Positions 1-64,000 of a stretch of 64,000 bases of DNA are shown piece by piece. Each line of letters opens with the position of its first letter. Position 1 is the stretch's first letter. Origin of the DNA: Ligustrum vulgare (lineage: Eukaryota; Streptophyta; Magnoliopsida; Lamiales; Oleaceae). The notes under the pieces were generated by a model, which was given only the letters and a program-made list of their open reading frames with translations, did not search any database and was not told the origin of the DNA. The position numbers and the translations under genes were made by a program. The stretch is from positions 29,978,639 to 30,042,638 of the forward strand of contig OY743184.1 of assembly GCA_963555705.1 (NCBI GenBank), given 5' to 3'.

Positions 1-1134
1 CGATGGAATCCCTGCACGTGGCGGCGATAGGTTTGGTGCTAGCTGAGGGAATTAGAGATGTTTTGGGTGGTTGGTTGTGCGAAATCGCGGCCAGACCGAG
101 CCTGTGAAGCTTGGTGCTTGTGGCTTTTCGGCGACGGAAACTCCGGTAGGTTGAGGTAGATTATGGGTATTGCTTTTAATTTGGTTTCGGGTTTGATTTT
201 TTTTTTGGGGGTTTGGCTCAGATTTGGGAGTTGGGCAGGGGGCGGTTTGTGGTGGTGATGTGGTCACGACAGTGGTTGGCCGTGTGTGGTTGGGGCGTTT
301 GGTTGTGGCGACTGGTGGTGGTGATCTTGTGTCTGGCTCGTGGTGTTGGATTGGTGGTGGTGTGGAGGTTCGACATTACGGTGATGTTACAGGGGGCGGT
401 TTGGAGTTGGGCAAGGTTGGAAGCGATAGGCTCGAGGCTGCTATGGTGGTGCCTTGGCTCGGCCTTGGTTCGGTGAAGGGGCTGCGGTGTGCGAATTTGG
501 TGTGGGTGCAGACGGTGGTTGGGTGGTTTGGCAACGGCTGTGGTGTTGCTCAGGGTTATAGGCTGACTGTGGCGGTGGTGGATTTGCAGACAACAACTTT
601 GCCGATGGTAGAAATTGAGAGAAATATACCTTTGCTGGAGGCGGTTGCATTGGTTTCGATAATGGAGTTGGGGGATTAAATTAATAGTTGATTTAGGTGT
701 TAAACATGGTAGCTTAGGTTAAAATCTTGGTTTATGGAAATCTTGTAAAATTTTTGGAAATGAGTATCGATTGCGTAAGGAAAAACTTGGGGAGGAAGAA
801 GCTGGTGAATAGGTTGGGTCAAAAGATGACTTATTGGGTTTTTAAATGGGCCCGAATGATTGGTAACAAAAAAAACATTTGGACTCGATAAGTTGGATTG
901 GACTAAAATATTTCAAATTGGGACTTAATAAAATTAATACTTGGACTTTTGAAAATAAACTGTGATATTAAAATATTTTTGATAAAATTGAAATTAGACT
1001 AAGTCTTTAAATAAGTTTAATTTCACTTAATTGGCTAGACGAATACTCCTTTAAATTAAATGGAAAAGCCGTAGCGACGCGCACTTAGAGTTCTAAATAT
1101 TTTATAAAGAATTTAAAAATTCCCGGTCGCTACA
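1..1134 (-). repeat. T1 3' LTR, cut by the window edge
   Basis: Long terminal repeat of T1, read on the minus strand. It begins at 1134 with TGTAGCGACC, directly after the end of pol, and runs off the left edge. Positions 391-886 match 16717-17212 in the opposite LTR almost base for base at a constant offset of 16326. Bases 1-390 have no counterpart there, so the other LTR has a deletion of about 385 bp. The stretch 200-680 is G/T-rich on the plus strand and gives long frames on both strands; I treat these as chance. Confidence 0.85.
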
Positions 1135-4100
1135 ACCCTACCACCTTAAAATAATTTCGTCCTCGAAATTTAAAACTTACTTGGTCTAAAATATCTGGAT
1201 ACTTGGCCAGAATATCTTCTTCTTTCTCCCATGTAGCCTCATCGCTACCATGTCTACCCCACTGGACTTTGACTAGAGAAATTTCTTTATTTCTTAGGAC
1301 ATGGACTTTTCTATCAATGATGCACGTGGGTGCCTCTTCATAATATAGATTCTTCTGAATTTGGATTGACTGAAAGTTCTCCACGTGACTGGGATCGTGG
1401 ACATACTTTCTCAACAGAGAGATGTGAAAAACATTGTGTATAGCCGAGAGTTCGGGTGGCAATGCTAGACGATAAGCCACATTACCTACTTTCTCCAATA
1501 TTTCAAAAGGTCCGATAAATCGAGGCCTTAATTTCCCTTTCTTGCCAAAACGAATAGTGCCCTTCATAGGAGAGATTTTCAAAAATACTTTCTCTCCAAT
1601 CTCGAATTCCAAGTCTTTCCTCCTCTGATCGGCATAGCTTTTCTGTCTGTCCTGAGCAGTTTTAATTCGTAATCTGATTTTCTCGATAGCCCCTACGGTC
1701 TTTTCAATTAATTCGGGACTCAATAACTTCCTCTCGCCAACCTCATCCCAATATACCGGCGATCGACATCTTCGCCCATACAGTGCTTCAAACGGTGCCA
1801 TACCAATGGTAGCCTGGAAACTGTTATTGTAAGCAAACTCCACCAATGGCAAGTGAGCTTCCCAATTGCCGCTTAGGTCCAACACACAGGCTCTAAGCAT
1901 ATCCTCTAAAGTCTGAATGGTGCGTTCAGACTGCCCGTCTGTCTGCGGGTGGTAAGCGGTACTAAAATTTAATTTAGTCCCCATAGCTGTGTGTAGGCTC
2001 TTCCAAAATCTCGAAGTGAATCTCGGACCCCTATCTGAAACGATAGACGATGGAACCCCGTGAAGTCGAACTATCTCCCTGATATAAATCTGGGCCAAGT
2101 GATCTATACTGAGAGTCCTCCGCACTGGAAGAAAATGGGCTGACTTTGTAAGTCGGTCTACAATAACCCAGATGGCGTCATGTCCACTCACTGTTCTTGG
2201 TAAAGCTGTTAGGAAATCCATGGAAATCTTCTCCCATTTCCATTCCGGAATATCTAAAGGATTTAGCAGTCCTGACGGTCTCTGATGTTCAGCCTTGACC
2301 TGCTGGCAGGTCATGCATCGTGAGACAAACTTGGCAATGCATCCTTTCATATTCCTCCACGAGAATGTGGTACGCAAATCTCGATACATCTTTGTTCCTC
2401 CTGGGTGAGCTGCATACGGAGCTGAGTGGGCTTCCCTCAATATTTCATTCCTGATCTGATCATCTTTCGGTACACACAGGCGACCCTTGAATAGTAGTGC
2501 CTTATCGCTTCCGATTTCAAAATCTGCTCTCTTGCCAGTTCCAACTTCGGCTTTGATCTTTCCCAAGAACTTATCACTTTCCTGAGCCATCACAATTCTG
2601 CTTCTCAAATCTGGCTTAACCGTCAAATTTTCCAATCTATTAGAACTTTGGATTTCTGGGTTTCTCACCTCAATTCTCAACTTCTGAAAATCCCGAATCA
2701 ATTGTTCTTGAACTGTTCCCAAAGCAGATAATTGACCCACGTCCTTCCTGCTTAGTGCATCTGCAACCTTATTAGCCTTACCAGGGTGGTAAAGAATAGT
2801 ACAATCATAATCCTTCACCAGTTCCAACCATCGACGCTGTCTCATGTTCAATTCCTTCTGAGTGAAGAAATATTTGAGACTCTTATGGTCGGTGTAAATC
2901 TCGCACTTACTCCCATATAGGTAATGTCGCCAAATCTTAAGGGCGTGCACAACAGCTGCCAGTTCTAGATCATGCGTCGGATAGTTTTTCTCGTATGGCT
3001 TCAACTGTCTCGAAGCATAGGCAATCACTTTACCTTTTTGCATCAACACACATCCCAAACTATGTTTCGAGGCATCACTGTATATCACAAAATCCTCGGA
3101 TCCATCCGGCACGATTAACACTGGTGTTGAAACCAGTCTATTCTTCAATTCCTGGAAGCTTCGTTCACACTGCTCTGTCCACTGGAATTTTACACCTTTT
3201 CGTGTCAACTGAGTCATGGGACCCGCTATCTTGGAGAAACCCTCTATAAATCGCCGGTAATATCCAGCTAGTCCCAAAAAGCTTCTTACATCACCGGCAT
3301 TCGCTGGCGTAGTCCAATTACTCACTGTCTCCACTTTTGACGGATCAACTTCGATGCCATTGATTGTAACAATATGACCCAGAAAGCCTATCTTCTCCAG
3401 CCAAAATTCACATTTCTTAAACTTGGCGAATAGCTTTTCTGCCCGTAGTGTCTCCAACACGATTCTCAGATGTTCTGTATGCTGTTGTGAATCTTTAGAA
3501 TAGACCAGAATATCGTCAATGAAGACAATGACGAACTTATCCAAGTACTGATGGAAAACCCGGTTCATCAAGTCCATAAATACTGCAGGCGCGTTCGTAA
3601 GACCGAATGGCATCACCGTGAACTCATAGTGTCCATATCGAGTCCTGAACGCTGTTTTTTGTATATCCGAAGACTTGATCTTCAATTGATGGTAACCGGA
3701 CCTTAAGTCCATCTTTGAAAATACCGCAGCTCCTTTCAGTTGATCGAATAAATCTTCGATTCTGGGCAAGGGGTACTTGTTCTTTATCGTCAACTTGTTC
3801 AATTCCCGATAGTCTATGCACATTCTCATACTGCCATCCTTCTTCTTCACAAATAGCACAGGTGCTCCCCACGGGGACACACTTGGCCTAATAAAGCCCT
3901 TCTCTAGTAATTCTTCCTGTTGGACCTTCAGTTCTTGCAATTCTTTCGGTGCCATACGATACAGGGCTTTCGAAACAGGGGCAGCTCCTGGCACCAGGTC
4001 AATAGCAAATTCCACTTGCCTATCAGGCGGAGTACTAGATAGGTCTTCTGGAAATACATTTTGAAAGTCACACACAACTGGCACTGACTCCAATTTGATT

Positions 4101-4569
4101 TCCTCGGCAGGCTTTCCTTGGAGGTTAACCAGATAACTCTGACAGTTTCCCTTGGCAATCAGCTTTTCGGCTTGCATAGTCGAGATAAGGCGAGGAAGTA
4201 CTTTAACCTTCGAACCGTAAAATCTGAAAACCTCATCCCCATTCTTCCGAAATACTACTTCTTTCTCATGGCACATGATCGCGGCACGGTTAGAGCTCAG
4301 CCAATCCATTCCTAGGATAATGTCGAAATCCTTCATTGGAATAATATTCAGGTCTGCTTCAAGTACTATTCCGTCTAAATCTATTCGTACAGACTTGACT
4401 ATCCTATTAGTATCGAGAATTTCTCCTGATGGTAAGCTTACTTCAAGCACACTACCATTCGTTTCACCCACTAAATTCAATCTAGTTAAGCATGAGTCGG
4501 AAATAAATGAATGTGTGGCACCCGAATCTGTTAGGACGTATACGGGAATACCAGAAACAGATAAAATTC
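1130..4569 (-). CDS. pol: T1 pol: protease, reverse transcriptase, RNase H, integrase, chromodomain
   Basis: The only intact long polyprotein in the window. Numbering is for the 1116 residues from position 4480; the frame opens further upstream to 4569 and includes the protease active site DSGATHSF (about 4500-4530). RT spans about 170-370 with FIDD at 320-323. RNase H spans about 462-580 (YSDAS, YTDHKS, ADALS). The integrase zinc finger has H685, H692, C722 and C725, and the catalytic triad is D755, D816, E852. A GPF module lies near 990 and a chromodomain at about 1048-1098 (VKVQW, EATWE). That order and the chromodomain fit Tekay/Del chromoviruses. The TAG stop at 1130-1132 lies inside the 3' LTR. 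The first coding base here is the predicted acceptor of the upstream intron. The intact frame means T1 may be young or under recent selection; expression is not shown. Confidence 0.93.
1135..1151 (-). other. T1 polypurine tract
   Basis: Purine-rich run on the minus strand (AAGGTGGTAGGG core) next to the LTR start at 1134. It would prime plus-strand DNA synthesis. It lies inside the last codons of pol, so coding and priming functions overlap. Confidence 0.75.
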
Positions 4570-4660
4570 CTGTTATCGTCGTTCATATTATTAATTCGAG
4601 CAAAGCATGATACATGAAATTAAGTAATATAAGTATATGAATGCTGAAATAATGGTATAC
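4570..4660 (-). other. probable 91-bp spliceosomal intron between gag and protease of T1
   Basis: On the minus strand the segment starts GTATAC after GCAG and ends TAACAG before G. It is AT-rich and has stops in the reading frame. Removing it joins the gag-PR linker codons upstream to the protease codons downstream in one frame. Introns in Ty3/gypsy elements are known, for example in Ogre. Without it, protease would have no in-frame link to gag. Confidence 0.6.
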
Positions 4661-4707
4661 CTGCAATCACGTCGGAGTTCTCAACGGCGTCCATGGCAAA
4701 TACCCTA
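4661..4707 (-). pseudogene. gag: T1 gag-protease linker, separated from gag by T2
   Basis: Reads RVFAMDAVENSDVIAG on the minus strand, a form typical of the linker between the zinc knuckle and protease of Tekay-type elements. It continues the gag frame that stops at 13531, on the far side of T2. The last five bases (4703-4707) are one copy of the target duplication. Confidence 0.8.
4703..4707. repeat. target site duplication CCCTA, left copy
   Basis: CCCTA directly precedes the TG of the T2 LTR. The same five bases follow the terminal CA at 13527-13531. Confidence 0.9.
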
Positions 4708-5224
4708 TGTGACGACCCGAATTCTCTTCCATTCGAGTGCCACTAAAAGTGACTCATATCATATTATCGAGACTTAAATAGTAATGTAAAATTATTCAAA
4801 AGAATAATTAGAATCCCATAATTTTATTTGTGAATAAAAATAGAACATAATTTTCTTACATAAAGTTCAACATAATTATCTCATCAATCTTAACCACTTT
4901 TGCCACTTCCATGTTGACCGCCTCGAACCTTCAATTATCTGAAAATGGTAAATATCGTGGAGTGAGATTTATAAAATCCCAGTAAGTATACCAAGCATAA
5001 TTTTCTTTTGAAAGCATATGGATCATTTTCATCATAACATAGGATAGGATCGAAATCCTCATAAACATAGAGAGACACAAGAATTTTACCGAACTTAGAT
5101 GGCAAGAATTCTTATGTGTAGCGCTACTAAACTCCGGTCCCCTTAGCATAATCATAAACATATCATATGGGACCAATAGCAATCTTGTGAGATTGATTTC
5201 ATAGCAATGATCCAAACATTTTCA

Positions 5225-5836
5225 TAAAAACATAAGATAAGTACTTGTCATAAAAACATACTTACTTTTCATAAAAACATAAGGTGTATTTACCTTTCAT
5301 AAAAACATACTTACTTTTCATAAAAACATAAGATATACTTACTTGTCATAAAAACATACTTACTTTTCATAAAAACATAAGGTGTATTTACCTTTCATAA
5401 AAACATACTTACTTTTCATAAAAACATAAGATATACTTACTTGTCATAAAAACATACTTACTTTTCATAAAAACATAAGGTGTATTTACCTTTCATAAAA
5501 ACATACTTACTTTTCATAAAAACATAAGATATACTTACTTGTCATAAAAACATACTTACTTTTCATAAAAACATAAGGTGTATTTACCTTTCATAAAAAC
5601 ATACTTACTTTTCATAAAAACATAAGATATACTTACTTGTCATAAAAACATACTTACTTTTCATAAAAACATAAGGTGTATTTACCTTTCATAAAAACAT
5701 ACTTACTTTTCATAAAAACATAAGATATACTTACTTGTCATAAAAACATACTTACTTTTCATAAAAACATAAGGTGTATTTACCTTTCATAAAAACATAC
5801 TTACTTTTCATAAAAACATAAGATATACTTACCTTT
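5225..5836. repeat. 98-bp minisatellite in T2 3' LTR, six units
   Basis: Units start at 5243, 5341, 5439, 5537, 5635 and 5733, exactly 98 bp apart. Each unit is four variants of a roughly 24-bp subunit with the core CATAAAAACATA. The other LTR has five units. Confidence 0.93.
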
Positions 5837-6059
5837 TAAAAGATTAAAATGAAGTGTAGTAGTAAATGGACCAAAACTTTCTTGACCACCTTGAATTTCT
5901 CTTACTTGTGGATTTTGTCAAGAGATTGGAAATAAGTGTATATGTGTAGAGTTGTGTGTAAAAGAGATGGGTTTAAATAGATGTATAAAGTTGGCATATT
6001 GTAAACATAATCATTCAATTCTATTAATTTTAACACATCCTTTTCTTAAAGTAAAGCAC

Positions 6060-6548
6060 CATTCATATACTTTTCCATATTTATACAAACAATATGCTCT
6101 TCATGATTATATATAATGGAGTCTTATCAATCATTCATATACTTTTCCATATTTATACAAATATTATGCTCTTCATGATTATATATAATGGAGTCTTATC
6201 AATCATTCATATACTTTTCCATATTTATACAAATATTATGCTCTTCATGATTATATATAATGGAGTATATAAATCATTCATATACTTTTCCATATTTATA
6301 CAAATATTATGCTCTTCATGATTATATATAATGGAGTATATAAATCATTCATATACTTTTCCATATTTATACAAATATTATGCTCTTCATGATTACATAT
6401 AATGGAGTCTTATCAATCATTCATATACTTTTCCATATTTATACAAATATTATGCTCTTCATGATTATATATAATGGAGTATATAAATCATTCATATACT
6501 TTTCCATATTTATACAAATATTATGCTCTTCATGATTACATATAATGG
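6060..6548. repeat. about 72-bp minisatellite in T2 3' LTR, seven units
   Basis: Repeats of a unit beginning TTCATATACTTTTCC with a TATATATAATGGAGT end. The last segment of each unit alternates between two versions. The other LTR has six units. The repeated frame starting MLFMIIYNG is a by-product of the repeat, not a gene. Confidence 0.9.
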
Positions 6549-6843
6549 AACCTCTCATGCTTGCATATATTTTCTTAATTTAAATAATAAAAGTAATTTT
6601 TGTACAAATAAATATTGGGATAACATTGAATTAAGTACTTAGACTTAATATACTTTAAATCAAGAGAATGGAGATATTTTTAGAAATTCGGAATTTAATT
6701 TAAAATCGAACGATCTCGATTATTTCTTGACTTGGCTATACGAATACGTCGTGGCGTTAACTTAATAAAAATGGGTGAAATAGTAGCGACACGATTTTCT
6801 ATTAAAATAATTATTAATCGCGTAAAAATTCTTGGTCGCTACA

Positions 6844-6860
6844 AACTTACCCCCTTAAAA
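6844..6860 (-). other. T2 polypurine tract
   Basis: TTTTAAGGGGGTAAGTT on the minus strand, directly against the LTR start at 6843. It is closely related to the T1 tract. Confidence 0.8.
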
Positions 6861-7085
6861 TAATTTCGTCCTCGAAATTAATCTTACTTGATCTTATGAT
6901 TTCTGAACACTTAATCAGAATCTCTTCTTCTTCTTCTTATGTAGCATCATCGCTACCATATTTAACCCAACCATATTTAACCCACTGGACTTTGACTAAA
7001 TGCATCAATTTGTTTTCTTAAGACATGGACTTTTCTATCAATAATAGACATATGTCTACTCATAAATTCTTCTGAATCAAAATGA
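6861..7085 (-). pseudogene. pol: T2 remnant of the 3' end of pol (chromodomain region)
   Basis: Plus-strand text from the polypurine tract to about 7085 follows T1 1140-1345, including the GATGAAGC-type stretch that encodes the chromodomain end. It is shortened and frame-broken. This is all that remains of pol in T2. It shows that T2 comes from a T1-like element by replacement of the centre. Confidence 0.75.
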
Positions 7086-7462
7086 AAATTCCCAATCGTA
7101 TGTGATATTTCATCATATCTTGTAGTATTCATGTAACTTGTCATTTATCATCGTATCATGTGACCTCAAATATTCGTATTAATATCTCTAAAATTTCAAT
7201 AAATCTTTACTAACATATCATACCATAATAATTTGTCATTTCTTCTTATCACCAAATATCCCAAAATAATTAAAACGATTACCTGAATATTCTCTATGTA
7301 ATATACCCAAACATGTTATTCACATATCAACATAATCATCAGTTTATCTTTCCAATATTTGTAACCCAAAATTTCTGCAAAATTCAATAAACAAATATCT
7401 CCCAAATAATTAAAATTCTTAACTCAAATATCATAACATTTCCCGTAAGGTATTCCTTTCAC
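7086..7462. other. AT-rich stretch without a recognisable gene
   Basis: No long frame or motif. The plus strand is rich in A, T and C and poor in G, like 9700-10300, so the two stretches may be the original flanks of the cargo. Confidence 0.5.
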
Positions 7463-7741
7463 TTGCACAAACTTATTAATCCTGATTCAATACAGTCCTT
7501 ATTTCACTTTCACGTATCCCCGTATTATTTCTATACCTTGATTATTATATCAAAATATCAGTACCCAAAATCCAAGAAAATATTCCATATCTCAAATCCC
7601 GTCATCATCAAATCTTCCTTTTATCAAGAAAGTAAACGGCGCATAAACTCTTGTTCCCTCTTTTCCATTATTCTATTCCGCGCTTTCTTGCTGGAATCAA
7701 TATCACGCGGATTCCCTCCAATCCTTAATGCTTTTAAATAG
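7463..7741 (+). other. unrecognised 92-codon frame overlapping the next ORF
   Basis: The first half is low-complexity and probably not coding. The last 34 codons (about 7634-7741) have more ordinary composition and end in a TAG that overlaps the first ATG of the next ORF by 14 bases. In Betaflexiviridae the coat protein often ends by overlapping the nucleic-acid-binding protein in this way, so this could be the tail of a truncated upstream viral gene. I do not recognise the sequence, and chance is a fair alternative. Confidence 0.25.
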
Positions 7742-8327
7742 TTCATGCTGGGAAGAGGTTAGATCCATCAAAAACATGGATATCATTCTTACAAACATTC
7801 GCAAGTATTATTCCAGTCTTCCAATGAATGATCTGAGGAAAATTTATCGAATAAGACTCGAAAGATTGAGGTTGCTGATGGCTCATGGTGTTTCAGAAGA
7901 TGTTCGCTGGTTGATCGAAGCAAAGGTTCGACTATCTGGTGAATTACCTATGACATTTCCAAAGCACATGCCTGGTTTAAGAAAAAGCACCTTCGCAAAG
8001 AAACGAAGAGCAAAAAGGCTGAATGGTTGCTACAAATGTGCTCGTTGGAACTGTGATACTCGTTGCAAAACAGTAGGATATTCTTCTACTAATCGGGATG
8101 ATAAAATCAAATTCATAAAGGGTGGACTGAGTAAGGAGTTTTTTGATGATATTCGACTGACTCTTGAGACGCACCCAAGTGGTTATGTGCAACGTGAACT
8201 TCTCTCCTTATACGCTCAGTTTAACGAGGACAAAAATCGTTATAGTCTCCAAAATATAATAGCAAAAGATCCTGTTTGCCAGTCTGTTTTACAAAATGAG
8301 GCTTCTGGCAGTTCAACAATGATATAA
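7728..8327 (+). CDS. virus-like cysteine-rich nucleic-acid-binding protein (199 aa), cargo of T2
   Basis: Complete frame, ATG to TAA. The Met at residue 17 (7776) has a better start context (A at -3, G at +4), so the protein may be 183 aa. The N-terminal half is helical and basic. Residues 85-97 (RKSTFAKKRRAKR) are an arginine/lysine patch followed by four cysteines at 101, 104, 109 and 113 (C-x2-C-x4-C-x3-C), then KIKFIKGG. A basic patch next to a short zinc-finger-like cysteine cluster is the layout of the small 3'-terminal nucleic-acid-binding proteins of vitiviruses, carlaviruses and allexiviruses, which bind RNA and act in silencing suppression or host regulation. The acidic C-terminal tail from about 145 is extra. 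I infer an endogenised viral gene; a host zinc-finger protein is less likely. Both the intact frame and the position 297 bp before LOG suggest that the two arrived together. Confidence 0.6.
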   Translation: MLLNSSCWEEVRSIKNMDIILTNIRKYYSSLPMNDLRKIYRIRLERLRLLMAHGVSEDVRWLIEAKVRLSGELPMTFPKHMPGLRKSTFAKKRRAKRLNGCYKCARWNCDTRCKTVGYSSTNRDDKIKFIKGGLSKEFFDDIRLTLETHPSGYVQRELLSLYAQFNEDKNRYSLQNIIAKDPVCQSVLQNEASGSSTMI

Positions 8328-8623
8328 GGTAAATCTCTTGATACACATTTAAAATATTTTGCTGTTTTCTTTCACGCGTTTTGGAAATAAAATATATTTT
8401 CCTTTCTCGAGTTTTGATAAAGCTGGAAATAAATCACCGAAAGGTGATATCTTTGGTAAAACAGTCAAAAGTTGGCCGATTTTGTCAAAAGTAAATCTTT
8501 ACTTTTTCATAATCAATCAAAAACAGTAAATTTTTTCGGCTTTAAATAGCCAAACATATTTCATAGTTCAGGCATCCCAAAATCACATCTTCTTCGTAAG
8601 TTTTCTCTTCTATACTATCAAAG
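8328..8623 (+). promoter_or_regulatory. intergenic leader with TATA-like box upstream of LOG
   Basis: AT-rich spacer without a frame. It contains TTTAAATAG (about 8541-8549) within GGCTTTAAATAGCC, about 80 bases before the LOG ATG, followed by a C/T-rich stretch like a plant 5' leader. If the segment came from an RNA virus it could instead be a subgenomic leader; sequence alone cannot decide. Confidence 0.4.
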
Positions 8624-9277
8624 ATGGAAGCACCAAAACTTCGACAGATCAAAACTATTTGTGTATTTTGTGGATCAAAAGTGGGGAAAGGCTTCAGTTA
8701 TCTAGAAGCGGCCGTAGATCTTGGAAAGAAACTGGGGGAAAAAGGTATCACTCTTGTGTATGGGGGTGGTAGCAGTGGTCTAATGGGTTGTGTTTCCCAA
8801 TCTGCTCTTGCAGAGAAATCAAAAGTAATCGGTGTCATACCTGTCCCTTTGGTAGATGTTGCAGGCAAAACACCCTCGCATGAAGTTCAAACCTTATCCA
8901 TCCATGAACGCATAACTTGTATGCTATATGGTTCTGATGCCTTTATAGCCCTGCCCGGAGGTTTTGGTACCTTAGAAGAAATCTTTAACATTACCTCGTG
9001 GGCTCAACTAGATCTCCATACTAAGCCTATTGGGCTTCTGAATGTTAACAATTTCTTTGATGGTTTGTTAACCTTTCTTGATTATGCTGTGGAACAGGGA
9101 TTCATCTCTCCATTTTCCAGAAGGCTTCTTATTTCTGCTCCTACTATTGATGAACTACTGGATAAGATGCAGTCATATATCTCAATACAAGATCCAGCAG
9201 GGGTTAAGATAGATTGGTCGCAAGGAAGGGGAATCAAGCGAAAATGGAGTCCGGTTAATGTAAACTTAACTTTATGA
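8624..9277 (+). CDS. LOG: LOG-type cytokinin riboside 5'-monophosphate phosphoribohydrolase, intronless (217 aa)
   Basis: LOG enzymes release active cytokinin base from its nucleoside monophosphate in one step. The frame is complete, and 217 aa is the usual length. Seen: N-terminal CVFCGS (13-18), GGGSSGLMG (47-55), HER (94-96) and PGGFGTLEE (111-119), the lysine-decarboxylase-like family signature with the catalytic Glu at 119; R96 is the probable catalytic Arg. The Lys that normally follows this Arg is Ile97, and the next residues (TCMLYG) also differ from typical plant LOGs, so activity is not certain. The ATG context (AAAG before, G after) is good. Plant LOG genes normally have several introns, so one uninterrupted frame implies passage through RNA. 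It lies antisense to T2, between the virus-like ORF and three hairpins. No frame damage is visible. Confidence 0.93.
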   Translation: MEAPKLRQIKTICVFCGSKVGKGFSYLEAAVDLGKKLGEKGITLVYGGGSSGLMGCVSQSALAEKSKVIGVIPVPLVDVAGKTPSHEVQTLSIHERITCMLYGSDAFIALPGGFGTLEEIFNITSWAQLDLHTKPIGLLNVNNFFDGLLTFLDYAVEQGFISPFSRRLLISAPTIDELLDKMQSYISIQDPAGVKIDWSQGRGIKRKWSPVNVNLTL

Positions 9278-9511
9278 ATCTTAGAATAGGTGGGGGTAGA
9301 GTACGGAGTATTCTTACTCTCGAGACACCCCTCTAATTTCCTAGGATTTTCCTTAATGTTTAAATCTTGTGTGTACCTCAAAGGTTCCAGGTGGTAGATT
9401 ACGGAGTATTCTTACTCTCGAAACACACCTCTTTGAAGGTTTCTTTATTTCCTCAAAAGGTCAGAGGTGGTAGGATACGGCTACTCCGGAAACACATCTC
9501 TCAATTTGAGG
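9277..9511 (+). ncRNA. three tandem hairpins after LOG
   Basis: Three related units, 9277-9348, 9376-9439 and 9451-9511. Each has an outer stem (AATCTTAG/CTAGGATT; CCTCAAAG/CTTTGAAGG; CCTCAAA/TTTGAGG), a middle stem of AGGTGG-type against ACACCTCT-type, and an inner hairpin. The inner loop is GAGTA-TTCT-TACTC in units 1 and 2 and CGG-CTACT-CCG in unit 3. Outer stem sequences differ while pairing is kept, as expected for a selected RNA structure. They could be a 3' UTR stability or translation element. Call is inference from pairing only. Confidence 0.6.
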
Positions 9512-10299
9512 AATTTCCCATGTTGCTTTCTTTTGATTTTGCGTGTTTCATGTATTTCTTTCCAATGTGACTCTTGTGTGTTCTCCTTACGAGAAAATAA
9601 TAAATATCTCTGTTATCATCTACTAAATCTCGTTTGTGATGTAAATGAATTTGCATGTCTAACCTCAATTCTCTTAGTGATTGCATACCATACTATGCTC
9701 TTAATTCCAAACGATAAAATTCTAAGCAGAGTTTCCTTTGAAATTTGGACTTATTCAAACCGTAAGCATACTTCATAACTCACAATAATAAATAATTCCA
9801 CATTTGATCACAACGATCTAAAAATTGACCACAATTTCATCAAACTTCAATATCATAAAAAAAATATTCCAGAAAATCAATTCATAATTCCTCAACATAG
9901 AAATTTCAAATCATAGTCGTCAATATCACAATATCACTTCCTTCAATACCTTAATTGGCTCAAAAGATTAGTCATACTTATATTTATAAGTCATAAATCA
10001 TATTCCCAAAATTTAATCACAAGACCAAAGTTCATAATAAATTTCTCTTCAATATAGAGGCATAATTCACTTACTCAACATAATATCCATTACTTAATTC
10101 CCAATAACCAAATCTTTAAATCTCTAACTTCATAATGCTTCTCATAAAAGTCTCATTAAAATCATATCACTTATAATCTTAACATCTCATAAAAATTCAT
10201 AAAATTGGCTCGCTATTTCTCATTAAATCTAAATGATAGATAATCTGAACATATTTCTAATCATTTCTGTTGACTTCTCATACTTAATGCCATGTCTAA
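9512..10299. other. AT-rich stretch without a recognisable gene
   Basis: About 790 bp with no convincing frame. The first 100 bases after the hairpins may still be transcript 3' end (AATAATAAA-like signal near 9597). The rest resembles 7086-7462 in composition. Confidence 0.45.
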
Positions 10300-10461
10300 A
10301 ATCAATTATGCAAAGTCCATTTAAGGTTTATCATTTCTAAACTCGAGGACAACAATTATTTTGAAAATCATTCTTAAGTCATATTATTCCCATTATGCTC
10401 AACACCCGTTCTCTTTCTTTCTTTTCTTTCTGAATTTTTTTTTTTTTTTTTTTTTTTTTTT
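10300..10461 (-). other. T2 leader segment homologous to T1 leader
   Basis: The stretch with ATGCAAAGTCC, TTCCCATTATGCTC and the following C/T-rich run matches T1 at about 15180-15330. The start codon of the T1 leader ORF (minus-strand ATGGC) is preserved at about 10290. This marks the 5' edge of the replaced region. It ends in a poly-T run of about 24. Confidence 0.65.
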
Positions 10462-10465
10462 CAGA

Positions 10466-10648
10466 ATTGAAACTTGAAGAGTGGTACCAATAATCATCCA
10501 CATTTTTTCCTTGCTTTTAAGCAAAGGTAGTGATAAAGGGATAAATTATTGAACCGAAAATTGAAACTTGAAGAGGAAGTACTAATAACCATCCACAGTT
10601 TTTCCCTTGTTTTTACACAAAGGTAGTGATAAAGGGATAAATTATTGT
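10466..10648. repeat. diverged tandem duplication of about 92 bp
   Basis: Two copies (about 10466-10550 and 10559-10648) share TTGAAACTTGAAGAG at the start and GGTAGTGATAAAGGGATAAA at the end, with several differences between. No function seen. Confidence 0.8.
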
Positions 10649-11340
10649 ACGAATTCATTATCAATTTTGTTTGTTTAATATATTATTCCATATATTTTGG
10701 GCAAAAGTTACAACCCAACTTAATTTCTAATTGAGTCAATCTTACTAAGCTTAATATGCACCAAAATTCATATAAATATCCTCTCTGTCTCATGATTCTA
10801 CATTGAAAAGAATAAAAAAATTGAGTCTTCTATCAATTTATATCATACTTGACATGTATATTATGTGTAACACATAAAGATTCATAACATATGAAGATTT
10901 CATACTTAACATGTCTTAATAAAATCGTAAATGACTTGCAAAGCATATAACATACCTGGTTCGAGGAGTCAATACGTGGAGAGTGACATAGTAGAGTGAT
11001 GAGTTAAAATATTTCATATAATCTTATTTTCCTTTAATCAACAATAATTTAATGTGGTTGTATCCAAATCAACATTTTCTTGAATCATAATTCCTAATTA
11101 ATCACAGTCTTCAAAACAAATCCAATATCGATATAGTAATTATCTCCCCATCAATAATTAATAACTTAACCCAAATAAAATTTATCGTCAAATCTTATTT
11201 TTCCTTTAGTCCCCGAACTTCTAGAAATTTATCAAAGACATCAATATAAACATCATATCACTAACTAATTATATTCCATAAAATTTTCAGGACATTACAA
11301 ACTCCCTTGCTTAAAATGAATTTTGTCCTTGAAATTCGCA
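10649..11340 (-). repeat. old LTR end and pol-end remnant of a third related element
   Basis: At 11299 an LTR-like TACA end is followed by AACTCCCTTGCTTAAAATG and a diverged pol end, the same arrangement as 1134 and 6843. The preceding AT-rich 650 bp would be its LTR. It carries more mutations than T1 or T2. No target duplication was found. Confidence 0.4.
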
Positions 11341-11540
11341 CATCAAATTTCATCATGCTTTTCAAAATCATAACCATACTTGACATGTGAAAATTCAATT
11401 TTTTTTTTATAATGAATAGTGATTTCGTTCACTGTTCATCATGAATAGCACGTCGTTTTACTGTTCACGTGAATAGTGATTTTTTTTTTTTTTTTAAAGA
11501 AATAAAATTTCAAAAATCTACAGAATCGTTTTTAAAACTC

Positions 11541-11555
11541 TTTGCTCTGATACCA
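11541..11555 (-). other. T2 primer binding site, tRNA-iMet type
   Basis: Minus strand reads TGGTATCAGAGCAAA two bases inside the 5' LTR. The first 12 bases are the standard plant initiator tRNA-Met primer site. Confidence 0.92.
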
Positions 11556-11557
11556 AC

Positions 11558-13526
11558 TGTGACGACCCGAATTCTCTTCCATTCGAGTGCCACTAAAAGT
11601 GACTCATATCATATTATCGAGACTTAAATAGTAATGTAAAATTATTCAAAAGAATAATTAGAATCCCATAATTTTATTTGTGAATAAAAATAGATCATAA
11701 TTTTCTTACATAAAGTTCAACATAATTATCTCATCAATCTTAACCACTTTTGCCACTTCCATGTTGACCGCCTCGAACCTTCAATTATCTGAAAAGGGTA
11801 AATATCGTGGAGTGAGATTTATAAAATCCCAGTAAGTATACCAAGCATAATTTTCTTTTGAAAGCATATGGATCATTTTCATCATAACATAGGATAGGAT
11901 CGAAATCCTCATAAACATAGAGAGACACAAGAATTTTACCGAACTTATCTGGCAAGAATTCTTATGTGTAGCGCTACTAAACTCCGGTCCCCTTAGCATA
12001 ATCATAAACATATCATATGGGACCAATAGCAATCTTGTGAGATTGATTTCATAGCAATGATCCAAACATTTTCATAAAAACATAAGATATACTTACTTGT
12101 CATAAAAACATACTTACTTTTCATAAAAACATAAGGTGTATTTACCTTTCATAAAAACATACTTACTTTTCATAAAAACATAAGATATACTTACTTGTCA
12201 TAAAAACATACTTACTTTTCATAAAAACATAAGGTGTATTTACCTTTCATAAAAACATACTTACTTTTCATAAAAACATAAGATATACTTACTTGTCATA
12301 AAAACATACTTACTTTTCATAAAAACATAAGGTGTATTTACCTTTCATAAAAACATACTTACTTTTCATAAAAGCATAAGATATACTTACTTGTCATAAA
12401 AACATACTTACTTTTCATAAAAACATAAGGTGTATTTACCTTTCATAAAAACATACTTACTTTTCATAAAAACATAAGATATACTTACTTGTCATAAAAA
12501 CATACTTACTTTTCATAAAAACATAAGGTGTATTTACCTTTCATAAAAACATACTTACTTTTCATAAAAACATAAGATATACTTACCTTTTAAAAGATTA
12601 AAATGAAGTGTAGTAGTAAATGGACCAAAACTTTCTTGACCACCTTGAATTTCTCTTACTTGTGGATTTTGTCAAGAGATTGGAAATAAGTGTATATGTG
12701 TAGAGTTGTGTGTAAAAGAGATGGGTTTAAATAGATGTATAAAGTTGGCATATTGTAAACATAATCATTCAATTCTATTAATTTTAACACATCCTTTTCT
12801 TGAAGTAAAGCACCATTCATATACTTTTCCATATTTATACAAATAATATGCTCTTCATGATTATATATAATGGAGTCTTATCAATCATTCATATACTTTT
12901 CCATATTTATACAAATATTATGCTCTTCATGATTATATATAATGGAGTCTTATCAATCATTCATATACTTTTCCATATTTATACAAATATTATGCTCTTC
13001 ATGATTATATATAATGGAGTATATAAATCATTCATATACTTTTCCATATTTATACAAATATTATGCTCTTCATGATTACATATAATGGAGTCTTATCAAT
13101 CATTCATATACTTTTCCATATTTATACAAATATTATGCTCTTCATGATTATATATAATGGAGTATATAAATCATTCATATACTTTTCCATATTTATACAA
13201 ATATTATGCTCTTCATGATTACATATAATGGAACCTCTCATGCTTGCATATATTTTCTTAATTTAAATAATAAAAGTAATTTTTGTACAAATAAATATTG
13301 GGATAACATTGAATTAAGTACTTAGACTTAATATACTTTAAATCAAGAGAATGGAGATATTTTTAGAAATTCGGAATTTAATTTAAAATCGAACGATCTC
13401 GATTATTTCTTGACTTGGCTATACGAATACGTCGTGGCGTTAACTTAATAAAAATGGGTGAAATAGTAGCGACACGATTTTCTATTAAAATAATTATTAA
13501 TCGCGTAAAAATTCTTGGTCGCTACA
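11558..13526 (-). repeat. T2 5' LTR (1969 bp)
   Basis: Partner of 4708-6843, from TGTGACG at 11558 to CTACA at 13526. It contains five 98-bp units (12095-12585) and six of the roughly 72-bp units (12812-13225). The differences I noticed outside the repeats are single bases, for example near 11692 and 11797. Confidence 0.92.
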
Positions 13527-13531
13527 CCCTA
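13527..13531. repeat. target site duplication CCCTA, right copy
   Basis: Matches 4703-4707 exactly and directly follows the terminal CA of T2. Confidence 0.9.
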
Positions 13532-14510
13532 GCCTTCCCTTTCCTGTTCTGGTCAATGTTCTTCTTCTGGTCTGAGCCTTGAGCAGGTGCTGCGTTGCAA
13601 TCTCGAGCAAAGTGGCCCGGTTGGCCACATCGATAACAAACAACCTTGTTGCCAAAGAGGCATTCTCCTTTGTGTGTCTTCTGGCACTTTGGACATGGTG
13701 GGAGGAAACTGACCACCTGACCTCTGTTAGGTCCTGTATTCTGTCTCTTATTGAAATTCTAGTTCCTGTTCTGATGGTGACCATGCCATTTCCGTTTACC
13801 TTGATGCACTTGATTGTTCCGACTGCCTTGGGTGCCAATCTTTGCACCAGCAAAAGCCACAGCCTGAGCTTTCTTCACAACTTCTCTGTGGGCAGTTCAT
13901 GTGAGCCAACAATCTGCCTGATATCCGAACGCAGACCTTTCTCAAATCGGCGTGCCTTCTTAACTTCGGTTTCCACTAGATGTGGGGCATATCGTGACAG
14001 TTCCTCGAACTTCCGTTCATAGTCAGTGATGTCCATCTCACCCTGAACTAGCTGTAAAAATTCGGTCTCCTTATGGTCTCAGAGGGCTTGTGGGAAGAAC
14101 TTGTCTTTGATCTCCTCCTTAAACTCTTCCCAGGTCAACGCTGCCTGTTCCTCTGCGGTCCTAGTCCGTGATGCGGACTCCCACCAGAAGCCGGCCCTAC
14201 CGATAAGCATAAACTCTGCGCAAGTAACCTTCTTGTCCTCAGGGCAAGAGATATGCTTGAAAATCCTCTCGATTCCCTGTAACCACTCCTCCACGGCCAA
14301 TGGATTGTCCCCGCCATCAAAAGTGGACGGACGATACCTCCTGAATTGTTCGATAATTGGCACTGAGGAACCTGTTGGGGCCTGCCTCAAATCTTGCACG
14401 GCCAGAAGTAAGTCCTTGATGATACTAGATTGGGCCGTGGGGCCCTGTCCTGGGTTCTCTTGTTCAGATGTAGCACGATCCGTTAAACCCCTGTTAATGC
14501 GTCTAGCCAT
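13527..14510 (-). pseudogene. gag: T1 gag, broken
   Basis: Starts at ATG 14510. The first 143 codons hold the retrotransposon gag core (RYRPSTFDGG, VEEWLQGIERIF, FWWES), ending at a TGA at 14079. The same frame resumes directly after it and carries the rest of the core (ITDYERKFEELSRYAP). A second stop near 13857 coincides with a frameshift. The zinc knuckle CYRCGQPGHFARDC (13597-13638) follows a second CxxC-like cluster. Reading stops at the T2 target duplication (13527-13531) and would continue at 4702. T1 could move only with Gag from elsewhere. Confidence 0.88.
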
Positions 14511-14724
14511 TCCCTTTAAAATGAAAACAAGGAATGTGTTGGTAACTTCTGATAAAAATTTGTACCAAATATTGCAATTAATTCAACTTCAATATGAACG
14601 AAAATAAAAATATTCTCATTAATATTTTAAAATTCCTTCAATTGAGGGTACAAAATATAGAATTGCCAATACGGGGAATGGGAATAATGCTAGGCAAAAA
14701 ATTTTAAGATAACTCTCATATATT

Positions 14725-15174
14725 CTACATCTTCGGCGGTGACATGGGAGATATCGCTCCTGGTGTGCCGGGGGTATAATCTGGTGCGCCCGGGGTCATA
14801 GTTGGTGAGTCAAAGGTATACCCTGGTGAGCCACGAGTATAGTCATATATGCCTGACTCGGCGTCGGGTATCTCCGCTGGTTCTTCCTCGTCATCTGATA
14901 GAATAATTATCTACGGTGCTGGAGCACGGGTTAGGTAGCGGTCCCACCGCATTACAAATTCGTCACAGACAGTTTGGAAATTCACGTCTTCTCCTAGACG
15001 TCTCTTCACGTCATTATAAAACTTGATCGCTAATTCACGTTGACATTCTGGGAATGTTGACAAAAGGTGGCTAATAAACTGATCGCCAGTCAGCCTAAGT
15101 CCACTAGCTATAGCGTCATGACGTATGGCGCAAAAACGGAGGATATGGTTTGATATCCCATCAATTGGTGCCAT
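14725..15174 (-). CDS. T1 leader ORF upstream of gag, 149 codons with one internal TAG
   Basis: From ATG 15174 the frame encodes 87 residues to TAG 14911-14913, then stays open for 61 more codons to TAG 14725-14727. The first part is helical and mixed in charge (HILRFCAIRHDA, ECQRELAIKFYNDVKRR). The second part is acidic, then proline-rich with TPGAPDYTPGTPG repeats. The clean continuation suggests a single ORF interrupted by one nonsense change, or stop readthrough. It lies between the primer site and gag on the element's own strand. I do not recognise a family. T2 keeps the matching start codon. Confidence 0.5.
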
Positions 15175-15581
15175 GCCTAGAACCCATTATGCAAAGTCCA
15201 GTTAGGGTTTTATTATTTATTTAAATCTAGGGACGAAATATTTTATGAAAAATTTTCTTCAATCGTACTAATTCCCATTATGCTCCAAAACTCGTTTCTT
15301 TCTTTCTTTCTTTCTTTCTCATTATTTCGGATACTATTTTTCTAATTATTTCTCGTCTTTTCTTTTCTTTCTTTTCTCGTCAAATTCTCAAAACATTTAT
15401 TCTCAAGTATCCGAAATAAATCAATAAAGTAAACATACTAAACTTCGTTACCTTCGGAGTCGGCGGAAAATGAGGGCAATGGCAAAAAGTCGTCAAAACA
15501 TTATTTCTATTATTTTTTAGAAAAATTTATTTTCTTATTTTGTAAAAAAAAAAAATTTTGTAAGTCTACAGAAACGTAGAC

Positions 15582-15595
15582 CCGCTATGATACCA
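15582..15595 (-). other. T1 primer binding site, tRNA-iMet type
   Basis: TGGTATCATAGCGG on the minus strand, three bases inside the LTR at 15599. It differs from the standard site by one base in the first 12 (T for G). Confidence 0.85.
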
Positions 15596-15598
15596 CGC

Positions 15599-17212
15599 TG
15601 TAACGCCCCGAGTTCCGAGAAACGCGGGAACGTCACTTTTTTAAATTCTGGAATAAATTTTATTGCGGAAAATGACTAAATATTAAATATCACATTTAAT
15701 AAGTCAAAGTTTAGCGATAATTCCAAATTAAATAGAATGATTCTTACAAACTTATTAAAAATAAGAATTCTTGATAAAATGAAATTGTTTATTTCGAAAT
15801 CCACGACTTTCAAAAATAATATCCAAATTATATTCTTCGCCATTGCCCATCACTCGCCTCCGTCACCAAAATCTGCAAATTTGTTAAAACAACGGGTTGA
15901 GCATTTCAAAATGAAATACTCAGTAGACTCAACTCCAATAATTAATCTACAAGATAATTGGACAAGTAATCATGCAAATAATGTAGTGATATTCTTTTCT
16001 TATTCATAGGCATCACATAGTGAACACAAATGAAACATTCTTTTCTTAAATCTTGCTAGCAGATAAGTTATGACGTGCATAACATAAATTCTCAAATTTA
16101 TCTCATACGAGATATTCTTTTCTTTTCTCATGCAATAAAGCATATAAAATCACACAAATCCACATAATCACATGCAATTATAATATAAATCAATTAGTGG
16201 GGGCGAGTCTACCTTTAACGTTACAAGTTCTCAAAAATTGGAGCGGGAAGTACGTCAATCTCTTAATTCTCCAAATGATTCGTCTAGCCAAGAAAAATTA
16301 CTTAAATTAGTATTTTTGAAACTTGAATTTAAAGTGATTAAAATAAATAAGATATAAGGATCTAATGGAATTTTAAGAGAATTGAATTTAAAATTTAGGG
16401 ACTGAGGTAGACTTTTACAAAAATAAGGGCTGATTGAAATAGTTAAGAACTGCAGGGACAAAATTGTTACATACTGAAACTAAACAGAATAATTTTGAAT
16501 TACAAGGGCTGAAATAGCTGTTTTCAAAATTGGGGGGGGGGGGCTGAAACGGATATTTGAAAACTTAATTTTTATAAAACATCATCCCTCATTCCTCCCT
16601 CTCTCTATTTCGTTACACAGAGACTTAGAGAGAGAGAGAGACCGAGGCGACGACGGAGAGGGCTAAGCCCCTCTCTTCCGTTTCACGCAGCCGTCGACGA
16701 CGGCGATGGAAGCGATAGGGGGCGGTTTGGAGTTGGGCAAGGTTGGAAGCGATAGGCTCGAGGCTGCTATGTTGGTGCCTTGGCTCGGCCTTGGTTCGGT
16801 GAAGGGGCTGCGGTGTGCGAATTTGGTGTGGGTGCAGACGGTGGTTGGGTGGTTTGGCAACGGCTGTGGTGTTGCTCAGGGTTCTAGGCTGACTGTGGCG
16901 GTGGTGGATTTGCAGATAACAACTTTGCCGATGGTAGAAATTGAGAGAAATATACCTTTGCTGGAGGCGGTTGCATAGGTTTCGATAATGGAGTTGGGGG
17001 ATTAAATTAATAGATGATTTAGGTGTTAAACATGGTAGCTTAGGTTAAAATCTTGGTTTATGGAAATCTTGTAAAAATTTTGGAAACGAGTATCGATTGC
17101 GTAGGGAAAAACTTGGGGAGGAAGAAGCTGGTGAATAGGTTGGGTCAAAAGATGACTTATTGGGTTTTTAAATGGGCCCGAATGATTGGTAACAAAAAAA
17201 ACATTTGGACTC
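15599..17212 (-). repeat. T1 5' LTR, truncated at its outer end
   Basis: Begins TGTAACGCCCCGAG at the primer site. Positions 16717-17212 match 391-886, after which the LTR stops abruptly; the last 248 bp found in the other LTR (887-1134) are missing. Contains a GA microsatellite near 16627 and a 12-G run at 16532-16543. The frame 16706-16978 is the same chance frame as in the other LTR. Confidence 0.85.
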
Positions 17213-17270
17213 TAAGCTGATTCGTCCCGAGTCATAACATTGTTCTTAGCTTCTTTTTCGAATCACATCA
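17213..17270 (-). repeat. 58-bp fragment of a P-II LTR start at a chimeric junction
   Basis: Minus strand reads a P-II LTR start (TGATGTGATTCG) and then the 71-bp repeat unit as far as its GACTCGGGACGAATCA arm. It joins the broken T1 LTR on the left to mid-RT coding sequence on the right. No target duplication. Confidence 0.7.
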
Positions 17271-19664
17271 CCATGTGCTGTGCCGGTCTTATTGGTGCCC
17301 AAGAAGGATGGAACCTGGAGGATGTGCGTGGACTGTAGGGCTATCAACAATATCACGGTAAAGTATCGCCATCCTATACCTAGGTTAGATGACATGCTTG
17401 ATGAATTATATGGTTCATGTGTCTTTAGTAAAATTGACCTTAAGAGTGGATATCACCAAATACGAATGAAAGAGGGGGACGAATGGAAAACTTCATTCAA
17501 GATCAAATACGGGCTTTATGAATGGCGCCGTTTGTTCTCACCAATGCACCTAGTACATTCACGAGGTTGATGAACCATGTTTTACGAGCTTTCATTGGTA
17601 AATTTGTGGTCGTGTATTTTGATGACATTCTAATTTATAGTAAGAATGTAGATGAGCTTGTTGGACATTTGAGGTTTGTACTTGAGGTTTTACGCACTGA
17701 AAAATTGTATGCTAACTTTAAAAAGTGTACTTTTTGCATCGATAAGGTCATATTCCTTGGTTATGTTGTTAGTAAGGATGGTATTGCGGTTCATGAGGAG
17801 AAAATCCGAGCTATTAGGGAATGGCCAACGCCAAAGAGTGTAATTGAGGTAAGGAGTTTTCATGGGTTAGCAAGTTTTTATAGGAGGTTTGTGAAAGATT
17901 TCAGTAAAATCGCCACACCACTCACTGATGTAATTAAAAAGAGTGTGGGTTTCCATTGGGGGGATGCACAGGAAAATGCCTTCAAATTGCTTAAAGATAG
18001 GCTATGTTCTGCACCAGTCTTAGCATTACCTAATTTTAACCAGACTTTTGAGATTGAATGTGATGCATCAGGAATAGGGATTGGAGTTGTTCATATGCAG
18101 GAGAAGAGGCCGATACCTTATTTCAGTGAAAAGCTGAGCGGGGCAGCGTTGAACTATCCAACGTATGATAAGGAGCTTTATGCTTTTGTCAGGGCATTGG
18201 AGACTTGGTAGCATTACCTCTGGCCAAAGGAATTTGTCATCCACACGGATCACAAGTCATTAAAGCACCTCAAGGGGCAAGGTAAGTTGAACAAAAGACA
18301 TGCCCGATGGATGGAATTTGTAGAGACTTCTCCCTATGTCATTCAATACAAACATGGTAAGGAAAATATAGTTGCAGATTTGTTGTCAAGAAGGTCTTAA
18401 TTGATTGAATGCTAAATTGTTGGGATTTGAATATGTTCGAGACTTGTATGCTAACGATCATGATTTCTCCACTATTTATGTCTCATGCGAAAAGGGAGCA
18501 TTTGATAAGTTTTATAGGCATGATGGCTATTTGTTTAAGGAAAATAAATTGTGTGTTCCTAGCTGTTCTATGCGTGAGTTGTTAGTACGTGAAGCTCACG
18601 GGGGTGGTTTGATGGGTCATTTTGGTGTTTTAAAAACATTGGAAACGTTAAAGGAACATTTTTATTGGCCTAGGATGAAACGGGATGTTCACCAAATTTG
18701 TGATAAATGCATAACTCAAGCAGTCCAAGTCTAAGGTATTACCACACGGTTTGTATACCCCTTTACCTGTCCCTAGTGAACCTTGGGTAGATATATCCAT
18801 GGATTTTGTGTTAGGACTGCCTAGGACAAAAAAGGGTCGAGATTCTATATTTGTGGTGGTGGACAGGTTTAGTAAAATTGCACACTTCATTCCTTGCCAT
18901 AAAACTGATGATGCCGTGAACATTGCAGACTTATTCTTTAGGAAATTTGTCAGACTCCATGGGGTGCCTAGGTGTATTGTGTCTGACAGAGATGTCAAAT
19001 TCCTTAGTTACTTCTTGAAGGTTCTATGGGGGAAAATGGGTACTAAACTATTGTTTTCCATTACAAGCCATCCTCAAACGGAGGGCCAGACGGAAGTAGT
19101 CAATAGGACATTAATACAACTCTTGAGTATTGTCATAAATAAAAATTTGAAGAGTTGGGAGAAATGTTTACCATTTGTCGAGTTTGCATATTGTTGGGCT
19201 ATACATTCTACTGCTACTTACTCTCCTTTTGAAATTGTGTATGGTTTCAATCCACTAACCCCTATGGATCAAATTCCTTTGCCTGTAGATGACAGGAACA
19301 GTTTAGATGGCAAGAAGAAAGCCGAGCTTGTGAAGTCACTCCATGAAAAGGTCAGGCTACAAATAGAAAGGAAGAATTAGCACTATGCTTCCCATGCGAA
19401 CAAGTGCAGAAAGGAGGTGATTTTTGAACCAGGCGATTGGGTGTGGGTTCACATGTTAAATGAACGTTTTCCAACACAACGGAAATCTAAGCTACAACCT
19501 AGAGGAGATTGACTGTTTCAAGTCATTGAGAGAGTCAATGACAATGCTTATAAATTGGATCTCCCAGGTGAGTATAATATATCTGCGACTTTCAACGTTG
19601 CTGATCTCTCTTTGTTTGATGCAGGTGATGATTCGAGGACGAATCCTTTTCAACAGGGAGGGAA
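17271..19664 (+). pseudogene. pol: P-I pol fragment: RT, RNase H, integrase, broken
   Basis: Starts inside RT ([13 protein letters not shown]) and runs to the P-I polypurine tract. Seen: RT with VYFDD (about 17612-17626), RNase H ([12 protein letters not shown], at about 18050-18250), integrase DISMDF (18790s), VSDRDVKF (18980s) and [10 protein letters not shown] (19080s), so the DDE residues are kept. Lesions: frameshift near 17525, TAG at 18209, a shortened stretch near 18390, a frameshift near 18720, TAG at 19378 and a TGA near 19510. Gag, protease and the RT N-terminus are missing. Confidence 0.9.
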
Positions 19665-19721
19665 TGATGAGGACCGGAGTGACACAAGTTGCACAACGAA
19701 TAAGGATCCGTTGCATGTACC
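19665..19721 (+). repeat. P-I LTR start, 57 bp, cut by the next LTR
   Basis: TGATGAGGACCGG follows the tract AACAGGGAGGGAA, the normal pol/LTR boundary of P-I. The LTR stops after GCATGTACC, where a P-II LTR begins. Confidence 0.8.
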
Positions 19722-20834
19722 TGATGTGATCCGGAAAAGGCATCAAAAAATGAGAAATCAAGATACGGGCAACTCGACAATATTCTACATGGGAAAATGA
19801 ACAAGTTTCATCTTGGGCTCGAGTCGAGATTCAAATTAGATCAATTAATGACAAAGGATCAGAAAATTGGGCAGAAGCTGACTTACGGCCGTAACACTCA
19901 TTTTTACGGCCGTAACATCAACATCACAAAATTGGGCAGAAAGACAATTACGGCCATAATTTCGAAAATTCATCATAATTCAAAAAAAAAAAAAAAGTTA
20001 CTCTGAAATTCAAGAACCACTTTCTTGAATTTCCTTAAATTCTTGATAATTCCTTACCTTCCAAGTCAAATTAAAATCACGTCAAAGGATCAGAAATCAA
20101 GGCAAAAAGGCTTTTACGGCCTTAACTTCCATAATTACGGCCGTAACATTATCAGTGCACAATTTGGGTAGAACAGCGTTTACGGCCGTAACTTGGGTTC
20201 TCATGGACGTAACTAATTAATGGAATTTCACGGCCGTAACATCAATCTTCACGGCCGTAACTAATACTAAGACATTTTGATCAGAGAAGGACTTACGGCC
20301 GTAAGCGGCGCGAATCAGATTTTCGGGATTTTTAGAATTTCAGTTGATTTGTATTTCCTTTATTGGTTTTTAATTCTTTTTCCAATTTTGGTAATTTTGG
20401 TTATTTTGGTTATTTTAGTTATTTTAGCATAATTAGAATTTTATTCAGAGTCAGTTAGCGACTAGGGTTTATTTTGCCTATTTATATGCTTTTCCATTCA
20501 ATGTAAAAATTGAATATTTTTGATGAATAAAATTATTGAGTGTTTTTACTCTCTCTAAAGTTGAGGATTTTCCATTTAAACAACGAACTTATCAAGATTC
20601 AAATCTTGTGGCGTTCAAAAAATCGAACTTATCAAGGATCTAGACATTTCTTGTGGCGTTCCCCCTTTGTGGTTCTTATCTCCGCATCGTAACGGGTCTC
20701 AGGTTTAATATACCCCTGGTTCTTGCATCGTGAGGTCGGGGTTGCATTGTTATCGTCCGTTCCAACCTGGATTCGGAACTTTCCAAGCGTTATTCCGCGA
20801 GCTACGACGAGGACCCCCTCCCGGGTTCTCATCA
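19722..20834 (+). repeat. P-II LTR with internal insertion (1113 bp)
   Basis: From TGATGTGATCCGG to TTCTCATCA. It holds several ACGGCCGTAA copies and a TATA-like TTTATATGC near 20483. About 150 bp near 19960-20100 resemble P-II 5' UTR (TTCTTGAATTTCCTTAAATT), making it longer than its relatives. The flanks do not match, so this is not a simple insertion. Confidence 0.85.
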
Positions 20835-20847
20835 CATGGGCTCATGC

Positions 20848-21830
20848 TGATGTGATCCGAAAGAGAAGTTAAGAACAATGTTATGATTCGGGACGAATCA
20901 ACTTAAGGGAAGAGGGGATGATGTGATCCGGAAAAGGCATCAAAAAATGAGAAATCAAGATACGGGCAACTCGACAATATTCTACATGGGAAAATGAACA
21001 AGTTTCATCTTGGGCTCGAGTCGAGATTCAAATCAGATCAATTAATGTCAGAGGATCAGAAAATTGGGCAGAAGCTGACTTACGGCCGTAACACCCATTT
21101 TTACGGCCGTAACATCAACATCACGAAATTGGGCAGAAAGACAATTACGGCCCTAACGCATGATCTCACGGCCGTAATCCAAATACTTACGGCCGTAAAC
21201 AGAGTTTTGTAACTTTTATTATTTTCTTCAGAATGTCACTTACGGCCGTAAATAAAATTGTCACGGACGTAACATATGTTTTTAATTTTTAATCCGTAGC
21301 TTACTTAAGGCCGTAAACTCATAAGTCACGGCCCTAACTTAGGTGCCGCAGTTTTGAATTAATTAGGCGGTTAGGGTTTTGTTTAGTTCTAGTTTATTTT
21401 GGTTATTATGGTTATTTTAGTTATTTTAGCTATTTTAGCTTAATTCGAATTCTATTCAGAGTCAGTTAGCGACTAAGGTTGATTTTTCCTATTTATATGC
21501 TTTTCCATTCAATGTAAAAAATAAAAGACTTTTGATGAATAAAATTATTGAGTGTTTTTACTCTCTCTAAAGGTGAGGATTTTCCCTTTAAACAACGAAC
21601 TTACCAAGATTCAAATATTGTGACGTTCAAAAAATCGAACTTATCAAGGATCTGGACATTTCTTGTGGCGTTCCCCCTTTGTGGTTCTTATCTCCGCATC
21701 GTAACGGGTCTCTGGTTTAATATACCCCTGGTTCTTGCGTCGTGAGGTCGGGGTTGCATTGTTATCGTCCGTTCCAACCTGGATTCGGAACTTTCCAAGC
21801 GTTATTCCGTGAGCTACGACGAGGACCCTC
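20848..21830 (+). repeat. P-II LTR with 71-bp 5' extension, 3' truncated
   Basis: 20848-20918 is the 71-bp unit ending in the polypurine tract GGGAAGAGGGGA. The core LTR starts at 20919 and lacks its last roughly 15 bases before joining pol sequence. It contains the palindrome array (21080-21340). Confidence 0.85.
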
Positions 21831-22239
21831 TAACTCCTCTTGATTTAATTCCTTTACCTGCAGATGAACGGACCAGTTTGGACGGAGCGAAAAAAGCTAA
21901 GCTTGTGAAAGAGCTTCATAAGAAGGTGAAAGGACAAATTGAAAAGAAAAATGAGCGTTATGCGACTCATGCCAACAAAGGTAGGAGGCAAGTGACGTTC
22001 GAGCCGGGTGATTGGGTGTAGGTACACTTGCGAAAGGAGCGATTTCCAACCCAAAGAAAGTCTAAGTTGCAGCCAAGAGGCGATGTACCTTTTCAGATCC
22101 TTGAAAATATAAATGAGAATGCATATAAACTCGATCTTCCAGATGAGTATAACGTGTCTACTTATTTTAATATTGCTGATCTTTCTCTGTTTGATGCAGG
22201 TGATGATTCGAGGACGAATCATTTTCAACAGGGAGGGGA
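21831..22239 (+). pseudogene. pol: P-I pol C-terminal fragment
   Basis: Encodes the integrase tail ([47 protein letters not shown]) with a TAG at 22019 where the other copies have Trp. The frame continues past 22240 into the LTR (GPITRQRAKRIKQAM). Confidence 0.88.
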
Positions 22240-23087
22240 TGATGAGTTCCGGAGTGGCTCGACGAACGTTGACCCGTTGTACGTACCCGTAGGACCAATA
22301 ACGAGGCAAAGAGCCAAAAGAATCAAGCAGGCAATGTGCAAAGACTTCATTTACGTTGCATAACAATGTGGAAGAGGAGCCAAAGTTATTGCAATACATT
22401 GGGATCAAGGAAGAACAAGAAATTGGGCAGCAGCTGATTCACGGGCCGTAAAGCCTGAAATCACGACCGTAACGGATTCACGACCGTAAAGCCAAAATTA
22501 CGGCCGTAACACTACAAAGGCAAAATTAAGCAGAAGGGGATTTACGGCCGTAAACCAAATCCTCACGGCCGTAAATAGAGTTAGCAGATTTTATATTTTT
22601 TTTTGTTCACGGCCGTAACATATGTTTTCAATTTTAATCCGTAGCTTGCTTAGGGCCGTAAGAGTATGAGTCAGGGCCGTAACTTGGCGCCGTAATTAAA
22701 GCCTAATTTTGGGCTTTTTAGTTTAGGTTGAATTCTAGTTTATTTTTAGTTGCTTTATTTATTTAAGCCTATATATATGGCTTTATTCAGCATTGTAAAC
22801 ACAACTTTTATTCTTGAGATTAATGATATTGAAGGTGAGATATTCCCTTAATTTTCTTCGTGTTCTCGTCGAACAAATTGAACTTATCAAAGGATTTGAC
22901 AACCTTTGTGGCGTTCCCCCTTTGTGGTTCTTATCTCCGCATCGTAACGGGTTTTGGGTTTAATATACCCATAGTTCTTGCGTCGTGAGGTCGGGGTTGC
23001 ATTGTTACCGTCTACTATTTTGGATTTTAGAGCTTTCCGACGTTTAATTCCGCCTGTTCTTGGTGATCCCCGTATCGGATCACATCA
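22240..23087 (+). repeat. P-I LTR, subfamily ending ATCGGATCACATCA (848 bp)
   Basis: TGATGAGTTCCGG to CACATCA, preceded by the tract AACAGGGAGGGGA. Contains the pol C-terminus, about ten palindrome copies (some decayed, e.g. ACGACCGTAA) and a TATA-like TATATATGG near 22770. Next to it lies a P-III LTR, not a primer site, so it was a 3' or solo LTR. Confidence 0.88.
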
Positions 23088-23827
23088 GCAAGCCAAGAGA
23101 CAAGCCGAGAATCGAGTTGGAAACCAAGAAAATCAAAAATTATGCAGAAGCAAAGTTACGCCCGTAACCAAATATTCTCACGGCCGTAAGTCACTCTCGG
23201 ATCAAAATGAAGAATTTCACGTTTTCAAATATCCTTAAGCAAAAGCACAGTTGCGGCCGTAAATGATGCTGTCACGGCCGTAATTCCAAATTAATGTAAA
23301 TCATGCGGATTTTTATTTCCTTAATTATAGGATTAGATTTACTTTGTTTTTATTATTGTTTCCAATTAAATTAGGACTCTATTTTGATAGATTTTATCTA
23401 TTCCCTAATTAGATTAGATTTTATTTAGTTTCCTAAGTAGACTATGATCTTTATTCTGGTTGCCTATATAAAGGCGTCTGCATTGTAGTACAAAAAGATA
23501 TAAGACTTTTATTATTGAATGAAATATATTGAGTGTTTTTACTCTCTGAAGGTGAGGATTCCCTTTAATTCGAACTTATCAAATATTGTGTAATATTTGT
23601 AGCGTTCAACAAATTGAACTTATCAAGGATCTGGACATTCCTTGTGGCGTTCAAACCGTTACGGTTCTTGTTTCCGCATCGTAACGGGTCTAGGGTTTAA
23701 TATGCCCTTGGTTCTTGCGTCGTGAGGCTCGGGTCGTAGTTTTACTATTCGTTACAACCTGAATTCGGAACTTTCCCGGCGTTAATTCCGCGTGTTCGTC
23801 GTGACCCCCCCTCCCGGGATCACATCA
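23088..23827 (+). repeat. P-III LTR, 5' end missing
   Basis: Matches the minus-strand copy at 56192-56935. It has fewer palindromes, a TATA-like CTATATAAAGGC near 23464 and an end CCCGGGATCACATCA followed by a primer site, so it is a 5' LTR. Confidence 0.8.
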
Positions 23828-23829
23828 TC

Positions 23830-23841
23830 TGGTAACAGAGC
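23830..23841 (+). other. P-III primer binding site
   Basis: TGGTAACAGAGC, two bases after the LTR; one mismatch to the tRNA-iMet type. Confidence 0.85.
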
Positions 23842-24283
23842 TGGACTCTGGATTCAGGTTTGGTTTTTTTTTATTCTTTCAGTTTGATTCTGCCTTTTTA
23901 TCATCGAGTCTGCACAGAATCATTCATATCCTATTTTTATTTTGTTTGTCGAGTCTTTGTTTTTGACATTCACGTTCTTCATATTTGTGAGTCTTTAATC
24001 CAGAAAATATTCAAAAAGAAATTCAATGTTGTTTATTTTATTCGATTCTTGTCCAAATCCCGTCCTGTTTGTTTTGCCGCGTTTGTTATCGAATTTCGGA
24101 TTTTTATAAAAAAAAAAAATCTAATTTATTTATTTTTTTATTTAATCCGAAAATTCATCCATTATTCACGAAAAAAAGGAAAAAAAAAAAAGGAAGTATT
24201 CCACAATTCAAGATTTGTTTTCTTGAATTTCTACAATATTCTTTATATTCTTTCCTTTCGAGTCAAATTCAAGGACCACTTCC
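23842..24283 (+). other. P-III untranslated leader
   Basis: T-rich leader with poly-A runs near 24108 and 24178. The 163-codon frame here is low-complexity (Phe/Lys-rich) and I do not regard it as a gene. Confidence 0.6.
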
Positions 24284-24670
24284 TTGAGTTTCATAGCTCA
24301 TTGTTATCGAATCTTTCCATTCCATTCCACATCCAACTCCGCAATTTCTAAATTCAGGGAAAAACCTCAAACAGTTCCTAGAGTTAGGAGGGAGAATAAG
24401 ATTGATCATAAAACTAGGGTTGGAATTGGGGATGAGCTGATAGTATTTGAAGATGGTGCCTCAAAAATAGGAGATGGTGTCTCGGAAATGAGGGATGAAT
24501 TTGATGAGGTGAGAATGATGTTAAAGCAGTTAAAGGAGGAGATGATTGCAAAGAGAGCGAAGGAAAAATTGGCTAACTTGCAAGAGAGGGAGAGTGAAGG
24601 AGAGGCTGATGATCAATTACAATAGAAGAATGAAAGTAAGAATGAAGGAAAAATTGGCTAACTTGCAAGG
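24284..24670 (+). pseudogene. P-III/P-II charged coiled-coil ORF fragment
   Basis: Frame rich in Glu, Lys and Arg (VRMMLKQLKEEMIAKRAKEK) ending at TAG 24623. It relates to the acidic ORF of P-II. A roughly 26-bp direct repeat (GAAGGAAAAATTGGC..., about 24559 and 24645) flanks the join to pol, so most of the internal region has been deleted here. Confidence 0.6.
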
Positions 24671-24912
24671 ATTCGAGCCGGGTGATTGGGTGTGGGTGCA
24701 CTTGCGAAAGGTGCGATTTCCAACCCAAAGAAAGTCTAAGTTGCAGCCAAGAGGCGATGGACCTTTTCAGATCCTTGAAAAGATAAATGAGAATGCATAT
24801 AAACTCGATCTTCCAGGTGAGTATAACGTGTCTGCTTCTTTTAATGTTGCTGATCTTTCTCTGTTTGATGCAGGTGATGATTCGAGGACGAATCCTTTTC
24901 AACAGGGAGGGG
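24671..24912 (+). pseudogene. pol: P-I pol C-terminal fragment
   Basis: Integrase tail from [13 protein letters not shown] to NPFQQGG, undamaged, joined in frame to coiled-coil sequence upstream. The frame continues into the LTR to 25020. Confidence 0.88.
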
Positions 24913-25380
24913 AAGATGAGTTCCGGAGTGGCTCGACGAGCGTTGACCCGTTGCACGTGCCCGTAGGACCAATAACGAGACAAAGAGCCAAAAGAATCAA
25001 GCAGACAATGCAAGGATATTAGCGTGGATGGACGAGTGCTCTAGTGCAGAGACTTCATTTACGTTGCATAACAATGTGGAAGAGGAGCCAAAGTTATTGC
25101 AATGCATTGGGATCAAGGAAGAACAAGAAATTGGGCAGCAGCTGATTCACGACCGTAGAGCCTGAAATCACGGCCGTAACGGATTCACGACCGTAAAGCC
25201 AAAATTACGGCCGTAATACTACAAAGGCGAAATTAAGCAGAAGGTGATTTACGGCCGTAATCCATATCCTCACGGCCATAAATAGAGTTAGCAGATTTTA
25301 TATTTTTTTGTTCAGAAGGTTGATTACGGCCGTAAAGGGCATTGTCACGGCCGTAACATATGTTTTCAATTTTAATCCGG
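24913..25380 (+). repeat. P-I LTR, 3' truncated
   Basis: Starts AGATGAGTTCCGG (first T changed to A) after the tract AACAGGGAGGGGA. It contains the pol C-terminus and palindromes and stops at TTTTAATCCGG, where inverted gag sequence begins. Confidence 0.85.
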
Positions 25381-25846
25381 ATTTCACCTTGATCTCACCG
25401 GATTCATTTAGCCATTGTAACTAATAAGAGTTGTACTAACAACATTGGTACAACTCCCACCATCAATTATCAAACTACACACCTTATTATTAACAAAGCA
25501 TCTAGTATGAAATATATTTTCCCTTTGTTCACCCGACTCCTCCGCCTTAATTTGGGTACTAAGAGCACGCCTAGTAATAAGGGATTGAGCTACTGCAAAA
25601 TCTCTGTCTTCACAATCACTAGCTTCTTCTAAGGCAGGCATATCCTTAAACACATCATCCTCAAACTCATCCTCCGACACCACCACCCCATTACGCACAA
25701 GCATTATTTTTTTTTTGGGCATTGTGATGCAATGTGCCCGATTCCCATACACTCAAAGCACTTAAAGTCTCTACTTCTAGGAGGTTGAGATTCAGAAGTG
25801 GGTTTACCTTTATTAGCAGATTCCTCTCGAGCTTTCGGTGGTTCTG
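25381..25846 (-). pseudogene. gag: P-I gag-protease fragment, inverted
   Basis: Minus strand encodes the zinc-knuckle neighbourhood (KKIMLVRNGVVVSEDE), RALSTQIKAEESGEQ, then the protease NNKVCSLIIDGGSC. A roughly 40-bp deletion follows the protease site and the fragment ends in the next linker. It continues at 26777 beyond a solo LTR. Confidence 0.87.
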
Positions 25847-26776
25847 TGATGTGATCCGGTAAAGAAGCAAAGAACAATGTTATGATTCGGGACGAATCAT
25901 CTTAAAGGAAGAGGGGATGATGTGATCCGGAAAAGACGACAAAAAAGGAGAAATCAAGACACGGGCAATTCAACAATATTCTACATGGAATTTCATGGTC
26001 GTAACATCAATCTTCACGACCGTAACTAATATTGAGACATTTTGATCCGAGAGTGACTTACGGCCTTATTGATGTGTTACGGACCGTCGACAATCGAAGT
26101 CATAGCAGGCTTGACGGAAAAAGTTAAATATCCAATCGGAATTGGATAGATAATATATGTTTTTCGAGTAGAAACAGGTCACTGAGCAAGACTCATGGGC
26201 TAATGCCCTTGAGCCCATTGATTTTATGGACGAATTCCATCGTTTGGGGCTTGAAATCGGCAAATCAATTATGCAGACGGAAATTTACTAAATTTCCATA
26301 ATTATAGGATTTTTAATTATTTTGTTTCCTTTTGGTTTTTAGGTTATTTTCCTAATTTAGTATTCTAGTTTAATTAGAATTCTATTCAGAGTCAGTTAAC
26401 GATTAGGTTTTATTTTGCCTATTTATATGCTTTTCCATTCAATGTAAAAACAGAATACTTTTGATGAAAAATATTATTGAGTGTTTTTACTCTCTCGAAA
26501 GGTGAGGATTTTCCCTTTAAACACCGAACTTATCAAGACTGAAATCTTGTGGCGTTCAAATCAATTGAACTTATCAAGGATCTGGACATTCCTTGTGGCG
26601 TTCCCCCTTTGTGGTTCTTATCTCCGCATCGTAACGGGTCTCGGGTTTAATATACCCCTGGTTCTTGCGTCGTGAGGTCGGGGTTGCATTGTTATCGTCC
26701 GTTCCAACCTGGATTCGGAACTTTCCAAGCGTTATTCCGCGAGCTACGACGAGGACCCCCTCCCGGGTTCTCATCA
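25847..26776 (+). repeat. P-II solo LTR (930 bp) with 71-bp 5' extension, TSD TTCTG
   Basis: Flanked by TTCTG at 25842-25846 and 26777-26781, so the exact ends are known: TGATGTGATCCGG at 25847 and TTCTCATCA at 26776. The first 71 bp contain a polypurine tract and then a second TGATGTGATCCGG at 25918. The palindrome array is largely lost by internal deletion. Confidence 0.92.
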
Positions 26777-27153
26777 TTCTGAGTTCCCTTTTGGAGTAGC
26801 TCCTTCATTTTTGTTATTTCCACTCCACGTAGGTTTCCAAGGAGTAGAACCAGAAGAGTATTTTGCTACTCCTTTCCTTTTAAGCTGCCTTTCCACCTTC
26901 ATCGCCATATGCAACATCTCCTCCAGTTCTATAACATTTGCAATGTCTCTGTTCAAGCCACTCAAAAACCTGGCCATTGTGGCCTCCGGATCCTCCTCAA
27001 TATTCCCTTGAATCATAGCAATCTCCATATCCTTATAGTATTCTTATACACTCTTCGAACCTTGAGACAGATTTTAGAATTTCTGGTACAAGTCCCTATA
27101 GTAATGGTTGGACACAAACCTTTTCCTCATTAAAACCCTTCAACTCGTTCTAG
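26777..27153 (-). pseudogene. gag: P-I gag core fragment, inverted
   Basis: Minus strand encodes KEMEIAMIQGNIEEDPEATM, RFLSGLNRDIANVIELE and MAMKVERQLKRKG, the rear of the P-I gag core, with a short deletion (the HYV motif). It ends at 27153 against an LTR end. Confidence 0.87.
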
Positions 27154-27840
27154 GTGATGTGATTCTTGTTGGGAAATCACGGGATCTCGACAAAATTATA
27201 TAAATGCTTGGAAAGTTCCAAATCCAGATTAATTGACGATAACAATATGACCCGACAATCACGACTCAAGAACCAAGGATATATCAAATCTAAAACCCGT
27301 TAAGATGCGGAAAGAAAAATCATAAAGGGGTGAACGCCACAAAGGTTGTCAAATCCCTTGATAAGTTCAAAGGTTTCAATCAAGAACGAAGAAGAATAGG
27401 GATAAACTCACCTAATTCAAGCAATCTCATTAATCATGAAAGTTGTGTTTTTACAATGACAAAGAAAACCTAATATAGTGCAAAAACGCGTCAAAATAAC
27501 CCTAGCCGCAAGAAATCAGTAAATAAAATGCGGCTCCCTTTTACGACCGTAACATACGTTCTTACGGCCTTGACATGTGTTCTTACGGCCGTGAGTTACA
27601 TACTGAATAAAATTACACAACTCGCTTACAACCGTGAAAATGATAGTTACGGCCGTCACTTTCTGCCCAATTTGTGCGATATCAATTTTACGGCAGTAAC
27701 TCCAGAACTTATGGTTGTAAAAGGCCTTCTGCATTCTTTTCTCCTTGTTCTTTGACCCAAATGCTTTGTAACGGTTTTGGCTCTTCTTCCATCTTGTCAT
27801 GCATTGAAAATGGAATCTTCGACCTTGCACTTGAATATTT
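27154..27840 (-). repeat. P-I LTR (AACAAGAATCACATCA subfamily), inverted, truncated
   Basis: Plus strand starts TGATGTGATTCTTGTTGG, the reverse of a P-I LTR end. It runs to AATATT, where the next LTR starts in the opposite direction. Its arm pairs with 27930-28675. Confidence 0.87.
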
Positions 27841-28675
27841 TGATGAGGACCGGAGTGGCACAACGAGTAAGGATCCGTTTGCATGTACCAGTGGGACAAA
27901 TAACGAAGTTGAGGGCTAAGAAGATCAGGCAAGCAATGTAGGGGTTTATGAAAGCTTGGGCGGATGAATATTCAAGTGCAAGGTCGAAGACTCCATTTTC
28001 AATGCATGACAAGATGGAAGATTAGCCAAAACCGTTACAACACATTTGGATCAAAGAATAAGGAGAAAAGAGTGCAGAATGCCTTTTACGGTCGTAAGTT
28101 CTGCAGTTACGGCCGTAACTTTGTTATCGCACGGCCGTAACTATCACTTTCACGGCCGTAATTGAGTTGTGTAATTTTATTCAATAGGTGAATTACGGCC
28201 GCAAGAACACATGTCACGGCCGTAAGAGTTAAAATAGTTTTTGGATCCGAGGGTCAATTACGGCCGTAAAAACGGTAGTTACGGCCGTAAAAAGGCATCG
28301 AGTTTTATTTTAAGAATTTTGCTGCTAGGGTTATTTTGGACGGGTTTTTGCACTATATTAGGTTTTCTTTGTCATTGTAAAAACACAACTTTTATGATTA
28401 ATGAGATGCTTGAATTAGGTGAGTTTATCCCTATTCTTCTTCATTCTTGATTGAACCCCTTGAACTTATCAAAGGATTTGACAACCTTTGTGGGATTCAC
28501 CCTTTTATGGTTCTTCATTTCGCATCTTAACGGGTCTTGGATTTGATACATCCTTGGTTCTTGAGTCGTGAGTGTCAGGTCATATTGTTATCGTCTAATA
28601 ATCTGGATTTGGAACTTTCCAAGTGTTTATACAATTTCCGCGAGATCCCGTGATTCCCCAACAAGAATCACATCA
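27841..28675 (+). repeat. P-I 5' LTR (835 bp) of the outer, split element
   Basis: TGATGAGGACCGG to AACAAGAATCACATCA, followed by a primer site. Contains the pol C-terminal coding remnant, about nine palindrome copies (28089-28300) and a TATA-like CTATATTAGG near 28355. Confidence 0.9.
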
Positions 28676-28677
28676 TT

Positions 28678-28689
28678 TGGAATCAGAGC
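28678..28689 (+). other. P-I primer binding site
   Basis: TGGAATCAGAGC, two bases after the LTR, with one change from the tRNA-iMet type. Confidence 0.88.
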
Positions 28690-29267
28690 TTGGCTCTAAA
28701 TCCAGGTTTTGATATAATTCTTGTTTTGTTTCATTTTCTTCATTAGATTTCATTGTTCTTGAGCCTTCATTGAATCGGTATTAGATTCTTGGATTTCCTG
28801 AAATTCTTCACTGTTACAAGATTGGTCTTAGTTTTAATTCTTGTTGTTATTGATTTTTCTTGATTAAAAAAAAAAAGAAAAATCTTTCATTGAAGAGCAA
28901 GATCAAGAACACAATGGAGTCAAGAAGACCTCAACCTTTTATTTTTTCCCACATTCTTGGTAGTTGTCGTCATCCATCACTACTTTCAAAATCTTTCGTT
29001 CCTTTTACATCAATTTTTTTGAGTCCAATATTCCATCAAATTTTCTTTTCATCCATTTGTGTCTTGCCCTTGGGGTCAATTTCACAAAGACCAAGTCTGT
29101 GACTAGTTGGGTGGGTTCTTTAAGAACTTGAGGAAGGGGAATCGAGAAGAAAAAGGCAGAGTGGTGATATTAATAGAGGGAAAAAGCCGAATAGAGTGAT
29201 ACACGAGTGCTAAACACGTGAGGATATATTTTCTTGAAATTTATTTCTTTTCATTTGATCACTAACC
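28690..29267 (+). other. P-I untranslated leader
   Basis: About 580 bp with no convincing frame. It ends in the purine-rich stretch GGGAAAAAGCCGAATAGAG and ACACGTGAGG that precede gag in every P-I copy here. Confidence 0.7.
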
Positions 29268-29345
29268 ATGTCACAGAAGGACGCATCCTCGACGGGGGAG
29301 GATAACCAACAGTTCCACTTCCTTGCAATGCTGGAAAAACGATTC

Positions 29346-29645
29346 GAGAGCTGGGATGCGAAGTTGGGGGAGATTAAAAACTCCGTGGACACGCATAGTG
29401 CAGCAATTGCCCAACTACAAAGAGAGCAACCGTACACGGCTCCTAATATCCGGAGGCCGCAAAGGTATGAAAATAATCCTAGGTACAAAGATAGTGAGAG
29501 CTGGGATGCGAAGTTGGGGGAGATTAAAAACTCCGTGGACACGCATAGTGCAGCAATTGCCCAACTACAAAGAGAGCAACCGTACACGGCTCCTAATATC
29601 CGGAGGCCGCAAAGGTATGAAAATAATCCAAGGTACAAAGATAGT
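29346..29645 (+). repeat. 150-bp tandem duplication inside gag
   Basis: Copies 29346-29495 and 29496-29645 differ at one noticed base (CCT/CCA near 29630). The length keeps the frame. Confidence 0.95.
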
Positions 29646-30018
29646 GTTGATGATGATATTGAAAATGTATCAGTGGCTAGCTTGGGTAGGAGAAGATGTT
29701 GTGGTGGTCGGCATGGAAGGGGCAATAGGCGTGAATATAGGGATGATGATGGGATGGATAGAAGCCTGGGAAAAATTAGAATTACTATACCAGCTTTCCA
29801 AGATAAAAGTGATCCGGAGGTGTACCTTGAGTGGGAAAAGAAGGTAGAGCTAATTTTTGAGTGCCTTAACTACTCAGAAGGAAAAAAGGTGAAGTTCGGA
29901 GTTATAGAATTCACAGACTATGCACTTGTGTGGTGGGATCAATTAGTGACAAGTAAGAGGAGGAACCGTGAAAGACCTATTGAGACCTGGAATGAGTTGA
30001 AGGGATTAATGAGAAAAA

Positions 30019-30023
30019 GGTTC
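30019..30023. repeat. target site duplication GGTTC, left copy
   Basis: GGTTC before TGATGAG at 30024; the same five bases follow CACATCA at 49466-49470. Joining the flanks restores the gag frame seen in other copies. Confidence 0.92.
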
Positions 30024-30882
30024 TGATGAGTTCCGGAGTGGCTCGAAGAACGTTGACTCGTTGCACGTGCCCGCGGGACCAATAACGAGGCTAAGAGCCA
30101 AAAGAATCAAGCAGACAATGCAAGGATTTATGCAAGTGTGGATGGACGAGTATTCGAGTGCAAAGACCTCATTTACGTAGCATAACAAAGTGGAAGAGGA
30201 ACCAAAGTTGTTACTATGCATTTGGATCAAAGAACAACAAGAAATTGAGGCAGAAGCATTCTCATGGCCGTAACCCTCCTTTTACGGCCGTAAAATCATG
30301 TTGGGGATATTTGAACAGAAAGGCCATTACGGCCGTAACTGAAGTAGAAGGACTCACGGCCGTAATCAAATTCTCACGGTCATAACCAGAATTTGTAACT
30401 TTTAATTTTGTTCAGAAGGTAGCTTACGGCCGTAAAATAAATTGTCACGGCCGTAACATATGTTTTGCTTTTTAGTCCGTAAGTCACTTACGGCCGTAAA
30501 TTAGGCGGCGTATTTTTAACCTAGTTTCAGCGTTTAGTTTATTTTGCAATTCTAGTTTATTTAGGTTGCTTTATTTTGTTAGCCTATTTATATGGCTTTA
30601 TTCAGCATTGTAAACAACAGCTTTTATTCTTGAGATTAATGATATTGAAGGTGAGATATTCCCTTAATTTTCTTCTTGTTCTCAAAGGATTTGACAACCT
30701 TTGTGACGTTCCCCCTTCGTGGTTCTTATCTCCGCATCGTAACGGGTTTTAGGTTTAATATACCCATAGTTCTTGCGTCGTGTGGTCGGGGTTTCATTGT
30801 TACCATCTACTATCTTGGATTTTAGAGCTTTCCGGCGTTTAATTCCGCGTATTCTCGGTGATCCCCGTATCGGATCACATCA
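30024..30882 (+). repeat. P-I 5' LTR (859 bp)
   Basis: TGATGAGTTCCGG to ATCGGATCACATCA. Includes the pol C-terminal remnant, a palindrome array at about 30280-30500 and a TATA-like TTTATATGGC near 30589. Confidence 0.92.
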
Positions 30883-30884
30883 TC

Positions 30885-30895
30885 TGGTATCAGAG
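30885..30895 (+). other. P-I primer binding site
   Basis: TGGTATCAGAG, two bases after the LTR; tRNA-iMet type. Confidence 0.9.
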
Positions 30896-31486
30896 TCTGT
30901 CTCTAAATCCAAATATTTAGTATTCCCGTTCTTTTCTTTTATTTCCAGATTTTATTCAGTCAAAAAAAAAATCCAATTCTTTTTCCTGAAATTTCGTCAA
31001 AAAATTCAAGATTTGCCAATTCCGTTTCTTGTTCTTGATTATTCTTGTTGAATAGTTATAAAAAAATAAAAAAAAATTCGAAATTTACAAAAAAAAAAAA
31101 AAAAAAAAAAAGGTGCTGTTGATTTGATTCAAAAAATCAAGAAAATAATAATAAAAAAAAGGTGCTGTTTCCATTAAATTCCTTATTCTTGATTCCATAA
31201 AACTTCTTCTTGAAATAAAATTCTTGTTTCCATAATTCATCTTCAAATTTCCTAATTCCAATTTTTCCATCAACTTTCCTTATTTGCACTTTGTGGTTTA
31301 TTCCACAAGGACCAAATCCGTGACTAGTTTGGTGGGTTCTTTGAAAACGTGGGAAAAAGGGAATAGAGAGGAAAAAGGCAGAGTGGTGAGACTAATAGAG
31401 GGAAAAAGCCAATTTGAGTGATACACTAGTGTTAAAACACGTGAGGATCTTTATTTAATTTTTTTCTCTTTTCTATAATACTAACC
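30896..31486 (+). other. P-I untranslated leader
   Basis: About 590 bp, T- and A-rich, with poly-A runs at 31090-31110. It ends in the same GGGAAAAAGCC and ACACGTGAGG stretch as the other leaders. No gene seen. Confidence 0.7.
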
Positions 31487-33409
31487 ATGTCACAGAAGGA
31501 AGTTTCGTCGACGGAAAAGGATCTGCAAGACTTTAAAATGCTTGCAATGATGGAGGAACAGTTTGCAAAATTGGAGGCGAGGTTGGATGCCAAGTTGGAT
31601 GCAAAATTTGGTCCACAATCCGGCGTGAATGTGGAAAGGGAGAATAATCCGGGGGAGACACGTGGTGCGGGAATTGTTCAACCATGTCAAGATCAACCGC
31701 GCAATTTTCCTAATTTACGGAGACCACTAAGGTATGACTTCAACCCACAACTTAGAGCTAGGAATGAATGTGTTGAGGTTGTCGATAGTGATGAAGATAG
31801 TGGTGAATTGTATGTTACTAGTGTTGGTAGGAGACGAGATCGGGGAGAAAGACTCACGTGATAGGGGATATAGGAATGATCGTAGGGATGAGTTGAAGGC
31901 CCTTATGAGCAAACGATTTGTGACTGGACATCACTAATAGGGATCTCTACCAAAAACTACAAACCCTTTCCCAAGGTAGTAAGAGTGTGGAGGATTACCA
32001 TAGGGAGATGGAGGGTTCCATGATTAGGGCAAATATAGAGGAAGACCCGTAGGCAACTATGGCTAGGTTTTTAAATGGTTTAAATCGAGACATTGCTAAT
32101 GTTATTGTATTGTAGCATTATATCGATTTGGAGGAGATGCTTCACATGGCCATGAAGGTGGAGCGACAACTAAAAAGGAAGGGAACTTCCAAATTCTCTA
32201 CAAGTTCCAATTCTTTTGGTAAGTCTACATGGAGCGGGACTTCTAAAAATGATGGGGTTTTCCAGAAAAATAAATTTGAGACACCGAAGGGAAAAATAGA
32301 GCCACCCAACAAAGGTAAAATTGCTTCTGATTCTCAAACTCCTAGGACTAGAGATATTCGTTGTTTTAAATGTTCCGGCTTAGGACATATTTCTTCACAA
32401 TGTCCAAATAAACGAATATTGGTTATGCGTGACGGGGTATTAAGTTCGGAGGATGAGAAAGAGCGAGAAGTGGAGGATGAGTATAAGGATATGCCAGCTC
32501 TAGAGGATGTTAGTGAAAATGATGATGGGGACTATGTAGTAGCTAAATCACCTGTCACTAGGAGAGCCCTTAGTACTCGAGTTAAGGTGGAAGAGTCGGG
32601 TGAACAGCGAAAAAATATATTTCATACTAGGTACTTTGTGAATAACAAGGTGTGTAGTTTGATAATAGATGGTGGTAGTTGTGCGAACGTTGCTAGCACT
32701 ACTCTAGTGGAGAAATTGTGCCTACCTATACTAAAACACCCTAGGCCATATAAGCTACAGTGGTTAAATGAATCAGGTGAGATTAAGGTGAATAAACAAG
32801 TGGTAGTTGATTTGGCGATTGGGAAGTATGAAGATAGCGTGGTTTGTGATGTGGTACCACTACCAATGCATGCGGGGCACATCTTGTTGGGAAGGCCATG
32901 ACAGTTCGATAGGAAGGTTATTCATGATGGTTTTAAAAATAGGTATACCGTCACTAAGGATGGGAAAAATATCAAATTAATGCCTTTGTAACCTCAACAG
33001 GTCTATGAAGAACAATTGAAATTAAAAAGTGAGGAAGATAGAAAGAGGGTCCGGACCATGATCCCGGAAAAAGGAGAGTTGAGTGAACATAAGAGGGTCG
33101 GGACCACGATCCCGGAAAAAGGAGAGTGTGTGAAGAGTGCCAGTAAAAATAAAAGAGAGAAAACAAAAGTGAGCTTCTACGCAAAACAGAGTGATATCAC
33201 CAAAGCTATTTCTACAAATAAACCCGTGATTTTACTAATGTATAAGGAATCTCTCCTTGTACTTGATGAAGCTAACCACTCCCTCCCCAGTTTAGCTGTG
33301 TCTTTTTTGCAGGAATATGCCGATTTATTTCCCGAGGAGATTCCTAGTGGGCTGCCGCCCATTCGAGGGATTGAACACCAGATTGACTTCTTTCCGGGAG
33401 CAGTCATTC
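31487..33409 (+). pseudogene. gag: P-I gag-protease, broken
   Basis: Head MSQKEVSSTEKD with LDAKLDAKFG repeats, then a deletion of most of the gag core. The frame resumes around MEEMLHMAMKVERQ, with zinc knuckle CFKCSGLGHISSQC (about 32362-32403) and protease IIDGGSCANVAS (about 32660-32695). The active-site form DGG is shared by all P-I copies here. The linker holds EKGE repeats. Stops include one near 31860, TAG at 32050, TAG near 32113, TGA at 32899 and TAA near 32988. It ends at the solo LTR. Confidence 0.9.
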
Positions 33410-34325
33410 TGATGAGTTTCGGAGTGGCTCGAATAACGTTGACCCGTTGCACGTGGCCGTAGGACCAATAACGAGACAAAGAGCCAAAAGAATCAAGCAG
33501 GCAATGCAAGGATTCATGCAAGCGTGGATGGACGAGTGCTCTAGTGCAAAGACTTTATTTACGTTGCATAAGAATGTGGAAGAGGAGCCAAAGTTATTGC
33601 ATTGCATTTGGATCAAGGAAGAACAAGAAATTGGGCAGCAGCTGAGTCACGGCCGTAAAGACTGAAATCACGGCCGTAACGGATTCACGGCCGTAAAGCA
33701 AATATTACGGCCGTAACACTACAATGGCGAAATTTTGCAGAAGAGGACTTACGGCCGTAACCCACATCTTCACGGCCGTAAAGAGTTTGGTATCTTTTAG
33801 TTCAGAATGTTGATTACGGCCGTAAAGGTCATTTTCACGGCCGTAACATATGTTGTCAATTTTTAATCCGTAGCGTGATTACGGCCGTAAAGGTTGTTTT
33901 CACGGCCGTAAATTAGGTTCCGAATTTTAAGTTAATATTAGGCGTTTTTAGCTTTTTAGTTTAGGTTGAATTCTAGTTTATTTTTAGTTGCTTTATTTTC
34001 TTTGCCTATATATATGGCTTTATTCAGCATTGTAAAACACAACTTTATTCTTGAGATTAATGATATTGAAGGTGAGATATTCCCTTATATTTTCTTCGTG
34101 TTCTCGTCGAACAAATTGAACTTATCAAAGGATTTGACAACCTTTGTGGCGTTCCCCCTTTGTGATTCTTATCTCCGCATCGTAACGGGTTTTGGGTTTA
34201 ATATACCCATAGTTCTTGCGTCGTGAGGTCGGGGTTGCATTGTTACCGTCTACTATCTTGGATTTTAGAGCTTTCCGGCGTTTAATTCCGCGTGTTCTTG
34301 GTGATCCCCATAACGGATCACATCA
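33410..34325 (+). repeat. P-I solo LTR (916 bp), TSD CATTC
   Basis: Flanked by CATTC at 33405-33409 and 34326-34330; the host reading is restored when it is removed. It has the best-preserved palindrome array: ten ACGGCCGTAA copies between 33651 and 33920. TATA-like TATATATGG lies near 34007. Pol C-terminal coding (GPITRQRAKRIKQAMQGF) occupies the first 150 bases. Confidence 0.95.
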
Positions 34326-34771
34326 CATTCCAAACAGGCCAGCTTATAGGAGCAATCCAGAAGAGACCAAAGAGCTACAAAAGCAGGTTGAAGAGCTGTT
34401 GAAAAAGGGCTATGTTAGGGAAAGCATGAGCCCATGTGCAGTACCAGTTTTGTTGGTGCCAAAAAAAGATGGGACTTGGAGGATGTGCGTGGATTGTAGA
34501 GCAGTCAACAATATTACGGTAAAGTATCGCCATCCCATACCTAGACTTGACGACATGCTTGGTGAACTATATGGTGAACTATATGGTGCTTGTATATTTA
34601 GCAAAATAGACCTTAAGAGTGGTTATCACAAAATTCGAATGAAAGAAGGTGCTGAATGGAAAACCGCCTTCAAAACCAAATATGGTTTATACGAATGGAT
34701 GGTTATGCCATTCGGCCTCTCAAATGCACCTAGCACTTTTATGAGACTAATTAACCATGTTTTACGGGCTG
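34326..34771 (+). pseudogene. pol: P-I RT N-terminal fragment
   Basis: Continues the pol frame from 33409: [68 protein letters not shown]. It has a duplicated ELYG motif and stops at NHVLRAV before the YFDD motif, joined to an LTR through the short shared bases GCTGTTCTG. Confidence 0.9.
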
Positions 34772-34946
34772 TTCTGCCCAAATTGTGCGCTGATAATTAT
34801 GGAAGTTACGGCCGTAAAAGCCTTTCTGCCTTGATTTTCGATCCTTTGACATGATTTGAATCTCGACTCGAGCCCAACATGAAGAATATTGTTGAATTGC
34901 CCGTATCTTGATTTCTCATTTTTGACGCCTTTTCCGGATCACATCA
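34772..34946 (-). repeat. P-II LTR 5' fragment, inverted
   Basis: Matches 47808-48008. Ends at TTCCGGATCACATCA (plus strand), the reverse of the P-II LTR start. Confidence 0.82.
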
Positions 34947-35578
34947 TCCCCTCTTCCTTTAAGATGATTCGTCCCGAATCATAACATTGTTCTTAACTTC
35001 TTTTCATATTCACATCATCCCCTCTTCCTTTAAGATGATTTGTCCCGAATCATAAAGCTGTTCTTGGCTTACTCACTTAGTTTAGCCTCGAACCTTCTTC
35101 GTACAAGCAATGTTTGATCTTTGACGTTCTCCGAACTTGCTTGACTTCTTGTTTTGGCTTGAATTATAGATTTTCCCGTCAAGCCCACCCTGATTCGTAC
35201 CATTCCCTCCTTCTTTAGGACGATTCGTCCCGAATCATGGTTTTGTTCTTGAAAAATCAAACTATACCTCCTGGATCAAACGGAAAATTGTCGATTCCCT
35301 GACATGCATTCAATAAATAATGCTGCTCCAATATGTAGACAAGAAGGTATTGAAACAGGAGGGGAATTGACCAAGGTTGATGTAAATCAAACTTCCATGC
35401 AAAAAACCTGCAATAAAGATTTAAAAAAAAATGGGGGGGGGGGGGGGGGAAATGTTAGAATCTCCATGCACAAGGTATGGATCCTTGTACTCATGATACA
35501 AAACCTCCACATATTTTTTTCCCACCCCGAGGCCCTTCTTGTCGCCTTCAAAAGTCAATATACTTTCTTGCTCATTCT
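34947..35578 (-). pseudogene. P-II internal 3' part, inverted and decayed
   Basis: Contains two polypurine/71-bp units (34947-35050), the C-terminal end of the P-II acidic ORF (about 35270-35578) with many stops, and a 17-G run at 35433-35449 where sister copies have GGGGAGGG. It ends abruptly against P-I gag at 35578. Confidence 0.75.
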
Positions 35579-38500
35579 TTCTTGGGTAGGAGAAGAGGTC
35601 GAGGTGGTCGGCGTGGAAGGGGCAATAGGCGTGAATATAGGGATGATGATGGGATGGATAGAAGCCTGGAAAACATTAAAATGTCTATACCAGCTTTCCA
35701 GGGTAAATGTCTATACCTTGAGTGGGAGAAGAAGGTCGAACTAATTTTTGAGTGCCATAACTACTCAGAGGAAAAGAAGGTGAAGTTAGCCGTTATAGAG
35801 TTCGCAGATTATGCACTTGTGTGGTGGGATCAATTAGTGACAAGTAGGAGGAGAAACCGTGAACGACCTGTTGACGCCTGGAACGAGTTGAAGGGTTTCA
35901 TGAGAAAAAGGTTTGTGCCCAACCATTACTATAGGGACTTGTACCAGAAACTACAAACTTTGTCTCAGGGTTCGAAGAGTGTTGAGGAATACCATAAAGA
36001 GATGGAGATTGCTATGATCCGAGCGAATATTGAGGAGGACTCGGAGGCCACAATGGCCAGGTTTTTGAGTGGTTTGAACAGGGACATTGCAAATGTAATA
36101 GAACTGCAACATTATGTTGAACTGGAGGATATGTTGCACATGGCGATGAAGGTGGAGAGGCAGCTGAAGAGGAAATGAACAGCAAAGTACTCGTCGGGTT
36201 CCACTCCTTGGAAACCTACGTGGAGTGGAAATAACAAAAATGAAGGAGCTGCTCAAAAGGGGAAGCCAGAACCACCAAAGGCTCGAGAGGAGTCTACCAA
36301 TAAAGGTAACCCCGCTTCTAACTTTCAACCTCCTAGAAGTAGGGACATCTAGTGTTTTAGGTGTATGGGAATCGGGCACATTGCATCACAATGCCCGAAC
36401 AAGAAAATAATGCTTGTGCGAAATGGGGTGGTGGTGTCGGAGGATGAGGTTGAGGATGATGATGAGTTTAGGGACATGCCTGCCTTAGAAGAAGCTAGTG
36501 ATTGTGATGATGGAGGTTATCCTGTAGCACAATCCCTTATTACTAGGCGTGCCCTTAGTACCCAATTTCTCTTGTTGAGAAATTGTGTTTACCTATTATC
36601 AAACACCCTAGGCCTTATAAATTACAGTGGCTGAATGAGTCCGGTGAGATAAAAGTAAATAAGTAGGTGTTAATCAACCTTTCTATCGGGAAATACGAGG
36701 ATGAGTTAATTTGTGATGTGGTTCCAATGCATGCTGGACACATCCTGGTTGGTCGGCCATGGAAATATGACAGGAGGGTGGTACATGACGGGTACAAAAA
36801 TAGATACAGTTTTACGAAGGATGGGAAAAGCATTCGACTTATGTCATTTACTCCACAGCAAGTTTATGAGGATCAGCTGAAACTAAAAAGTGAGGAAGAG
36901 AAGACAAAGAGAGTTGGGACCCCGATCCCAGAAAATGGAGAGCTGAGTTTTCAAAAGAGAGTTGGGACCACGATCCCAGAAAAAGGAGAGCTGAGAGAAA
37001 AACAGAGAGTTGAGGGTTCCACCTCAGAAAAAGGAGAGCGAGTGACGAGTGCCAGAAAAGAAAGATGAGAGAAAACCAAAGTGAGCTTCCTAGCCAAAAA
37101 GAGTGATATCAAAAGAGCTGCCCTCGACCACCAACCAATGGTCTTACTAATGTACAAGGACTCCTTCCTTGCGAGCAGGTGACACTAACTCTTCCCTCCC
37201 CCATTTAGCTGTTTCTCTTTTACAGGAATTTGATGATGCATTCCCGGAAGACATACCCAGTGGGCTGCCACCCATTCGGGGCATCGAGCACCAGATTGAT
37301 TTCGTACCGGGAGCTGTCATTCCAAATAGGCCTGCATATAGAAGCAATCCGGAGGAAACAAAGTTGTTGTTGAGCAAGTTGACGAGTTGTTGAGCAAGGG
37401 CTACGTTCGAGAAAGCATGAGCCCATGCGCGGTGCCGGTCTTATTGGTGCCCAAGAAGGATGGAACCTGGAGGATGTGCGTGGATTGTAGGGCCATCAAC
37501 AATATCACGGTAAAGTATCGCCATCCTATACCTAGGTTAGATGACATGCTTGATGAATTGTATGGTTCATGCGTCTTTAGTAAAATTGACCTTAAGAGTG
37601 GATATCACCAAATACGCATGAAAGAGGGGGACGAATGGAAAAGTGCATTCAAGACCAAATACGGGCTTTATGAATGGTTAGTTATGCCGTTGGGTCTCAC
37701 CAATGCACCTAGTACACTCATGAGGTTGATGAACCATGTTTTACGAGCTTTCATTGGTAAATTTGTGGTCGTGTATTTTGATGACATTTTAATTTATAGT
37801 AAGAATGTAGAAGAGCATGTTAGGCATTTGAGGTTTGTACTTGATGTTTTACGCACTGAAAATTTGTATGCTAACTTTAAAAAGTGTACGTTTTGCATCG
37901 ATAAGGTCATATTCCTTGGTTATGTTGTTGGTAAGGATGGTATTGCGGTTGATGAGGAGAAAATCCGAGCTATTCGGGAATGGCCAACAACAAAGAGTGT
38001 AACCGAGGTAAGGAGTTTTCATGGGTTAGCAAGTTTTTATAAAGTTTTTATAGGCGGTTTGTGAAAGATTTCAGTACAATCTCCACACCTCTCACTGAGG
38101 TAATTAAAAAGAGTGTGGGTTTCCGTTGGGGGGATGAACAGGAAAATGCCTTTGCGTTTCTTAAAGATGCCTTATGTTTTGCACCAGTCTTAGCATTACA
38201 TAATTTTAACCAAATCTTCGAGATTGAATGTGATGCATCAGGAATAGGGATTGGAGCTGTTCTTATGCAGGAAAAGAGGCCAATAGCTTATTTCAGTGAA
38301 AAGCTGAGCGGGGCAGCGTTGAACTATCCAACGTATGATAAGGAGCTTTATGCTCTTGTCAGGGCATTGGAGACTTGGCAACATTACCTCTGGCCAAAAG
38401 AATTTGTCATCCACACGGATCACGAGTCATTAAAGCACCTCAAGGGGCAAGGTGAGTTAAACAAAAGACATGCCCGATGGATGGAGTTTGTGGAGACTTT

Positions 38501-39839
38501 TCCTTATTCAATACAAACACGGTAAGGAAAATATAGTTGCAGATGCGTTGTCAAGACGGTATGTGCTCCTTAATTCATTGAATGCTAAATTATTGGGATT
38601 TGAATATGTTCGAGATTATTATGCGAACGATCAGGATTTTTCCTCTATTTATGTCTCTTGCGAAAAGGGAGCGTTTGATAGATTTTATAGGCATGATGGT
38701 TATTTGTTTAAGGAAAATAAATTGTGTGTGCCTAGTTGTTCTATGCGTGAGTTGTTAGTACGTGAAGCTCACGGGGGTGGTTTGATGGGTCATTTTGTTG
38801 TTTTAAAAACATTGGAAACGTTGAAGGAACATTTTTATTGGCCTAGGATGAAACGGGATGTTCACCAAATTTGTAAGAAATCCATAACTTGTAAACAGGC
38901 CAAGTCTAGGGTATTACCACATGGCTTGTACACTCCTCTACCAGTTCCTAGTGAGCCTTGGGTAGATATATCCATGGACTTTGTGTTAGGATTGCCTAGG
39001 ACCAAAAAAGGTCGGGATTCCATTTTTGTGGTGGTGGACAGGTTTAGTAAAATGGCACACTTCATTCCTTGCCATAAAACTGATGATGCCGTGAACATAG
39101 CTGACTTATTCTTTAGGTAAGTTTTCAGACTACATGGGGTGCCTAGGAGTATAGTGTCTGACAGAGATGTCAAATTCCTTAGTTACTTCTGGAAGGTTCT
39201 GTGGGGAAAAATGCGTACTAAACTATTGTTTTCCACTACATGCCATCCTCAAACGGATGGTCAGACGGAAGTAGTCAATAGGACGTTAACACAACTCTTG
39301 CGTGTTGTCATAAATAAAAATTTGAAGAGTTGGGAGGAATGTTTACCATTTGTGGAGTTTGCATATAACAGAGCTATACATTCTACTACTACTTACTCTC
39401 CTTTTGAAATTGTGTATGGCTTCAATCCACTAACCCCTTTGAACCTAATTCCTTTGCCTGTAGATGACAGGAACAGTTTAGATGGCAAGAAGAAAGCCGA
39501 GCTTGTGAAGTCACTCCATGAAAAGGTCAGGCTACAAATAGAAAAGAAGAATGAGCACTATGCGTCCCATGCGAATAAGGGTAGGAAGCAGGTGATTTTT
39601 GAACCAGGCGATTGGGTGTGGGTTCACATGCGAAAGGAACGATTTCCAGCACAACGGAAGTCTAAGCTACAGCCTAGAGGAGATGGGCCGTTTCAAGTCA
39701 TTGAGAGAATCAATGACAATGCTTATAAGTTGGATCTCCCAGGTGAGTATAATATATCTGCTACTTTTAACGTTGCTGATCTCTCTTTGTTTGATGCAGG
39801 TGATGATTCGAGGACGAATCCTTTACAACAGGGAGGGAA
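35579..39839 (+). pseudogene. pol: P-I gag-pol, copy 3, broken
   Basis: Gag from the Arg/Gly stretch (RGRGGRRGRGN), core with a short deletion, TGA at 36176, TAG near 36350, zinc knuckle, then a deletion of about 170 bp that removes the protease site. Linker with EKGE repeats and a TGA at 37066. RT with VYFDD (about 37770), an 11-bp duplication near 38045, RNase H and integrase. Integrase has DISMDF (38965s), a TAA at 39118 and then a clean frame 39139-40095 with [18 protein letters not shown] and the tail into the LTR. From about 37370 to 38640 it is nearly identical to copy 5 at an offset of 6123, including shared lesions. Confidence 0.9.
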
Positions 39840-40676
39840 TGATGAGTACCTGAGTGACCCAACGAGTAAGGACCCGTTGCATGTACCAGTGGGACCAATA
39901 ACGAGGCTGAGGGCTAACAAGATCAAGCAGGCAATGCAGGGGTTTATGCAAGTTTGGGTGGATGAATATTCAAATGCATGGTCAAAAACTCCGTTTTTAA
40001 TGCATGACAATATGGAAGATGCGCCAAAACCATTACAAGGCATTTGGGTCAAAGAACAAGGAGGAAACAATTCAGAGGGCCTTTTACGGCCGTAAGGTTT
40101 GGCGTTACGGCCGTAACTTTGCTATCGCACGGCCGTAACAATCATTTCACGGCCGTAATGGAGATGCAGTTATTTTTATTCAGAAGGTGACTTACGGCCG
40201 TAAGCACCAATGTCACGACCGTAAGAGATAAAAACAGTTTTAGACCCGAGGGTCAATTACGGCCGTAAACACATATGTTACGGCCGTAAACATGCGCCGC
40301 TTCTTATTTTAGGTATTTTGCGGCTAGGTTATTTTGGACGCGTTTTTGGACTATATTAGCTTTTCTTTGTCATTGTAAACAGCACAACTTTTATGATTAA
40401 TGAGATTGCTTGAATTAGGTGAGTTTATCCCTGTTCTTCTTCGTTCTTGATTGAACCCCTTGAACTTATCAAAGGATTTGACAACCTTTGTGGCGTTCAC
40501 CCCTTTATGGTTCTTCATTCCGCATCTTAACGGGTCTTGGATTTGATACATCCTTGGTTCTTGAGTCGTGAGTGTCGGGTCATATTGTTATCGTCAATTG
40601 ATCTGGATTTGGAACTTTCCAAGTGTTTAATTCAATTTCCGCGAGATCCCGTGATTCCCCAACAAGAATCACATCA
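39840..40676 (+). repeat. P-I LTR shared between two internal regions (837 bp)
   Basis: TGATGAGTACCTG to AACAAGAATCACATCA. It is preceded by the tract AACAGGGAGGGAA (so 3' LTR of copy 3) and followed by a primer site (so 5' LTR of copy 5). Palindromes lie at about 40085-40290. Confidence 0.93.
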
Positions 40677-40678
40677 TT

Positions 40679-40690
40679 TGGTATCAGAGC
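40679..40690 (+). other. P-I primer binding site
   Basis: TGGTATCAGAGC, an exact tRNA-iMet type site. Confidence 0.93.
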
Positions 40691-41281
40691 TTGGCTCTAA
40701 ATCCAGGTTTTGATATAATTCTTGTTTTGTTTCATTTCTTTTCTCCATTAGATTTCATTGTTCTTGAGCCATCGTTGAATCAATAGTAAATTCTTGGGTT
40801 TCTCGAAATTCTTCACTATTTCAAGATTGGTCTAGTTTCAATTTTGTTATTATTGATTGTTCTTGATTAGCAAAAAAAAAAAAAGTGATCATTATTGAAG
40901 AGCACAATCAAGAACACAATTCCATATTCAAGAAGATCTTTCTTGATACCTTTTATTTTTCCCACATTCTTAGTTTTTTCTTCATCCATCACTACTTTCA
41001 CATTCTTTCATTCCAGTTACATCAATTTTCTTGAGTCCAATATTCCATCAAATCTTCTTTTCTTCTGTTTGTGTCTTGCACCTTGGGTTCATTCCACAAG
41101 GACCAAATCCGTGACTAGTTTGGTGTGTTCTTTGAGAACTTGAGGAACGGGATAGAGAGGAAAAAGGCAGAGTGGTGAGATCAATAGAGGGAAAAAGCCG
41201 AATAGAGTGATACACGAGTGCTAAACACGTGAGGATATATTTTTCTTGAAAAATTATATTTTTTTCTTTTGATCACTAACC
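40691..41281 (+). other. P-I untranslated leader
   Basis: About 590 bp with no gene; closely matches 28690-29267. Confidence 0.7.
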
Positions 41282-44200
41282 ATGTCACAGAAAGACGCAT
41301 CATCGACAGGGGAGGATAACCAACAGTTCCACTTCCTTGCAATGTTGGAAAAACGATTCGAGAAGTTGGATGCGAGGTTGGGGGAAATTAAAAACTCTGT
41401 GGACACGAATAGTGCGGATATTGCCCAACTACATAGAGAACAGCAGCGCACGGCTCCTAATATCCGGAGGCCGCAAAGGTATGACCGTAATCCTAGAAAT
41501 GGAGATTGGGATGATGATGATGATGTTGAGATAGGTGATAGTGTTGATGATGATAGTGGAAATGTGTCGGTGGCTAGCTTGGGTAGGAGAAGTGGTCGAG
41601 GTGGTCGGCGTGGAAGGGGCAATAGGCGTGAATATAGGGATGATGATGGGATGGATAGAAGCCTGGAAAACATTAAAATGTCTATACCAGCTTTCCAGGG
41701 TAAAAGTGATCCGGAGGTGTACCTTGAGTGGGAGAAGAAGGTCGAACTAATTTTTGAGTGCCATAACTACTCAGAGGAAAAGAAGGTGAAGTTAGCCGTT
41801 ATAGAGTTCGCAGATTATGCACTTGTGTGGTGGGATCAATTAGTGACAAGTAGGAGGAGAAACCGTGAATGACCAGTTGAGGCCTGGAACGAGTTGAAGG
41901 GTTTCATGAGAAAAAGGTTTGTGCCCAACCATTACTATAGGGACTTGTACCAGAAAATCCAAACTTTGTCTCAGGGTTCGAAGAGTGTTCAGGAATACCA
42001 TAAAGAGATGGAGATTTCTATGATCCGAGCAAATATTGAGGAGGACCCGGAGGCCACAATGGCCAGGTTTTTGAGTGGTTTGAACAGGGACATTGCAAAT
42101 GTAACAGAACTGCAACATTATGTTGAACTGGAGGATATGGTGCACATGGCGATGAAGGTGGAGAGGCAGCTGAAGAGGAAAGGAATAGCGAAGTACTCGT
42201 CGGGTTCCACTCCTTCGAAACCTACGTGGAGTGGAAATAACAAAAATGAAGGAGCTGCTCAAAAGGGGAAGCCAGAACCACCAAAGGCTCGAGAGGAGTC
42301 TACCAATAAAGGTAACCCCGCTTCTAACTTTCAACCTCCTAGAAGTAGGGACATCAAGTGTTTTAGGTGTATGGGAATCGGGCACATTGCATCACAATGC
42401 CCGAACAAGAAAATAATGCTTGTGCGAAATGGGGTGGTGGTGTCGGAGGATGAGGTTGAGGATGATGATGAGTTTAGGGACATGCCTGCCTTAGAAGAAG
42501 CTAGTGATTGTGATGATGGAGGTTATGCGGTAGCTCAATCCCTTATTACTAGGCGTGCCCTTAGTACCCAAATTAAGGTGGAGGAATCGGGTGAGCAAAG
42601 GGAAAACATATTCCATACTAGATGCTTTGTTAATAATAAAGTGTGTAGTTTGATCATTGATGGGGGGAGTTGTACCAACGTGGTTAGTGCCACTCTTGTT
42701 GAGAAATTGTGTTTACCTATTATCAAACACCCTAGGCCTTATAAATTACAGTGGCTGAATGAGTCCGGTGAGATAAAAGTAAATAAGCAGGTGTTAATCA
42801 ACCTTTCTATCGGGAAATACGAGGATGAGTTAATTTGTGATGTGGTTCCAATGCATGCTGGACACATCCTGTTGGGTCGGCCATGGAAATATGACGGGAG
42901 GGTGGTACATGACGGGTACAAAAATAGATACAGTTTTACGAAGGATGGGAAAAGCATTCGACTTATGCCATTGACTCCACAGCAAGTTTATGAGGATCAG
43001 CTGAAACTAAAAAGTGAGGAAGAGAAGACAAAGAGAGTTGGGACCCCGATCCCAGAAAAAGGAGAGCTGAGTGTTCAAAAGAGAGTTGGGACCACGATCC
43101 CAGAAAAAGGAGAGCTGAGAGAAAAACAGAGAGTTGAGGGTTCCACCTCAGAAAAAGGAGAGCGAGTGACGAGTGCCAGAAAAGAAAGAGGAGAGAAAAT
43201 CAAAGTGAGCTTCCTAGCCAAAAAGAGTGATATCAAAAGAGCTGCCCTCGACCACCAACCAATGGTCTTACTAATGTACAAGGACTCCTTCCTTGCGCTC
43301 GGTGACACTAACTCTTCCCTCCCCCATTTAGCTGTTTCTCTTTTACAGGAATTTGATGATGCATTCCCGGAAGACATACCCAGTGGGCTGCCACCCATTC
43401 GGGGCATCGAGCACCAGATTGATTTCGTACCGGGAGCTGTCATTCCAAATAGGCCTGCATATAGAAGCAATCCGGAGGAAACAAAGTTGTTGTTGAGCAA
43501 GTTGACGAGTTGTTGAGCAAGGGCTACGTTCGAGAAAGCATGAGCCCATGTGCGGTGCCGGTCTTATTGGTGCCCAAGAAGGATGGAACCTGGAGGATGT
43601 GCGTGGATTGTAGGGCCATCAACAATATCACGGTAAAGTATCGCCATCCTATACCTAGGTTAGATGACATGCTTGATGAATTGTATGGTTCATGCGTCTT
43701 CAGTAAAATTGACCTTAACAGTGGATATCACCAAATACGCATGAAAGAGGGGGACGAATGGAAGACTGCATTCAAGACCAAATACGGGCTTTATGAATGG
43801 TTAGTTACGCCGTTCGGTCTCACCAATGCACCTAGTACACTCATGAGGTTGATGAACCATGTTTTACGAGCTTTCATTGGTAAATTTGTGGTCGTGTATT
43901 TTGATGACATTTTAATTTATAGTAAGAATGTAGAAGAGCATGTTAGGCATTTGAGGTTTGTACTTGATGTTTTACGCACTGAAAATTTGTATGCTAACTT
44001 TAAAAAGTGTACGTTTTGCATCGATAAGGTCATATTCCTTGGTTATGTTGTTGGTAAGGATGGTATTGCGGTTGATGAGGAGAAAATCCGAGCTATTCGG
44101 GAATGGCCAACAACAAAGAGTGTAACCGAGGTAAGGAGTTTTCATGGGTTAGCAAGTTTTTATAAAGTTTTTATAGGCGGTTTGTGAAAGATTTCAGTAC

Positions 44201-44745
44201 AATCTCCACACCTCTCACTGAGGTAATTAAAAAGAGTGTGGGTTTCCGTTGGGGGGATGAACAGGAAAATGCCTTTGCGTTTCTTAAAGATGCCTTATGT
44301 TTTGCACCAGTCTTAGCATTACATAATTTTAACCAAATCTTCGAGATTGAATGTGATGCATCAGGAATAGGGATTGGAGCTGTTCTTATGCAGGAAAAGA
44401 GGCCAATAGCTTATTTCAGTGAAAAGCTGAGCGGGGCAGCGTTGAACTATCCAACGTATGATAAGGAGCTTTATGCTCTTGTCAGGGCATTGGAGACTTG
44501 GCAACGTTACCTCTGGCCAAAAGAATTTGTCATCCACACGGATCACGAGTCATTAAAGCACCTCAAGGGGCAAGGTAAGTTAAACAAAAGACATGCCCGA
44601 TGGATGGAGTTTGTGGAGACTTTTCCTTATTCAATACAAACACGGTAAGGAAAATATAGTTGCAGATGCGTTGTCAAGACGGTATGTGCTCCTTAATTCA
44701 TTGAATGCTAAATTATTGGGATTTGAATATGTTCGAGATTATTAT
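41282..44745 (+). pseudogene. pol: P-I gag-pol, copy 5: near-complete gag-protease, broken RT-RNase H, truncated
   Basis: The gag-protease frame 41282-43516 has only one stop (TGA 41870-41872). It shows head, acidic DDDDV stretch, RGRGGRRGRGN, core (WEKKVELIFE, YALVWWDQL, QGSKSVQEYHKEMEI), zinc knuckle CFRCMGIGHIASQC (42359-42400), protease IIDGGSCTNVV (about 42652-42690) and a linker with repeated GTPIPEKGE/GTTIPEKGE. A corrupted stretch near 43490 shifts the frame. RT (43510-44187) has VYFDD and an 11-bp duplication at its end. RNase H (44184-44648) is followed by a small deletion. The copy stops at 44745 before integrase, replaced by P-II leader. Confidence 0.92.
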
Positions 44746-45122
44746 ACAAAAATCCATCCAAAATTCAAACTTGTTTATTTTACTGGATTCTTATCCAAAT
44801 GCTGTCCCGTTTGTTTTGTCGCGTTCGTGTCAAATTTTCGGATTTTATTAAAAAAAATAATAATAAAGTCACTCCGAAATTCAAAAAACCACTTTCTTGA
44901 ATTTACTTAAATTCTTGATAATTCCTTACCTTCCAAGTCAAATTAAAATTCTTGATATAAGATCCTTTCTAGTCAAAATTCAAGAACCACTTTCTTGAGT
45001 TTCTTTAAAATTCTTGATATTGTTTTCCTTTTCGAGTCAACATTAAATTCCTTTTTGATATTTGTCAATATCTGGACCCTCTTATTTTGAGTCTCTCAAA
45101 TTTTTGAAAGTTACATAAAGGG
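44746..45122 (+). other. P-II untranslated leader fragment
   Basis: AT-rich, with the repeated phrases CCACTTTCTTGA and AATTCTTGATA typical of P-II leaders here (compare 61620-61800 inverted). No gene. Confidence 0.65.
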
Positions 45123-46426
45123 ATGAATTATGAGTTCGATCCTACCTTCCAAACTAGGTGTCATGTGGGCAGTAAAGTGTGCAATATTATTATTGATAAG
45201 GAGTATTATTGCGATCTCGCCAGTGCCACCATCGTTGAGGAGTTGGGCTTACCTTTACTACCACATCCCAATCCTTATAGGCTGGCGTGGTTAAAGGAGT
45301 GTGGGCAGGTAAATGTAACCCATGGGGTTATGGTGAAATTGACACTTGGAAGATATAACGATGAACTGTGGTGTGATGGCCTCTTGAATCTTGTGACATC
45401 TTGTTGAGTAGATCGTGGAAGTGTGAGAGGAAAGCAGTCTACGATAAGCGTAGGAATATATATAAATTTGTTAAGGATGGGAAAAGTATTAAGCTTATGC
45501 CGTTAACCCCGGAACAAATACTTGAAGAGAAAGTATTGGGAGAAAAGAGGGATGGGCAAAGAAAATTCGGAGATGATGAATGGAGTATGAAGGATGAATT
45601 CATGGAGATGGCCAAGAAATTAATACAGTTAAATGAGGAGATAAAGGCACAAGAGGCTAGAAAAAAGTTGGCCGAGTTTCAAGAGAGAGAAAGGGGAAGA
45701 GAGGAGGTAGTTAAATCAAAAGAAAAGCCTTCGGATATGATTCTTAAGAAGAAGGAGGGAGACTTGAGGAACGAGTTAGAAGAGGAGGTGCCTAATCATG
45801 TCGATAAAATTATTTATGAGGAGTAACATGAGCAAAAGCATGAGAAATTAGGAGAGGTGATTGAGCCCAGAAATTTAGAAGTGGAGGTTGAGTGTGCGAA
45901 AATAGAAATTGAAGTAGTTGATCAAACTCCGAGTCTTGAAGTATAGAATAAAATTGTGGAAGAGGAGATTGAAAATAACATTGTTGACAATGATAGGAAT
46001 GAATTGGAAGTTGGGGTAGAAATTCAACATTTGAATTTTGAAATTGTCAATAAAAATATTGAAGAGGTGGTTGAATGTGAAAAATTAGAAGAAGTGGTTG
46101 AGAAAAAAGAAGATAATGAGCAAGAAAGTATATTGACTTTTGGAGGCGACGAGAAGGGCCTCGTGGTGGGAAAAAAAGTTGTGGAGGTTTTGTATAATGA
46201 GTACAAGGATCCATACCTTGTGAATAGAGACGCTAACATTTCCCTCCCCATTTTTTTAAAATCTTTCTTGCAGGTTTATTGTGCATGGAAGTTTGATTTA
46301 CATCAACCTTGGTCAATTCCCCTTGTGTTTCAATACCTTCTTGTCTACAAATTGAAGGAGCATCATTTATTGAATGCTTGTCAGGGAATCGACAATTTTT
46401 CGTTTCATCCAGGAGGTACAGTTTGA
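45123..46426 (+). pseudogene. P-II ORF: protease-like segment plus acidic coiled-coil region
   Basis: 45123-45407 encodes FQTRCHVGSKVCNIIID, aligned to the P-I protease (RCFVNNKVCSLIID), but the active-site DGGSC is DKEYYC, so it is probably inactive. Then KDGKSIKLMPLTPEQ as in the P-I linker. From about 45530 it diverges into a Glu/Lys-rich region (KKLAEFQERERGREE, VEVECAKIEIEVVDQTPS, EEVVECEKLEEVVEKKE). The end (VVEVLYNEYKDPY, DANISLPIFLKSFLQVY) again recalls the P-I linker just before RT. RT, RNase H and integrase are absent. Frame breaks: shift near 45405, TAA 45824, TAG near 45943. Confidence 0.75.
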
Positions 46427-46663
46427 TTTTTCAAGAACAACACCATGATTCGGGACGAATCATACTAAAGAAGGAGGGAATGGTACGAATCAGGGTGGGC
46501 TTGACGGGAAAATCTATAATTCAAGCCAAAACAAGAAGTCAAGCAGGTTCGGAGAACGTCAGATCAAACATTGCTTGTACGAAGAAGGTTCGAGGCTAAA
46601 CCAAGTGAGCAAGCCAAGAATAGCTTTATGATTCGGGACGAATCATCTTAAAGGAAGAGGGGA
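46427..46663 (+). other. P-II 3' internal region with polypurine tract
   Basis: Contains two copies of the inverted repeat ATGATTCGGGACGAATCAT (about 46445 and 46628) and the tract AAAGGAAGAGGGGA directly before the LTR. Confidence 0.75.
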
Positions 46664-47600
46664 TGATGTGATCCGAAAAAGAAGCTCTAAGAACAATGTT
46701 ATGATTCGGGACGAATCATCTTAAAGGAAGAGAGGATGATGTGATCCGGAAAAGGCATCAAAAATAAGAAATCAAGATACGGGCAATTCAACAATATTCT
46801 ACTTGGGAAAATGAACAAGTTTCATGTTGAACTCGAGTCGACATTCAAATCAGATCAATTAATGTCAAAGGATCAGAAAATTGGGCAGAAGCTGACTTAC
46901 GGCCGTAACATCAACAACACGAAATTGGGCAGAAAGACAATTTTATCTCACAGCCGTAAATGAAGTGGAAGTATTCACGGCCGTAATCCAAATACTCACG
47001 GCCGTAAACAGAGTTTTGTAAGTTTTATTATTTTTTTCAGAATGTCACTTACAGGCCGTAAATAAAATTGTCACGGCCGTAACTTAGGCGCCGCAGTTTT
47101 AAATTAATTAGGCGGTTAGGGTTTTGTTTTGTTTTGTTTAGTTCTAGTTTATTTTGGTTATTTAGGTTATTTTAGTTATTTTAGCTATTTTAGCCTAATT
47201 AGAATTCTATTCAGAGTCAGTTAGCGACTAGGGTTCATTTTGCCTATTTATATGTTTTTCCATTCAATGTAAAAACAGAATACTTTTGATTAATAAAATT
47301 ATTGAGTGTTTTTACTCTCTCTAAAGGTGAGAATTTTCCCTTTAAACAACGAACTTATCAAGATTCAAATCTTGTGGCGTTCAAAACAATTGAACTTATC
47401 AAGGATCTGGACATTCCTTGTGGCGTTCCCCCTTTCTGGTTCTTATCTTCACATCGTAACGGGTCTCGAGTTTAATATACCCCTGGTTCTTGCGTCGTGA
47501 GGTCGGAGTTGCATTGTTATCGTCCGTTCCAACTGGATTCGGAACTTTCCAAGCATTATTCCGCGAGCTATGACGAGGACCCCCTCCCGGGTTTTCATCA
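46664..47600 (+). repeat. P-II 3' LTR with 73-bp 5' extension (937 bp)
   Basis: Starts TGATGTGATCCG at 46664, second start at 46737 after another polypurine tract, end GGGTTTTCATCA at 47600. It has a reduced palindrome array and a TATA-like TTTATATG near 47245. It lies inside an inverted P-II LTR. Confidence 0.88.
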
Positions 47601-48086
47601 GAAATACAAATCAACTGAAATACTAAAAATCCCGAAAATATGATTTGCGCCGCTTACGGCCGTAAAAGTCGGATTTACGGTTGTAAGTCCTTCTCGGATC
47701 AAAATGTTTCAATATTATTTACGGCCTTGAAATCATTCCTTACGGCCGTGAAATTACATGGATTAATAACGGCCGTGAGAACCCAAGTTACGGCCGTAAA
47801 CGCTGTTCTGCCCAAATTGTGCGCTGATAATGTTAAGGCCGTAATTATGGAAGTTACGACCGTAAAAGCCTTTGTGCCTTGATTTCTGATCCTTTGATAT
47901 GATTTGAATCTCGACTCGAGCCCAACATGAAACTTGTTCATTTTCCCATGTAGAATATTGTTGAATTACTCGTATCTTGATTTCTATTTTTTGGCACCTT
48001 TTCCGGATCACATCATCCCCTCTTCCTTTAAGATGATTCGTCCCGAATCATAACATTGTTCTTAGCTTCTTTTCCGGATCACATCA
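47601..48086 (-). repeat. P-II LTR 5' half with extension, inverted
   Basis: Palindromes at 47650-47870. Plus strand ends TTCCGGATCACATCA at about 48015, then one 71-bp unit and a second CACATCA at 48086, directly against pol of the host element. Confidence 0.85.
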
Positions 48087-48543
48087 CTACTACTTCATGT
48101 TCACCTTTTGAAGTTGTTTATGGTTTCAACCCGCTAAATCCTCTTGATTTAATTCCTTTACCTATAAATGAAATGAGCAGTTTGGACGGGGCGAAAAAGG
48201 CTAAGCTTGTGAATGAACATCATGAGAAGGTGAAAGGGCAAATTGAAAAGAAAAATGAGCGTTATGCGGCTTATGCCAACAAAGGTAGGAGGCAAGTGAC
48301 GTTCGAGCCGGGTGATTGGGCGTGGGTGCACTTGCGAAAGGAGCGATTTCCAACCAAAAGAAAGTCTAAGTTGCAGCCAAGAGGCGATGGACCTTTCCAG
48401 ATCCTTGAAAAGATAAATGATAATGCATATAAGCTCGATCTTCCAAGTGAGTATAATGTGTCTGCTTCTTTTAATGTTGCTGATCTTTCTCTGTTTGATG
48501 CAGCTGATGATTCGAGGACGAATCCTTTTCAACAGGGAGGGGA
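48087..48543 (+). pseudogene. pol: P-I pol C-terminal fragment of the 30024-49465 element
   Basis: Integrase tail [64 protein letters not shown], undamaged. It is followed by the tract AACAGGGAGGGGA and the LTR; the frame runs into the LTR to 48793. Confidence 0.9.
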
Positions 48544-49465
48544 TGATGAGTTCCGGAGTGGCTTGAAGAACGTTTACCCGTTTCACGTGCCCGCGGGACC
48601 AATAACGAGGCAAAGAGCCAAAAGAATCAAGCAGGCAATGCAAGGATTTATGCAAGTGTGGATGGACGAGTATTCGAGTGCAAAGACCTCATTTACGTTG
48701 CATAACAAAGTGGAAGAGGAACCAAAGTTTTTACTATGCATTTGGATCAAAGAACAACAAGAAATTGAGGTAGAAGCATTCTCACGGTCGTAACCCTCCT
48801 TTTACGGCCGTAAAATCATGTTGGGGAAATTTGAACAGAAAGGCCATTACGGCCGTAACATATCATCTTACGGCCGTAACTGAAGTAAAAGGACTCACGG
48901 CCGTAATCAAATTCTCACGGTTGTAACCAGAATTTGTAAATTTTAATTTTGTTCAGAAGGTCGCTTACGGCCGTAAAATAAATTTTCACGGTCATAACAT
49001 ATGTTTTCCTTTTTAGTCCGTAAGTCACTTACGGCCGTAAACTTAAAAGTTAAGGCCGTAAATTAGGCGGCGTATTTTTAACCCAGTTTAGCGTTTTGTT
49101 TATTTTGCAATTCTAGTTTATTTAGGTTGCTTTATTTTGTTAGCCTATTTATATGGCTTTATTCAGCATTGTAAAAACAAACTTTTATTCTTGAGATTAA
49201 TGATATTGAATGTGAGATATTTCCTTAATTTTCTTCTTGTTCTCGTTGAACGAATTTGAACTTATCAAAGGATTTGACAACCTTTGTGGCGTTCCCCCTT
49301 TGTGGTTCTTATCTCCGCATCGTAACGGGTTTTGGGTTTAATATACCCATAATTCTTGCGTCGTGAGGTCGGGGTTGCATTGTTACCGTCTACTATCTCG
49401 GATTTTAGAGCTCTCCGGCATTTAATTCCGCGTGTTCTTGGTGATCCCCGTATCGGATCACATCA
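48544..49465 (+). repeat. P-I 3' LTR (922 bp)
   Basis: Sister of 30024-30882; it is longer because it keeps palindrome units missing from the other. It ends CACATCA and is followed by the GGTTC duplication. Confidence 0.92.
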
Positions 49466-52400
49466 GGTTCGTGCCCAACCATTACTATAGGGACTTGTAC
49501 CAAAAACTATAAAATTTGTCTCAGGGTTCGAAGAGTGTAGAAGAATACCATAAGGAGATGGAGATTGCTATGATTCGAGCGAATATTGAGGAGGATCCGG
49601 AGGCCACAATGGCCAGGTTTTTGAGTGGCTTGAAAAGAGACATTGCAAATGTTATAGAACTGCAACATTATGTTGAGCTGGAGGAGATGTTGCACATGGC
49701 AATGAAAGTGGAAAGGCAGCTTAAAAGGAAAGGAGTAGCAAAATACTCTACGGGTTCTACTCCTTGGAAACCTACGTGGAGTGGAAATAACAAAAATGAA
49801 GAGCTGCTCCAAAAGGGAAGTCAGAACCATCAAAAGCTCGAGAGGAATCTGCTAACAAAGGTAAACCCACTTCTGACTCTCAACCTCCTAGAAGTAGAGA
49901 CATTAAGTGCTTTAGGTGTATGGGAATCGGGCACATTGCATCACAATGCCCAAACAAAAAAATAATGCTTGTGCGAAATGGGGTGGTGGTGTCAGAGGAT
50001 GATGATGAGTATAAGGATATAGGCGCCTTAGAAGAAGCTAGTGATTGTGGCGACGAAGATTATGCAGTAGCTCAATCCCTTATTACTAGGCGTGTTCTTA
50101 GTACCCAAATTAAGGTGGAGGAGTCGGGTGAGCAAAAGGAAAACATATTTCATACTAGATGCTTTGTCAATAATAAAGTGTGTAGTTTGATAATTGATGG
50201 GGGGAGTTGTACCAGCGTGGTTAGCACCACTCTTGTTGAGAAATTGTGTTTACCTATAATCAAACACCCTAGACCTTACAAGTTACAATGGCTGAATGAG
50301 TCCGGCGAGATCAAAGTGAATAAGCAGGTGTTAATCAACCTCTCTATCGGGAAGTATGAGGATGAGTTAATTTGTGATGTGGTTCCAATGCATGCTGGAC
50401 GCATCCTGTTGGGTCGGCGTTGGCAATATGACAGGAGGGTGGTACATGACGAGTACAAGAATAGGTACAGTTTTACAAAGGATGGGAAAAGTATCAGACT
50501 CATGCCGTTAACTCCACAACAAGTGTATGAAGATCAGTTGAAATTAAAGAGTGAGGAAGAGACAAAGAGAGTTGGGGACCACGATACCAGAAAAATGTGA
50601 GCTGAGAGAAAAACAGAGAGTTGGGGGTTCCGCCTCAGAAAAAGGAGAGGGAGTGACGAGTGCCAGAAAAGAAAGAGGAGAGAAAACGAAAGTGAGCTTC
50701 CTTCCCAAAAAGAGTGAGATCAACAGAGCTGTCCATGACCACCAACCAATGGTCTTACTAATGTACAAGGACTCCTTCCTTGCACTCGATGACACTAATT
50801 CTTCCCTCCCCCGTTTAATTGTTTCTCTTTTACAGGAATCTGATGATGTATTCCTGGAAGACATACCCAGTGGGCTACCACCCATTCGGGGCATCGAGCA
50901 CCAGATTGATTTTGCACCAGGAGCTGTCATTCCAAATAGGCCTGCATATAGAAGCAATCCGGAGGAAACAAAGGAGCTTCAGCGACAAGTGGACGAGCAG
51001 TTGAGCAAGGGCTATGTCCGAGAAAGCATGAGCCCATGTGATGTGCCGGTCTTATTGGTGCCCAAGAAGGATGGAACCTGGAGGATGTGCGTGGATTGTA
51101 GGGCTATCAACAATATCACACTAAAGTATCGCGATCCTATACCTAGGTTAGATGACATGCTTGATGAATTATATGGTTATGTGTCTTTAGTAAAACTGAC
51201 CTTAAGAGTGGATATCACCAAATACGCATGAAAGAGGGGGACGAATGGAAAACTGCATTCAAGACCAAATACGGGCTTTATGAATGGTTAGTTATGCCGT
51301 TTGATCTTACCAATGCACCTAGTACATTCATGAGGTTGATGAACCATGTTTTATGAACTTTCATTGGTAAATTTGTGGTCGTGTATTTTGATGACATTTT
51401 AATTTATAATAAGAATGTAGATGAGCATGTTGGACATTTGAGGTTTGTACTTGAGGTTTTACGCACTGAAAAATTGTATGCTAACTTTGAAAAGTATACT
51501 TTTTGCATCGATAAGGTCATTTTCCTTGGTTATGTTGTTAGTAAGGATGATATTGCGGTTGATGAGGAGAAAATCCGAGCTATTAGGGAATGTTTCCAAC
51601 ACCAAAGAGTGTAACTGAGGTAAGGAGTTTCCATGGGTTAGCAAGTTTTTATAGGAGGTTTGTAAAAGATTTCAGTATAATCGCCACACCACTCACTGAG
51701 GTAATTAAAAAGAGTTTTGGTTTCCATTGGGGGGATGCACAGGAAAATTCCTTCAAGTTGCTTAAAGATAGGCTATGTTCTGCACCAGTCTTAGCATTAC
51801 CTAATTTTAACCAGACTTTTGAGATTGAATGTGATGCATCAGGAATAGGGATTGGAGGTGTTCTTATGCAGGAAAAGAGGCCGATAGCTTATTTCAGTGA
51901 AAAGCTGAGCGGGGCAGCGTTGAACTATCCAACGTATGATAAGGAGCATGCTCTTGTCAGGGCATTGGAGACTTGGCTGCATTACCTCTGGCCAACAGAA
52001 TTTGTCATCTACACGGATCACGAGTCATTAAAGCACCTCAAGGGGAAAGGTAAGTTGAACAAAAGGCAGGCCCGATGGATGGATTTTGTGGAGACTTTTT
52101 CTTATGTCATTCATTACAAACACGGTAAGGAAAATATAGTTGCAGATGCGTTGTCAAGAAGGTATGTGCTCCTTAATTCATTGAATGCCAAATTGTTGGG
52201 ATTTGAATATGTTGACTTGTATGCTAACGATCATGATTTCTCCACTATTTATGTCTCATGCGAAAAGGGAGCATTCGATAAATTTTATAGGCAGGTTATT
52301 TGTTTAAGGAAAATAAAATGTGTGTGCCTCTGTTCTATGCGTGAGTTGTTAGTACGTGAATTCACGAGGGTGGTTTGATGGGTCATTTTGGTGTTTTAAA

Positions 52401-53424
52401 AACATTGTAAACGTTAAAGGAACATTTTTATTGGCCTAGGATGAAACGGGATGTTCACCAAATTTGTGATAAATGCATAACTTGTAAACAGGCCAAGTCT
52501 AGGGTATTACCACATGGTTTGTACACTCCCCTACCGGTTCCTAGTGAGCATTGGGTAAATATATCCATGAATTTTGTGTTAGGATTGCCTAGGACAAAAA
52601 GAGGTCGGGATTCCATATTTGTGGTGGTGCACAGGCTTAGTAAAAGGGCACACTTCATTCCTTTCCATAAAACTGATGATGCTGTGAACATAGCAGACTT
52701 ATTCTTTAGGGAAGTTGTCAGACTACATGGGGTGCCTAGGAGTATAGTGTCTAACAGAGATGTCAAATTCCTTAGTTACTTCTGGAAGGTTCTTTGGGGG
52801 AAAATGGGTACTAAACTGTTGTTTTCCACTACATGCCATCCTCAAACGGATGGGCAGACAGAAGTAGTCAATAGGACGTTAACACAACTCTTGCGTGTTG
52901 TCATAAATAAAAATTTGAAGAGTTGGGAGGAATGTTTACCATTTGTGGAGTTTGCATATAACAGGGCTATGCATTCTACTACTACTTACTCTCCTTTTGA
53001 AATTGTGTATGGTTTCAATCCACTAACCCCTATGGATCTAATTCTTTTGCCTGTAGATGACAGGATAAGTTTAGATGGCAAGAAGAAAGTCGAGCTTGTG
53101 AAGTCACTCCATGAAAAGGTCAGGCTACAAATAGAAAGGAAGAATGAGCACTATGTTTCCCATGCGAATAAGGGCAGAAAGCAGGTGAATTTTGAACCAG
53201 GCGATTGGGTGTGGGTTCACATGCGAAAGGAACGTTTTCCAACACAACGGAAATCTAAGCTCCAGCCTAGAGGAGATGGACTGTTTCAAGTCATTGAGAG
53301 AGTCAATGACAATGCTTATAAGTTGGATCTCCAGGTGAGTATAATATATCTGCGACTTTCAACGTTGCCGATCTCTCTTTGTTTGATGCAGGTGATGATT
53401 CGAGGACGAATCCTTTTCAACGAG
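49466..53424 (+). pseudogene. pol: P-I gag-pol, continuation of the 29268 gag, broken
   Basis: Resumes the gag core at RFVPNHYYRDLYQKL. Lesions: TAA near 49510, a one-base shift near 49800 before the zinc knuckle (about 49911-49955), a shift near 50570, a one-base loss near 51178 inside RT, TGA near 51356, a shift near 51590, and more in RNase H to integrase near 52380. Protease IIDGGSC (50198), RT YFDD (51384), RNase H IECDASG (51827) and integrase [10 protein letters not shown] (52850s) are recognisable. A one-base loss near 53333 shifts the last part. It ends at TCCTTTTCAAC and its own 3' LTR is missing. Confidence 0.9.
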
Positions 53425-54289
53425 GACCCCATGAGAACCCGGGAGGGGGTCCTCGTCGTAGCTCGCGGAATAACGTTTAAACCTGAGACCCGTTACGATG
53501 CGGAGATAAGAACCACAAAGGGGGAACGCCACAAGGAATGTCCTAACCCTTGATAAGTTCAATAGTTTTGAACGCCACAAGATTTGAATCTTGATAAGTT
53601 CGTTGTTTAAAGGGAAAATTCTCACCTTTAGAGAGTAAAAACACTCAATAATTTTATTCATCAAAAGTATTCTATTTTTACATTGAATGGAAAATCATAT
53701 AAATAGAAAAAATAAACTCTAGTCGCTAACTGACTCTGAATAGAATTCTAATTATGCTAAAATAGCTAAAACAACTAAAATAACCAAAATAAATTAGAAC
53801 TAAACAAAACCCTAACCGCCTAATTAATTCAAAACTGCGGTGCCTAAGTTACGACTGTGACTTATGAGTTTACGGCCGTAAGTAAGCTACGGATTAAAAT
53901 TAAAAACATATGTTACGGCCGTGACAATTTTATTTACGGTAAGTGACATTCTGAACAAAATAATAAAAGTTACAAAACTCTGTTTACGGCCGTGAGTATT
54001 TGGATTACGGCCGTGAATAGTTCCACTTCATTTACGGCCGTGAGATCATGCGTTACGGTCGTAATTGCCTTTCTGCCCAATTTCGTGTTGTTGATGTTAC
54101 GGGCGTAAAAATGGGTGTTACGGTCGTAAGTCAGCTTCTGCCCAATTTTCTGATCCTTTCACATTAATTGATCTGATTTGAATCTCGACTCGAGCCCAAC
54201 ATGAAACTTGTTCATTTTCCTATGTAAAATATTGTTGAATTGCCCGTATCTTGATTTCTCATTTTTGACGCCTTTTCCGGATCACATCA
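53425..54289 (-). repeat. P-II LTR, inverted, first of two in tandem
   Basis: Plus strand from ATGAGAACCCGGGAGG to CACATCA at 54289, with palindromes at 53860-54130. The joining bases GAGGACCCC pair with GGGGTCCTC at 53448-53456. Confidence 0.85.
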
Positions 54290-54312
54290 TCACCTCTTCC
54301 TTTAAGATGATT
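54290..54312 (-). other. 23-bp polypurine-tract remnant between two LTRs
   Basis: Plus strand CACCTCTTCCTTTAAGATGA is the reverse of the P-II tract. All that is left of an internal region. Confidence 0.75.
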
Positions 54313-55221
54313 TGATGAGAACCCGGGAGTGGACTTCGTAGCTCGCGGAATAACGCTTGAAAAGTTCCGAATCCAGATTGGAACGGACGATAACAATGCA
54401 ACCCCGACCTCACGACGCAAGAACCAGGGGTATATTAAACTCGAGACCCGTTACGATTCGGAGATAAGAACCACAAATGGGGAACGCCACAGGGAATGTC
54501 CAGATCCTTTATAAGTTCAATTGTTTAAAGGAAAAATCCTCACCTTTAGAGAGAGTAAAAACACTCAATAATTTTATTCATCAAAGTCTTCTCCTTTTAC
54601 ATTGAGTGGAAAAGCATATAAATAGGCAAAATAAAACCTAATAGCTAACTGACTCTGAATAGAATTCTAATTATGCTAAAATATCTAAAATAACTAAAAT
54701 TACCCAAATTACCAAAATAAACTAGAACTAAACAAAACCCTAGCTGCCTAATTAATTCAAAACTACGGCGCCTAAGTTACGACAGTAACTTTTAAGTTTA
54801 TGGCCGTAAGTGACTTACGGTTTAAAAATAAAAACATATGTTACGGCCGTGACAATTTTATTTACGGCCGTAAGTGACCTTCTGAACAAAATAATAAAAG
54901 TTACAAAACTCTGTTTACGGCCGTGAGTATTTGGATTACGGCCGTGAATAGTTCCACTTCATTTACGGTCGTGAGATCATGCGTTACGGTCGTAATTGCC
55001 TTTCTGCCCAATTTCGTGATGTTGATGTTACGGCCGTAAAAATGGGTGTTACGGCCGTAAGTCAGCTTCTGACCAATTTTCTGATCCTTTGACATAATAT
55101 TGATCTGATTTGAATCTCGACTCGAGCCCAACATGAAACTTGTTCATTTTCCTATGTAGAATATTGTTGAATTGCCCGTATCTTGATTTCTCATTTTTGA
55201 CGCCTTTTCCGGATCACATCA
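54313..55221 (-). repeat. P-II 3' LTR, inverted (909 bp)
   Basis: Plus strand TGATGAGAACCCGGG to TTCCGGATCACATCA. Palindromes at 54780-55060. The internal region to the right begins with the polypurine tract. Confidence 0.9.
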
Positions 55222-55775
55222 TCCCCTCTTCCTTTAAGATGATTCGTCTCGAATCATAACATTGTTCTTGGCTTCTTTTCCGGATCACATCATCCCCTCT
55301 TTATTTAAGATGATTCTTCCCGAATCATAAAACTGTTCTTGGCTTGCTCACTTGGTTTAGCAACGAACCTTCTTTCGTACAAGCAATGTTTGATCTTTGA
55401 CGTTCTCTGAACCTGCTTGATTTCTTGTTTTGGCTTGAATTATAGATTTTCCCGTCAAGCCCACCCTGATTCGTACCATTCCCTACTTCTTTAGGATGAT
55501 TCGTCCCGAATCATGGTGTTGTTTTTGAAAAATATAAAAGTACCTCCTGGATCAAACGGAAAATTGTCGATTCCCTAACATGCATTCAATAAATGATGCT
55601 CCTCCAATTTGTAGACAAGAAGGTATTGATACGCGAGTGGAATTGACCAAGGTTGACGTAAATCAAACTTCCATCCAAAATAGACCTGCAAGAAATATTT
55701 AAAAAAAATGGGGAGGGAAATGTTAGCGTCTCCATGCACAAGATATGGATCCTTGCACTCATGATATTTACCTCC
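55222..55775 (-). pseudogene. P-II 3' internal part, inverted
   Basis: Two polypurine/71-bp units (55222-55330), then the C-terminus of the acidic ORF (about 55560-55775) with stops. Then a large deletion joins it to leader sequence. Confidence 0.75.
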
Positions 55776-56177
55776 ACAATTTAGACATTGTGGAATGGAA
55801 TGATAAGATTCGATAACAAGGAGCGATGAAATTCAAGGAAGTCGTCCTTGAATTTTGGGATTGACTTGTTTTTTTTTTATTGAATTATGGATGAAATTTC
55901 GGATTATAAAAAAATAAAAAATTGTATTTTTTTTTTTATAAATCCGAAATTTGACAATAAACGCGACAAAACAAACGAGACTGAATTTGGACAAGAATCG
56001 AATAAAATAAACAAGATTGAATTTTTTGATGAATTTCGTATGGTTCAAATAATGGAAAATTTTTACTGACACGAAGAACAAGATATGGATGATTTTGTGT
56101 AGACTCTATGATAAAAACACAAAAATCAAACTGGATAGAGTAGAAAAACAAAAAACAAAACCTGAATCCAGAGTCCG
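55776..56177 (-). other. P-II/P-III untranslated leader, inverted
   Basis: Begins at the gag start neighbourhood (GACATTGTGGAATGG) and runs to the primer site. A-rich with poly-T/A runs near 55870-55940; the small frames here are low-complexity. Confidence 0.65.
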
Positions 56178-56189
56178 GCTCTGATACCA
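56178..56189 (-). other. primer binding site of the inverted P-III element
   Basis: TGGTATCAGAGC on the minus strand; exact tRNA-iMet type. Confidence 0.92.
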
Positions 56190-56191
56190 GA

Positions 56192-56935
56192 CGATGTGAT
56201 CCCGGGAGGGGTTCACGACGAACACGCGGAAATAACGCCGGGAAAGTTCCGAATTCAGGTTGGAACGGACGGTAGCACTACGACCCGAGCCTCACGACGT
56301 AAGAACCAGGGGTATATTAAACCCGAGACCCGTTACGATGCGGAAACAAGAACCATAATGGGGGAACGCCACAAGGAATGTCCAGATCCTTGATAAGTTC
56401 AACTTGTTGAACGCCACAAATATTACACAATATTTGTTAAGTTCGAGTTAAAGGGAATCCTTACCTTTAGAGAGTAAAAAACACTCAATATATTTCATTC
56501 AATAATCAAAGTCTTATATCTCGTATTACAATCAAGACGCCTTTATATAGGCAACCAGAATAAAGATCCTAGTCTACTTGGGAAACTAAATAAAATCTAA
56601 TCTAATTAGGGAATAGATAAAATCTATGAAAATAGACTCCTAAAATACTAAAATAGGAAAAATGAATTAAAATATAAAAAAGGAAATAAAAATCCGTATG
56701 ATTTGCGTTAATCTGGATTTACGGCCGTGAAGACATTCCTTACGGCCGTAACTATACTTCTGCTTAAGGATTACGGCCGTGACCATAAACTTACGGCCGT
56801 AACTTTGAAAACCTGAAATTCTTCATTTTGATCCGAGAGTGACTTACGGCCGTGAGAATATTTGGTTACGGCCGTAACTTTGTTTCTGCATAATTTTTGA
56901 TTTTCTTGGTTTCCAACTCGATTCTCGGCTTGTCT
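56192..56935 (-). repeat. P-III 5' LTR, inverted, outer end lost
   Basis: Plus strand CGATGTGATCCCGGGAGG; matches 23088-23827 reversed. The first base is changed (T to C). It grades into P-II internal sequence near 56936 without a terminal CATCA, so a deletion lies there. Confidence 0.8.
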
Positions 56936-57713
56936 CTTGGCTTGCTCACTTGGTTTAGCCTCGAACCTTGTTCACTCTCGCAATGCTTGATTTTTGAAGC
57001 TCTTCGAACATGCTGGGAGCTTTGTTTGGCTTGATTTGTTGTAGTTCTTTCCGTCAAGCCTGCCATGATTCTCATCACGAGGCCTTTCTCGTCGCCTCCA
57101 AAAGTCAATATACTTTCTTGCTCATTCTCTTCTTTTTTCTCAACCACTGCTTCTAATTTGTCACATTTAACCACCTCTTCAATATTTTTATTGACAATAT
57201 CAACATTCAAATGTTGAAGTTCTACCCCAACTTCCAATTCATTCCTATCATTGTCAACAATGTTATTTTCAATCTCCTCTTCCACTATTTTATTCTGTAC
57301 TTCAAGACTCGGAGTTTGATCAACTACTTCAATTTCTTTTTCGCACACTCAACCTCCACTTCTAAATTTCTGGGCTCAATCACCTCTCCTAATTTCTCAT
57401 GCTTTTGCTCATGCACCACCTGATAAATAATTTTATCGACGTGATTAGGCAACTCCTCTTCTAACTTGTTCCTCAAGTCTCCCTCCTTCTTTTCAACATT
57501 CATATCCTGACACTCCAATTTTAAATCCCCTCCAATCTCAATTTCGCCCAGTCGTAATTTAGCTTCAGCCTCCCTTTCACATTCCCTCTTTCTTAACTTA
57601 GCTTCTTTTCTAGCCTTCCGTTCATACATCATCCTTTCCTCATAAATTTCTGTTCGACTCTTCAAAAGCGCCCTCGCATTAATCTCTTCATCCCAATCAA
57701 CTGAAATCCCAAC
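56936..57713 (-). pseudogene. P-II acidic coiled-coil ORF, inverted
   Basis: Minus-strand order: Arg/Lys/Glu-rich segment (RMMYERKARKEAKLRKRECE), acidic segment (NVEKKEGDLRNKLEEELPNH), then after a one-base shift near 57345 EIEVVDQTPSLEVQNKIVEE and VVEKKEENEQESILTFGGDE. Heptad-like spacing suggests coiled coils. It lacks the final KYKDPY-type part. Upstream it continues at 58623 beyond a solo LTR. Confidence 0.72.
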
Positions 57714-57718
57714 CCTAG

Positions 57719-58617
57719 TGACGTGAACCCGGGAGGGGTCCTCGTCGTAGCTCGCGGAATAACGTTGGGAAATTTCCTAATTCAGGTTGGAACGGACGAT
57801 AACACTACAACCCGAGCCTCACGACGTAAGAACCATGAGTATATTAAACCCAAGACCCGTTACGATGCGGAAACAAGAACCGTAATGGTTTGAACGCCAC
57901 AAAGGATGCCCACGCCTTTGATAAGTTCGATTTGTTGAACACCACAAATATTCCACAATATTTGATAAGTTCGAAGTTTGTTCAATTCCAGAACAATGTT
58001 GAGAAAACACTCAATATAATTTTTATTCATCAAAAGTATTCTGTTTTTACATTGAATGGAAAAGCATATAAATAGGCAAAATAAAACCTAATCGCTAACT
58101 GACTCTGAATAGAATTCTAATTAGGCTAAAATACCTAAAATAACTAAAATACCAAAATAACCAAAATTACCAAAAATAATTAAAACTAAAATAACCAACC
58201 AAACCCTGTCCGCAAACACAAAAGCCAAAAAAACGCGTAATTTGAATTACGGCCGTAACAATTGTCTTTACGGCCGTAATAGCCTCTCGGATCAAAATGT
58301 GGTTTAGTTTGTTACGGCCGTGAGAATTTTGATTACGGCCGTAAGTCTTCTTCTTCATTTACGGCCGTGAGATGACATGTTTACGGCCGTAAAGACCTTT
58401 CTTTCCAAATTTGCCATATTCATTTTACGGGCGTAAAAATGGGTGTTACGGCCGTGAGTCTGTTTCTGCCCAATTTTCTGATCCTTTGACATTAATTGAT
58501 CTGATTTGAATCTCGACTCGAGCCCAACATGAAACTTGTTCATTTTCCCATGTAGAATATTGTTGAATTACCCGTATCTTGATTTCTCATTTTTGACGCC
58601 TTTTCCGGATCACATCA
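57719..58617 (-). repeat. P-II solo LTR (899 bp), inverted, TSD CCTAG
   Basis: Flanked by CCTAG at 57714-57718 and 58618-58622, splitting a P-II gag-like frame. Plus strand TGACGTGAACCCGGG to TTCCGGATCACATCA. Palindromes lie at 58250-58460. Confidence 0.92.
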
Positions 58618-58622
58618 CCTAG

Positions 58623-58842
58623 GTTTATGGATACGCCTATAGTCCCTTTCACGCCGTTGAGCAAGTTCTGCACTATGCATATCTACTGAGCTCTTAACCT
58701 TCCCAAACTTCGCGTCTAATCTCACATCAAAATTCGCTTCCAATTTTGCAGCTAACTCCTCAAATCGTTTCGCCATCATGACAAGTAGAGAAGATTGATG
58801 GTTATCTTTCCCATATGATGAATTTTCGTGAAATTTGGACAT
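58623..58842 (-). pseudogene. P-II gag-like head, inverted
   Basis: ATG at 58842: MSKFHENSSYGKDNHQSS, MMAKRFEELAAKLEANFDVR, LDAKFGKVKSSVDMHSAELA. It matches the P-I gag head (MSQKE..., LDAKLDAKFG) but continues into the acidic ORF without the gag core. Intact up to the solo LTR. Confidence 0.78.
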
Positions 58843-59306
58843 TGTGGAATGGAATGGAATAATAGTTTGACACAATGACTAATGAATTTTAATTTTGACT
58901 TGGGAGGCAGGGAAAATAAAGAATTAAGGAAATTCAAGAAAATGGTTGTTGAATTTCGGAGCGACTTTATTTTTTTTTTTAATTATGATGAATTTTCGGA
59001 ATTAATAAAAAATAAAAAAAATAATTAGTTTTTTTTTAATAAAATCCGAAAATTTGACACGAACGTAACAAAACAAACGGGACAGGATTTGGATAACAAT
59101 CGAATAAGAAAAACACTTTTGATTTTTTTTAGGACGACTCTTATGGATCAAACTGAAAAAAAAATTTACTGGCAATAAGAACAAGAAAAATTGAAAATAA
59201 AGACTCAAATAACAAAAATAGGATATGGATGATTTTTATGGGATTCGATGATAAACATAAAAATCAAACTTGATAGAAAAATACAAGAACCTGAATTCAG
59301 AGTCCA
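58843..59306 (-). other. P-II untranslated leader, inverted
   Basis: About 460 bp, A/T-rich with homopolymer runs; no gene. Matches 61588-62195. Confidence 0.65.
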
Positions 59307-59318
59307 GCTCTGATACCA
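59307..59318 (-). other. P-II primer binding site
   Basis: TGGTATCAGAGC on the minus strand, two bases from the LTR. Confidence 0.92.
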
Positions 59319-59320
59319 TA

Positions 59321-60235
59321 TGATGAGAACCCGGGAGGGGCTCCTCGTCGTAGCTCGCGGAATAACGTTTGGAAAGTTCCCAATCCAGGTTGGAACGGAC
59401 GATAACAATGCAACCCCGACCTCACGACGCAAGAACCAGGGGTATATTAAACCCGAGACCCGTTACGATGTTTAGATAAGAACCACAAAGGGGGAACGCC
59501 ACAAGGAATATCCAGATCCTTGATAAGTTCAATTGTTTAAAGGAAAAATCCTCACCTTTAGAGAGAGTAAAAACACTCAATAATTTTATTCATCAAAGTC
59601 TTCTCCTTTTACATTGAGTGGAAAAGCATATAAATAGGCAAAATAAAACCTAATAGCTAACTGACTCTGAATAGAATTCTAATTATGCTAAAATAGCTAA
59701 AATAACTAAAATAATCATAATTACCAAAATAAACTAGAACTAAACAAAACCCTAGCTGCCTAATTAATTCAAAACTACGGCGCCTAAGTTACGGCCGTAA
59801 CTTTTAATTTTACGGCCGCAGGTGACTTACGGTTTAAAAATAAAAACATATGTTGTTACGGCCGTGAAAATTTTATTTACGGTCGTAAGTGACATTCTGA
59901 ACAAAATAATAAAAGTTACAAAACTCTGTTTACGGCCGTGAGTATTTGGATTACGACCGTGAATACTTCCACTTCATTTACAGCCGTGAGATCATAGGTT
60001 ACGGCCGTAATTGTCTTTCTGCCTAATTTCGTGATGTTGATGTTACGGCCGTAAAAATGGGTGTTACGGCCGTAAGTTAGCTTCTGCCCAATTTTCTGAT
60101 CCTTTGACATTAATTGATCTGATTTGAATCTCGACTCGTGCCCAACGTGAAACTTGTTCATTTTCCGATGCAGAATATTGTTGAATTTCCCGTATCTTGA
60201 TTTCTCATTTTTGACGCCTTTTCCGGATCACATCA
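59321..60235 (-). repeat. P-II LTR shared by two internal regions, inverted (915 bp)
   Basis: Plus strand TGATGAGAACCCGGG to TTCCGGATCACATCA. A primer site on its left and a polypurine tract on its right make it both a 5' and a 3' LTR. Palindromes at 59790-60080. Confidence 0.93.
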
Positions 60236-60510
60236 TAACATTGTTTTTAGCTTATTTTCCGGATCACATCATCCCCTCTTCCTTTAAGATGATTCCTCCC
60301 AAATCATAAAGTTGTTCTTGGCTTGCTCACTTGGTTTAGCCTAGAACCTTCTTCGTACAAGCAATATTTGATCTTTGACGTTCTCCGTACCTGATTGATT
60401 TCTTATTTTGGCTTGAATTATAGATTTTCCCGTCAAACCCACCCTGATTCGTACCATTCCCTCCTTCTTTAGGATGATTCGTCCCGAATCATGGTGTTGT
60501 ACTTATAAAA
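60236..60510 (-). other. P-II 3' internal region with polypurine tract, inverted
   Basis: Contains a partial 71-bp unit, the tract and a further ATGATTCGGGACGAATCAT-type inverted repeat near 60475. Confidence 0.75.
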
Positions 60511-61587
60511 TCAAACTGTACCTCCTGGATCAAACGGAAAATTGTCGATTCTCTGACATGCATTCAATAAATGATGCTCCTCCAATTTGTAGACAAGAAG
60601 GTATTGAAACATGAGGGGAATTGACCAAGGTTGATGTAAATCAAACTTCCATGCACAAGAAACCTGCAATAAAGGTTGAAAAAAAATGGGGAGGGAAATG
60701 TTAGCGTCTCCATGCACAATGTATGGATCCTTGTACTCATGATACAAAACCTCCACAACTTTTTTTCCCACTACGAGGCCCTTCTCGTCACCTCCAAAAA
60801 TCAATATACTTTCTTGCTCATTCTCTTCTTTTTTCTCAACCACTTCTTCTAATTTTTCACATTCAACCACCTCTTCAATATTTTTATTGACAATTTCAAC
60901 ATTCAAATGTTGAAGTTCTACCCCCAACTTCCAATTCATTCATAGCATTGCCAACAATGTTATTTTCAATCTCCTCTTCCACAATTTTATTCTGTACGTC
61001 AAGACTCGGAGTTTGATCAACTACTTCAATTTCTTTTTTCGCACACTCAACCTCCACTTCTAAATTTCTGGGCTCAATCACCTCTCCTAATTTCTCATGC
61101 TTTTGCTCATGCACCACCTCATAAATAATTTTATCGACATGATTAGGCACCTCCTCTTCTAACTCATTCCTCAAGTCTCCCTTCTTCTTTTCAACATTCA
61201 TATCCTGACACTCCAATCTCAGTTTCACCCCTGTTCTAATTTAGCTTCAGCCTCCCTTTCACTCTCCCTCTGTTTTAACTTTGCTTCCTTTCCTCATAAA
61301 TTTCTTTTCGACTCTTCAAAAGCGCCATCGCATTAATCTCTTCATCTCAATCAACTCCAATCCCAACCTTAGGTTTATGGATACGCCTGTATTCCCTTTC
61401 ATGTCGTTGTTCTGCTCTATGCATCCCTACTGAGTTCTTAACCTTCCCAAACTTCGCATCTAATCTCGCATCAAAGTTCGCTTCCAATTTTGCAGCTAAC
61501 TCCTCAAAACGGTTTCTCCATCATGACAAGCAGAGAAGATTGATGGTTATCTTTCCTAGATGTTGAATTTTTGTGAAATTTGGACAT
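60511..61587 (-). pseudogene. P-II ORF, most complete copy: gag-like head plus acidic region
   Basis: ATG at 61585-61587: MSKFHKNSTSRKDNHQSS, a frameshift near 61508, charged segment with deletions near 61240-61330, then ECQDMNVEKKKGDLRNELEE to NIVGNAMNELEVG (61228-60896). A one-base shift near 60925 leads to a clean frame 60939-60511 with EEVVECEKLEEVVEKKEENE, VVEVLYHEYKDPY, DANISLPIF and a TAG-type end near the inverted repeat. No RT, RNase H or integrase. No protease segment is visible in this copy, unlike 45123. Function unknown. Confidence 0.75.
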
Positions 61588-62195
61588 TCTGGAATGGAAA
61601 GGAATAATAGTTTGACACAAGGACCAATGAATTTTAATTTTGACTTGGAAGGCAGGGAAAATAAAGAATTAAGGAAATTCAAGAAAGTGGTTCTTGAATT
61701 TTAACTAGAAAGGAAAGAATATCAAGAATTTTAATTTGACTTGGAAGGCAAAGAATTATCAAGAATTTAAGGAAATTCAAGAAAGTGGTTCTCGGAGTGA
61801 CTTTTTATTTTTTATTTTTTATTTTTTGAATTATGATGAATTTTTGGGATTAATAAAAAAAAAATTAATTTTTTTTTTGAATTATGATGAATTTTCGGAA
61901 TTAATAAAAATCAAAAAATTAATTATTATTTTTTTTAATAAAATCCGAAAATTTGACACGAACGCAACAAAACAAACGGGACAGGATTTGGATAACAATC
62001 GAATAAGAAAAACACTTTTGATTTTTTTAGGACGACTCTTATGGATCAAACTGGAAAAAAATTTACTGGCAAGGAAAAATTGAAAACAAAGACTCAAATA
62101 ACAAAAATAGGATATGGTTGATTTTTATGGGACTCGATGATAAACATAAAAATCAAACTGGATAGAAAAATACAAGTACCTGAATTTAGAGTCCA
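61588..62195 (-). other. P-II untranslated leader, inverted
   Basis: About 610 bp with an internal repeat of AAGAAAGTGGTTCT and AATTATGATGAATTTT phrases; no gene. Confidence 0.65.
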
Positions 62196-62207
62196 GCTCT
62201 AATACCA
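62196..62207 (-). other. P-II primer binding site
   Basis: TGGTATTAGAGC on the minus strand; one change from the tRNA-iMet type. Confidence 0.88.
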
Positions 62208-62209
62208 TA

Positions 62210-63132
62210 TGATGAGAACCTGGGAGGGGGTCCTCGTCGTAGCTCGTGGAATAACGCTTGGAAAGTTCCGAATCAAGGTTGGAACGGACGATAACAATAC
62301 AACCCCGACCTCACGACGCAAGAACCAGGTGTATATTAAACCCGAGACCCGTTACGATGCGGAGATAAAAACCACAAAGGGGGAACGTCACAAGGAATGT
62401 CCAGACCCTTGATAAGTTCAATTGTTTTGAACGCAACAAGATTTGAATCTTGATAAGTTCGTTGTTTAAAGAGAAAATTCTCACCTTTAGAGAGAGTAAA
62501 AACACTCAATAATTTTATTCATCAAAAGTATTCTGTTTTTACATTGAATGGAAAATCATATAAATAGGCAAAATAAACTCTAGTCGCTAACTGACTCTGA
62601 ATAGAATTCTAATTATGCTAAAATAGATAAAACAACTAAAATAACTAAAATAAATTAGAACTAAACAAAACCCTAACCGCCTAATTAATTCAAAACTGCG
62701 GCGCCTAAGTTACGGCCGTAAGTAAGCTACGGATTAAAATTAAAAATATATGTTGCGGCCGTGACAATTTTATTTACGGCCGTAAGTGACATTCTGAACA
62801 AAATAATAAAAGTTACAAAACTCTATTTACGGCCGAGAGTATTTGGATTACGGCCGTGAATACTTCCACTTCATTTACGGCCGTGAGATCATGCGTTACG
62901 GCCGTAATTGCCTTTCTGCCCAATTTCGTGTTGTTGATGTTACGGCCGTAAAAATGGGTGTTAAGGCCGTAAGTCAGCTTCCGCCCAATTTTCTGATCCT
63001 TTGACATTAATTGATCTGATTTGAATCTCGACTCGAGCTCAACATGAAACTTGTTCATTTTCCTATGTAGAATATTGTTGAATTACCCGTATCTTGATTT
63101 CTCATTTTTGACGCCTTTTCCGGACCACATCA
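62210..63132 (-). repeat. P-II 5' LTR, inverted (923 bp)
   Basis: Plus strand TGATGAGAACCTGGG to TTCCGGACCACATCA at 63132. Palindromes at 62710-62970. Its outer end lies in P-I gag. With 59321-60235 it bounds a 3.8-kb P-II unit. Confidence 0.92.
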
Positions 63133-63410
63133 TCTTCACTATCATCATCAACACTATCTCCTATCTCAACATCATCATCACCCAAAACTCCATTCCTAGG
63201 ATTATTGTCATACCTTTGCGGCCTCCGGATATTAGGAGCCGTGTGTGGCTGCTCTCCACGTAGTTGGGCAATTGCTGCACTATGCGTGTCCACGGAGTTT
63301 TTAATCTCCCCCAACTTCGCATCTCACCTCTCGAATCGTTTTTCCAGCATTGCAAGAAAGTGGAACTGTTGGTTATCCTCCCCTGTCGATGATGCTTCCT
63401 TCTGTGACAT
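63133..63410 (-). pseudogene. gag: P-I gag N-terminus, inverted, interrupted by P-II
   Basis: ATG at 63408-63410: MSQKEASSTGEDNQQFHFLA, then a TGA near 63327, GEIKNSVDTHSAAIAQL, NIRRPQRYDNNPRNG and acidic GDDDVEIGDSVDDDSED. It is cut at 63132 by the P-II LTR. Confidence 0.9.
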
Positions 63411-64000
63411 GGTTAGTGATCAAAAGGAAAAGAAATAATTTGCAATAAAATATATCCTCACGTGTTTAGCACTCGTGTATCACTCTATTTTGCTTTTTTT
63501 CCCTCTATTGATCTCACCACTCTGCTTTTTTCCTCTCTATCCCTTTTCTCAAATTCTCAAAGAACCCAAACTAGTCACGGACTTGGTCCTTGTGGAATTA
63601 ACCCAAGGTGCAAGGAAGTTTGATGGAATATTGGACACAAGAAAGTTGATGCAAAAAGGAATGAAAGATTTTGAAAGTAGTGATGGATGATGGGAACTAC
63701 CAAGAATGTGGAAAAATTTAAAAAGGTGTCAAGAAAGGTCCTCTTGAATGTTGAATTGTGTTCTTGATCTCGCTCTTCAAAAATAATCACTTTTTCTTTT
63801 TCTTTTTCTTTTTTCTGAATTTCGTACTCTTTTTTTTTTTTTTAATCAAGAACAATCAATAATAACAAGAATTGAAACTACGACCAATCTTGAAATAGTG
63901 AAGAATTTCATGAAACCCAAGAATCTAATATCGATTCAACGATGTCTCAAGAACGATGGAATTTAATGAAGAAGATGAAACAAAACAAGAATTATGTAAA
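63411..64000 (-). other. P-I untranslated leader, inverted, runs off the window
   Basis: Reverse of the P-I leaders at 28690 and 40691 (CACGTGTTTAGCACTCG, CTAGTCACGGACTTGG). No gene. The 5' LTR should follow just past the right edge. Confidence 0.75.

Follow-up and report, generated by a model that had tools for sequence, protein, structure and literature searches.

A virus-type NABP gene and a LOG gene lie antisense within a multicopy LTR retrotransposon of Ligustrum vulgare

Introduction

How does a plant LTR retrotransposon come to carry a cytokinin-activating type of gene beside a gene for a virus-type nucleic-acid-binding protein (NABP), and do the two genes serve the element? The question is raised by T2, an element within a 64,000-nucleotide stretch of Ligustrum vulgare DNA (the window). 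LOG makes active cytokinin, and hormone genes are not, to our knowledge, part of the usual picture of mobile elements. Athila-like elements with a LOGL4-like ORF were reportedly described by Steinbauerova in 2011. In the accessible part of one report, a LOG/YgdH domain is given for LTR elements of Citrus and Populus, with credit to Steinbauerova 2011 (PMC9289625). Antisense accessory ORFs have also been found in LTR elements, some of them nuclear and one with its own promoter, as far as the excerpts of two reports go (PMC7264820, PMC11963269).

Results

Structure and class of T2

T2 (4708–13526) is a complete LTR element with a CCCTA duplication on each side. Its features in the window are:

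4703–4707, no strand: left target-site duplication, CCCTA
4708–6843, minus: 3′ LTR (left in the window), TG...CA, with internal tandem repeats
6842–7083, minus: decayed pol C-terminal remnant adjoining the PPT; tblastn with T1 pol gives 40% and 83% amino acid identity, with internal stops
6844–6860: complement of the PPT (PPT on minus), beside the left LTR
7733–7741, plus: TATA-like motif TTTAAATAG before NABP, a putative promoter, kept in 17 of 18 leader-sampled copies
7776–8327, plus, antisense to T2: NABP/cysteine-rich protein ORF (ORF1), 183 aa
8541–8549, plus: TATA-like motif TTTAAATAG before LOG, a putative promoter, kept in 18 of 18 leader-sampled copies
8624–9277, plus, antisense to T2: LOG (cytokinin riboside 5′-monophosphate phosphoribohydrolase-like) ORF (ORF2), 217 aa, uninterrupted
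9236–9274, plus: LOG C-terminal basic and VNVNLTL tail, a weaker form of the basic and LxLxL tail
9292–9510, no strand: three imperfect hairpin repeats
10270–11557, minus: leader, with the PBS TGGTATCAGAGC on minus (complement at 11544–11555)
11558–13526, minus: 5′ LTR (right in the window)
13527–13531, no strand: right target-site duplication, CCCTA

Paired LTRs, target-site duplications (TSDs), PBS and PPT, by which LTR retrotransposons are recognised, are all present. The perfect CCCTA duplications and near-identical LTRs of the initial annotation were both recovered, with 7 differences between the LTRs over 1969 aligned sites. The LTR ends read TGTGACG...GCTACA, and the LTR lengths, 2136 bp on the left and 1969 bp on the right, probably differ because of the tandem repeats found in both. 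The PBS complement GCTCTGATACCA adjoins the right LTR. Since the PBS, the PPT and the decayed pol end lie on the minus strand, minus is the sense strand of T2 and both plus-strand ORFs are antisense to it.

T2 is nested in an older element, taken here to be the T1 of the initial annotation, whose pol (minus, 1130–4480) contains protease, RT, RNase H and integrase domains and a Chromo match at E 0.0002, below the curated cut-off. The minus strand of T2 at 7083–6842 aligns to the tail of this pol with stops within, and the likeness of pol end, LTR edge and leader to T1 that had been reported was borne out, T2 being 68–72% alike to the surrounding element. The chromovirus lineage of Ty3/gypsy elements is defined by a chromodomain after the integrase and a tRNA-iMet-type PBS, and TGGTATCAGAGC is presumably such a PBS. 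As part of the explanation favoured below, T2 is probably a non-autonomous Ty3/gypsy element of chromovirus type, in which gag-pol has been replaced by an antisense NABP–LOG module. No third ORF of at least 180 aa was found in T2 beyond NABP and LOG, and an Rfam scan of T2 gave nothing above the gathering score.

The two ORFs

The conserved start of ORF1 is at 7776, not 7728. ORF1 matches Viral_NABP at E 1.1e-6, above the cut-off of that profile, and Carla_C4 just under its own; in a 55-member NABP alignment, Viral_NABP was detected in 53 members and Carla_C4 in 52 (E 0.01 or better). The claim of a virus-like cysteine-rich ORF is upheld by this match and alignment, ORF1 having the Viral_NABP/Carla_C4 domain that marks the flexivirus NABP/CRP family. 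The flexivirus proteins share the domain and have a basic stretch followed by a cysteine cluster, whereas the T2 NABP is carried in LTR elements beside a LOG gene. Support from the fold is weak: the predicted model is of low confidence (pLDDT 65.8) and its 26 matches in BFVD are marginal, the best at E 0.015 and none below 0.001. Of the first 19, three are nameless and one is a cherry mottle leaf virus protein of 15 kDa; the other 15 bear the names of plant-virus proteins that suppress silencing or bind nucleic acid or RNA. Scans of IMG/VR with the window NABP and with the sequence A1 found no relative.

ORF2 matches Lysine_decarbox/LOG at E 6.4e-34, and its translation contains PGGFGTLEE. It combines the domain with the PGGxGTxxE motif, as LOG enzymes do, in one uninterrupted frame, so the gene is intact as had been described. 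The best solved relative is At2g37210, with 49% identity over 195 aa and the PGGxGT motif in common. The T2 gene differs from the plant LONELY GUY enzymes in being an uninterrupted frame inside an element, and in its basic tail and LxLxL-like end. EAR-motif proteins are defined by LxLxL, which recruits TOPLESS; it occurs in the last 16 aa of 92 of the 120 best LOG hits, in many of them after a basic cluster. The window tail reads VNVNLTL, and the strict LxLxL is therefore absent, the layout being otherwise the same.

The motif TTTAAATAG occurs just twice in the internal region of T2, once before each ORF, against 0.11 expected from composition. Its conservation, given above, was counted over those copies of the leader sample for which the ORF start could be located. 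From the position and conservation of the two motifs, we infer that NABP and LOG are separately promoted accessory genes.

The three imperfect hairpin repeats reported earlier exist, and in the alignment several T2 copies are gapped across them for about 72 or 100 columns. A strong RNA structure was rejected: against shuffles, the whole array gives z 0.15 on plus, folding no better than they do, and z −1.22 on minus. Single units on plus give z −1.06, −1.78 and −3.07.

Copies of T2 in the host genome

Whole-genome pattern counts gave 2,162 exact PBS–LTR junctions, 4,371 matches to a NABP 39-mer and 5,886 to a LOG 39-mer (the 39-mers at no more than 3 mismatches), each with a reversed-pattern control of 0; these are counts of sites, fragments and tandem arrays included. 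For a comparison of junctions on C1, 90 of 100 PBS, 68 of 100 NABP and 100 of 100 LOG sites were used among the places listed, and a word was accepted at a junction in the expected place and strand. Among the first 90 PBS junctions listed there, 69 have the exact LOG word, 56 the exact NABP word, 49 both and 14 neither. At one LOG site where the exact NABP word is missing, a full-length frame matching NABP was nevertheless present.

Copies were also selected by LOG score, giving 28 loci that represent 24 distinct copies, the window copy included. Around copies on this list, 20 stretches were fetched. The PBS complement lies downstream of LOG in 18 of 20 full copies. Exact motifs located both outer edges in nine of the LOG-selected copies; all nine are flanked by matching 5-bp duplications, and no two of these duplications are alike. 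The LTRs diverge by 0–1.8% in 10 T2 copies, the window copy among them. Spread of the two genes as cargo of a young LTR element, as first proposed, is thus confirmed by thousands of genome sites and by the copies' own TSDs.

A second sample was drawn by leader: among 1,588 candidates, the 40 that best matched the window leader were scored, and 20 of these were taken without regard to the ORFs. It therefore represents near relatives of the window copy rather than the whole family. The search for further T2 copies with the same cargo, which the initial annotation had suggested, succeeded in 19 of the 20, with NABP open in 16 and LOG open in 15; at one locus, L043, the cassette is absent from the stretch fetched.

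Variation among copies

Frames are broken, or an internal deletion is present, in several T2 copies. The window copy itself has several private missense differences from its sister copies. The description of its two plus-strand ORFs as undamaged is accordingly true of the reading frames, both open, and does not extend to the residues; in addition, they run antisense to T2.

For the leader sample, copies with indels or below 95% identity were dropped, leaving 18 of 20 for NABP and 17 of 20 for LOG. Without the window copy, piN/piS is 0.23 for LOG and 0.84 for NABP. The LOG variants shared by copies are 4 synonymous and 0 nonsynonymous, against 4 and 14 among singletons (Fisher p 0.0096); the samples for the two genes are small (18 and 17 copies) and the variants not independent, since the copies are related. 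NABP singletons are 6 synonymous and 18 nonsynonymous, and two stops are found among the singletons of each gene. Singletons look near neutral in both genes. The LOG-selected set is biased in LOG counts and was left out of the LOG selection analysis. It has full-length NABP in 18 of the 23 distinct copies other than the window's, and intermediate-frequency NABP variants in those 18 are 5 nonsynonymous and 0 synonymous. As far as variant counts can tell, these data show NABP to be under little constraint within T2, and LOG to be more constrained than NABP. Over longer times, the window NABP compared with that of L001 gives dN 0.30 and dS 1.30, and by this ratio NABP is constrained.

A candidate helper

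Of the 14 C1 junctions with neither word, two were looked at more closely. The first belongs to a T2 copy that has lost part of NABP and of LOG. At the second, an open gag-protease frame (L062) runs on the T2 sense strand, and the T2 cassette was not found in the 1 kb read there. Compared with T2, the LTR piece at this second locus (L063) shows 93% identity in the first 95 bp, 77% in the next stretch and 96% across 478 bp. This gag-protease-coding relative, with a T2-like LTR and the same PBS junction, is likely the best candidate helper for T2, judged from one locus of two probed.

The NABP–LOG pair elsewhere

Four gene models of Orobanche combine an NABP domain with a LOG domain. With chromosome-scale rows excluded, 5 same-sized contigs of at least 1300 nt occur in both the NABP and the LOG hit lists, against 0.61 expected; with no lower limit there are 9 against 2.6, the shortest of which cannot hold both full ORFs. 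The same-sized contigs are indirect evidence that NABP and LOG lie on the same contigs in other plants.

A relative of NABP was found in L001, the sole GTDB match and a plant contaminant, being a plant-like contig filed under a bacterial MAG. Here an integrase ORF is followed in sense by the NABP ORF and a PPT-like motif, so that NABP is the 3′ extra ORF of a Ty3/gypsy element, which by its look we take to be Athila-like. NABP lies just downstream of pol in sense in L001, unlike in T2. Host Athila-like elements were considered as a source and found no support, as all 10 pol relatives fetched (of 91 scored) are without NABP or LOG within 1.5 kb downstream.

A LOG tree of 124 tips was built from the best matches to the window LOG within 190–245 aa, to which were added two sequences each from Arabidopsis and from bacteria and portions of three Orobanche models out of the four. 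The window LOG groups with one protein (1.0) and then with Orobanche, Diospyros and other hits (1.0), and two Arabidopsis LOGs fall outside the 120-tip clade that contains it (0.926); the hits were taken for their resemblance to the window LOG, and host genes may be among them, in a proportion not readable from the tree. When At2g37210 was used to look for ordinary host LOG genes, other copies swamped the result, and capture of LOG from a host gene may be compatible with the host sequences.

We read these findings as pointing to an old NABP–LOG pair, probably housed in other elements before T2. The pair has the look of one that travelled earlier and was later taken up by a non-autonomous element, not of a fresh virus–host chimera. 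Our guess is that its antisense placement in T2 came about through nested insertion followed by deletion.

Discussion

The explanation to which we lean, by a little more than an even chance when taken as a whole, is that T2 is a non-autonomous element with a functional antisense NABP–LOG module, moved by a helper, and that the pair is older than T2. T2 would be moved in trans by elements of the kind of the gag-protease relative, and NABP and LOG would each be transcribed from their own TATA-like promoter. The pair would have reached T2 from another element. According to the accessible part of one report, viral cysteine-rich proteins are silencing suppressors, and the cysteine-rich protein p12 of CVB is a transcription factor that causes hyperplasia (PMC12172455). 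NABP might similarly bind nucleic acids in the nucleus, either suppressing silencing or serving as a transcription factor. LOG would release active cytokinin, favouring dividing cells where new copies can be inherited. We infer that the accessory genes may ease silencing and favour dividing cells. Antisense transcripts could also feed dsRNA silencing of T2, which is counted against this explanation, and the 5:0 excess of nonsynonymous intermediate-frequency variants in NABP slightly lowers the odds of a functional reading.

Passive cargo is a serious rival, possible although we lean against it. T2 would then be a well-mobilised element whose frames are open only from youth, and the proteins would now be useless to it. 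Such a reading is in agreement with the low LTR divergence of the ten copies, the near-neutral singletons, the high piN/piS and nonsynonymous intermediate-frequency variants of NABP, and the several copies with broken frames or deletions. It is harder to reconcile with shared LOG variants that are all synonymous, with the occurrence of NABP and LOG together in other plants and with the conservation of NABP over long times.

Alternatively, NABP and LOG could serve retrotransposition directly, through RNA chaperoning, nuclear import or regulation of LTR transcription, with cytokinin irrelevant. The retained LOG motif and the greater constraint on LOG than on NABP within T2 speak against this role and make it improbable, although nuclear functions are hinted at by the basic and LxLxL tails that many LOG hits have, and the architecture matches the antisense ORFs of Grande (gene23) and Retand, so far as the available text of those reports shows (PMC7264820, PMC11963269). 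Recent capture by T2 of a viral or virus–host chimeric RNA, the origin first proposed, is very improbable in spite of the flexivirus-type ORF1 and the uninterrupted ORF2, because the cargo is antisense, the NABP homolog in L001 is a 3′ extra ORF of an Athila-like element, the pair is already in Orobanche, the window LOG groups with Orobanche LOGs and other hits apart from the two Arabidopsis LOGs, T2 has no more ORFs of at least 180 aa, and neither IMG/VR scan for NABP found a relative.

A wider form of the favoured explanation, in which an old module of the retrotransposons of several eudicots blunts silencing and drives division, with its LOGs far outnumbering a host LOG family, is tentative and on the whole unlikely. 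It would bring together a virus-type silencing suppressor or transcription factor and a cytokinin-activating enzyme. The tail of the LOG relatives would be of a nuclear, co-repressor type.

Among known systems, the Citrus and Populus elements with a LOG/YgdH extra ORF resemble T2 in having a LOG-type extra ORF. T2 differs in its NABP partner, in the antisense position of the genes within a gutted element, probably a chromovirus, and in its thousands of copies, features that go unmentioned for the former in the accessible part of the report (PMC9289625). Grande (gene23) and Retand (TRP28) carry antisense ORFs in Ty3/gypsy elements as T2 does, gene23 with its own promoter, and some of these families are non-autonomous. 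Their proteins are of other families, whereas T2 resembles a chromovirus, lacks gag-pol and has two antisense ORFs. The initial annotation saw a new kind of system. No report of a NABP–LOG pair in an LTR element was recognised in the open-access literature, among the matches listed, and in this the view stands; the idea is not wholly new, since LOG domains in plant LTR elements are already in print, as the available portion of one report shows (PMC9289625).

By their sequences, a hormone-activating enzyme and a virus-type nucleic-acid-binding protein are found together at thousands of sites of a single genome. Provided that they are expressed, they would give a retrotransposon whose joint action on host silencing and growth can be put to the test. 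Annotations of the plant LOG family may also include genes of such elements.

T2 and LOG copies in the host genome

Several copies of T2, the probably non-autonomous LTR retrotransposon, are paired at the listed places on sequences C1–C4 of the host genome with a spacing of 6.5–7.1 kb, as expected for tandem arrays that share an LTR. The 150 best genomic matches to At2g37210, the best solved relative of the LOG protein, have 50–52% identity to it and are mostly uninterrupted copies that lie outside the earlier listing of T2 copies; ordinary host LOG genes are not discernible behind these 150 matches. LxLxL is present in 92 of the 120 best LOG hits, many of which end at the C-terminus in a basic cluster plus LxLxL, a tail whose sequence is possibly that of a nuclear co-repressor motif.

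Repeats in the window

5219–5836 and 6060–6549, tandem repeats inside the LTR (in the self-comparison, shifted by roughly 98 and 72 bp)
17000–64000, pieces of Ty3/gypsy pol together with numerous repeats that are almost identical, in what looks like a nested and rearranged order

A contig with NABP in sense

Ten host loci related to the pol of this contig (DAIEQH010000041.1, nt 1–3330) have uninterrupted reading frames, the longest of 1784 aa, with neither NABP nor LOG within 1.5 kb downstream. The contig is assigned to a Candidatus Nomurabacteria MAG. Because it resembles Ty3/gypsy DNA of a plant, with NABP as an extra ORF, it is probably a contamination of that MAG.
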